Shown here: positions 1 to 42,555 of the stretch, piece after piece | Layout: each line of letters opens with the position of its first letter | How positions within the stretch are numbered: the first letter of the stretch is position 1 | Source of the DNA: an uncultured Ectothiorhodospiraceae bacterium | Lineage (GTDB): Bacteria > Pseudomonadota > Gammaproteobacteria > UBA6429 > Thiohalophilaceae | DNA: 42,555 bases | Direction of reading: 5' to 3' | Assembly: GCA_947260005.1 (NCBI GenBank) | Contig: CAMYOL010000040.1 | Coordinates: forward strand, 8,392 to 50,946 | Notes under the pieces: model-generated | The model's database searches: none | What the model was told of the DNA's origin: nothing | The model's input: the letters and a program-made list of their open reading frames with translations, nothing else | Translations under genes and position numbers: made by a program

Positions 1-24
1 TTCTAAGGTAGGTGATTCATTCAT
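1..24 (-). CDS. dapE: succinyl-diaminopimelate desuccinylase, N-terminal 8 codons (partial)
   Basis: Only the first eight codons are in the window, reading MNESPTLE on the minus strand. The ATG overlaps the TGA stop of the preceding ArsC-like gene (ATGA), a typical translational-coupling overlap. DapE proteins commonly begin with a Met-x-x-SPTLEL sequence, and dapD-arsC-dapE is a common gammaproteobacterial order. The identification rests on this short motif plus context; the rest of the gene lies outside the window. Confidence 0.6.
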
Positions 25-389
25 TTGATAAATAAAGACTCGTATTGTTTTCCATCAAAGCCAACTAAAATACGCTTGCGTGTTTTATTATTACCAAGCT
101 CAAGTACAGGGCGCTTGATGATACTGGGTTGATCGAGCATGAGTTTGATAGCCTTAGTTTGCGTTATATTTGATTTAAGACTCTCATCAAGTTCACGCCA
201 GGTACGACTGCGTTTATTAAGCAAGACATCCATATCGACTTCGGCTAACCAGTCTTTAAGTTGCCGAGTAGTTAGCCCGTCACGACGAAAATCATGAAAC
301 TCGTGTTTAATCAGGTGATCATCGAGCCAGTGACGAGCTTTTTTTACCGTATCGCAATTTGCTATACCAAAAATTACCGGTATGGCCAT
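21..389 (-). CDS. ArsC/Spx-family reductase-like protein (YffB type)
   Basis: A 122-residue thioredoxin-fold protein of the ArsC/Spx family. The N-terminus has the family pattern GIANCDTVKKA with a single cysteine at residue 12, where YffB-like proteins have their reactive Cys; an Arg near residue 93 (IIKRPVLE) matches the conserved RP motif. It starts on the last base of the dapD stop codon (TAATG) and its own stop overlaps the dapE start, so it is co-translated inside the dap operon. Family members resemble arsenate reductases, but the lysine-pathway context makes an arsenic role unlikely; YffB-type proteins are thought to be glutathione-dependent thiol reductases. The specific substrate is unknown. 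Confidence 0.85.
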   Translation of the reverse strand: MAIPVIFGIANCDTVKKARHWLDDHLIKHEFHDFRRDGLTTRQLKDWLAEVDMDVLLNKRSRTWRELDESLKSNITQTKAIKLMLDQPSIIKRPVLELGNNKTRKRILVGFDGKQYESLFIK

Positions 390-1219
390 TAAATATCACG
401 TAATAGTTCGTTTATCCCAACTTTACTACGTGTTTTCTCATCAACCTGCTTAACAATAACAGCACAATACAGGCTGTATTTCGCATTGCCATCTGATGCG
501 GGTAGATTACCAGATACCACAACCGAGCCCGCCGGAATGCGTCCATAGGTCACTTCATCGGTCATGCGGTTATAAATACGTGTGCTTTGTCCAATATAAA
601 CGCCCATCGATATGACTGAGCCTTCTTCAACAATAACGCCTTCGACGACTTCAGAGCGAGCGCCGATAAAACAATTATCTTCAATGATGGTCGGGGCGGC
701 TTGTAATGGTTCAAGTACCCCACCAATGCCAACGCCACCAGATAGATGCACGTTTTTACCAATTTGTGCACAAGAGCCGACAGTTGCCCAGGTATCGACC
801 ATGGTGCCGGAATCGACGTATGCCCCAATATTGACATAAGATGGCATCAGCACCACGCTCGGCGCAATGTATGCGCCACGACGAACCGTCGCGGGAGGGA
901 CGACCCGAACGCCATCGGCACGGAAATCACGAGAATTATATTCAGCGTATTTTGGGCTGACTTTATCAAAGTAATTGGTAAATCCGCCTTTCATAAATTC
1001 ATTATCTTCTATGCGAAATGACAACAATACGGCTTTTTTTAACCATTCATTGACTACCCAATCATTGCCCTGTTTCTCAGCAACGCGTAATTCACCCTTG
1101 TCCAGTAGTGAAATAGCTTCATCTACGGCTTCTTTGACCATTGTATCCACACGCATCGGGGTGATTTCTGCACGACTTTCAAAGGCTTTTTCAATGACTT
1201 GTTTTAGATCGTCACTCAT
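389..1219 (-). CDS. dapD: 2,3,4,5-tetrahydropyridine-2,6-dicarboxylate N-succinyltransferase
   Basis: 276 residues, the usual length for DapD. It transfers succinyl from succinyl-CoA to tetrahydrodipicolinate in the cytoplasmic lysine/meso-diaminopimelate pathway. An N-terminal helical region (about 1-100) is followed by a left-handed beta-helix of hexapeptide repeats (about 105-235) with the diagnostic segments [20 protein letters not shown] and [13 protein letters not shown]. The ATG is preceded by GGAG at about 10 nt. dapC lies upstream on the same strand and the ArsC-like gene and dapE lie downstream, so the succinylase branch is clustered. The 79-nt gap from dapC could hold its own promoter, but I see no convincing one. 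Confidence 0.97.
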
Positions 1220-1298
1220 GGTTTTCTAGCTCCGGGGTTTAATTTAAATCTGATTTCAGTTAATGGGGTCTATTTTAACTTGGATTGACGAGGTGTGC

Positions 1299-2495
1299 TT
1301 AAGAATTTTCAATAAACTGACGGATTCTTTTGGCCGCTTCACGGCACTGCTCAAGCTCAGCAACAAGCGCCATACGAATCCGATTTGAGCCAGGATTGAT
1401 GCCTGCTGTGTCACGAGAGAGGTATTTGCCTGGCAAAACCGTTACATTTTGTTGCGCATAAAGGCCTTTGGTAAATAACTCATCATCCATTTGTGTTTTT
1501 GGCCATAAGTAAAAACTGGCGTCAGGCTGTTCAATTTCGATTACATCACTAAGTATATCGATGACCACTTTAAATTTTTCGCGATATCGATCCCGGTTGG
1601 TTAATACATGTTGCTCGTCAGACCAGGCCGCAATGCTGGCAGCCTGATGATGATAGGGCATGGCACAGCCATGATAGGTTCGATAACGGAAAAATTGTTG
1701 AATAACATCCGCATCGCCTGCCACAAAACCAGAACGCAGACCGGGTAAATTTGAACGTTTTGATAAGCTATGGAAGACCAGGCAGTTTTTGTATTCAGTG
1801 TTACCCATTGCTTCGGCCGCTTCGAGTAATCCAACTGGTGGCTGGGATTCATCAAAATAAAGCTCGGAGTAACACTCGTCTGAAATAATTATAAAATTAT
1901 ATTTATCAGCGAGTTCGATTAGTTTCTCCAGGGACGCTTGTGGGATGACTCGCCCAGTCGGATTACCTGGGGAACATACATATATGAGTTGGCATCGTTG
2001 CCAATCCTTCTCGCTGACAGAGTCAAAATCCGGTAGAAATCCAGTGTCTGCTGTTGTATTCAAAAAGTACGGTTCGGCACCGGCCAAAATAGCGGCACCT
2101 TCATAAATTTGATAAAAAGGGTTTGGCATGAAGACCAGGGGTCGTTCAGTTGGATCTATGATGGTTTGAGCGATGGCAAATAAGGCCTCACGTGTGCCGT
2201 TAACGGGCAAGATATGTACATCCGGATCGATGTGATTTTTGTTTAGTTTAAAGCGTTGTATTAACCAATTCGCTATTGTGCGGCGAAGCTCAGGAGACCC
2301 TTTGGTTAATGGGTAACTTGCTAACCCGGCCAAGTTATCGACCATCGCCTGCAAAACAAAATCGGGAGCAGGGTGTTTGGGTTCACCTATACTTAGCGGG
2401 ATGTGTTCTAATTTTTCTGGCGGCAAACAACCGGATTTAAGATGAGACAGTTTTTCAAACGGATAACTGTGGAGATGTGTTAAATTTGGGTTCAT
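1299..2495 (-). CDS. dapC: succinyldiaminopimelate transaminase
   Basis: A 398-residue class I/II PLP aminotransferase of the DapC subgroup, catalysing the glutamate-dependent transamination after DapD. Visible features: N-terminal LSIGEPKHPAP, the substrate/PLP-phosphate region with PVNGTREALF, the SPGNPTGRV segment, SDECYSELYFDE with the PLP-pyridine aspartate, and the Schiff-base lysine at residue 246 in FHSLSKRSNLPGLRSGF. The SKRSN variant and the dapD neighbour argue for DapC rather than a general aspartate or tyrosine aminotransferase. Transcription diverges from the DMT permease gene; the 96-bp spacer is AT-rich and presumably carries both promoters. Confidence 0.93.
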   Translation of the reverse strand: MNPNLTHLHSYPFEKLSHLKSGCLPPEKLEHIPLSIGEPKHPAPDFVLQAMVDNLAGLASYPLTKGSPELRRTIANWLIQRFKLNKNHIDPDVHILPVNGTREALFAIAQTIIDPTERPLVFMPNPFYQIYEGAAILAGAEPYFLNTTADTGFLPDFDSVSEKDWQRCQLIYVCSPGNPTGRVIPQASLEKLIELADKYNFIIISDECYSELYFDESQPPVGLLEAAEAMGNTEYKNCLVFHSLSKRSNLPGLRSGFVAGDADVIQQFFRYRTYHGCAMPYHHQAASIAAWSDEQHVLTNRDRYREKFKVVIDILSDVIEIEQPDASFYLWPKTQMDDELFTKGLYAQQNVTVLPGKYLSRDTAGINPGSNRIRMALVAELEQCREAAKRIRQFIENS

Positions 2496-2591
2496 ATTCT
2501 TAATGTATGCTAATGCGTTATTCGTTATAGTTTGCGATAGAGTATTTATGTATTTGTTATTAACAAGTTTCAGCTTAAGTCACGGATTATA

Positions 2592-3479
2592 ATGCAAGCT
2601 AGTCAACAACACACCTCCATCATGCCGATAATCGGTTTATTAATTGCCGCAAGTTTTTGGGGTGTATTTTGGTACCCGTTACGTGTGCTTGAAAGCTACG
2701 GGTTGAATGGAATTTGGGCCACTTTGTTTATTTATACGGGTACCATGTTGATCGCTGTTCCGATTTTATTCAGGCGTATTAGCGAACTTAAAATTAGCCC
2801 CAGATTGTTAGCAGGTATATTTCTCAGTGGGGGTTGGTGTAATACCGCTTTTATCCTGGCATTAATGGAAGGCGAAATCGTCAGAGTTATATTACTTTTT
2901 TATTTATCACCGATTTGGGCCACTTTATTAGCCAAATTTATTTTAAAAGAACATTTATCAAAAACAGCTTATTTAACCATAGTGATTGCTTTTGTTGGTG
3001 CAATGACCATGCTGTGGTCGCCAGCCGTTGGCTATCCCTGGCCTGCTTCGGTTGCAGACTGGCTGGCATTATCTTCTGGACTTGCTTTTGCACTAGCAAA
3101 TGTTTTTACGCATATGGCAAACAAGGTGAGTGTCGAAGTTAAAACTTCAATCACCTGGGTGGGCGTTATATTCGTTGCCGGGTTTATGATCGTTGTCGTT
3201 GGTGACAACAATATACAGTTTCATGCAGAAGGTGTTTTTAAGGCGATTTTATTAGGAGCACTGTTAATGAGTTTTGTAACTTATTGTGTGGTTTATGGGG
3301 TCACACATATGCCGGTACACCGTTCTGCGGTCATCCTAATATTTGAAGTGGTTGCGGCGGCAGTCTCGTCTTATTTGTTTACCAATGAGCGATTGAGTTT
3401 GTTTGAATGGGTTGGCGGTAGTACGGTTGTTTTAGCGGCTTATCTGGCGGCACTTGAACATAAAAAGTCACCAAGTTGA
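2592..3479 (+). CDS. DMT-superfamily EamA transporter
   Basis: 295 residues and strongly hydrophobic, with about ten predicted membrane segments arranged as two EamA repeats (about 10-145 and 155-290). The opening IGLLIAASFWGVFWYPLRVL resembles the conserved first helix of EamA drug/metabolite exporters. It is an inner-membrane protein, probably an exporter of a small metabolite or amino acid; the substrate cannot be read from sequence. The chosen ATG lies within a TATAAT-like string and has no strong ribosome binding site; a second in-frame ATG at 2622 (MPIIGLL) is a possible alternative. It and the next gene form a plus-strand pair between dapC and glnD. Confidence 0.88.
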   Translation: MQASQQHTSIMPIIGLLIAASFWGVFWYPLRVLESYGLNGIWATLFIYTGTMLIAVPILFRRISELKISPRLLAGIFLSGGWCNTAFILALMEGEIVRVILLFYLSPIWATLLAKFILKEHLSKTAYLTIVIAFVGAMTMLWSPAVGYPWPASVADWLALSSGLAFALANVFTHMANKVSVEVKTSITWVGVIFVAGFMIVVVGDNNIQFHAEGVFKAILLGALLMSFVTYCVVYGVTHMPVHRSAVILIFEVVAAAVSSYLFTNERLSLFEWVGGSTVVLAAYLAALEHKKSPS

Positions 3480-3519
3480 GTTAATGGTATCATTTTATCT
3501 GTTCATCCAGGGGCATATT

Positions 3520-3903
3520 ATGAAATTTAAAATTCAATCTATTCTGCATGCCAGTTTTTTAATCGACGATCTGGATAGGTCATTAACATTTTATAACGAA
3601 ATTTTAGGTTTGGAATCAGATACATCTCGTCCGCAAATGGATTACCCGGGGGCCTGGTTAAAACTCGGAGATCGACAGCAGTTACATTTGATATGCCTTC
3701 CAAATCCAGACTCAGCGATTCGTCCTAAACATGGCGGACATGATCGCCATGTGGCGCTTCAAATTGACAATATCGAAGAATTAAAAAAGCGATTGCTTGA
3801 AAATAAAATATATTTTTCGCAAAGCCAATCACGCAAACACGTTATTTTTTTCAGAGATCCGGATAACAATACGCTGGAATTAATCGGGGATTCAGACTCT
3901 TAG
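3520..3903 (+). CDS. VOC-fold (glyoxalase/dioxygenase-like) protein
   Basis: 127 residues from the ATG at 3520, which follows an AGGGG ribosome binding site; a longer reading from 3454 would overlap the permease gene and is less likely. It has the vicinal oxygen chelate fold: two beta-alpha-beta-beta-beta modules, with candidate metal ligands His10, His56, His77 (RHVALQI) and Glu120 (NTLELIG). The ending RDPDNNTLELIG is the standard VOC signature. The family includes glyoxalase I, extradiol dioxygenases and fosfomycin-resistance enzymes; nothing here points to one reaction. Its stop lies two bases from the convergent glnD stop and no terminator hairpin separates them. Confidence 0.85.
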   Translation: MKFKIQSILHASFLIDDLDRSLTFYNEILGLESDTSRPQMDYPGAWLKLGDRQQLHLICLPNPDSAIRPKHGGHDRHVALQIDNIEELKKRLLENKIYFSQSQSRKHVIFFRDPDNNTLELIGDSDS

Positions 3904-3905
3904 CA

Positions 3906-6569
3906 TTATTGATCCACGAATTCAATAAGCGCATTGTTAACACAATCAAACTGTCCTTTGTTTTCCAATGGCTTGCCGGCGCGACTGGTGATGTAAAAGT
4001 AGTCCTCAGCTTTTGTGCCATAGGTCGCTATTTTTGCTTTGTGGATGAGTATGTCGCAATGTAAGAACGCTTTGGCGATACGTGAGATGAGTCCTGGACG
4101 GTCAGAGGTGATTATTTGTACGACAGTTAGTTTGGATTTTTCATCCTGCCAGAATTGAACATCAGTTTTAGATTTGAATGCTTTAGCCTGTCTGGAAATA
4201 TGTTGTTGGGATTCGGGCAGACTGGTTTCAGGTTTTTTTAATTGCAGACGTATACGTTTTCGAATTTCACTTATACGCTGTTTGTCCGATAATATTTTGT
4301 CGGAGCCGTCTAAAATAATAAAAGAATTGTATAAGTGATTATCATTAGAAAGCAATACACGCGCATCGACAATATTTAGTCCAAGTTGTTCTAATACATT
4401 GGTGATGTGTGCAAAAGAATTTTCATGATCTTTTGTATAAACGAACAATTCAGTTCCACCTCGGCCTTCACGATTGCGTAATAAAACGATGGGTAATGTA
4501 GTCGATTTATCGAGTATGGAGTCCATCTGCCAGGCAATTTCATTTGCAGAGTGACGTAAAAAATACTCATTTTCCAGCTTGTCCCAAAAGGACAGGATAT
4601 GTTCGTGTGGATGTTTTTGTTTTTCAGCCAATAATCCGAGCGCTTCTTGTTTAGTGCTTGAAACATGTTCTGAAGTTAAAATTGGATCATCAAGGCCTCG
4701 GCGCAAAACCTGAGTAGTAGCAACATATAAATCGCGTAGCAAGGTATCTTTCCAGGAGTTCCAGACATCCGGTCCGGTTGCGCGAATGTCGGCAACGGTT
4801 AACAAGTAAATGTAATTTAATCTGTTTAATTCTCCGACTTGAGTGGCAAATTCATGAATCACTTCTGGATCACTGATATCTTTCTTTTGCGCAGTTGAAG
4901 ACATTATTAAATGATTAAGCACTAACCATTGGACCAGTTTACTATCATACTCACTCAGCTTGTGTTGTTTACAAAATTTGTAGGCATCAATCGCACCTAA
5001 TTCAGCGTGTTTGCCGCCACGACCTTTGGCAATATCATGAAACATTCCTGAGAGTAATAATAATTCTTGTTTGGGTATGGTTTGAACGATTTTGCTGCAT
5101 AGCGGAAATTCATGTTTGAATTCGTTGACAGTGAAACGACGCATATTTCGTATGACCATTAGCGTGTGTTCGTCAACTGTATAAACATGGAAAAGATCAT
5201 GTTGCATTAAGCCGACAATATCACCAAATATTGGTAAGTATTTCGCGAGTACTCCGTAACGATTCATTCGGCGTAGTTCGTGAGTAATACCGTGAGGTTG
5301 TTTTAGTAATTCAATAAATAAAGATTGGCAGCCCAGGTCATTCCTGAAGTCATTATCGATTATATGCAGGTGGTTGCGTATTAAACGAATAGTATTAGCG
5401 CGGACGCCCTTTAATTTGGGATTTTGAGCGAGCAATAAAAAAACTTCGAGTATCGCGAATGGGTATTGTGAAAAAATTTTATCGTGAATGACTTCAAGAA
5501 AGCCTGCGCGGACTTGAAAACGATTATTAATCGGTTTTGGATTTCTAAATGAAGGTCGAATTAATAATTCTTCCTGGAACAGTGTTAATAGCATTTCATT
5601 TAAACGACTAAGCTCCATTACCGTGCGATAATACTGGCGCATGAATTTTTCCACGCCCAGATATTTTGCATCATCCTGATAACCAAATTGTTTTGCCAGT
5701 TCTCTTTGGTGTTCGATTAATAGTCTGTCTTCACGTCTCCCGGTGATGACATGAATACCAAAGCGTATTTGCCAGAGGAATGCCTGTCCTTCAGCAAGCG
5801 TTTTGTATTCGGTTTCAGTAAGAAAGTCATGGGTAACAAGATCATGTAATGTTTCGGCATTAAAGTGGCGTTTTGCAACCCAGCCGATCATCTGGATGTC
5901 ACGCAGACCGCCTGGACCTTCTTTAATATTGGGCTCCAGGTTATAAGCGGTATCGTTGAATCGTTGGTGTCGTGTTTGTTGTTCTTGCCATTTGGCAGTA
6001 AAAAATTTTCGACTGGGCCATATTTTTTTAGGACTGGTTTTTATACGTTGTTCTTCAAATAGAGCTTCTGGGCCAGACAGTAAACGCGCCTCCTGTATAT
6101 TTGTGGCAATGGTAATATCTTGTTTTGCTTCTTTTACGCATTCTTTGAGTGTGCGGACGCTGTGTCCGACTTCCAGACCAATATCCCACAGGAAGGTTGT
6201 AAAGTTTACGATTGCGTCATGATAGGGGCTGACATTTTTTTTTATAAGAATTTGTAAGTCGATATCAGAGTAGGGGTGTAGCTCTCCACGTCCATATCCT
6301 CCTACCGCAATTAAGGCAATATTCAGATCAGTGGCAGTAAAAAACCGATGCCATGAATGTCTTAATATCTCATCAACCACTTGCGCGCGCAGATAGACAA
6401 GTTCGGTAGCACTTCGTCCCTGTTGGAAACGTTGTTTTAAAATCTCGTTTGCATGCGTGAGAGCAGCCTTGAAAATTGGAATCGGCGTGTTTGGAGAGTC
6501 CGTAAGTTGAGTTTCAAAGTCGTCAGGATCAAATAGCTCAGTCTCGAGCGGTTTCGTCATATCTAGCAT
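3906..6569 (-). CDS. glnD: bifunctional [protein-PII] uridylyltransferase/uridylyl-removing enzyme
   Basis: 887 residues, the family length. It senses glutamine and adds or removes UMP on PII, controlling glutamine synthetase and nitrogen-regulated transcription. Domain order: nucleotidyltransferase with GGYGRGELHPYSDIDLQI at about 90-107 (catalytic Asp102 and Asp104), a PII-uridylyl helical domain, an HD hydrolase domain with FHDIAKGRGGKHAELG near residue 510, and two C-terminal ACT domains (the second with VVQIITSDRPGLISRIA). Its ATG directly follows the TAG stop of map (TAGATG on the minus strand), so the two are coupled. A second Met at residue 4 is a possible alternative start. Confidence 0.97.
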   Translation of the reverse strand: MLDMTKPLETELFDPDDFETQLTDSPNTPIPIFKAALTHANEILKQRFQQGRSATELVYLRAQVVDEILRHSWHRFFTATDLNIALIAVGGYGRGELHPYSDIDLQILIKKNVSPYHDAIVNFTTFLWDIGLEVGHSVRTLKECVKEAKQDITIATNIQEARLLSGPEALFEEQRIKTSPKKIWPSRKFFTAKWQEQQTRHQRFNDTAYNLEPNIKEGPGGLRDIQMIGWVAKRHFNAETLHDLVTHDFLTETEYKTLAEGQAFLWQIRFGIHVITGRREDRLLIEHQRELAKQFGYQDDAKYLGVEKFMRQYYRTVMELSRLNEMLLTLFQEELLIRPSFRNPKPINNRFQVRAGFLEVIHDKIFSQYPFAILEVFLLLAQNPKLKGVRANTIRLIRNHLHIIDNDFRNDLGCQSLFIELLKQPHGITHELRRMNRYGVLAKYLPIFGDIVGLMQHDLFHVYTVDEHTLMVIRNMRRFTVNEFKHEFPLCSKIVQTIPKQELLLLSGMFHDIAKGRGGKHAELGAIDAYKFCKQHKLSEYDSKLVQWLVLNHLIMSSTAQKKDISDPEVIHEFATQVGELNRLNYIYLLTVADIRATGPDVWNSWKDTLLRDLYVATTQVLRRGLDDPILTSEHVSSTKQEALGLLAEKQKHPHEHILSFWDKLENEYFLRHSANEIAWQMDSILDKSTTLPIVLLRNREGRGGTELFVYTKDHENSFAHITNVLEQLGLNIVDARVLLSNDNHLYNSFIILDGSDKILSDKQRISEIRKRIRLQLKKPETSLPESQQHISRQAKAFKSKTDVQFWQDEKSKLTVVQIITSDRPGLISRIAKAFLHCDILIHKAKIATYGTKAEDYFYITSRAGKPLENKGQFDCVNNALIEFVDQ

Positions 6570-7337
6570 CTAAAATGTTTCTTCAGGTCGCTTGGTCAGG
6601 ACTTCAAAGCCTTCGGGTGTCACCAGAATGGTATGCTCCCATTGCGCGGACAATGTCCTGTCTTTGGTTACCACGGTCCAGCCATCTTTCATCAATTTAA
6701 CATGTCGCTTGCCGACATTAATCATGGGTTCTATGGTAAAGATCATTCCGGGTTCGAGAACCAGGCCGGTACCGGCCTGGCCATAGTGCAGGACCTGTGG
6801 TTCCTCGTGAAAATCTTTACCAATACCATGCCCGCAATACTCTCTGACAACTGAGTAATTGTTGGACTCAGCAAGTTGCTGGATAGCATGACCAATATCG
6901 CCCAGGTGGATACCCGGCCGAACCATATTAATACCGGTGCGCATGCAGTCATAGGCCACCTTGGCCAGGCGTGAGGCAAGTACAGTGGGTTCGCCAATAA
7001 AAAACATTTTACTGGTATCACCGTGGTACCCGTCTTTTATAACGGTGATATCGATATTGATGGCGTCACCATTTTTTAGTCGTTTTTCGTTGGGGATACC
7101 ATGACAAACAACGTGATTAACAGAAGTGCATACGGACTTTGGAAAACCGTGATAATTCAAAGGCGCGGGGATAGCATCCTGTTGTTCAACGATATAATCA
7201 TGACAGATTTGATCTAATTTAGCGGTGGTAATGCCCGCTTTGACATGGGGTTCAATCATGCCGAGCACATCGGCTGCCAGGCGGCCTGCGACACGCATTT
7301 TTTCTATTTCTTCTGCGGTTTTGATGGTTACTGCCAT
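6570..7337 (-). CDS. map: type I methionine aminopeptidase
   Basis: 255 residues. It removes the initiator methionine from nascent proteins and is a cytoplasmic di-metal enzyme. Family marks: IKTAEEIEKMRVAGRLAADV at the N-terminus, INIDITVIKDGYHGDTSKMF with two metal Asp residues, CGHGIGKDFHEEP with the metal His, FTIEPMINVG and the final QWEHTILVT with metal Glu residues. It is divergent from rpsB, a conserved gammaproteobacterial arrangement, and is followed immediately by glnD on the same strand. Confidence 0.98.
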   Translation of the reverse strand: MAVTIKTAEEIEKMRVAGRLAADVLGMIEPHVKAGITTAKLDQICHDYIVEQQDAIPAPLNYHGFPKSVCTSVNHVVCHGIPNEKRLKNGDAINIDITVIKDGYHGDTSKMFFIGEPTVLASRLAKVAYDCMRTGINMVRPGIHLGDIGHAIQQLAESNNYSVVREYCGHGIGKDFHEEPQVLHYGQAGTGLVLEPGMIFTIEPMINVGKRHVKLMKDGWTVVTKDRTLSAQWEHTILVTPEGFEVLTKRPEETF

Positions 7338-7425
7338 ATAAATACATACTCTCTAAAATGAAGGCGGATTATCAGCCCCAATGGGTCCAATTTCCAGAAA
7401 TTTCCTAAAGAATTGAGGGTTTTAC

Positions 7426-7454
7426 TGTCCGATTCTGTGGGATTATGGTATAAA
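7426..7454 (+). promoter_or_regulatory. rpsB promoter: extended -10 with GC-rich discriminator
   Basis: A -10 hexamer TATAAA (7449-7454) is preceded by TGG, giving the extended -10 TATGGTATAAA, and followed at once by GCGCGCGC. The -35 position (TGTCCG, 7426-7431, spacer 17) is weak, as expected when an extended -10 is present. From memory, the E. coli rpsB promoter also has an extended -10 TGTGGTATAAA and a GCGCG discriminator; such discriminators are typical of promoters repressed by ppGpp/DksA. The start is predicted near 7461. Confidence 0.65.
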
Positions 7455-7460
7455 GCGCGC

Positions 7461-7614
7461 GCTACTTTAGCAAACTAAATCCTCCTTCTGGATTGGCCAG
7501 ATGGAGAAAATTCGCACACGCACCGTCACAGTGTCCTGGGTGCCCACTGGAATTGATTTTCTTGAGGGGTTGGACAATGGGGTGTGTGGAGGCTTAACCC
7601 TGGAGATTAAAAAT
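7461..7614 (+). promoter_or_regulatory. rpsB 5' leader, putative S2-responsive control element
   Basis: About 150 nt of untranslated leader with visible secondary structure. Hairpin 1 spans 7482-7506 (CTCC and TCTGG pairing with CCAGA and GGAG around one T-T mismatch, loop ATTGG). A second stem pairs CAGTG with CACTG in the region 7529-7552. A third pairs GGGTT (7567-7571) with AACCC (7596-7600) just before the GGAG ribosome binding site (7602-7605). In gammaproteobacteria the rpsB leader is a known site of feedback repression by S2; that this leader works the same way is inferred from position and structure. Confidence 0.5.
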
Positions 7615-8496
7615 ATGACTGACGTAAGTATGCGCCAGATGCTTGAGGCTGGCGTGCATTTTGGCCACCAGACTCGTTTCTGGAACCCTAAAATGGCACC
7701 ATACATCTTTGGTGACCGTAGTAAAATCCATATCATCAATCTTGAGAAATCATTGCCGTTATTCAAAGACGCGGTGAATTTCATTGGCTCGATGGCATCG
7801 AATCGGGGCAAGATCCTGTTTGTCGGTACCAAACGCTCGGCCCAAGATGTTGTTAAAGAAGAGGCAATCCGTTGTGGTATGCCTTATGTAAATCATCGCT
7901 GGTTAGGTGGAATGCTGACTAACTGGAAAACCGTTAAACAGTCAATCAAACGACTTAAAGAACTCGAAACCATGAGTGAAGACGGTACCTTCAGCAGCTT
8001 AACCAAGAAAGAAGTCTTAACCCTGACTCGCGAGCTGGAAAAACTGGAACGCAGCCTGGGTGGTATTAAGGATATGGGCGGTGTACCTGATGCCGTATTT
8101 GTTATTGACGTAGGCCATGAAAAGATTGCCGTAGCCGAAGCCAAAAAACTGGGCATTCCGGTAATTGGTGTGGTTGATACCAACAATTCACCTGACAATA
8201 TAGATTATATCGTCCCAGGCAATGACGACGCGATTCGAGCGATTCGTTTATACGCACAAGGTATTTCCGAAGCGGTTATTAGCGGGCGTGAGTCGGTATC
8301 CGTTGGTGCTGCGGGTGATGATTTTGTTGAGCTGGGTGAAGATGGTGGCCTTGCTGCAAAACCTGCTAGCAAGAAAAAAGCAGCAAAGAAAACCGCAGCA
8401 AAAAAGACCACCGTAAAGAAAAAAGCTTCCAAGAAAAAAGCGGCAGCGAAATCAGAAGCAACTGAAGAGAAAGCAGACGAAGGTGACGAGTCTTAA
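7615..8496 (+). CDS. rpsB: 30S ribosomal protein S2 with Lys/Ala-rich C-terminal extension
   Basis: 293 residues from the ATG at 7615, chosen because it follows GGAG at a proper distance and gives the canonical start [20 protein letters not shown]. Residues 1 to about 240 are ordinary S2 ([56 protein letters not shown]). The frame stays open upstream to 7501, but that stretch is the leader. Residues 247-293 form an added tail of [13 protein letters not shown]-like repeats ending in an acidic segment; E. coli S2 is 241 residues. Such histone H1-like tails occur on S2 in some bacteria; the function is not known. First gene of the rpsB-tsf-pyrH-frr series. Confidence 0.97.
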
Positions 8497-8539
8497 TTTA
8501 ATTCAGGTTTCTAATTTAGTATCACTTCAAGAGTGAACA

Positions 8540-8571
8540 AAAGGGAGTCCGTTTAATCGGGCTCCCTTTTT
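8540..8571 (+). terminator. rpsB-tsf intergenic hairpin, probable attenuator
   Basis: AAAGGGAGTCCG (8540-8551) pairs with CGGGCTCCCTTT (8558-8569) over 12 bp with one G-U pair and a TTTAAT loop, and the stem runs into a short T tract before TCTG. This is the shape of an intrinsic terminator, placed between rpsB and tsf. E. coli has a partial terminator at this position that lowers tsf relative to rpsB transcripts; the same role is inferred here, with read-through into tsf. Confidence 0.75.
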
Positions 8572-8599
8572 CTGACGATTTTTATAGAGGTAAGATAAA

Positions 8600-9475
8600 A
8601 TGGCAATTACTGCAGGACTTGTAAAAGAACTTCGTGAACGCACTGGTGCGGGCATGATGGAATGTAAAAAAGCATTAGTTGAAACGGATGGTGATATCGA
8701 TACCGCGATTGAGCAGATGCGTAAAGCGGGCATGGCAAAAGCTGATAAAAAAGCAGGTCGTGCAGCTGCGGAAGGGCTCATTTCAATTAAAGTTTCGGAT
8801 GATGGTAAAACAGCGGCCATTGTTGAAGTAAATAGTGAAACTGATTTCGTCGCTAAAGAAGATAATTTTATTAGTTTTGTCGATAGCGTGGCTAATTATG
8901 TATTAGCAGAACGCCCGGCTGACCTCGATTCATTATTAGCAGCAAAACTGCCTGGCGGTGAAACAGTAGAAGATACGCGCAAGGCCTTGATCGCTAAATT
9001 AGGTGAGAACATGAGTGTTCGTCGCTTTGAAATTGTGAATGCTAAAGGCAAAGCGTCGGCCTATTCGCATGGTTCAAGAATCGGTGTGCTAATTGATGTA
9101 GAAGGCGGCGAAGAGTCACTTGGAAAAGATCTGGCCATGCACATAGCTGCGAGTCGCCCTATCTGTGTTGATGAATCAAACGTTCCACAAGATGAAATCG
9201 ATAAAGAAAAAGAAATTTATACGGCGCAAGCCGCTGAGAGTGGTAAGCCTGCTGACATCATTGAAAAAATGGTTCAAGGCCGTATGAAAAAATTCTTAAA
9301 AGAAATTACCTTGCTGGGTCAGCCTTTTGTCAAAGACCCTGATCAAACAGTTGAGCAACTTTTAAAATCGACTGGCGCGAAAGTACACAGCTTTATTCGT
9401 CTTGAAGTTGGCGAAGGGATCGAGAAGAAGTCTGAGAATTTTGCTGACGAAGTAATGGCGCAAGTTAAGGGCTAA
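8600..9475 (+). CDS. tsf: translation elongation factor Ts
   Basis: 291 residues, the GDP/GTP exchange factor for EF-Tu. The N-terminal UBA-like domain shows [19 protein letters not shown]; the core has [14 protein letters not shown], the conserved EF-Tu-contacting TDFVAK motif; the C-terminal part has [20 protein letters not shown]. The ATG follows an AGAGGTAAG ribosome binding site. The length is near E. coli EF-Ts (283). It follows rpsB after the attenuator hairpin and precedes pyrH by 5 nt. Confidence 0.98.
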
Positions 9476-9480
9476 TCGGA

Positions 9481-10200
9481 ATGGCAAAGGCTGCAAGGAA
9501 ATACCAACGCATTTTACTGAAATTCAGCGGCGAAGCGCTGATGGGTAAGCAAGATTTTGGTATCGACCCTGCAGTAATTAATCAGGTATCTTCTGAAGTT
9601 AAAGAACTGGTTGAATCTGGAACTCAGGTCGCCATCGTTATCGGTGGCGGCAATATTTTTCGTGGCGTGAGTTTATCTGCTTCCGGAATGGATCGGACTA
9701 CCGCTGATCATATGGGAATGTTAGCCACCGTAATTAATTCGCTCGCATTACAAGATGGTATGGAAAACGCGGGGATGACTGTGCGTGTTATGTCAGCGTT
9801 GAAAATGCATGAAGTCTGTGAAGATTATATTCGCCGACGAGCAGTGCGACATCTGGAAAAAGGACGAGTTGTTATTTTTGCAGCTGGGACAGGTAATCCT
9901 TTCTTTACCACTGATTCCGCAGCGAGTCTTCGTGGTGTAGAAATTAATGCTGATGTCGTCATAAAGGCAACCAAGGTGGATGGTGTGTATTCTGCCGATC
10001 CAGTAAAAGATCCTGCTGCGACGAAATATGACAAGCTGTCATTTGATGAAGTTATTGAGAAAAAATTAGCGGTCATGGATACAACGGCAATTGTGCTATG
10101 TAGGGATAACAATTTGCCGATTAGAGTATTTGATATGAATAAAAAAGGTGCGTTGGCCAGGGTAGTTAATGGTCTTGATGAAGGTACATTAGTTAGTTAA
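9481..10200 (+). CDS. pyrH: UMP kinase
   Basis: 239 residues, amino-acid-kinase fold, phosphorylating UMP to UDP with ATP in the cytoplasm as the bacterial hexameric enzyme. Marks: [12 protein letters not shown] at the N-terminus, [30 protein letters not shown] and [17 protein letters not shown]. The product also feeds CTP synthase, encoded later in this window. Spacing to tsf is 5 nt and to frr 10 nt, so it lies inside the translation operon, the usual place in proteobacteria. Confidence 0.98.
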
Positions 10201-10210
10201 TGAGGCGGCT

Positions 10211-10768
10211 ATGTTAGAAGAATTAAAACAAGATGCACAACAAAGAATGACTAAAAGCATTGAGTCACTAAGAACAGAGTTAAGTAAATTAAGAACGGGA
10301 CGAGCACATACTAGTCTATTAGACCATGTTATGGTGGATTATTATGGTTCCAATGTACCTATCAATCAGGTTGCTAATGTTAGTGTGCAAGACTCAAGGA
10401 CGCTCGCTGTATCCGCCTGGGAAAAACCCATGGTACCTACCATTGAAAAAGCAATTATGAATTCTAACATGGGCTTGAATCCAGTGACCGCTGGAGAAGT
10501 GATTCGGGTTCCGCTACCGCCTTTAACAGAAGAACGTCGTAAGGATATGACGCGTATTGTTCGCCAGGAAGGCGAGAATGCCAGAATCGCAATTCGAAAT
10601 ATCCGCAGAGATGTCCTTGGCGATGTAAAGCAGCTATTAAAAGAAAAAGAAATAACCGAAGACGATGATCGTCGTGTTCATGATGAGATACAAAAAATTA
10701 CTGATAAAAATGTTGCTGAAGTGGATAAGGCGATTGAAGTAAAAGAAAAGGATTTAATGGAAATATAA
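10211..10768 (+). CDS. frr: ribosome recycling factor
   Basis: 185 residues, exactly the E. coli length. With EF-G it splits post-termination ribosomes. The three-helix-bundle sequence is intact, including LRTGRAHTSLLDHVMVDYYG near residues 28-47, PLPPLTEERRKDM, and the C-terminal helix ending EVKEKDLMEI. A GAGGCGGC ribosome binding region precedes the ATG. It is followed after one base by the uppS start. Confidence 0.98.
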   Translation: MLEELKQDAQQRMTKSIESLRTELSKLRTGRAHTSLLDHVMVDYYGSNVPINQVANVSVQDSRTLAVSAWEKPMVPTIEKAIMNSNMGLNPVTAGEVIRVPLPPLTEERRKDMTRIVRQEGENARIAIRNIRRDVLGDVKQLLKEKEITEDDDRRVHDEIQKITDKNVAEVDKAIEVKEKDLMEI

Positions 10769-10769
10769 T

Positions 10770-11561
10770 TTGGCAATAAACGGAATGTCTGTTAAAGAAA
10801 ATTATAAGCTGGATATTCCAGCAGAAAAATTACCCAAGCATGTTGCCATAATAATGGATGGCAATGGGCGCTGGGCAGAGCATCGTTCGTTACCACGTTT
10901 TTCAGGTCATCGTGCCGGAGTGGAAGCTCTGCGCAGCATCCTTCAGATGAGTGGCGAACTTGGCATACAATCTCTTACGCTATTCGCATTTTCCAGTGAA
11001 AATTGGCGTCGCCCGAAAAAAGAAGTCGGTTTATTGATGGACCTATTTATGAATGCACTGGGACGCGAAGTAAAAAAACTTCATGAAACTGGCGTAAGGT
11101 TACGAGTCATCGGTGATTTAAGTGCATTCCCCGCCAAACTTCAGCAACGTATCAAAGAGTCAATGCGATTAACCGAAGGTAATATTGGATTGCAGGTCAA
11201 TATTGCGGCGAACTATGGTGGAAAATGGGATATTACCCAGGCGACTCAAAAAATTGCTGAACTTGTAAGCAATGGTGAAATTGATAGCGATGACATTACC
11301 GAAGATTTATTGAATGATCATCTTTCTATGAGTGATCAACCTGAGCCAGACTTATTTATCCGAACCGGTGGCGAGCAACGGATTAGTAATTTTTTAATTT
11401 GGCAACTGGCCTATAGCGAATTGTATTTTACCCGCGTATTGTGGCCGGATTTTGATCGTGACGAATACGCCAAAGCGATTACTTCATTTGCAATGCGACA
11501 GCGTCGATTTGGACGAACTGGCGCACAGGTTCTTGAGTCGGATCAACGAGAGCATGCTTAA
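10770..11561 (+). CDS. uppS: (2E,6E)-farnesyl-diphosphate-specific undecaprenyl diphosphate synthase
   Basis: 263 residues. This cis-prenyltransferase adds eight isopentenyl units to FPP to make undecaprenyl diphosphate, the lipid carrier for peptidoglycan and O-antigen. Catalytic motif HVAIIMDGNGRWA (Asp30), FSGHRAGVEALR, FAFSSENWRRP and the C-terminal signature RTGGEQRISNFLIWQLAYSE are present. The start taken is TTG at 10770, with GGA 8 nt upstream; an in-frame ATG at 10785 would shorten it by five residues and lacks a clear ribosome binding site. Its last 8 bases overlap cdsA. Confidence 0.96.
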   Translation: MAINGMSVKENYKLDIPAEKLPKHVAIIMDGNGRWAEHRSLPRFSGHRAGVEALRSILQMSGELGIQSLTLFAFSSENWRRPKKEVGLLMDLFMNALGREVKKLHETGVRLRVIGDLSAFPAKLQQRIKESMRLTEGNIGLQVNIAANYGGKWDITQATQKIAELVSNGEIDSDDITEDLLNDHLSMSDQPEPDLFIRTGGEQRISNFLIWQLAYSELYFTRVLWPDFDRDEYAKAITSFAMRQRRFGRTGAQVLESDQREHA

Positions 11562-12396
11562 ACTACGAATTATAACGGCACTGGTTTTAGGTCCGTTAAT
11601 TATATGGAGTGTGCTCACTTTTTCTCATCGTGCAATTGCGATCGAACTTGCGGGCATTTTATGCCTGGGTGCCTGGGAATGGGCACGTCTAGCCGGTATT
11701 AAAAAACAACCTGGACGAATTGGCTTTGCTATTTTTATGGGCGCGGTTTTTACTGCTGTTTCGTTATTGCTTCATGACGATAAATCGTATTTATTGCCTG
11801 CATTATATCTGGCTGGACTTTTTTGGTTGTTTGCCCTGTTTATGGTGATATATTTTAATCGAACTACTATCACTGGATTAAATAATCCTTCAAAAATGAT
11901 AATAACAGGTACCTTAGTATTTGGTGTGGGTGTCCTGACTGGATCTTTTATTTCAATTACTGCTCTTCATCAGAATGCACAATATGGTGCAATCTATATA
12001 TTAGCCTTGTTAATTATGATTTGGGTTGCCGACTCAGCCGCGTATTTTTCGGGTAAAGCTTTTGGTAAGTCTAAACTCGCGGTAAATGTGAGTCCTGGGA
12101 AATCATGGGAAGGTGTTATCGGTGGATTGATCGGGACGGTCGTTGTTGCCTACCTTTTTGCGTTGTACCTGAATATAGAGTCTACCTATATATTGAAATT
12201 CATTATGATCGCTTTAATAACAATTTGTTTTTCAATTGTTGGTGACCTTACTGAAAGTTTATTTAAACGCCGCGCTGGAATTAAAGATAGTAGTCAGATA
12301 TTACCTGGACATGGTGGAATCATGGACCGCATTGACAGTTTAACCGCAGCGGCACCGATATTTATTCTTGGTTTAATTGTGTTTGGTGTCCAATGA
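11554..12396 (+). CDS. cdsA: phosphatidate cytidylyltransferase
   Basis: 280 residues from the ATG at 11554, which overlaps the uppS stop (ATGCTTAA). Longer upstream readings run through uppS and are rejected. It converts phosphatidic acid and CTP to CDP-diacylglycerol in the inner membrane, the branch point for all phospholipids. About eight hydrophobic segments are visible, with the conserved SPGKSWEGVIGG and the C-terminal CDP-diglyceride synthase signature KDSSQILPGHGGIMDRIDSL. Its final ATGA overlaps the dxr start. Confidence 0.97.
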   Translation: MLKLRIITALVLGPLIIWSVLTFSHRAIAIELAGILCLGAWEWARLAGIKKQPGRIGFAIFMGAVFTAVSLLLHDDKSYLLPALYLAGLFWLFALFMVIYFNRTTITGLNNPSKMIITGTLVFGVGVLTGSFISITALHQNAQYGAIYILALLIMIWVADSAAYFSGKAFGKSKLAVNVSPGKSWEGVIGGLIGTVVVAYLFALYLNIESTYILKFIMIALITICFSIVGDLTESLFKRRAGIKDSSQILPGHGGIMDRIDSLTAAAPIFILGLIVFGVQ

Positions 12397-13592
12397 CGGG
12401 TGTAGCTGTTCTGGGGGCAACCGGTACAATCGGCGTTAATACGCTGGATGTCGTAAGGCGCCATGCGGAGCAGTATCATATTATTGCCCTGACTGCGCAT
12501 TCACAATATGAAAGGCTGGCTGTGCAATGCGAAGAGTTTAATCCTGATTATGCAGTAATGGTAGATGAGGCCGCAGCGGATAAATTGCAGCTTATATTCA
12601 CTCAAAAAGGAATTAGTACAAAAGTTTTACATGGTGCTGAGGCGCTGGAAAAAGTCGTGCGACTCGATGATGTTGACGTAGTTATGGCGGCGATTGTGGG
12701 CGCAGCAGGTTTGCAATCCAGTCTGGCGGCAGCGCAAGCTGGTAAAAAAATATTGCTGGCTAATAAAGAGTCGTTGGTAATGTCTGGTAAGCTGTTTATG
12801 GATCAAGTAAGAGATCATGGTGCCGTTTTACTTCCCATCGATAGTGAGCATAATGCGATTTTTCAATGTATGCCAAGTAACTATAACCAGGGTTTAGATG
12901 AAATCGGTGTTCATAAAATTCTGCTAACCGGTTCTGGCGGACCATTTAGAGAATTGCCGATGGCAGACTTTTCAAATGTAACGCCTGAGCAGGCCATTGC
13001 CCATCCTAATTGGTCGATGGGTAAAAAAATATCGGTTGATTCAGCAACCATGATGAACAAGGGGCTGGAATTAATAGAGGCCTGTTGGTTGTTTGCGACC
13101 GATTTGAATAAAATCGAGATTGTTCTGCATCCGCAAAGCATTGTGCATTCAATGGTAGAATACATCGATGGTTCAATTATTGCGCAATTGGGTCAGCCCG
13201 ATATGCGAACGCCCATCGCGCATGCGTTAGCCTGGCCTGATAGAATTGAATCAGGTGTGTCAATGTTGGACCTGGTCTCAATGCCTGATTTGGAATTTGT
13301 CGAACCCGATATGGAACGGTACCCATGTTTACGTCTGGCGAAAGAGGCAATGCAACTGGGTGGGACGGCTACCACTATTTTGAATGCTGCAAACGAAATT
13401 GCTGTCCAGGCATTTTTGGATAAAAAATTGAACTTTATTGACATAGCAAAGACAGTTGAATATGTACTTGAACAGATTGCCTCAAGGACTGCCGATTCAA
13501 TTGAGACCGTCGTCGATGAAGACAAGCGTGCTAGAATGGTGGCCAATGAATTTATTGAAACTACGACTATGAAGACCGGAGCAATGCATTAA
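12393..13592 (+). CDS. dxr: 1-deoxy-D-xylulose 5-phosphate reductoisomerase
   Basis: 399 residues. It is the NADPH-dependent second step of the MEP isoprenoid pathway, making 2-C-methyl-D-erythritol 4-phosphate, and is the target of fosmidomycin. Seen: the NADPH-binding GATGTIGVNTLDVV at the N-terminus, LANKESLVMSG, the metal-binding LPIDSEHNAIFQC, GSGGPFRELP, HPNWSMGKKISVDSATMMNK and NAANEIAVQAFL. It overlaps cdsA by 4 nt and rseP by 1 nt. Together with ispD and ispF (35109-36362) three MEP genes are in the window, and the product feeds UppS. Confidence 0.98.
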   Translation: MTGVAVLGATGTIGVNTLDVVRRHAEQYHIIALTAHSQYERLAVQCEEFNPDYAVMVDEAAADKLQLIFTQKGISTKVLHGAEALEKVVRLDDVDVVMAAIVGAAGLQSSLAAAQAGKKILLANKESLVMSGKLFMDQVRDHGAVLLPIDSEHNAIFQCMPSNYNQGLDEIGVHKILLTGSGGPFRELPMADFSNVTPEQAIAHPNWSMGKKISVDSATMMNKGLELIEACWLFATDLNKIEIVLHPQSIVHSMVEYIDGSIIAQLGQPDMRTPIAHALAWPDRIESGVSMLDLVSMPDLEFVEPDMERYPCLRLAKEAMQLGGTATTILNAANEIAVQAFLDKKLNFIDIAKTVEYVLEQIASRTADSIETVVDEDKRARMVANEFIETTTMKTGAMH

Positions 13593-14950
13593 TGTTAAGT
13601 GTTATTTACACAGTTGTTTCATTCCTTATTGCAATTGGAATATTAGTGGCGATACATGAGTATGGACATTTTTGGGTTGCCAAAAAACTCGGGGTCAAGG
13701 TTTTGCGTTTTTCAATTGGTATGGGAAAACCTTTATGGAAAAAGAATTTTGGTAAAGACAATACCGAATTTGTATTAGCGGCATTTCCTATTGGTGGTTA
13801 TGTTTCTATGCTAAATGAGCAAGAGGGTGAAGTAGATGAATCTGAAAAACACCGGGCATTTAATCGTCAGGCGATTTGGAAACGGTCTCTGATTGTACTT
13901 GCAGGCCCGGCATTTAATTTCTTATTTGCTATCATCGCTTATTGGTCGATTGCAGTATGGGGGGTGACGGCTCCCAAGTCAGTGATCAACCAACTTGAGC
14001 CCGGTTCGATTGCTGCCCAGGCCGGACTGGAACGGGGAATGGAAATTGTTAGTGTTGAAGGTTGGGATACCACAACCTGGAATGCTGTTTTTCAGGAAAT
14101 GTTACCGCGCCTGGTTGAACGATCTACTGTAAGTATTAAAGCTAAAGACAGTTCGGGTATTGTTCGTGATTTTGATCTGGAACTTCATTCGTTAAATATT
14201 GACCGTGATATACGTCAACCTTTTGATGCAATGGGTATCTACTTTTTTGATGCTCCAGCCATAGTTGATGAGGTGGTAGAAGGGAAATCTGCTGAACAAG
14301 CGGGAATAATTGCCGGAGATCGAATTGTGTCGCTTGGCGGTAAGACGATCAACCACTGGAACCAGATTGGTCGTTATATTGAAAAAAGAGCAAACATGGA
14401 AATTCCTGCTGTCGTAGAAAGAGATGGACAGCTTCTTGATTTAACCATCAAGCCGTATGAAATCACCTATAAAGGTCGTACCTTTGGTAGAGTTGGCATT
14501 GTTTCAAAGCCGGATAGATCATCGCAAAAATTTGAATATGCTGAAAATCAACGTGGCCCATTTGAAGCCATAGGTTATTCACTCCATCGCACATGGAGCA
14601 TTTCTTATGTCACACTACGTGTTTTAGGTTTAATAATCACTCGCGAGATGTCATTAACCAATATCAGTGGTCCTGTTAACATTGCGGTCGTTGCTGGTCA
14701 GTCAGCGAGCATAGGTATTGATCGATATATATTATTTCTGGCTTTAGTAAGTATTAGTCTTGGAATATTAAATTTGTTACCTATACCGGTACTCGATGGC
14801 GGGCACTTTTTCTATTATATAGTCGAAGCAATAAAAGGAAGTCCGGTATCGGAAACCGTTGAAGCGATTGGTCAAAGAATAGGAATTATGCTGCTTGTTA
14901 TGTTGATGCTGTTAGCATTTTATAACGACATCATGCGATTGGCCTCATAA
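13592..14950 (+). CDS. rseP: site-2 membrane metalloprotease RseP
   Basis: 452 residues. This intramembrane zinc protease makes the second cut in anti-sigma-E factor RseA and clears signal-peptide remnants. The zinc motif HEYGH sits at residues 22-26 within the first membrane helix, and the third ligand region NLLPIPVLDGGHFFYYIVEA is near the C-terminus. Two PDZ domains lie in the periplasmic part (about 115-195 and 205-290). The start overlaps the dxr stop by one base (TAATG). Placement just before bamA links it to envelope-stress control of outer-membrane assembly. Confidence 0.97.
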   Translation: MLSVIYTVVSFLIAIGILVAIHEYGHFWVAKKLGVKVLRFSIGMGKPLWKKNFGKDNTEFVLAAFPIGGYVSMLNEQEGEVDESEKHRAFNRQAIWKRSLIVLAGPAFNFLFAIIAYWSIAVWGVTAPKSVINQLEPGSIAAQAGLERGMEIVSVEGWDTTTWNAVFQEMLPRLVERSTVSIKAKDSSGIVRDFDLELHSLNIDRDIRQPFDAMGIYFFDAPAIVDEVVEGKSAEQAGIIAGDRIVSLGGKTINHWNQIGRYIEKRANMEIPAVVERDGQLLDLTIKPYEITYKGRTFGRVGIVSKPDRSSQKFEYAENQRGPFEAIGYSLHRTWSISYVTLRVLGLIITREMSLTNISGPVNIAVVAGQSASIGIDRYILFLALVSISLGILNLLPIPVLDGGHFFYYIVEAIKGSPVSETVEAIGQRIGIMLLVMLMLLAFYNDIMRLAS

Positions 14951-14952
14951 TA

Positions 14953-17265
14953 ATGAAAAAAACAGCATCTATTTTGGCATCGCTTTTATATGCTACACAA
15001 GCGAGTGCGTTTGAAACTTTTACCGTAAACGATATTCGTTTAGAGGGATTGCAACGTATTTCTATTGGTACGGTATTTAATTATCTTCCGATAAAAATCG
15101 GAGATCGTTTTAGCAATGAGGATTCAGCTAACGCAATTCGCACATTGTATAAGACAGGATTTTTTAAAGACGTACGATTTGAACGTGAAAACAATGTGCT
15201 GGTAATCTTCGTTTCTGAACGACCTTCCATTGATAAAATAAATTTAGATGGTAATGATGCTATCGAGTCTGAACAACTGTTGAAAGCACTCGGTGATCAA
15301 GGATTTAAGGTCAACGGTATTTACGATGAGTCAGTACTGGCACAAATGTCTCAGGAACTTAAACGTCAATATTATAGCCTCGGAAAATATGGTGTCAGTG
15401 TTGAAACGGTTGCCACACCTTTAGAGCGAAATCGTGTTGAAATTGATATTAATATCTCAGAAGGTGAAGAAGCTAAAGTTTATGCCTTCAATGTGATCGG
15501 AAATACCGTATACGATGATGATAAATTAAATAGCATCATGGAATTAGGGGCTCGGGGCATGTTTGGCGGTCGTGAAAATTATTCACGCCAGGTGTTGGCC
15601 GGCGATCTTGAGACGCTAAGATCATATTACATGGATCGAGGCTATATTAACTTCCAAATTGATTCTACTCAGGTTTCATTGACGCCTGATAAACAAGATG
15701 TGTACCTAACGGCTAACATTACGGAAGGTAAAGTTTTTACCATCCGTGATGTAAAAATGGTCGGCGAACTCATTTTGACACCTGAAGTACTCGAGGAAAA
15801 TGTCACCTTTAGTAAAGGTGAGATCTTTTCTCGCCGCAAGGTGAGTGATACCCGTAAAAATATCACTGACCGGCTTGCAGAATTGGGCTACCCATTTTCG
15901 AATGTGAATATCTCTCCAAATGTGGATAATGACTCGCAAACGGTCGAATTAACATTGTTTGTTGACCCCGGACGTCGGGTTTATGTTCGACGGGTGAATA
16001 TTTCGGGTAATACCAAAACAGATGATGAAGTGGTACGGCGTGAATTGCGTCAATTTGAAAATGACTGGTTATCCACCAAGCAAACAGCCAGATCTAAAAC
16101 ACGCTTAGATCGTACCGGGTTTTTCGATAATGTTACCATCAACACCCCTACAGTACCTGGCACGGTCGATCAAGTCGATCTTGATGTACAAGTGAATGAA
16201 CGTTCAACCGGTAATTTGTCATTGGGTATTGGTTACTCCGAAACTCAAGGTGCATTATTAAACTTTGGTATTTCTCAAGATAACTTCATGGGTGGCGGGA
16301 AAAAATTAGCACTTAAAATCGATAATAGTAGTGCGACTCAACAATATAGTTTTAGCCTGACCGATCCTTATTTTACAAATGATGGCATTAGCCAAAGCAT
16401 GTCATTTTTAATTCGTGAATTGGATGCTGAAGAGGCCAATATTTCAAATTATATCGTCAATACAAAATCGGCTCGGTTAGGTTATGGTTTACCGATAAGT
16501 GAAAATGCATCAACCAATGTGGGTTTTGCGTTTGAAAATACGGAGATGATAACGGGTACTACAACAGCTCAACATATCCAGGATTTTATTACAAATAATA
16601 ACAATAGTTCGCCTGTTTACGACATGTTTAAATTAAACGGAGGTTGGCGCTACGATACCCGAAACCGGGCAGTATTCGCTGATGAGGGTTTTCGCACTCG
16701 TGTATATTACGAAGCCTCCACCCCGGGGAGTGACCTGGAATTTTATAAAATCGGTTTTAGTCAGTTACAATATTTTAAACTTTCCGAAAATTATAGCTTC
16801 CGTTATAAGATTGAAGCCGATTACGGTACGTCTTATGGTGACACGACAAGTTTACCGCCTTTTGAACGTTACTTTGCCGGTGGTTCTCGGTCTGTACGCG
16901 GTTATGATGGTAATAGCTTAGGTGCTAAAGACATTAATAATGATCCTATCGGTGGTGATAGACGCTTACTTGCGAGTGTAGAATTATTTGTACCCAACCC
17001 CTTTGCTGATCAGAGTAAAGAAATACGCTTGTCTACCTTTGTCGATTCAGGTTATGTCTGGGTTCCAGATAGTATTATTGATGCAGATGAAAATGATAGC
17101 ATTGAGCCTGAAGATGGCCTGGGTGAGTTACGTTTTTCTGCCGGAATTGGTATGATTTGGATAACCCCGGTGGGTATAATGCGTTTTAGTTATGCTGTGC
17201 CGTTGAATGATAAGCCAGGCGATGAAATAACAAATTTTCAGTTTACGCTTGGAGGGGAATTTTAA
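14953..17265 (+). CDS. bamA: outer membrane protein assembly factor BamA
   Basis: 770 residues with signal peptide MKKTASILASLLYATQASA. It is the central Omp85 subunit of the BAM complex that inserts beta-barrel proteins. Five POTRA domains fill about residues 22-420, opening with FTVNDIRLEGLQRISIGTVF; the 16-stranded barrel follows, with the loop-6 motif GGSRSVRGYDGNSLGAKD and a C-terminal aromatic beta-signal ending in Phe (FQFTLGGEF). E. coli BamA is 810 residues, so a few surface loops are shorter. It is downstream of rseP and upstream of skp, the conserved arrangement. Confidence 0.98.
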   Translation: MKKTASILASLLYATQASAFETFTVNDIRLEGLQRISIGTVFNYLPIKIGDRFSNEDSANAIRTLYKTGFFKDVRFERENNVLVIFVSERPSIDKINLDGNDAIESEQLLKALGDQGFKVNGIYDESVLAQMSQELKRQYYSLGKYGVSVETVATPLERNRVEIDINISEGEEAKVYAFNVIGNTVYDDDKLNSIMELGARGMFGGRENYSRQVLAGDLETLRSYYMDRGYINFQIDSTQVSLTPDKQDVYLTANITEGKVFTIRDVKMVGELILTPEVLEENVTFSKGEIFSRRKVSDTRKNITDRLAELGYPFSNVNISPNVDNDSQTVELTLFVDPGRRVYVRRVNISGNTKTDDEVVRRELRQFENDWLSTKQTARSKTRLDRTGFFDNVTINTPTVPGTVDQVDLDVQVNERSTGNLSLGIGYSETQGALLNFGISQDNFMGGGKKLALKIDNSSATQQYSFSLTDPYFTNDGISQSMSFLIRELDAEEANISNYIVNTKSARLGYGLPISENASTNVGFAFENTEMITGTTTAQHIQDFITNNNNSSPVYDMFKLNGGWRYDTRNRAVFADEGFRTRVYYEASTPGSDLEFYKIGFSQLQYFKLSENYSFRYKIEADYGTSYGDTTSLPPFERYFAGGSRSVRGYDGNSLGAKDINNDPIGGDRRLLASVELFVPNPFADQSKEIRLSTFVDSGYVWVPDSIIDADENDSIEPEDGLGELRFSAGIGMIWITPVGIMRFSYAVPLNDKPGDEITNFQFTLGGEF

Positions 17266-17305
17266 CCATTATTACAAGAACTTAGTGGAAGAGAAAATAA
17301 TAAAT

Positions 17306-17848
17306 ATGCATCGAGTACCATTATTACTAGTATTGGCTATATTTTCCTCCATGTTGACGGGTGTCGCATTTGGGGAGGATTTAAAAGTGGGTTTTATGGA
17401 TACCTCGCGTGTGCTGAAAGATGCGCCACAGTCCGAATTAGCTCGAAAAACACTCAAAGAAGAATTTAATCCACGTGATCAAAAAATCGTGGAAATGCAA
17501 AAAAACTTAAAGGAATTATCCGACAAACAGGAACGTGATGCTAAATTAATGTCGAAATCTGAAAACATTAAATTAGAACGTAAAATAGTTTCTTTAAAAC
17601 GAGATATAAAACGTGCAAAAGAAGAGTTTAACGAAGACTTTAATTTACGTCGAAATGAAGAGCTGGCAAAACTGCATAAGTTAATTAATAAAACGACCGT
17701 CAGCGTCGCAAAAAAATTAAAATACGATATTATTTTGAGCGATAATGTTTTGTATAACAGTAAGCGGGTAGATATTACCGATATGATTATAAAAAAATTG
17801 CAAGACTTAAAGCCGGATTCAACCAATTCAATAAAAAAATCTAATTAA
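17306..17848 (+). CDS. skp: periplasmic chaperone Skp (OmpH family)
   Basis: 180 residues from the ATG at 17306, which gives a proper signal peptide (MHRVPLLLVLAIFSSMLTGV, cleavage near residue 23). Earlier in-frame starts fall inside bamA. The mature protein begins DLKVGFMDTSRVLKDAPQSE and has a long, highly charged coiled-coil region (about 55-130), the tentacles of the trimeric jellyfish-shaped chaperone that holds unfolded OMPs for BamA. Identity rests on family pattern and location between bamA and lpxD. The gene is AT-rich and lysine-rich. Confidence 0.93.
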   Translation: MHRVPLLLVLAIFSSMLTGVAFGEDLKVGFMDTSRVLKDAPQSELARKTLKEEFNPRDQKIVEMQKNLKELSDKQERDAKLMSKSENIKLERKIVSLKRDIKRAKEEFNEDFNLRRNEELAKLHKLINKTTVSVAKKLKYDIILSDNVLYNSKRVDITDMIIKKLQDLKPDSTNSIKKSN

Positions 17849-17871
17849 GCGTAAAGTACTGGAGTCTCTGT

Positions 17872-18897
17872 TTGGCATCGACACTGGAAAAATTAGCCGA
17901 ACACGTTGGTGGTAAAGTTTTCGGCACCGCAAATGTTATGATCGACTCAGTCGCCACATTAACCAACGCAAAACAAGGCCAAATTAGTTTTTTAACCAAT
18001 CCACTCTATCGTAGTCAATTGTCTACAACCAACGCATCAGCCGTTATTGTTGAAGAATTTGTTCAGGATGCAGAAAAAGTAAATCAGTTGGTTGTGAAAA
18101 ATCCTCATGCTGCCTACGCAAAAATAACCCAGATATTATATCCACAACAAGCAATCCAGGCAGGAATCGATGCTAAGGCTTGCGTCGACAAACATAGCCA
18201 GGTCGATAAATCCGCTTCGATTGGACCAAATGTCATCATAGAAGAGGGGGCGGTTATCGGCCAGGGTGTTTGTATTAAGGCAAACAGTTTCATTGGACGT
18301 AATGCTCATATTGGTGACAATACGATTGTATATCCGAATGTTTCGATTATGCACGGGGTGCGGATTGGTCAACGATGTATTATTTACCCCTCAGCGGTGA
18401 TTGGTGCTGATGGTTTTGGGCATGCTTATCAGGAAACGGGTTGGCTAAAAATACCACAAGTTGGTACTGTGATCGTTGGCGATGATGTTGAAGTTGGATC
18501 GGGCACGTGTATCGATCGCGGAGCCATTGAGGATACGATCATTGAAGATGGTGTTAAACTGGATAACCAAATTCAAATTGCGCATAATGTGCGAATTGGC
18601 AGGAACTCGCTGCTGGCAGGTGGTGCTGGCGTTTCCGGGAGTTCAACAGTTGGGGAGAATTGTTTACTTGGTGGACGGGCAGGGATCGCCGGTCACTTAA
18701 ACATTGCAGATAATGTAGTTGTAACAGGTATGAGTCTGGTGACTAAATCGATTGAGCAAGCAGGAAGTTATTCATCGGGTATCCCTGCTGAGCCAACGCG
18801 AACCTGGCGACGATATGTAGGACGCTTTAAACGCCTTGAAGGTTTATTTAAGCGTGTTACTGAATGTGAAAAATTAATAAAAGAACAGAAGGACTAG
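17872..18897 (+). CDS. lpxD: UDP-3-O-(3-hydroxyacyl)glucosamine N-acyltransferase
   Basis: 341 residues, third step of lipid A synthesis. Domains: N-terminal uridine-binding region (about 1-100), left-handed beta-helix of hexapeptides (about 105-290) and C-terminal helix. The catalytic histidine is His238 in DNQIQIAHNV, and the segment GADGFGHAYQ is diagnostic. The start is TTG at 17872, supported by GGAG 8 nt upstream and by the N-terminal alignment STLEKLAEHVGG. If the adjacent GnnA/GnnB pair is active, this enzyme would act on a 3-amide-linked substrate. It abuts fabZ (TAGATG). Confidence 0.97.
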   Translation: MASTLEKLAEHVGGKVFGTANVMIDSVATLTNAKQGQISFLTNPLYRSQLSTTNASAVIVEEFVQDAEKVNQLVVKNPHAAYAKITQILYPQQAIQAGIDAKACVDKHSQVDKSASIGPNVIIEEGAVIGQGVCIKANSFIGRNAHIGDNTIVYPNVSIMHGVRIGQRCIIYPSAVIGADGFGHAYQETGWLKIPQVGTVIVGDDVEVGSGTCIDRGAIEDTIIEDGVKLDNQIQIAHNVRIGRNSLLAGGAGVSGSSTVGENCLLGGRAGIAGHLNIADNVVVTGMSLVTKSIEQAGSYSSGIPAEPTRTWRRYVGRFKRLEGLFKRVTECEKLIKEQKD

Positions 18898-19347
18898 ATG
18901 TTGGCTACCTTAGATATACATGAAATTTTAAAACATTTACCACATCGGTATCCGTTCTTATTAATTGATAGGGTATTGGAATATGAGGTTGATTCTTATT
19001 TAATTGGAATTAAAAATGTGACGCATAATGAACCCTATTTCACGGGTCATTTTCCTCAACGTCCGGTTATGCCGGGTGTATTAATTTTAGAAGCACTTGC
19101 TCAAGCTACTGGTATTTTGGCGTTTAAAAGTACGGGTGTTATTCCAGATGAAAACTCACTTTATTACTTTGTTGGTATCGACAATGCTCGCTTTAAACGA
19201 CCAGTCGAACCCGGCGATCAACTTAAACTGAAAGTCGATTATGTTAAACGTATGCGCGGAATCTGGAAATTCAAAGCTGAAGCATCGGTAGATGATGAAT
19301 TAGTCTGTTCTGCTGACATTATGTGTGCAGAAAGGGAAGTTCAGTGA
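18898..19347 (+). CDS. fabZ: 3-hydroxyacyl-[acyl-carrier-protein] dehydratase FabZ
   Basis: 149 residues, hot-dog fold. It dehydrates (3R)-hydroxyacyl-ACP in fatty-acid synthesis and so competes with LpxA and LpxD for the same substrate. Visible: [13 protein letters not shown], the catalytic His51 in [15 protein letters not shown] and Glu65 in [11 protein letters not shown]. The ATG begins immediately after the lpxD stop. The lpxD-fabZ-lpxA grouping is the usual one in proteobacteria. Confidence 0.98.
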
Positions 19348-19357
19348 GAAACGTGTT

Positions 19358-20131
19358 ATGAGCATCGACCCTCGTGCTGTCATCGATCCATCAGCACAAA
19401 TTGGTCAAGATGTTACGATTAGCCCGTTTAGTATTATTGGTGCTAATGTTGAAATTGGTGATAATACCTGGATCGGACCCCACGTTGTTATTAATGGACC
19501 GACACGAATCGGTAAAGAAAATCGTATTTTTCAATTTGCCTCAATTGGTGAAATTCCTCAAGATAAAAAATATTATGGTGAAAGTTCGCGTCTGGAGATC
19601 GGCGATCGAAACACTATTAGAGAATTTGTTACCATTAATCGTGGTACCGACGACGGCGGTGGAGTGACATCGATAGGCTCGGATAACTGGTTAATGGCCT
19701 ATATCCATATCGCTCACGATTGTATTGTTGGTAATTATGTCACGATGGCGAACGCGGCATCGTTAGCCGGGCATGTTCGAATTGATGATTATGCTATACT
19801 CGGTGGTTTCACCCTGGTACATCAATTTTGTGCGGTTGGTTCGCATGCTTTTTGTGGTATGGGTAGCGCTATCAGTAAAGATGTACCACCTTTCGTTATG
19901 GTAAGTGGTAATCCCGCCCACCCACATGGCCTTAATATTGAAGGCCTGAAAAGAATGAATAAAGACAAAAAAACCATGCAGGCATTGCGGGAGGCCTATA
20001 AGGTAATCTATCGTTCTGGCTACACGACTAAAGAAGCTGCAAATTATCTTAGAGGCAGTAGTGAAACTTTTGAAGAGGTGGCAAGAATGTTAAATTTTAT
20101 CGAGACATCATCACGCGGTATTTTACGTTAA
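19358..20131 (+). CDS. lpxA: acyl-ACP--UDP-N-acetylglucosamine (or UDP-GlcNAc3N) O/N-acyltransferase LpxA
   Basis: 257 residues from ATG 19358, giving the standard start MSIDPRAVIDPSAQIG. It is the first enzyme of lipid A synthesis and adds a 3-hydroxyacyl chain to position 3 of the sugar nucleotide. Left-handed beta-helix (about 1-185) plus C-terminal helical domain. The catalytic base is His120 (HIAHDC), equivalent to E. coli His125. Position 168, in HAFCGMGSA, is Met where E. coli has the ruler residue Gly173; P. aeruginosa also has Met and uses C10 chains. TINRGT replaces the E. coli TIHRGT. With gnnA/gnnB next door the acceptor may be the 3-amino analogue. It converges on lpxB with a two-base gap. 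Confidence 0.97.
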   Translation: MSIDPRAVIDPSAQIGQDVTISPFSIIGANVEIGDNTWIGPHVVINGPTRIGKENRIFQFASIGEIPQDKKYYGESSRLEIGDRNTIREFVTINRGTDDGGGVTSIGSDNWLMAYIHIAHDCIVGNYVTMANAASLAGHVRIDDYAILGGFTLVHQFCAVGSHAFCGMGSAISKDVPPFVMVSGNPAHPHGLNIEGLKRMNKDKKTMQALREAYKVIYRSGYTTKEAANYLRGSSETFEEVARMLNFIETSSRGILR

Positions 20132-20133
20132 AA

Positions 20134-21267
20134 TTAATCCAACATCTCTAAGGTGAGATTGGCGATATTGTCTATTCCACCTGCCCCTCCCAGCATAGAT
20201 TCCACTTTCGATAATTCGTGTATCATTTCATTACGGGTGGTTTCGTCAGATAATATTTCAATGATCTTGGCACTGATTTTTTCAGGAGTGGCATCATATT
20301 GGATGAATTCTGGTGCGATTTCTTTATCAGCAATGATATTGCACAGTCCAATATAATTGATTTTTATCATCTTGTTTACCAGGACATAAGTTAACCAGGC
20401 TACTTTATTGATGATGACCATTGGTGTTTTTAATAATGCTATTTCAAGTGTAACCGTGCCTGAAACAGTCAGCACGACATCGCTGCTGGAGATTACATCA
20501 TAAGGGCGATTTTTTATAACTTTAATTTTTAAATCAGAATATTCATTTAACAAAGGTTGTAAATTAATTTCATCTAATGTGTCTGCCAAAGGTAAGATAA
20601 ATTGCGCATCAGGAATTTTCGCTTTGGTTTGCTTTGCTGATTCGAGGATAATACCGAGAAGACGTTTTACTTCGCTTTTGCGACTTCCTGGTAATAATCC
20701 AATGACCGATTTATTGGCGTCAAGTTTAAATTCATTGCGTAACGATATTTTATCAGCGCCAGGCTTAACTTCATTGACGAGTGGGTGGCCAACAAACCTG
20801 ACTGGTACCTGGTGTTTTAAATAAAAGGTTTCCTCAAACGGAAATACCACGGCCATCATATCGACCAGGCGTCTGATTTTTTTTACTCGATATTGTCGCC
20901 AGGCCCACACTTGAGGGCTGATATAAAATAGAACTTTGACGCCATGTTGTTTTGCATGTTTTGCTAAACGTAAGTTGAATTCAGGATAATCAACCAGCAA
21001 CAATAAATCTGGTGGGTCGTTGGTGATGGCGTCACGCATTTTGTCGAGTGCACCAAAAATAACTTTTCGATGTGACCATATCTCTACTAAGCCAACGACG
21101 GCCATCTCTTTTGAGTCCACTAATACCTCGGCGCCTGCGTTACGCATATTGTCTGCACCGATACCATAAAAATCGATATTGTTATTTTTTTCTTTGGCGG
21201 CGGCAATTAATTTTCCCGCGTGCAAATCTCCAGAAGCCTCGCCAGCAATAACCATCACACGTTTCAA
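20134..21267 (-). CDS. lpxB: lipid-A-disaccharide synthase
   Basis: 377 residues, GT19 glycosyltransferase. It joins UDP-2,3-diacyl-glucosamine (or its diamino analogue) to lipid X, forming the beta-1,6 disaccharide at the inner membrane. Marks: VMVIAGEASGDLHAGKLI at the N-terminus, ISPQVWAWRQYRVKKI, FVGHPLVNEV, GLLPGSRKSEVKRLL and VSGTVTLEIALLKTPMVI. It is on the minus strand, opposite to lpxA, unlike the usual lpxA-lpxB order. It is the last gene of an operon starting with the oxidoreductase at 23320 and lies 10 nt after the aminotransferase gene. Confidence 0.97.
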   Translation of the reverse strand: MKRVMVIAGEASGDLHAGKLIAAAKEKNNNIDFYGIGADNMRNAGAEVLVDSKEMAVVGLVEIWSHRKVIFGALDKMRDAITNDPPDLLLLVDYPEFNLRLAKHAKQHGVKVLFYISPQVWAWRQYRVKKIRRLVDMMAVVFPFEETFYLKHQVPVRFVGHPLVNEVKPGADKISLRNEFKLDANKSVIGLLPGSRKSEVKRLLGIILESAKQTKAKIPDAQFILPLADTLDEINLQPLLNEYSDLKIKVIKNRPYDVISSSDVVLTVSGTVTLEIALLKTPMVIINKVAWLTYVLVNKMIKINYIGLCNIIADKEIAPEFIQYDATPEKISAKIIEILSDETTRNEMIHELSKVESMLGGAGGIDNIANLTLEMLD

Positions 21268-21277
21268 AATAAATACC

Positions 21278-22366
21278 TTAAAATACGGAACGAATAGTCG
21301 AGGTTATCAAATCAATTTGTTCATCACTGATCTCAGGGAAGATCGGTAACGACATGCATTCGCTTGCAACCCGTTCTGATACTGGTAAAGATATATCATT
21401 ATAATCGTTAGCGAATACGTTCTGCTGATGTAAGGGAATAGGGTAATAAATTGCACAGGCAATTTCTTTTTCCTGGAGTGCTTTCATGATTAAATCACGT
21501 TTCGGTGAAAGCAGGGTATATTGATGATAAACATGATTGCCCAGCTTGTCTTCGTAAGGTGGTGTAACGAAATCTTTGATAGCCGCAGAATATTTTTGTG
21601 CCGCATCGTATCGTTGTTGATTGAACTGTTTAATGTACTTTAATTTTACTCGCAAGATGCAGGCCTGCATTTCATCCAGGCGGCTGTTATATCCGATCAC
21701 ATCATGATGATAACGTTTACTGCTACCATGATTACGGTAGATTCGAATTTGTTCGGCAATATCATCATCGTTGGTGGTGACCATGCCGCCGTCACCGAAA
21801 CAACCCAGATTTTTACTTGGGAAAAAGCTATGACAACCCGCCAAACCGATGCTGCCAGTAACCTTGCCATCGACTTTTGCAGCAAACGATTGTGCGCAAT
21901 CTTCAATGACGATTAAGTTATGTTTTTGAGCTAATGCCATGATGTTTTTCATATCAGCTGGTTGGCCGAATATGTGCACAGGCAATAAAGCTTTAGTGTT
22001 TTTATTGATGGCATGTTCGATTAAATCAGGATCAAGATTGAATGTTTTTGGGTCAATATCGACAAAGACGGGGGTTGCACCAACATATCGTATGGCTTCT
22101 GCGGTAGCGATAAAGGTGAATGTCGAGGTAATAACCTCATCGCCCGGACCGATACCAGCAGCGAGCAGAGCCAGGTGCAGGGCGTCGGTACCGGATGCGC
22201 AGCTTAATGCATGCTTAGCATCCAGATGTTTCGCGGCTTCTGTTTCAAACTGCTGAACATTAGGTCCTAGAATGAATTGAGTGTTTTTCAATACATCAGC
22301 GATAGCGGTATCAAATTCAGATTTAAGATTTTGATACTGCAACTTTAAATCCACCATTGGGATCAT
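21278..22366 (-). CDS. gnnB: GnnB-like UDP-3-keto-GlcNAc aminotransferase (DegT/DnrJ/EryC1/StrS family)
   Basis: A 362-residue PLP enzyme of the sugar aminotransferase family. The Schiff-base lysine is Lys185 in HSFFPSKNLGCFGDGG, with IEDCAQSFAAKVDG carrying the PLP-contacting Asp and Gln, and SCASGTDALHLAL near residue 55. The sequence resembles C3 aminotransferases such as WbpE/WlbC, which act on 3-keto sugar nucleotides. The neighbours are a Gfo/Idh oxidoreductase upstream and lpxB downstream, the combination described for GnnA/GnnB of Acidithiobacillus ferrooxidans, where GnnB makes UDP-GlcNAc3N for lipid A. Alternative: an O-antigen amino-sugar enzyme, less likely because no other O-antigen genes are near. 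The symbol is by context and family, not proven. Confidence 0.75.
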   Translation of the reverse strand: MIPMVDLKLQYQNLKSEFDTAIADVLKNTQFILGPNVQQFETEAAKHLDAKHALSCASGTDALHLALLAAGIGPGDEVITSTFTFIATAEAIRYVGATPVFVDIDPKTFNLDPDLIEHAINKNTKALLPVHIFGQPADMKNIMALAQKHNLIVIEDCAQSFAAKVDGKVTGSIGLAGCHSFFPSKNLGCFGDGGMVTTNDDDIAEQIRIYRNHGSSKRYHHDVIGYNSRLDEMQACILRVKLKYIKQFNQQRYDAAQKYSAAIKDFVTPPYEDKLGNHVYHQYTLLSPKRDLIMKALQEKEIACAIYYPIPLHQQNVFANDYNDISLPVSERVASECMSLPIFPEISDEQIDLITSTIRSVF

Positions 22367-22381
22367 AGTGTTTCCTTTTTC

Positions 22382-23320
22382 TTAGATTTCATTTAATAGA
22401 CGAGTTATTTCAATAGCGGTATGTAATGCACGCGCCCCGGATAAACCATCGACTTTCGGCTTCTTATTGTTAGCGATGCAGTCAAGAAATGATTCTATTT
22501 CCGAGTTCAACGCATCGCCTTGCTCAAACTCGTGTTCTTTGCTTTCAATATTGGCAACCCCGGGAAATTGTTCGCCGTCACCTTTACGATGAATACCAAC
22601 TTTCTTATTTTGAAAATCTACAGAGACATAAGTGTCATGTTGGAAGACGCGCATTTTTCGTTCGCTTTTCATTCCTGCGCGACTGGCTGTGACATTGGCG
22701 ACACAGCCGTTTTCAAATTGAAGCCGAACGTTTGCGATGTCGATATCTTTTGATAATACCGCGACCCCTTTGGCATCAATATCAGTTACGTCAGAATTTA
22801 CAATGTCGAGGATGATATCAATATCATGAATCATCAAATCGAGAATTACATTCACATCCGCTCCACGTGGATTAAATGGGGCGATGCGATGGGATTCAAT
22901 GAACAAAGGTTTTTGTAAGGTATCTTCCAGGGCAAGTATTGCTGGGTTAAAACGTTCAAGGTGGCCGATCTGTAAAATACATTGATGTTCATTGGCAATC
23001 TCAATGAGTTCTTTCGCTTGTTCCAGAGTAGTGGTCATAGGTTTTTCAAGAAGAACATGTTTGCCTGCAGTCAGACATTGTTTGGCGATTTCATAGTGCA
23101 GTTGAGTCGGTACCACAATACTAACGGCATCAATTTCCGGCAGTAAGGTTTCTAATGAATCGATTGCCTTGATATCCAGTTCACTGGCGATGGTTTTTGC
23201 CGTGTCGATATTATTATCACAAACGGCTATTAGATTGGATGCAGGTAAAGCGGCGTATTTTTGTGCGTGAAATTTGCCTAGATAACCAACACCAATGACG
23301 GCAGTTTTAATAGAAGCCAT
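22382..23320 (-). CDS. gnnA: GnnA-like UDP-GlcNAc 3-dehydrogenase (Gfo/Idh/MocA family)
   Basis: A 312-residue NAD(P)-dependent oxidoreductase. The Rossmann fold opens with AVIGVGYLGKFHAQKYA; the family EKP motif is at 92-94 (LLEKPMTTT); HLERFNPA spans 120-127; and DLMIHDIDIIL gives candidate catalytic Asp161 and His165. In GnnA this activity oxidises the 3-OH of UDP-GlcNAc to a ketone, the substrate of GnnB. It is the first gene of the minus-strand operon, 15 nt before the aminotransferase gene, and is divergent from rnhB. Gfo/Idh proteins use many substrates, so the assignment depends on the lpxA/lpxB context. Confidence 0.72.
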   Translation of the reverse strand: MASIKTAVIGVGYLGKFHAQKYAALPASNLIAVCDNNIDTAKTIASELDIKAIDSLETLLPEIDAVSIVVPTQLHYEIAKQCLTAGKHVLLEKPMTTTLEQAKELIEIANEHQCILQIGHLERFNPAILALEDTLQKPLFIESHRIAPFNPRGADVNVILDLMIHDIDIILDIVNSDVTDIDAKGVAVLSKDIDIANVRLQFENGCVANVTASRAGMKSERKMRVFQHDTYVSVDFQNKKVGIHRKGDGEQFPGVANIESKEHEFEQGDALNSEIESFLDCIANNKKPKVDGLSGARALHTAIEITRLLNEI

Positions 23321-23411
23321 TAATACCTCTTAAGTAGGGGTGAGTATGCTCCCATTTTAATGCTTATGTTCGGGCTTTGCGAGTCACGAATTTAGTTGTT
23401 AAGCTGATCGT

Positions 23412-24005
23412 ATGATTAAATCTATGAAAAGAACAGCTGGAGTTGATGAAGTCGGGCGTGGACCCCTTGCCGGGGCGGTCGTGGCTGCAGCGGTTATTCT
23501 CGACGCGGAGAATCCCATTAGTGGCCTGACTGATTCAAAGGCTTTGACAGAAAAGGCTCGTCTTAGATTGAGCGAGGAGATTAAGAATTCAGCTCTGGCG
23601 TGGGCGATAGGTCGTGCTGAAGTGGAAGAGATTGATCAAATCAATATCCTGCAAGCCAGTTTACTGGCCATGCGACGTGCTGTGCTATCACTCAAAGCCC
23701 AGCCAGAATATGCCCTGGTCGATGGCAATCGCTGTCCTGATTTACCCTGTCCGTGTGAAGCCATCATTAAAGGTGATCAATCCGTAGCCGAGATCAGTGC
23801 GGCCTCCATCATCGCCAAAGTCGCTCGTGATCAGGAAATGGTTGAACTGGATCAGGTTTATCCTGGATATGGTTTCGCCAGACACAAAGGCTATCCGACT
23901 AAAATTCATATGCAGGCACTCCAGGATCTCGGTATAACTCCAATACATCGTCGCAGCTTTGGCCCGGTAAAAAAGAGGCTTGCGGAGATAAACAAGGCGC
24001 TATAA
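23412..24005 (+). CDS. rnhB: ribonuclease HII
   Basis: 197 residues. It cleaves RNA in RNA-DNA hybrids and excises misincorporated ribonucleotides. Catalytic pattern: [20 protein letters not shown] with the Asp-Glu pair, [11 protein letters not shown], and [18 protein letters not shown]. The C-terminal part [18 protein letters not shown] is typical. A second Met at 23424 is a possible start. It usually follows lpxB in gammaproteobacteria; here it follows the inverted gnnA end and is read in the opposite direction from that operon. Confidence 0.97.
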
Positions 24006-24062
24006 AGTGGTTATCTAGAAACTGAGTATTATTAAATTGAATGCTGGTTACTGTTAAGTAAA

Positions 24063-24086
24063 GAAGCGAAGAAGCGAAGAAGTGAA
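24063..24086 (+). repeat. three 8-bp tandem repeats (GAAGCGAA)
   Basis: GAAGCGAA, GAAGCGAA and GAAGTGAA stand head to tail in the 177-bp rnhB-HNH spacer. The spacer is otherwise AT-rich and carries the palindromes annotated just downstream. The repeat is too short to assign a role; it could be a slippage product. Confidence 0.8.
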
Positions 24087-24131
24087 TAGGGAAAAGTAAA
24101 AAGTAGCTACTATACAATCACCGTTAATGAC

Positions 24132-24169
24132 TCATACTTAATAGTATGATTTAACCTTAATATTAAGGT
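24132..24169. promoter_or_regulatory. pair of palindromes upstream of the HNH gene
   Basis: TCATACT-TAAT-AGTATGA (24132-24149) is a 7-bp perfect inverted repeat, and ACCTTAATATTAAGGT (24154-24169) is a perfect 16-bp palindrome. They lie 5 bp apart and end 13 bp before the HNH start codon, where an operator or a 5'-UTR hairpin would sit. No regulator is identified. Confidence 0.45.
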
Positions 24170-24182
24170 AAAAGGATGTAAT

Positions 24183-24779
24183 ATGCCGTATCCGCTAATA
24201 TTACGACTTGATGTCACTGGGCAACCGGTAAAATGGATCCCATGGCAGGAAGCGGTGTGTATATATGCTCGTGACCGAGTTGCCTGGACTGCGGGTGAAC
24301 AAATCTTTTCGCTACAAGGTGGCACATCACGATTAACCGGTGAGCCAAGCTTCGTTAATATAAGTTCAATCATCGCCGTTCGTGGTGAAAATAAACGGGT
24401 TCACAAACATCATATTCCGCCGTTAACCAACCGGGAGCTGTTTCGTCGTGATGGTCATATTTGTTTGTATTGTGGTCGTAACTACGAACATAACCATCAT
24501 AAAGGACAAGAACTCACTCGTGACCATGTTAAACCGACCTCACAAGGTGGGCGAGATCATTGGGCAAATGTGGTGACCGCCTGTCGACGCTGTAACACAC
24601 ACAAAGGGGGGCGGACACCAGAACAGGCGAATATGCCCTTGCTCGCCATCCCCTACATCCCCAACTTAGCTGAATACCTGTTTTTGCGTAATCGCCGAAT
24701 CCTGGCGGATCAAATGGAATTTCTACGTGCACAATTTCGCGACATCGATCGACAGTGGAAGATCAAGCCAACTCATTGA
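24183..24779 (+). CDS. stand-alone HNH endonuclease family protein
   Basis: 198 residues. N-terminal half (1 to about 75) begins PLILRLDVTGQPVKWIPWQE and is a family-specific domain of unknown role. The HNH/zinc part (about 80-150) shows NRELFRRDGHICLYCGRNY, LTRDHVKPTSQGGRDHWANV and TACRRCNTHKGGRTPEQ: two CxxC pairs for a structural zinc and the His/Asn residues of a beta-beta-alpha-metal nuclease site. The C-terminal LRNRRILADQMEFLRAQF is also family-typical. Similar proteins occur widely in proteobacteria and cyanobacteria outside phages and inteins, without known function as far as I recall. The ATG follows AAGGATGT. Confidence 0.85.
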   Translation: MPYPLILRLDVTGQPVKWIPWQEAVCIYARDRVAWTAGEQIFSLQGGTSRLTGEPSFVNISSIIAVRGENKRVHKHHIPPLTNRELFRRDGHICLYCGRNYEHNHHKGQELTRDHVKPTSQGGRDHWANVVTACRRCNTHKGGRTPEQANMPLLAIPYIPNLAEYLFLRNRRILADQMEFLRAQFRDIDRQWKIKPTH

Positions 24780-24862
24780 TTTTCGAATTTACCTGCTAAA
24801 ATTGTTATCTCAACCGGCTGTCAAGTCTTGCGCGGATACAGCAATGCTTTGTACAGTTGCGC

Positions 24863-27800
24863 ATGTCGTCGAGCTTTGTACATCTTCACCTGCATACTGA
24901 ATATTCGTTAGTCGATGGGTTGACTCGTATCAAGCCTTTAGCCAGTGCTGTGGCTGAGGCTGGGATGCCTGCAGTGGCGTTAACCGACCAATCCAACCTG
25001 TTTGCAATGGTTAAATTCTATCGTGCCGCGATGGCGATGGGCGTAAAACCCATTATTGGGGTTGATCTTTGGGTTCAGGACCCGGATATGCCGCATCAGC
25101 TAAGCCGTCTGGTGCTGCTTAGCCAAAATATGACCGGCTACCATAACCTGACCGAACTTATTTCAAGAACCTACTTAGAAGGTCAGCAGCAAGGCCGGCC
25201 CATTCTGCAAACAGACTGGCTACACGGCCAAACCGAGGGCCTGATCGCACTCAGTGGTGGCCGAGAAGGGGTGTTAGGCCAGTTACTCATTAGCGATAAG
25301 CTGGATGAGGCTCGATCACAAGCAGAGATGTGGCAGCAACGGTTTCCAGGGCGTTTTTACCTGGAATTGCAGCGTACTGGCCGCGAAAATGAAGCCGTTT
25401 ACATCCACCAGGCCGTTGAGTTGGCCATTAGCACCCAATTGCCAGTGGTGGCGACCAATGACGTACATTTTTTACAACCGAGTGACTTTGAGGCGCATGA
25501 GGCTCGGGTGTGCATCAATGAAGGTCGGACCCTGGATGATCCTCGCCGGCCCAAACGCCATAGCGAACAACAGTATTTACGCACACCAGAAGAGATGTGT
25601 GAGTTATTTGCCGATATTCCTGAGGCCATTGAGAACACCGTCGAGATAGCAAAACGTTGCAATCTGGGGCTGACACTCGGTGAGAACGTATTACCGGATT
25701 ACCCGATACCCGAAGAGACCACGATCGAGACCTTTCTTGCCCAGGAAGCAAGGGCGGGACTGAAAGAACGCATAAGTGAGATGGAACCGCCACTCGAAGC
25801 TGAGCAGAATACGGTTTACCAGCAACGTCTGGAGTTGGAACTCGATGTTATTAATGAGATGGGATTTCCTGGTTACTTTTTAATCGTTGCTGATTTTATT
25901 CGTTGGGCGAAAGAAAACGCGATTCCGGTTGGCCCAGGACGGGGTTCAGGTGCGGGTTCCCTGGTTGCCTATGCGTTAACGATCACCGATCTTGACCCGA
26001 TTGAATACGATTTACTGTTCGAACGGTTTTTGAATCCTGAGCGGGTCTCGATGCCGGATTTCGATATCGACTTCTGCATGGAGAATCGGGATCGCGTTAT
26101 CGATTACGTTGCACAGCGTTATGGTCGAGAAAAAGTCTCCCAGATCATTACCTACGGCAGTATGGCCGCCAAGGCAGTGGTACGTGATGTCGGACGCGTG
26201 TTGGGGCATCCTTATGGATTCGTTGATCGAATTGCCAAGCTGATTCCATTTGAAATTGGGATTACCTTAGAGAAGGCGCTCGAGCAGGAAGAGGCATTGC
26301 GTGAACTGTATGAACAGGATGACGAGGTTCATGGTTTAATTGATTTAGCCCGGATGCTCGAAGGCCTGGCCAGAAACGCCGGTAAGCATGCGGGTGGTGT
26401 GGTGATTGCACCATCGAAACTGACTGACTTTACCCCGCTGTATTGTGAGCAGGGTGCGACCAGTATCGTCACCCAGTTTGATAAAGACGATGTTGAGGCG
26501 GTTGGTCTGGTGAAGTTCGACTTCCTCGGGTTACGGACCTTAACCATTATTGACTGGGCGGTACAAAATATAAAACGTCGGGCCGTCGAACCGGAAGAGA
26601 AAAATCTCGATATCAACCATATTCCGATGGACGATGAAGCGTCCTTTGATTTATTAAAAGCAGCGACCACCACGGCTGTATTCCAGCTTGAATCCCGTGG
26701 TATGAAAGATCTGATTAAACGTCTGCAACCGGATAATTTCGAAGACATCGTTGCGCTGGTCGCGTTGTTTCGTCCTGGCCCATTGCAGTCCGGTATGGTG
26801 GATGATTTTATCGATCGTAAGCATGGTCGTGCCAAAGTGGTGTATCCACACCCTGATCTCGAACCGATATTAAAACCAACCTACGGTGTCATTTTATACC
26901 AGGAACAGGTGATGCAGATCGCACAAGTGCTGGCGAATTACACGCTCGGGGGTGCCGATTTATTACGACGTGCGATGGGTAAAAAGAAACCCGAAGAAAT
27001 GGCCAAACAACGAAGCATTTTTGTCGATGGCGCGACTGCACGTGATGTCGACAAGAAAACCGCAACGTATATATTCGACTTAATGGAAAAGTTTGCGGGT
27101 TATGGTTTTAATAAATCACACTCAGCCGCTTATGCATTGGTTTCTTATCAAACCGCCTGGTTAAAGGCACATTATCCTGCGGCGTTTATGGCTGCAGTAT
27201 TATCTGCGGATATGGATAACACCGATAAAGTGGTCGGTTTGATCGATGAATGTCGTGACATGGAATTAGTCGTTGAACCCCCGAACATTAATGCCTGTGA
27301 ACATCGTTTTACGGTTAAAAATGACAATGCGGTCGTATATGGCCTGGGGGCGATTAAAGGGGTTGGTGCCGCTGCGATTGATGGTTTGATCGAAGAACGC
27401 GAACAAAATGGCGCGTATTCTGATCTATTTAACTTCTGTCAACGGGTTGATGGGCGTAAAGTGAATCGACGAACCATGGAAGCCTTGATCATGGCGGGCG
27501 CGCTTGATGTCTTTGAGCAAAGCCGTGCCACCTTAATGGCGTCGTTACCCGCGGCAATACAAATCGCTGAACAACATTCGCGAAACCGTGATTTAGGTCA
27601 GTCCGACATGTTTGGCATGGTTGATAAAGTGGAGACCGGTCCGGGCAGTTATCATGAAATGCCGGAGTGGGATGATGAACAACGACTCTCGTGTGAAAAA
27701 CAAACCCTGGGCTTGTATTTAACCGGTCACCCGATTGAACGGTACGAGCCAGAACTGCGCCAGTTTGTCAGTTCTCGAATTGTGGATCTAAAACCAACGC

Positions 27801-28312
27801 ATGATCAGTCGGTGATTGTGGCCGGGTTAATTATTGGCATTCGAACTATGAACACGAAAAGGGGTGATCGAATTGCCTTTATTACTCTGGATGATCGCAG
27901 TGCTCGAATCGAAGTGGCTTTATTTTCCGAGGCCTATCAACGCTACCAGGATGTGTTGAGCAAGGATAAATTAGTGGTGATTGAGGGGGAGGTCAGCGTG
28001 GATGATTATTCGGGTGGTTATCGGATGAGTGCCCGAACGCTTTATGACATTGAACAGGCCCGCTCGCATTTTGCCAAGCGGCTCAAAGTAAGCGTGACCG
28101 AACAACGGGCCGCCAATGGTTTTATCCCTGCGCTGCAACATATCTTACAGCCTTTTCGCCAGGGTGGCTGTCCGGTCGTGATTGATTATTTATCCAACGA
28201 GGCTCGGGTTGACCTTCCGTTGGGGCAGGAATGGCGGGTCCAGCCAGCCGATGAGCTATTACACCGGTTGCGGGAATTGGCCGGAGAACAGGACGTCGAA
28301 ATCATCTACTGA
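24863..28312 (+). CDS. dnaE: DNA polymerase III subunit alpha
   Basis: 1149 residues from ATG 24863, close to E. coli (1160); a TTG at 24857 is an alternative adding two residues. It is the replicative polymerase. Order: PHP domain ([20 protein letters not shown]), palm with the catalytic pair in [19 protein letters not shown] and the third Asp in [16 protein letters not shown], fingers with [11 protein letters not shown] and [22 protein letters not shown], a beta-clamp binding region including GQSDMFG, and an OB fold in the last 200 residues. A weak extended -10 (TGCTAAAAT, 24794-24802) may drive it. GC is visibly higher than in the bamA-lpxA region. Confidence 0.98.
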   Translation: [1149 protein letters not shown]

Positions 28313-28354
28313 TATACTAACATCACGTATGAATAGCCAATACAGGGCCCCCAG

Positions 28355-29311
28355 ATGAACCTAAATTTTCTTGATTTTGAGCAACCGATCGCCGAGCTCG
28401 AAGCAAAGATCGAAGAGCTGCGTTATGTAGGCTCCGATAACGAAATCAATATCAGTGAAGAGATCAGCCGACTGCAAAATAAAAGCCGTGATCTCACCAA
28501 GAGTATTTTTACCAGCTTGAAGGCGGCGCAAGTGGCCCAGCTGGCTCGTCACCCGCAACGGCCTTATTTCAAAGACTACATCGATCTTATATTTGAGGAT
28601 TTCGAAGAGCTGCATGGTGATCGTGCCTTTGCTGATGATAAGGCCATCGTGGGTGGCATGGCGCGAATTGAGGGCACTCCCGTTATGTTGATTGGCCAAC
28701 AAAAGGGTCGAGATACAAAAGAAAAGGTGCAACGTAATTTTGGTATGCCACGACCTGAGGGTTATCGAAAAGCACTGCGATTAATGGAGATGGCTGAGAA
28801 GTTTAAATTACCATTGCTCACCTTTATCGATACGCCTGGTGCCTATCCTGGAGTCGGCGCAGAAGAGCGCAATCAAAGCGAAGCGATTGCGCGAAATTTA
28901 TTTGTGATGTCAAAACTACAAACGCCGATCATTAGCACGGTTATCGGTGAAGGTGGTTCAGGTGGTGCGCTGGCAATTGGTGTGTGTGATCGATTGTTGA
29001 TGTTGCAATACAGCACTTATTCCGTGATTTCACCGGAAGGTTGTGCATCAATCTTATGGAAGAGCGCTGATAAAGCAGCCGATGCCGCTGAAGCGATGGG
29101 ATTGACGGCTGATCGTTTAAAAGAACTGGATCTGGTCGATGTTATCGTTGATGAACCGCTTGGTGGAGCGCATCGGGACATGAATGGGATGGCAAATAAC
29201 TTAAAGGCGAGTTTACTTGAAACGCTTGAACATTTAAAAGCGATTCCGGTCGACAAGTTATTAGAGCAACGTTATACACGTCTTATGCAATTTGGGAATT
29301 ACACCGAGTAA
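28355..29311 (+). CDS. accA: acetyl-CoA carboxylase carboxyltransferase subunit alpha
   Basis: 318 residues, nearly the E. coli length (319). It is half of the carboxyltransferase that makes malonyl-CoA. N-terminal helix [20 protein letters not shown], then [20 protein letters not shown], and the active-site region [21 protein letters not shown] and [20 protein letters not shown] with the oxyanion-hole glycines. The dnaE-accA-tilS order matches E. coli closely. It is 42 nt after dnaE, and the tilS ATG is one base after its stop. Confidence 0.98.
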
Positions 29312-29312
29312 T

Positions 29313-30662
29313 ATGCATGCTGTTGTTACCTCAATATTATCATCTCTTTTATCATACCAGCGGCTATCCCCAACCCCAAAACGATATGTGATTGCCTATA
29401 GCGGAGGTTGTGATTCGCATGCGTTACTGTGTGCGCTAAATGAACTTCGTCATGAAAATCCACCGCAACTACCATGTTCACAGGTTGTGGCCATCCATAT
29501 TAACCATGGCTTACACGAACAGTCTGATGATTGGGAGCAGCATTGCAAACTCGTTTGTACTGAACTTGCCACCGATTTTATTTCAACTCAGTTAAATTTG
29601 ACGATTCCCAAAGGTGAAAGTCTTGAGGCCTATGCGCGTGCAGCACGTTACGATGCAATAAGAGCGCAGCTCAAGGATGGCGATATGCTATTGCTTGCAC
29701 AACATCAGGATGATCAAGCCGAGACTTTATTGATTCAAACCTTGCGCGGTAGTGGCGTGAAAGGACTGGCGGCGATGCCGGGTTTGGTTTGTTATGGCTC
29801 TACCTGGCAGGCAAGACCCATGTTGTCGCTCACACAAATCGAAATCGAAGAGTATGCGAAGCAACAAAAAATTAATTGGATTAATGACCCGAGCAATGAC
29901 GATGAAAAATTTGATCGGAATTATTTACGTCATCAAGTTATCCCTAAATTAAAACAGCGATGGCCAGCCATGTCGAAAACCCTGTCGCGTGTTGCGAGGC
30001 ACCAGGCCGATACAGATCAGCTTATCACTGAGCTGGCATTATCCGATTGGCATCACTGTAAACAGGATGAATGCACTCAATTAAATATAATCGGCATGAG
30101 CGATCTCAGTCAGGTTCGGCAAAAGAATCTATTACGCTTTTGGATAGGCGAGCAAAATGGTCTTCCCATGCCGGATAGCAAAACTTGTCAGTTGCTGATT
30201 GATCAGGTTATCTCAGCCAGTGTTGATGCTGAGCCCGAGTTACGTTGGGCGGATGTGATGGTACGTCGTTATCGGAATGTTTTGTATGTTGCAAAACAAT
30301 CGAATACGGATGTGCCGATTTGGCAACAGAGTTGGGATCTCTCCAGTCCATTAGCCTTACCCGATGGGAAAAGTTTGAATGTGAGGACAGCCAAGGGGCA
30401 GGGACTGATGCTTCCTGCAGAACAGGCGGCGGTCAATGTGCGTTTTCGCCGTGGTGGGGAAAAATGTCAATTACCTGGCCGTCAGCATCGGCATGAACTG
30501 AAGAAACTGATGCAAGAGTGGGGCGTCCCCCCCTGGCAACGCAATCAGATCCCATTGATCTGTGTTGGCGAACAGGTCGTGCAGATTGTCGGCTTTAGCG
30601 TGTGTGAGCCTTATATCGCCAAGCCAGGTCAGATGGGCGTTGAAATATATATTAATGAATAA
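29313..30662 (+). CDS. tilS: tRNA(Ile)-lysidine synthase
   Basis: 449 residues from ATG 29313; a TTG at 29292 would overlap accA by 20 nt and is less likely. It converts the wobble cytidine of tRNA-Ile(CAU) to lysidine. The PP-loop YSGGCDSHAL lies at about residues 29-38, followed by HINHGLHEQSDDWEQHC, AQHQDDQAETLLIQTLRGSG and RNYLRHQVIPKL, then the substrate-binding domain and a TilS C-terminal domain with FRRGGEKCQLPGRQHRHELK. The initiation of pyrG is 185 nt downstream. Confidence 0.96.
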   Translation: MHAVVTSILSSLLSYQRLSPTPKRYVIAYSGGCDSHALLCALNELRHENPPQLPCSQVVAIHINHGLHEQSDDWEQHCKLVCTELATDFISTQLNLTIPKGESLEAYARAARYDAIRAQLKDGDMLLLAQHQDDQAETLLIQTLRGSGVKGLAAMPGLVCYGSTWQARPMLSLTQIEIEEYAKQQKINWINDPSNDDEKFDRNYLRHQVIPKLKQRWPAMSKTLSRVARHQADTDQLITELALSDWHHCKQDECTQLNIIGMSDLSQVRQKNLLRFWIGEQNGLPMPDSKTCQLLIDQVISASVDAEPELRWADVMVRRYRNVLYVAKQSNTDVPIWQQSWDLSSPLALPDGKSLNVRTAKGQGLMLPAEQAAVNVRFRRGGEKCQLPGRQHRHELKKLMQEWGVPPWQRNQIPLICVGEQVVQIVGFSVCEPYIAKPGQMGVEIYINE

Positions 30663-30678
30663 GAATTACTTATGCCCA

Positions 30679-30779
30679 TTGAAACCGAACGGAAAAACAT
30701 GGACAATAGTTCGGGCTGCACGCTGAAATGTGTGTTCAACTATATGTAGTGTTGGCCCCTTAATAAAGAGCAATATAAG
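30679..30779 (+). promoter_or_regulatory. candidate promoters upstream of pyrG
   Basis: Two sigma-70-like pairs lie in the 185-bp tilS-pyrG gap: TTGAAA (30679-30684), 17 bp, GACAAT (30702-30707); and TTGGCC (30752-30757), 16 bp, TATAAG (30774-30779) followed by a CCCTCG discriminator. The second is nearer to the start codon at 30848. Both are predictions by eye; no coding signal is seen in the gap. Confidence 0.35.
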
Positions 30780-30829
30780 CCCTCGAGCTATGAATGTGTT
30801 GAAAATAGCTCTGAACAAGTAGCAACTAG

Positions 30830-32496
<1,667 letters not shown>

Positions 32497-32497
<1 letters not shown>

Positions 32498-33345
32498 TGG
32501 ATAACCTGTGCGGATTTCAAGTTGGGTTGGAGAAACCTTTCTTTTTGATTGCCGGTCCTTGTGTGATCGAGTCAGAGCAACTTGCGTTAGAAACGGCAAA
32601 TGATTTAAAAACGGTTTGCGCTGAATTAAAAATACCTTTTATTTACAAATCATCCTACGACAAGGCTAATCGAACTTCTGCAAATAGTTTTCGTGGCCTC
32701 GGAATCGAAGAAGGGCTACGAATTTTACAAAAAGTAAAAGATCAGGTGGGTGTGCCGGTTTTAACTGACGTGCATGAAGATACGCCTTTGGACGAGGTGG
32801 CCAGTGTCGTGGACGTTATGCAGACGCCAGCTTTTTTGGTGCGGCAAACGAACTTTATTCAGGCCGTTGCGCGACAGGGTATCCCGGTTAACATCAAAAA
32901 AGGTCAGTTCCAGGCGCCCTGGGATATGCAAAACGTGGTTGAGAAAGCCCGGGCCGTTGGTAACGATCAAATCATGGTGTGTGAGCGGGGCGCGTCATTT
33001 GGATATAACACCTTAATTTCCGATATGCGCGGATTAGCCATCATGCGTCAAACCGGTTGTCCTGTTGTGTTTGATGCGACCCATTCGGTGCAGCAACCCG
33101 GTGGGCAAGGTAATGTGTCCGGCGGACAGCGAGAGTTTGTTCCCGTCTTGGCACGAGCGGCGATGGCGGCCGGCATCTCGGGATTATTTATGGAGACCCA
33201 TCCCAATCCGGAAATAGCGAAAAGCGATGGCCCGAATGCCTGGCCACTCGGAATGATGAAAGATTTATTAGTCGTATTAAAAGAATTAGACGATACGGTT
33301 AAACGACATGAGTTACATGAACAGTCGCTCATGTCTGCTGATTGA
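32497..33345 (+). CDS. kdsA: 3-deoxy-8-phosphooctulonate synthase (Kdo-8-phosphate synthase)
   Basis: 282 residues. It condenses arabinose 5-phosphate and PEP to Kdo-8-phosphate for the LPS inner core. Marks: [79 protein letters not shown] and [20 protein letters not shown]. It is placed between pyrG and eno; enolase supplies PEP, a KdsA substrate. The start shares one base with the pyrG stop. Confidence 0.98.
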
Positions 33346-33353
33346 AACTTTGA

Positions 33354-33409
33354 CAACCTATCCATCTATCCATGGGTTGCGGGAAGCTCTGTATTGATCA
33401 GACTTTCCC
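33354..33409 (+). other. two consecutive hairpins in the kdsA-eno gap
   Basis: CAACCTAT (33354-33361) pairs with ATGGGTTG (33372-33379) over 8 bp with one G-U pair; directly after, GGGAAGCTCTG (33381-33391) pairs imperfectly with CAGACTTTCCC (33399-33409). No T tract follows, so these are not classical terminators. They may be part of the eno leader or a kdsA 3'-end structure. Confidence 0.45.
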
Positions 33410-33454
33410 TAAATGAATAACGGTAATTTAACTAAATAACGAACAGGAAGATAA

Positions 33455-34759
<1,305 letters not shown>

Positions 34760-34770
34760 CGTAGAAAATA

Positions 34771-35061
34771 ATGAAGATACTAACTATCGCCTTAGTCGCC
34801 CTGCTTGCCGTACTCCAATACGATTTATGGATTGGAGAGGGCAGCATGACGGCTGCCTGGCGGTTAGATAATACGATTAGCGAACAAAAACAGCAAAATG
34901 CTCACTTACAGATCCGCAACGAGACATTGGCGGCGGAAGTCAATGACCTCAAATCCGGTTCAGCTGCGATTGAAGAGCGTGCGCGCAGTGAACTGGGTAT
35001 GATCAAAAAAGATGAAACTTTTGTACAGATTATTGAAGATAGCTCTAACACCCAAAAGTAA
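34771..35061 (+). CDS. ftsB: cell division protein FtsB
   Basis: 96 residues, a single-pass inner-membrane divisome protein that forms a complex with FtsQ and FtsL. One hydrophobic segment (residues about 3-20) precedes YDLWIGEGSMTAAWRL, the conserved LWxGxGS motif, and a periplasmic coiled coil (about 28-65). The ending RARSELGMIKKDETFVQIIE is family-typical. It is located between eno and ispD as in E. coli. Confidence 0.94.
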   Translation: MKILTIALVALLAVLQYDLWIGEGSMTAAWRLDNTISEQKQQNAHLQIRNETLAAEVNDLKSGSAAIEERARSELGMIKKDETFVQIIEDSSNTQK

Positions 35062-35063
35062 TT

Positions 35064-35079
35064 ATTGTTTTAAAACAAT
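35064..35079. repeat. 16-bp AT-rich palindrome in the ftsB-ispD gap
   Basis: ATTGTTTTAAAACAAT is its own reverse complement. It lies just after the ftsB stop in a 47-bp AT-rich gap. It could be chance in such composition; no function is assigned. Confidence 0.5.
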
Positions 35080-35108
35080 TCAAAATATCTCATTATTAAA
35101 TTATTACT

Positions 35109-35873
35109 ATGTCTAATACTTCTGTTCGGTCTGATCAATTGAGTTATTGGGCAATTGTTCCTGCCGCAGGCATTGGCAAACGTATGGGTGCTGAATGTCC
35201 GAAACAATACTTATCATTGTCAGGCCGCCCAGTGATAGGTCATACCTTGGATCGTTTAGCCCGGCATCCGTTGATTTCTGAAATTATTGTTGTCTTGGCT
35301 GAAGCTGATTCTTATTGGGGTGAAGTTGATTTAAAAAGCATTTCTAAACCAATAACGACGACGATTGGTGGTAATGAACGATGTGATTCTGTCTTAAATG
35401 GATTGAAGGCAATCGAAGCGAAAGCCAATGAAGATGATTGGGTGCTTGTGCATGATGCCGCAAGGCCCTGTGTTCGTGTGGATGATATTGAACAGCTTAT
35501 CGCGCAATGCAAAGATACTGAAGGTGGCTTGCTGGGTATGCCGGTAAAAGACACCATGAAGGAAGTTGACGATGGGGTTTTTATTAGACAAACATTAAAT
35601 CGTGACCAGATATGGCATGCTTTAACGCCACAAATGTTTCACTACCGTGATTTACGTTTTGCTTTAGAACAGGCATTAAAGTCTGGCCAGACGGTGACTG
35701 ATGAGGCGATGGCAATGGAATTAGCCGGTTTTCGACCTAAACTCATTTCCGCTCATGCAGATAATATCAAAATAACACAGCCCGAAGATCTGGCTTTAGC
35801 AGAATATTATTTAAAACAACAACTGGCACAAAGTACAAATAAACTGGGTAATGGGTTGCTGGATGGGGGTTGA
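35109..35873 (+). CDS. ispD: 2-C-methyl-D-erythritol 4-phosphate cytidylyltransferase
   Basis: 254 residues, third step of the MEP pathway, forming CDP-methylerythritol from MEP and CTP. Marks: IVPAAGIGKRMGAECPKQYL (nucleotide-binding loop), GNERCDSVLNGL, WVLVHDAARPCV, GMPVKDTMKEVD, ALTPQMFHYRDL and TDEAMAMELAG. It is about 18 residues longer than E. coli IspD, through an N-terminal lead of about 12 residues and a C-terminal tail. There is no strong ribosome binding site at the ATG, so a start a few codons later is possible. It is 6 nt from ispF. Confidence 0.97.
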   Translation: MSNTSVRSDQLSYWAIVPAAGIGKRMGAECPKQYLSLSGRPVIGHTLDRLARHPLISEIIVVLAEADSYWGEVDLKSISKPITTTIGGNERCDSVLNGLKAIEAKANEDDWVLVHDAARPCVRVDDIEQLIAQCKDTEGGLLGMPVKDTMKEVDDGVFIRQTLNRDQIWHALTPQMFHYRDLRFALEQALKSGQTVTDEAMAMELAGFRPKLISAHADNIKITQPEDLALAEYYLKQQLAQSTNKLGNGLLDGG

Positions 35874-35879
35874 ATAACT

Positions 35880-36362
35880 ATGAATATTCGTATCGGCAAT
35901 GGATTCGATGCACATCGATTTAAAAAAGGTGGCAAGCTCATTCTGGGCGGTGTTGAGATAGCTCATCATTCAGGGCTGGAAGCTCACTCGGATGGTGATG
36001 TGGTATTGCATGCGGTGTGCGATTCTATTCTTGGTGCCCTGGCCAAAGGTGATATCGGTCAGCACTTTCCAGATAGTTCGGATAAGTTTGCAGGTATAGA
36101 TAGCCGGTTATTATTACGAAAAGTCTATCAAATTATGTCTGACGACAATTATGTTATTGGTAATGTTGATATCACCATTATTGCTCAGGCCCCAAAACTG
36201 GCCGATCATGTTCAGAGCATGTGTGACAACATTGCGCAGGATTTACATGTCAGTCAATCTGCTATTAGTGTCAAAGCCACCACCACAGAAAAAATGGGAT
36301 TCACCGGGCGTGAAGAAGGTATCGCCGTAATGAGTTCCGTGATGATTAATTCTGTTGATTAA
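35880..36362 (+). CDS. ispF: 2-C-methyl-D-erythritol 2,4-cyclodiphosphate synthase
   Basis: 160 residues. This trimeric zinc enzyme cyclises the CDP-ME 2-phosphate. Zinc ligands Asp10 and His12 lie in IGNGFDAHRFKKGG; EAHSDGDVVLHAVCDSILGA carries the signature with another metal His; and KATTTEKMGFTGREEGIAVM is at the C-terminus. ispD and ispF are separate genes, not a fusion. It is followed 10 nt later by truD. Confidence 0.98.
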   Translation: MNIRIGNGFDAHRFKKGGKLILGGVEIAHHSGLEAHSDGDVVLHAVCDSILGALAKGDIGQHFPDSSDKFAGIDSRLLLRKVYQIMSDDNYVIGNVDITIIAQAPKLADHVQSMCDNIAQDLHVSQSAISVKATTTEKMGFTGREEGIAVMSSVMINSVD

Positions 36363-36372
36363 CGATTGATTC

Positions 36373-37407
36373 TTGTCGTTATCCTTACAACAAACTTTCC
36401 CAACGGCATACGCACCGGTTATCGGTCAAGCTAAACTAAAGCAATTTATTGAAGACTTCGTTGTCGTTGAAACGCTTTCATTTCCTTTTAGCGGTGAAGG
36501 TGAACATGGTTATCTGCGAATAAAAAAAACCAATCAAAATACCCAGTGGGTCAGCCAGCGACTTAGTAAACACTTTTCCGTTAAACAACGTGATATCGGC
36601 TATGCCGGTTTGAAAGATCGTCACGCAATAACGACGCAATGGTTCAGTTTACCCTATAAATATCTTGGCGAAGAAAAGTTAGCCGCATTTTCTGAAGAAG
36701 GCATGGAGATACTGGAGCAGCAACGTCATTCAGGTAAATTGCGTAAAGGTGCGATTAAGTATAATTATTTTGAAATCACGCTGCGTGATGTAAATGCCAA
36801 TAAAAAAGATTTAACAGAACGATTAAGTTTAATTAAAGATTTTGGCGTACCCAATTATTTTGATGAACAACGGTTTGGTCGTCAGAGGCAAAATTTAAAT
36901 GCGTTTGTTGATATGATAGGCGGGAGATTTAAACCGAAGCGCGATAAGCAGCGAATCTATACTTCTGCGGCGCGATCCTGGTTGTTTAATCAGGTATTGT
37001 CGGTAAGAGTTGCGCAAAACAATTGGGCGACGGGTTTACCGGGTGATGTTTACATGTTAGATGGCAGTAAAAAAGTGTTTTCGACTGAAGAGCAGGATGA
37101 TGTGTTACGACAACGACTTGTGGAAAATGACATACATCCGACTGCGCCATTATGGGGAGCAGGGGAGTTGACAACAAACCTGGATGCGCGTCAGTTAGAG
37201 CAAACGGTCCTGGATGAGTGGATAGACTGGCGTAAATTCTTGCAAAAGGTTGGACTCAAACAACAACGCCGCGCCACTCGGGTAATCCCTGCTGATTTTG
37301 ATTACGATTATAGCCAAGATCTCAAACAACTTCGATTAGCATTCAAACTTCCCAGTGGCTCTTATGCCACCAACCTGATTCGTGAAATTATAGAGCCTCT
37401 TGCTTAA
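36373..37407 (+). CDS. truD: tRNA pseudouridine(13) synthase
   Basis: 344 residues. It makes pseudouridine 13 in tRNA-Glu. The catalytic Asp is in DIGYAGLKDRHAITTQWFS, preceded by EDFVVVETLSFPFSGEGEHG and followed by NYFDEQRFGRQRQNLNAF. The family's TRUD insertion domain lies in the middle and the C-terminus ends with LPSGSYATNLIREI. The only available start near the conserved N-terminus is TTG at 36373; an in-frame TGA stands 4-6 bases upstream, and no good ribosome binding site is visible, so it may be coupled to ispF. Synteny ispF-truD-surE is conserved, but here truD and surE are separated by three inserted elements. Confidence 0.96.
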   Translation: MSLSLQQTFPTAYAPVIGQAKLKQFIEDFVVVETLSFPFSGEGEHGYLRIKKTNQNTQWVSQRLSKHFSVKQRDIGYAGLKDRHAITTQWFSLPYKYLGEEKLAAFSEEGMEILEQQRHSGKLRKGAIKYNYFEITLRDVNANKKDLTERLSLIKDFGVPNYFDEQRFGRQRQNLNAFVDMIGGRFKPKRDKQRIYTSAARSWLFNQVLSVRVAQNNWATGLPGDVYMLDGSKKVFSTEEQDDVLRQRLVENDIHPTAPLWGAGELTTNLDARQLEQTVLDEWIDWRKFLQKVGLKQQRRATRVIPADFDYDYSQDLKQLRLAFKLPSGSYATNLIREIIEPLA

Positions 37408-37458
37408 TCAAGTTTTTTAACGCTGCTTATTATTTTATCCGTATGGAAATGACCTGAT

Positions 37459-37593
37459 TGTCATCCTGAGGAGTGAAACGACGAAGGATCTTGGGTTGGT
37501 TGCCAGGTAAGATCCTTCGCTCCGCTCCACGTGCTTTGAACCCCTTCGCGGTTCGTGCAGTATTCACTACGCTGCGCTCCGCTTAGGATGACA
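37459..37593. repeat. nested inverted repeat (REP/MITE-like) downstream of truD
   Basis: Outer arms TGTCATCCTGAG (37459-37470) and CTTAGGATGACA (37582-37593) match as inverted repeats at 11 of 12 positions. Inside, CGAAGGATCTT (37482-37492) and AAGATCCTTCG (37509-37519) form a perfect 11-bp inverted repeat with a 16-nt loop. The TGTCATCCTGAG...GAAGGATCTT pattern resembles a palindromic interspersed repeat seen in many bacterial genomes. No open reading frame is supported between the arms. With the following direct repeats it fills most of the 282-bp truD-MCP gap. Confidence 0.75.
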
Positions 37594-37673
37594 GGTTGGC
37601 AGGATGACAGGTTAACTAATTGTTGAAGGTGACTGGTTTAGCAAATCATTCAGGATAATAGGTTAGCTAAAAT
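37585..37673 (+). repeat. degenerate direct repeats (AGGATGACAGGTT family)
   Basis: AGGATGACAGGTT occurs at 37585-37597 and 37601-37613 (period 16). Weaker copies follow: AGGTGACTGGTTTAGCAAAT from about 37627 and AGGATAATAGGTTAGCTAA at 37652-37670, at about 25-bp spacing. The copies start inside the right arm of the inverted repeat, so they look like amplified ends of that element. Confidence 0.65.
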
Positions 37674-37689
37674 TTAGCGGAATAAGATC

Positions 37690-38901
37690 TCAACCTGAGA
37701 TCTTAAACTGATTGATCAATGAATCTAGTTGCGTCGATAACTTGGATAGTTCCGTACTTGCCGCTGTCGTTTGATCGGCGGCGCCGGCGGTATCGTGAGA
37801 AAGCTGACTAATGTTAACAATATTTTTATTCATCTCTTCAGCGACTGAGGTTTGTTCTTCAGCGGCACTGGCGATCATTGCATTCATTTCATTAATCGTG
37901 GTGACGGCACCCGTAATGGCCTCCAGCGACGTAGCGGCTTCTTTAGCCTGTTCGACACCGGCCTGTGCAGAGGTCCGGCCCTGTTCCATCGCATCGACTG
38001 CATTGCGCGCACCGCCTTGTAAGCGCTCGATCATTTGCTGAATTTCCTGCGTTGAGGTTTGTGTGCGACTGGCTAAGGTTCTAACCTCATCAGCGACCAC
38101 GGCGAAACCGCGACCTTGTTCACCGGCACGAGCCGCTTCAATCGCGGCATTCAAGGCGAGCAGATTGGTCTGTTCGGCAATACCTTTGATGACATCTAAT
38201 ACGGTACCAATGTTTTCACTATCATTATCAAGTTGGTGAATGACTTCTGCGGTGCGTTCAACATTATCTGCGAGTTGCTGGATGGCTTGTGATGTTTGCA
38301 TCACAATGGTTTTACCACCTTTGGCTTCGTTGTCCGCATTGTTAGCGGCCTCGGCTGCTGACGAGGCATTGCTTGCCACTTCCTGTACCGTTGCTGCCAT
38401 TTGATTCATTGCCGCGGCGACTTGTTCGGTTTCACTGGATTGGTTTGAAATATTATGACTGGCATTACGCGCGACGGTATCCATTTCTTCTGATGCTGCA
38501 GCAAGTTGGCCAGTCGCGCTGACGATTTGTTGGATCAAGGCTTCAAATTTTTCCACCATCAGGTTGAACGATTCTGCAACGTACTGCATTTCGTCTTTAT
38601 TATTGTTTTCCATCCTCACCGTCATGTCGCCACTACTCATGGTATCAAGTGCCATTCGCAGGCTTGAAAAATTTATATTGATCGAAGCGTTATAGGCCAG
38701 AACGAAATAGCCAAACACGACTATGATTACGCCTGTTACTGCAAACAAGGTATTTTTTAATGCGGCATCCTCAATCCCCACAATTGCTATCCAGCCTAGG
38801 ATAACCATCGGCGTAAGACTCATAATAAACAGGGCAATAATTTTAGCTGTGCTTGGAATACGATTTAAGATGGCGACAGCAGGGGCAAAAACAGGGTTCA
38901 T
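37690..38901 (-). CDS. methyl-accepting chemotaxis protein without a periplasmic sensor domain
   Basis: 403 residues. Two hydrophobic helices (about 20-42 and 51-70) are joined by a loop of only about eight residues, so there is no periplasmic ligand-binding domain. A HAMP-like segment (about 70-123) follows, then a long methyl-accepting coiled coil whose hairpin tip (240-275) reads [20 protein letters not shown] and [15 protein letters not shown]. The C-terminus (LINQFKISG) lacks an NWETF-type pentapeptide. It signals to CheA/CheW; the stimulus might be membrane state, redox or a partner protein. AGGAG precedes the ATG and a sigma-28-like promoter lies upstream. No che or fli gene is in the window. 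Confidence 0.93.
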
Positions 38902-38950
38902 AGTTATCTCCTAAACGTCAGCAACAGGCTAACTAATTTCATGTTCAGAG

Positions 38951-38978
38951 ATATCGGAAAATGTTCGTGATTACTTTA
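38951..38978 (-). promoter_or_regulatory. sigma-28 (FliA)-like promoter for the MCP gene
   Basis: On the minus strand TAAA (38978-38975), 16 nt, then TCCGATAT (38958-38951). The flagellar sigma-28 consensus is TAAA-N15-GCCGATAA, so the -10 matches at the core CCGATA and the spacer is one base longer. It ends about 50 nt before the MCP start codon. Chemoreceptor genes are usual sigma-28 targets, which supports the prediction. Confidence 0.5.
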
Positions 38979-39015
38979 ATTTAGGTCATATAGGCCTGTG
39001 ATGTGTAAGGGTATA

Positions 39016-39564
39016 TTAGAGTCGTTTTAGCAGAATATAGAGGGCACCATTACCACCATCACAAACGCGTGCTGAACAAAATGCGAGTACATTATCCCAT
39101 TGACGTAACCACTTGTTTACCTTGGATTTTAGAACCGGAATTTGGTTTTTTGAACTGAGTCCTTTGCCATGGATGACCCGAACACAGCGGATATGCTGGC
39201 GTTGACAGCGGACAATAAAATCCATCAGCGCGGCATGGGCCTGGTCTGAGGTGAGGCGATGCAGGTCCAATTCTGCTTCTATGCTGAATTGTCCGCGTTT
39301 GAGCTTCTTCATGACACTTTGTTGTACACCTGGACGGCTATAAACAAGATCGTCCCCTTGTTCGACATTTAGCTCATAGGGAGTGGGCTCAAGCGTCTCT
39401 TCAATGACGAGTTTTTCATCTTTCAGACTCTGTACGGGGATCGGTTTGATACGGTTGCGGTAGGGTTTAACGGTGTTTGTTCGCAGCCGGCGAGTCCCTT
39501 TCACGGCGTTCCTGAACAGGTCCGTATCGTCATCGTCCTTATTGTCTTCGTTGTGGTCTGACAT
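39016..39564 (-). CDS. Smr-domain (MutS2 C-terminal-like) protein
   Basis: 182 residues. A charged, variable N-terminal part (1 to about 95) leads to a Smr domain: AELDLHRLTSDQAHAALMDF with the conserved LDLHG-like motif (here LDLHR), VRVIHGKGLSS with the HGKG motif, and the ending FCSARVCDGGNGALYILLKR. Small proteobacterial Smr proteins (SmrA/SmrB) are endonucleases; SmrB of E. coli cuts mRNA at collided ribosomes. Which of these this one matches cannot be decided here. Replacing the usual Gly of LDLHG by Arg is a minor variation. It is divergent from surE. Confidence 0.88.
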   Translation of the reverse strand: MSDHNEDNKDDDDTDLFRNAVKGTRRLRTNTVKPYRNRIKPIPVQSLKDEKLVIEETLEPTPYELNVEQGDDLVYSRPGVQQSVMKKLKRGQFSIEAELDLHRLTSDQAHAALMDFIVRCQRQHIRCVRVIHGKGLSSKNQIPVLKSKVNKWLRQWDNVLAFCSARVCDGGNGALYILLKRL

Positions 39565-39616
39565 GTTCTGCTTATACTCGAGTGTGCTGCGCTGATATTT
39601 CCAGTATATTACCCTA

Positions 39617-39645
39617 TTGAAGTAATGGGCAGCCCATTCGATACT
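39617..39645 (+). promoter_or_regulatory. candidate surE operon promoter with palindrome in the spacer
   Basis: TTGAAG (39617-39622), 17 bp, GATACT (39640-39645). The spacer is almost entirely a perfect inverted repeat, AATGGG-CAG-CCCATT (39624-39638), and this lies within larger arms CCAGTAT (39601-39607) and ATACTGG (39641-39647). An operator overlapping the promoter would look like this. Prediction by eye. Confidence 0.4.
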
Positions 39646-39681
39646 GGGCCCTTTAAGTTATAGATGGTGGTAGTTGGATTT

Positions 39682-40434
39682 ATGCATATTTTACTCAGCA
39701 ACGATGATGGTTTTGAAGCAGCAGGAATTCGTTGCATGGCAAAAGCCCTAACGGCGGTTGCCCAGGTCACGGTCGTGGCGCCGGATCGAAATCGCAGTGG
39801 GGCCAGTAATTCGCTCACCCTTGAGGATCCGATTCGAGCTCATGAGGTCTCAGAATCGGTTGTGAAAGTGGATGGTACGCCGACCGATTGCGTCCATTTA
39901 GCGATCACCGGTTTACTGGCAACCGAACCCGATATCGTGATTTCCGGGATTAATGCCGGGGCCAATCTTGGCGATGATGTATTGTATTCTGGAACCGTCG
40001 CTGCGGCGATGGAAGGGCGGTTTCTGGGACTCCCGGCGATTGCGGTGTCGTTGGTTGGCGATAAGCTGAAGCACTACGAAACCGCGGCTCAGGTTGTCGT
40101 CGGCTTACTCAATGATCTGACAAATCTGCCTTTACCGTCTGATACCATTCTCAATATTAATGTTCCGGATCTACCCATTGATGAGATTATCGGGCTTAAA
40201 ACCACACGACTTGGGCATCGGCATAAATCTGAACCCGTGATACGGTCAAAAGATCCTCGCGGGCGTGATATATATTGGGTTGGCCCACCCGGTGAGGAAA
40301 AACAGGACGGTCCAGGGACCGATTTCGATGCGGTTCGTAATGGCTATGTGTCTGTTACCCCATTACATGTGGATTTAACCCGGCATGCTGCGATTCCTGA
40401 TCTTACCAGGTGGTTAAAGGGGACCCTGTCGTGA
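39682..40434 (+). CDS. surE: 5'/3'-nucleotidase SurE
   Basis: 250 residues from ATG 39682, giving the standard start [16 protein letters not shown]; an earlier in-frame ATG at 39664 adds six non-conserved residues. It is a metal-dependent phosphatase on nucleoside monophosphates and short polyphosphates, tied to stationary-phase survival. Asp-Asp of [31 protein letters not shown] and [20 protein letters not shown] (active-site Asn) are present. Its stop overlaps the pcm GTG start. The surE-pcm-yqaA-nlpD order is as in E. coli and relatives. Confidence 0.97.
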
Positions 40435-41102
40435 ACAGTTTAAACGGCATCGGCATGACCTCACAGCGCACGCGTGACCGATTAATTTCGCGCTTGGAAG
40501 AAGAAGGGATCCGTGATTCTCGCGTATTGGACGTCATTCGAAATACACCCCGGCACTTGTTTATGGATGAAGCCATGGCCAGTCGTGCTTATGAGGATAC
40601 CGCGTTGCCGATCGGACATGGGCAGACGATTTCACAACCCTATATAGTGGCGAGAATGACAGAAGCCATCTTACAGTCCGCCATTCCTAGCAAGGTTCTG
40701 GAGATCGGAACCGGTTCAGGCTATCAAACGGCTATTTTATCGCAACTGGTTGATCAGGTTTACAGCGTTGAGCGTATTGAACACTTATTGAATCAATCTC
40801 GACAGAGGTTAATGAAATTAAATATGCGCAATGTTCATCTCAAGCTCGCTGACGGTTATGCAGGCTGGCGACAACATGCCCCTTATGATGCGATTATTGT
40901 TACAGCTGCCCCGAGTACCATCCCGAATGACCTGATACAACAACTGGCTTATGGTGGTCAAATGGTGGTTCCGGTCGGAGAAACGCATCATCAAAAACTT
41001 CTGTTGATTACGCGTGAAGAAGACGGTGTATCCGAACAGGAATTAGAGTTGGTCAGTTTTGTGCCGATGATAAAAGGGCAACATTCAGGTCGTACTATTT
41101 AA
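40431..41102 (+). CDS. pcm: protein-L-isoaspartate O-methyltransferase
   Basis: 223 residues from GTG 40431, which overlaps the surE stop (GTGA) and follows AGGGGA at a good distance; an ATG at 40455 ([10 protein letters not shown]) is the alternative. It uses SAM to repair isoaspartyl residues in ageing proteins. Motifs: [38 protein letters not shown], the SAM loop [18 protein letters not shown], and [18 protein letters not shown]. Members of this family act in the cytoplasm. The neighbouring surE is its usual partner. Confidence 0.97.
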
Positions 41103-41113
41103 TTGAGAGTTAA

Positions 41114-41707
41114 ATGAAAATATTTCAACCGATATTTGAAAAGGCCATGCTTTGGTCACGTCACCGTAATGCCCCAGCCTATCTGGGTGGTTTGAGTTTT
41201 GTTGAATCGTGTGTGTTACCGTTTCCGCCGCCGGATGTCATGCTCGCACCGATGTCTTTAGCGAAACCGGAACGCGCCTGGTACTTTGCCGGCATTACTA
41301 CAATTTTGTCTGTATTGGGTGGATTACTTGGATATTTGATCGGCGTTATGTTTTTTTCCGTATTAGAACCGATGTTGCATGAGTATGGTTACTGGGAAAA
41401 ATATCAGTTGGCGGTGGAGGCGTTTAAACAATATGGCCCCTGGGCGGTTTTTATTGCCGGTTTCTCGCCCATACCCTATAAAATTTTTACCATATCTGCC
41501 GGCGCCTTGAGCATGGCATTAATTCCTTTTGTCATCGCCTCATTGGTTGGCCGAGGCGCACGATTTTTCCTGGTGGCGGGATTAATGCGCTGGGGAGGCG
41601 AAAAGATGGAACATAAGCTAAAACAATATGTCGACTGGTTAGGCTGGCTTGTAGTGGCAGCGGTCATTATCGGAATTATTGTCTACAAAACTGTCTATGC
41701 GCCGTAA
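41114..41707 (+). CDS. YqaA-type DedA/VTT-domain inner-membrane protein
   Basis: 197 residues with several hydrophobic segments. It opens with AMLWSRHRNAPAYLGGLSFV, then ESCVLPFPPPDVMLAPMSLA, a VTT/SNARE-associated motif, and has GPWAVFIAGFSPIPYKIFTI near 120-140 with the conserved Pro and Lys of the family. Related DedA proteins include undecaprenyl phosphate and phospholipid flippases; this YqaA branch has no settled function. It sits between pcm and nlpD, its common place. Its last 11 bases overlap nlpD. Confidence 0.9.
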   Translation: MKIFQPIFEKAMLWSRHRNAPAYLGGLSFVESCVLPFPPPDVMLAPMSLAKPERAWYFAGITTILSVLGGLLGYLIGVMFFSVLEPMLHEYGYWEKYQLAVEAFKQYGPWAVFIAGFSPIPYKIFTISAGALSMALIPFVIASLVGRGARFFLVAGLMRWGGEKMEHKLKQYVDWLGWLVVAAVIIGIIVYKTVYAP

Positions 41708-42536
41708 TGGAATATTATTTTTAAGTGTGATCGTTTGCCTTAGTCTGTTGGTGGGCTGTGCAAATACCGGTTCATCCAGCTATAGCTACTATACGGGAGT
41801 AAAAAACCCGCGCCCTACATCGTCAACGTCTGATCAAAAACAAGCCAATTCCAAAACAAAATCTAAAGCTTCGAGTTCATCTAACCGACATAAAACCTAT
41901 CATTATGTTAAAAAAGGTGACACCTTATATTCAATCGCCTGGCAGTATGGTTATGATACACGCGAGATAGCACGCTGGAATCGAGTTCGCTGGCCTTATA
42001 CGATCTATCCCAAACAAAAGTTACGCGTAAAGCCACCAGGCAAAACCAGTCAGTCTGCAAAAAGCTCGACGACCAGTAGTAAAAAAACAACGTCCAGGGC
42101 GACAAAAAAAACATCTTCCAGTGCGTCTAAAAAATCAACGACAAACGCGCAAAAATGGAGCAAAGTGAGTTGGCAATGGCCGACAAAAGGGAAAATAATC
42201 GGTACCTTTTCTGCCAGGGAGAGTGGTAAAAAAGGTTTGGACATTGCCGGAAAAAAAGGGCAACCTGTCTATTCTGCTTCGGGAGGGCAGGTCGTGTATA
42301 GCGGCAGTGGGCTGCGCGGTTACGGAAATCTAGTCATTATTAAACATAATGATACTTTCTTTAGTGCCTACGCTCACAACCATCGTTTATATGTGAAGGA
42401 AAAACAAAAAGTAAAAAAAGGCCAACACATTGCGGATATGGGAAGCAGTGAGGCGAAACGTGCCATGCTGCATTTTGAAGTTCGTCGTAACGGTAAACCA
42501 GTGGACCCTAAAAGGTATTTACCGAAACGACGCTAA
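41697..42536 (+). CDS. nlpD: NlpD-type lipoprotein, LysM plus degenerate LytM domain (amidase activator)
   Basis: 279 residues from ATG 41697. Signal peptide with lipobox LLVGC (lipidated Cys21; +2 Ala suggests outer membrane). LysM domain about 68-111 (HYVKKGDTLYSIAWQYGYDT) for peptidoglycan binding, a Ser/Lys/Thr-rich linker (about 112-152), then an M23/LytM domain (about 160-275). The catalytic HxxxD His is replaced by Lys178 (Asp182 kept) and the first His of HxH is Met257 (MLH), so it should not cleave peptidoglycan; NlpD-type proteins instead activate AmiC. No stop or rpoS start is visible in the remaining 19 bases, though rpoS usually follows. Confidence 0.93.
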   Translation: MRRNGILFLSVIVCLSLLVGCANTGSSSYSYYTGVKNPRPTSSTSDQKQANSKTKSKASSSSNRHKTYHYVKKGDTLYSIAWQYGYDTREIARWNRVRWPYTIYPKQKLRVKPPGKTSQSAKSSTTSSKKTTSRATKKTSSSASKKSTTNAQKWSKVSWQWPTKGKIIGTFSARESGKKGLDIAGKKGQPVYSASGGQVVYSGSGLRGYGNLVIIKHNDTFFSAYAHNHRLYVKEKQKVKKGQHIADMGSSEAKRAMLHFEVRRNGKPVDPKRYLPKRR

Positions 42537-42555
42537 CCCGAGTAGGTGGATGGAG

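Follow-up and report, generated by a model that had tools for sequence, protein, structure and literature searches.

REPINs, which Bertels and Rainey are said to have described in 2011, are inverted doublets of short palindromes that carry a GTAG tag and are linked to a Y1 transposase. A study from 2025 reportedly describes a different kind of partnership for the Ssn proteins, site-specific single-strand GIY-YIG nucleases, in which a small protein is paired with a many-copy repeat, and these nucleases are said to cut only single-stranded DNA at the accompanying repeat.

A further group of short palindromes, the CGTC REPs, is described in the main text of Di Nocera et al. (2013, PMC3733652) as having an unpaired tag, a stem that starts with A-T, frequent organization into dimers, and a CGTC to TGTC change in the tag. 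According to that text, the CGTC repeats show no association with transposase genes and apparently have no dedicated transposase, and the question of what mobilizes them is left open. The same text equates the Neisseria CGTC member with dRS3, and Rickettsia RPE-4/RPE-6 and Neisseria dRS3 are placed in its families CGTC-1 and CGTC-4. The word GIY-YIG is absent from the main text of PMC3733652, and a word search of the RepRanger main text (PMC12306157) finds neither GIY-YIG nor RAYT (REP-associated tyrosine transposase). A search of a library of papers using the letters of the repeat returned no paper that names it, and the matches, judged by title or the start of the abstract, look like chance.

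The window analyzed here is a stretch of 42,555 nt, and the element under study occupies positions 37459-37673 within it. We read this element as a TGTC-tagged, REPIN-like, non-autonomous inverted hairpin pair whose partner is probably (roughly 70%) a small hairpin-directed GIY-YIG nuclease rather than a Y1 transposase. As far as the main text of PMC3733652 describes them, the CGTC REPs have in common with the element an unpaired CGTC/TGTC tag, first stem pairs A-T and T-A, frequent dimers of opposite orientation, an extragenic location downstream of genes, and the lack of a flanked tyrosine transposase gene. In the element itself, these superfamily features appear as an unpaired TGTC tag and an ATYCT/AGRAT stem that opens with complementary AT. 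The element differs from the CGTC REPs described there in its 5-bp lower stem with GA/GA mismatches, in the small xYGNAGx hairpin of its commonest form, in a CTT tail rather than CCA, in its several core lengths (27-38 and 85 nt), and in having a proposed partner gene. The 8-9 bp stem and CCA-fitting tail of the four described CGTC families are therefore absent from it, and the element is a member of the CGTC/TGTC superfamily that lies outside families CGTC-1 to CGTC-4 as that text describes them. Rickettsia RPE-4/RPE-6 and Neisseria dRS3 are fellow members of this tagged superfamily, a likeness drawn from their description. With REPINs the element shares an inverted doublet of short palindromes as the repeated unit, whereas neither the GTAG tag of RAYT-moved REPs nor a linked Y1 transposase is found here.

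Table 1. Features of the element and its flanks, in window positions.
Feature	Position	Strand	Description
truD	36373..37407	+	Flanking gene, converges on the element
Unit A, 33/34-nt class	37459..37492	+	TGTC tag, lower stem ATCCT, GA, core, GA, AGGAT, CTT
Spacer of inverted pair	37493..37508		16 nt
Unit B	37509..37593	-	85 nt; two ends as in unit A plus a long interior
AGGATGACAGGTT copy 1	37585..37597	+	Unit B tag end plus GGTT; exact
AGGATGACAGGTT copy 2	37601..37613	+	Exact
AGGATGACAGGTT possible decayed copy	37626..37638	+	3 mismatches, not above chance
AGGATGACAGGTT probable decayed copy	37652..37664	+	2 mismatches
Methyl-accepting chemotaxis protein (MCP) gene	37690..38901	-	Other flank

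Units A and B have the ends TGTCATCCT and AAGGATCTT in common (consensus TGTCATYCTRA...GAAGRATCTT), and unit A, at 34 nt in the window, falls beside a 33-nt size class that makes up 15 of 99 units in its own genome. Because the two units face each other and share their ends, the arms of the inverted repeat are nested. The outer arms (37459-37470 and 37582-37593) match at 11 of 12 positions and the inner arms, CGAAGGATCTT (37482-37492) and AAGATCCTTCG (37509-37519), at 11 of 11, so the nested inverted repeat that the first-pass annotation had reported is real. When the 135-nt pair is folded as single-stranded DNA, it reaches -28.6 kcal/mol (z = -4.5), which none of 200 shuffles equaled; each unit folded alone does no better than shuffles in the same energy model (z of 0.97 and 0.10). 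The closest BLAST relatives of unit B are 92% identical to it. The element has no Rfam family at the gathering score, PADLOC found nothing, and the NCBIfam matches are all below the cut-off. Elsewhere in the window, positions 7495-7598 match the t44 RNA (RF00127) with 66.6 bits.

The tail that follows unit B had been described as four graded copies of AGGATGACAGGTT produced by amplification of the end of the element. Two of these copies, beginning at 37585 and 37601, are secure; the other two are doubtful, that at 37652 being plausible and that at 37626 standing at chance level. Allowing up to three mismatches, AGGATGACAGGTT has 20 matches in the window against 9.5 expected. The proposed amplification thus holds in part, with only two tail copies secure here and amplified ends found at other loci as well. 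Five such loci (L304, L324, L330 and L347 in the same genome, and L389 in the congener G002) carry tandem arrays in which the tag end with about 10-20 nt of flank is repeated outward from the hairpins; by eye, the array at L389 has about 10 copies.

We then looked at the copies in the genome of origin (G000), a 3.71-Mb draft in 81 contigs. BLAST with the element returned 111 pieces, and the pattern TGTCATYCTGA-N(4-28)-GAAGRATCT has 101 exact matches, 55 on one strand and 46 on the other, with none for the reversed pattern. The element had been proposed to be a non-autonomous interspersed repeat, and these copies support that proposal: rather than a single copy without kin, there are about 100 units in this genome and relatives in others. 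Unit statistics were taken on 99 of the 100 matches listed, in 54 clusters, leaving out the nested reading C17:117244-117287. The commonest length is 27 nt (58 units), followed by 33 nt (15), 38 nt (10) and 35 nt (9), with a few others. Adjacent units are arranged +- in 23 cases, -+ in 15, ++ in 6 and -- in none, and the gaps within +- pairs are chiefly 15-16 or 26-37 nt; these are strand orientations, and the CGTC dimers of PMC3733652 are described as mostly HH.

The variable base of the stem is paired in nearly all units, forming C-G in 36 of the 54 distinct units of this genome and T-A in 16, with 2 mismatched (p = 1e-11), a covariation measured only over the Y and R allowed by the search pattern. 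Scanning named genomes for the 27-mer gave at least 118 stretches, and among those listed the same base pair is T-A in 119, C-G in 89 and mismatched in 4. In the 27-nt form, the core reads xYGNAGx in 48 of 58 units and its outer two bases are complementary in 56 of 58; GCGNAGC is a very stable DNA mini-hairpin. Among 102 matches, 92% have a pyrimidine just before the tag. In other genomes, G059 and G011 for example, the ends are retained and the palindromic cores are quite different. As for the 85-nt form, it looks like a 27-nt form that has gained an interior insert. One locus (L305, G000:C7, about 300370-300706) has a tandem duplication that takes in an MCP gene 3' end and a repeat pair, and one of its copies has a clean 57-nt insert inside one hairpin, between TGTCATTCT and GAGCAAAGC.

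Two further lines of evidence were considered and dropped. An asymmetry of the tails had been considered as proof of cutting at the tag, but over 53 loci (L300-L352) there are 16 orphan 5' ends and 18 orphan 3' ends; with no excess of the 5' ends, the tails alone do not point to such a cut. A second family of palindromes, GGGTCAGAGACGTATT...AATACGTCTCTGACCC or similar (L040 and L041 on G000:C24; L322, L345 and L336), surrounds two Y1 genes, and two of its copies (L322 and L345; GGGTCAGAG) hold a single TGTCATYCTGA unit in the loop. We do not use these nested units as proof of insertion, given that the loops of other palindromes differ in both sequence and length.

To describe the position of the clusters relative to genes, ORFs of at least 120 aa stand in for genes in the neighbor counts. 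Of the 54 clusters, 52 were taken, two lacking the strict motif centrally, and only 3 of the 52 overlap an ORF of this size. Both neighbors could be called for 47 clusters, which excludes the three that overlap an ORF and two at contig edges; the neighbors are codirectional for 26 of these, convergent for 20 and divergent for 1. Such a distribution would suit host RNA hairpins, terminators or mRNA stabilizers, that arose in place, although a location downstream of genes also fits insertion where it is tolerated. We consider an origin as host RNA hairpins very unlikely, given that near-identical 27-mers occur in at least 20 phyla, that the hairpins are linked with one group of nucleases, and that they are absent from two congeners, G001 and G002, in which the vertical conservation of copies within the genus that this explanation predicts fails.

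The truD-MCP site illustrates this absence. The MCP gene follows truD in three congeners (G001, G002 and G003). In G001 and G002 the site is empty, the ends of truD and the MCP gene being 9 nt apart, and in G003 the 143-nt gap between the two genes holds a different inverted pair of short units, slightly decayed. Among 14 truD loci from other genera of the family, the next gene is an MCP gene in 5, Smr followed by surE in 7, and neither in 2, and surE stands immediately after truD in two genomes from other families. From these gene orders, the separation of truD from surE predates the element and is unrelated to it. The idea that the element marks the truD/surE junction is not supported by these comparisons, since the element is lacking from two of the three congeners with MCP after truD, and MCP or Smr follows truD at 12 of the 14 loci from other genera.

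The distribution across genomes is patchy. The repeat is present in 3 of 40 genomes of the family sample, in 8 of 274 genomes of the class sample (own genome included), where the pattern was narrower and unable to match the 27-nt form, and in 6 of 398 genomes of the phylum sample (own genome included). The stretches of the 27-mer scan belong, by record title, to at least 20 named phyla, with 4 unplaced. Thus, the commonest form of the hairpin has a wide but patchy spread over at least 20 phyla. DNA searches with an 85-nt pair of this genome against plasmids and with the window element against phages gave no match, but these searches are insensitive, because related pairs do sit on a Planktothrix plasmid.

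Given the REP-like size of the units, their inverted dimers and their location downstream of genes, the elements could be classical REPs or BIMEs moved by a REP-associated tyrosine (Y1) transposase, as the first-pass annotation had proposed. The genome of origin has three PF01797 (Y1) genes, and PF01797 genes were found in 12 of the 14 genomes searched, which comprised 12 repeat-bearing genomes (11 of them with such a gene) and two repeat-free congeners. Nevertheless, none of the 30 Y1 loci examined (3 from this genome, 25 from other repeat-bearing genomes and 2 from a repeat-free congener, of 39 PF01797 matches) carries a TGTCATYCTGA-type unit, and G343, which has 30 units, gave no Y1 match in the PF01797 search. 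The two Y1 genes of this genome for which both flanks are available lie instead among palindromes (GGGTCAGA, GGGTCAGAG or GGGTCAGAC), the third being cut by the contig start, and the tag is TGTC and not GTAG. We therefore reject the Y1 transposase as the mobilizer and regard this explanation as highly improbable.

An inverted pair also mimics the terminal inverted repeats of a MITE that depends on a DDE insertion sequence. Such an element would be expected to leave flanking duplications, which the earlier annotation had suggested counting, and 24 pairs show none of recurrent length. Flank matches of 2 nt occur in 3 pairs (1.5 expected), of 3 nt in 1 pair, and of 4-7 or 9 nt in none; one pair of the 24 (L304) has an 8-nt match, which lies inside a tandem array. 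The lack of a recurrent target duplication is easier to reconcile with a single-strand route than with a DDE element. All-against-all BLAST of the neighbors of the at least 118 named copies gave only gene clusters present in up to 13 loci, and among the copies listed no obvious transposase family stands beside them. We consider a MITE highly improbable.

The neighbor BLAST also missed the GIY-YIG gene, which was found on reading the clusters of the genome of origin. At one of them (L326, G000:C41:2497-2793), a gene for a 98-aa GIY-YIG protein lies between arrays of TGTCATYCTGA hairpins, with units on both sides. A phmmer search over the collected loci revealed a similar gene beside units in G059, in a Pedobacter and in a Nitrospirae record. 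The PF01541 domain is found in three small proteins with E values of 2e-15 to 2e-16 (2e-15 for the C41 protein). A profile built from three GIY-YIG proteins was searched in 67 genomes, 65 of them repeat-bearing and two repeat-free congeners, and gave matches in 53. We examined 105 loci, 73 with strong matches (at least 60 bits) and 32 with lower-scoring GIY-YIG genes, leaving out five matches with E values of 1e-15 or below that are mostly fragments (G705:C140, G715:C57 twice, G710:C50 and G710:C37) and many weaker partial ones.

A unit lies within 300 bp of 44 of the 73 strong genes, and on both sides of 32, compared to 2 of the 32 lower-scoring genes, none of which has units on both sides; because two substitutions are permitted, this test also takes in near classes such as TGTCATCCCGA. 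The majority of exact stems is YCT for 29 of the 73 strong genes. Many of the other strong genes have hairpins with a like tag and A-T start and other stems, TGTCATTGCGAG, CGTCATTCCCGC and CGTCATTTCGAG for example. A generic [CT]GTC-ATNNN hairpin is found at 54 of the 73 strong genes and 2 of the 32 lower-scoring ones, against a mean of 2.1 of 73 and a maximum of 6 after shuffling; its background in whole loci of 3-4 kb is 6 of 30 for Y1 and 8 of 24 for truD of other genomes. The two hairpin tests together cover 62 of the 73 strong genes, and the remaining 11 have no tagged hairpin in either.

These genomes had largely been chosen because they bear the repeat. For a test on other genomes, the profile was applied at an E value of 1e-15 to the class sample and matched in 62 of 274 genomes. 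Setting aside four genomes known to be repeat-bearing removed 8 of the 83 places and left 75 loci representing 74 genes (L475 and L534 are the same gene); a second gene at G281:C110 stands outside this count. In these genomes, which were not chosen for the repeat, a [C/T]GTC-tagged hairpin lies within 330 nt of 52 of the 74 genes and on both sides of 38. Distant windows (900-1230 nt) of the same loci have a hairpin in 5 of 55 cases, these being the loci where each far window contains 300 nt or more, and shuffled flanks have one in a mean of 2.45 of 75 (maximum 9). At the level of whole genomes, co-occurrence is weak: a strong nuclease is present in 4 of 8 repeat-positive genomes and in 58 of 266 others (p = 0.08), where repeat-positive was called with the pattern that is unable to match the 27-nt form. 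Among individual repeat-bearing genomes, G103 (7 units) gave no such GIY-YIG gene in the profile search, G003 (16 units, 70% complete) has a CGTC-type GIY-YIG gene only, and G011 (4 units) has only a decayed, weak GIY-YIG match.

A tree was built from 83 proteins and 102 columns, with 42 of its 80 inner branches open, and labeled with five stem classes and, as a sixth class, the lower-scoring proteins. On this tree the hairpin class changes 17 times compared to a shuffled mean of 32.3, and none of 200 shuffles is as low. By class, the YCC stem changes 5 times against 10.3 (0 of 500 shuffles as low), TGC 3 against 5.8 (0 of 500) and YCT 14 against 21.4 (2 of 500). TTC is little clustered (3 against 3.9; 27 of 500) and GCT is not clustered on the tree (4 against 3.9; 500 of 500). 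Six of 11 YCC rows, the CGTCATTCCCGC ones included, fall in one starred branch. The hairpin class thus appears to follow the nuclease tree in part.

Paralogs within one genome show the same pairing. The genome of origin has two strong GIY-YIG paralogs, that on C41 with TGTCATYCTGA hairpins and that on C67 with CGTCATTCCCGC hairpins, while its third, lower-scoring GIY-YIG gene has no hairpin within 300 bp. Judged by eye, the second GIY-YIG gene with CGTC-tagged hairpins (L417, G000:C67, where they are CGTCATTCCCGC; L414, G003:C78) seems to occupy one site in the two congeners, ahead of an apparent pheS start.

Position and co-divergence together show that the nuclease and the hairpins are partners. 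From this partnership we infer cleavage and mobility of the hairpins by the GIY-YIG nuclease, along the following lines. The nuclease would recognize the folded single strand, exposed during replication, repair or DNA uptake, and would nick the foot of the hairpin near the TGTC tag. Repair or strand invasion at the nick might then copy hairpins into new single-stranded sites, and the same process may sometimes give rise to tandem copies of the tag end like those of the AGGATGACAGGTT tail. The proposed partner resembles the Ssn proteins in being a small GIY-YIG protein whose gene is accompanied by its own repeat.

The linkage and the stem that partly follows nuclease lineage make the question of the mobilizer directly testable, and the likely target of such a nuclease can be read from its flanking hairpins. 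Should the Ssn work already assign a repeat to each Ssn, the outline of the partnership would be known and the present hairpins would be a new class of it; the new part would then be the TGTCATYCTGA class, its paired anatomy, its occurrence in at least 20 phyla, and the filled and empty sites. The data also suggest that the GIY-YIG nuclease is the enzyme that the CGTC/TGTC repeats were thought to lack. A broader proposal, which we hold tentatively and at slightly less than even odds, is that the CGTC/TGTC-tagged REP superfamily as a whole has small GIY-YIG nucleases as its dedicated enzymes. In such a transposase-free system, a nuclease that nicks hairpins, its gene flanked by hairpins of its own and also present on plasmids, would spread hairpins across genomes and phyla, with the stem as an address for each nuclease lineage. 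If true, it would be a parallel to the RAYTs and REPINs with an unrelated enzyme.

The main rival, which is compatible with our preferred reading, holds that the hairpins are places where the nuclease cuts and not its passengers, that they serve to control DNA uptake or recombination, and that they were multiplied by selection or gene conversion rather than by transposition-like movement. The same linkage and co-divergence data fit it, as does a Neisseria gonorrhoeae homolog (L540, NZ_CP119140.1) that is 42% identical and lies among CGTCATTCCCGCGCAGGCGGGAATC repeats (CGTCATTCCCGC hairpins). In Neisseria, such a nuclease-repeat pair is reported to work in the control of DNA uptake or recombination. 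On the other hand, the patchy copy families, limited to 3 of 40 genomes of the family, and the inverted pairs of set spacing with their filled and empty orthologous sites look like spread. We regard the rival as somewhat less likely than not. NZ_CP119140.1 and NZ_CP119142.1 are 2.17-Mb Neisseria gonorrhoeae records that are filed as plasmids and whose size is chromosome-like.

As for homologs of the nuclease, tblastn with the protein matched 34 plasmid records, the two 2.17-Mb Neisseria gonorrhoeae records among them, and the same protein gave no match in phages. On a Shinella plasmid, the nuclease gene lies between CGTCATCCTCGGG...CCCGAGGATCC hairpins, and on a Planktothrix plasmid (L541, NZ_LR882964.1) it lies within TGTCATTCTGAG pairs with tandem tails. 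The Planktothrix module of nuclease and hairpins stands between an MmeI-type restriction gene and the DISARM gene drmA. In a genome of Candidatus Magasanikbacteria of about 1.0 Mb (G728, L196), there are 13 GIY-YIG matches, and several of these are both strong and flanked by tagged hairpins, of more than one class.
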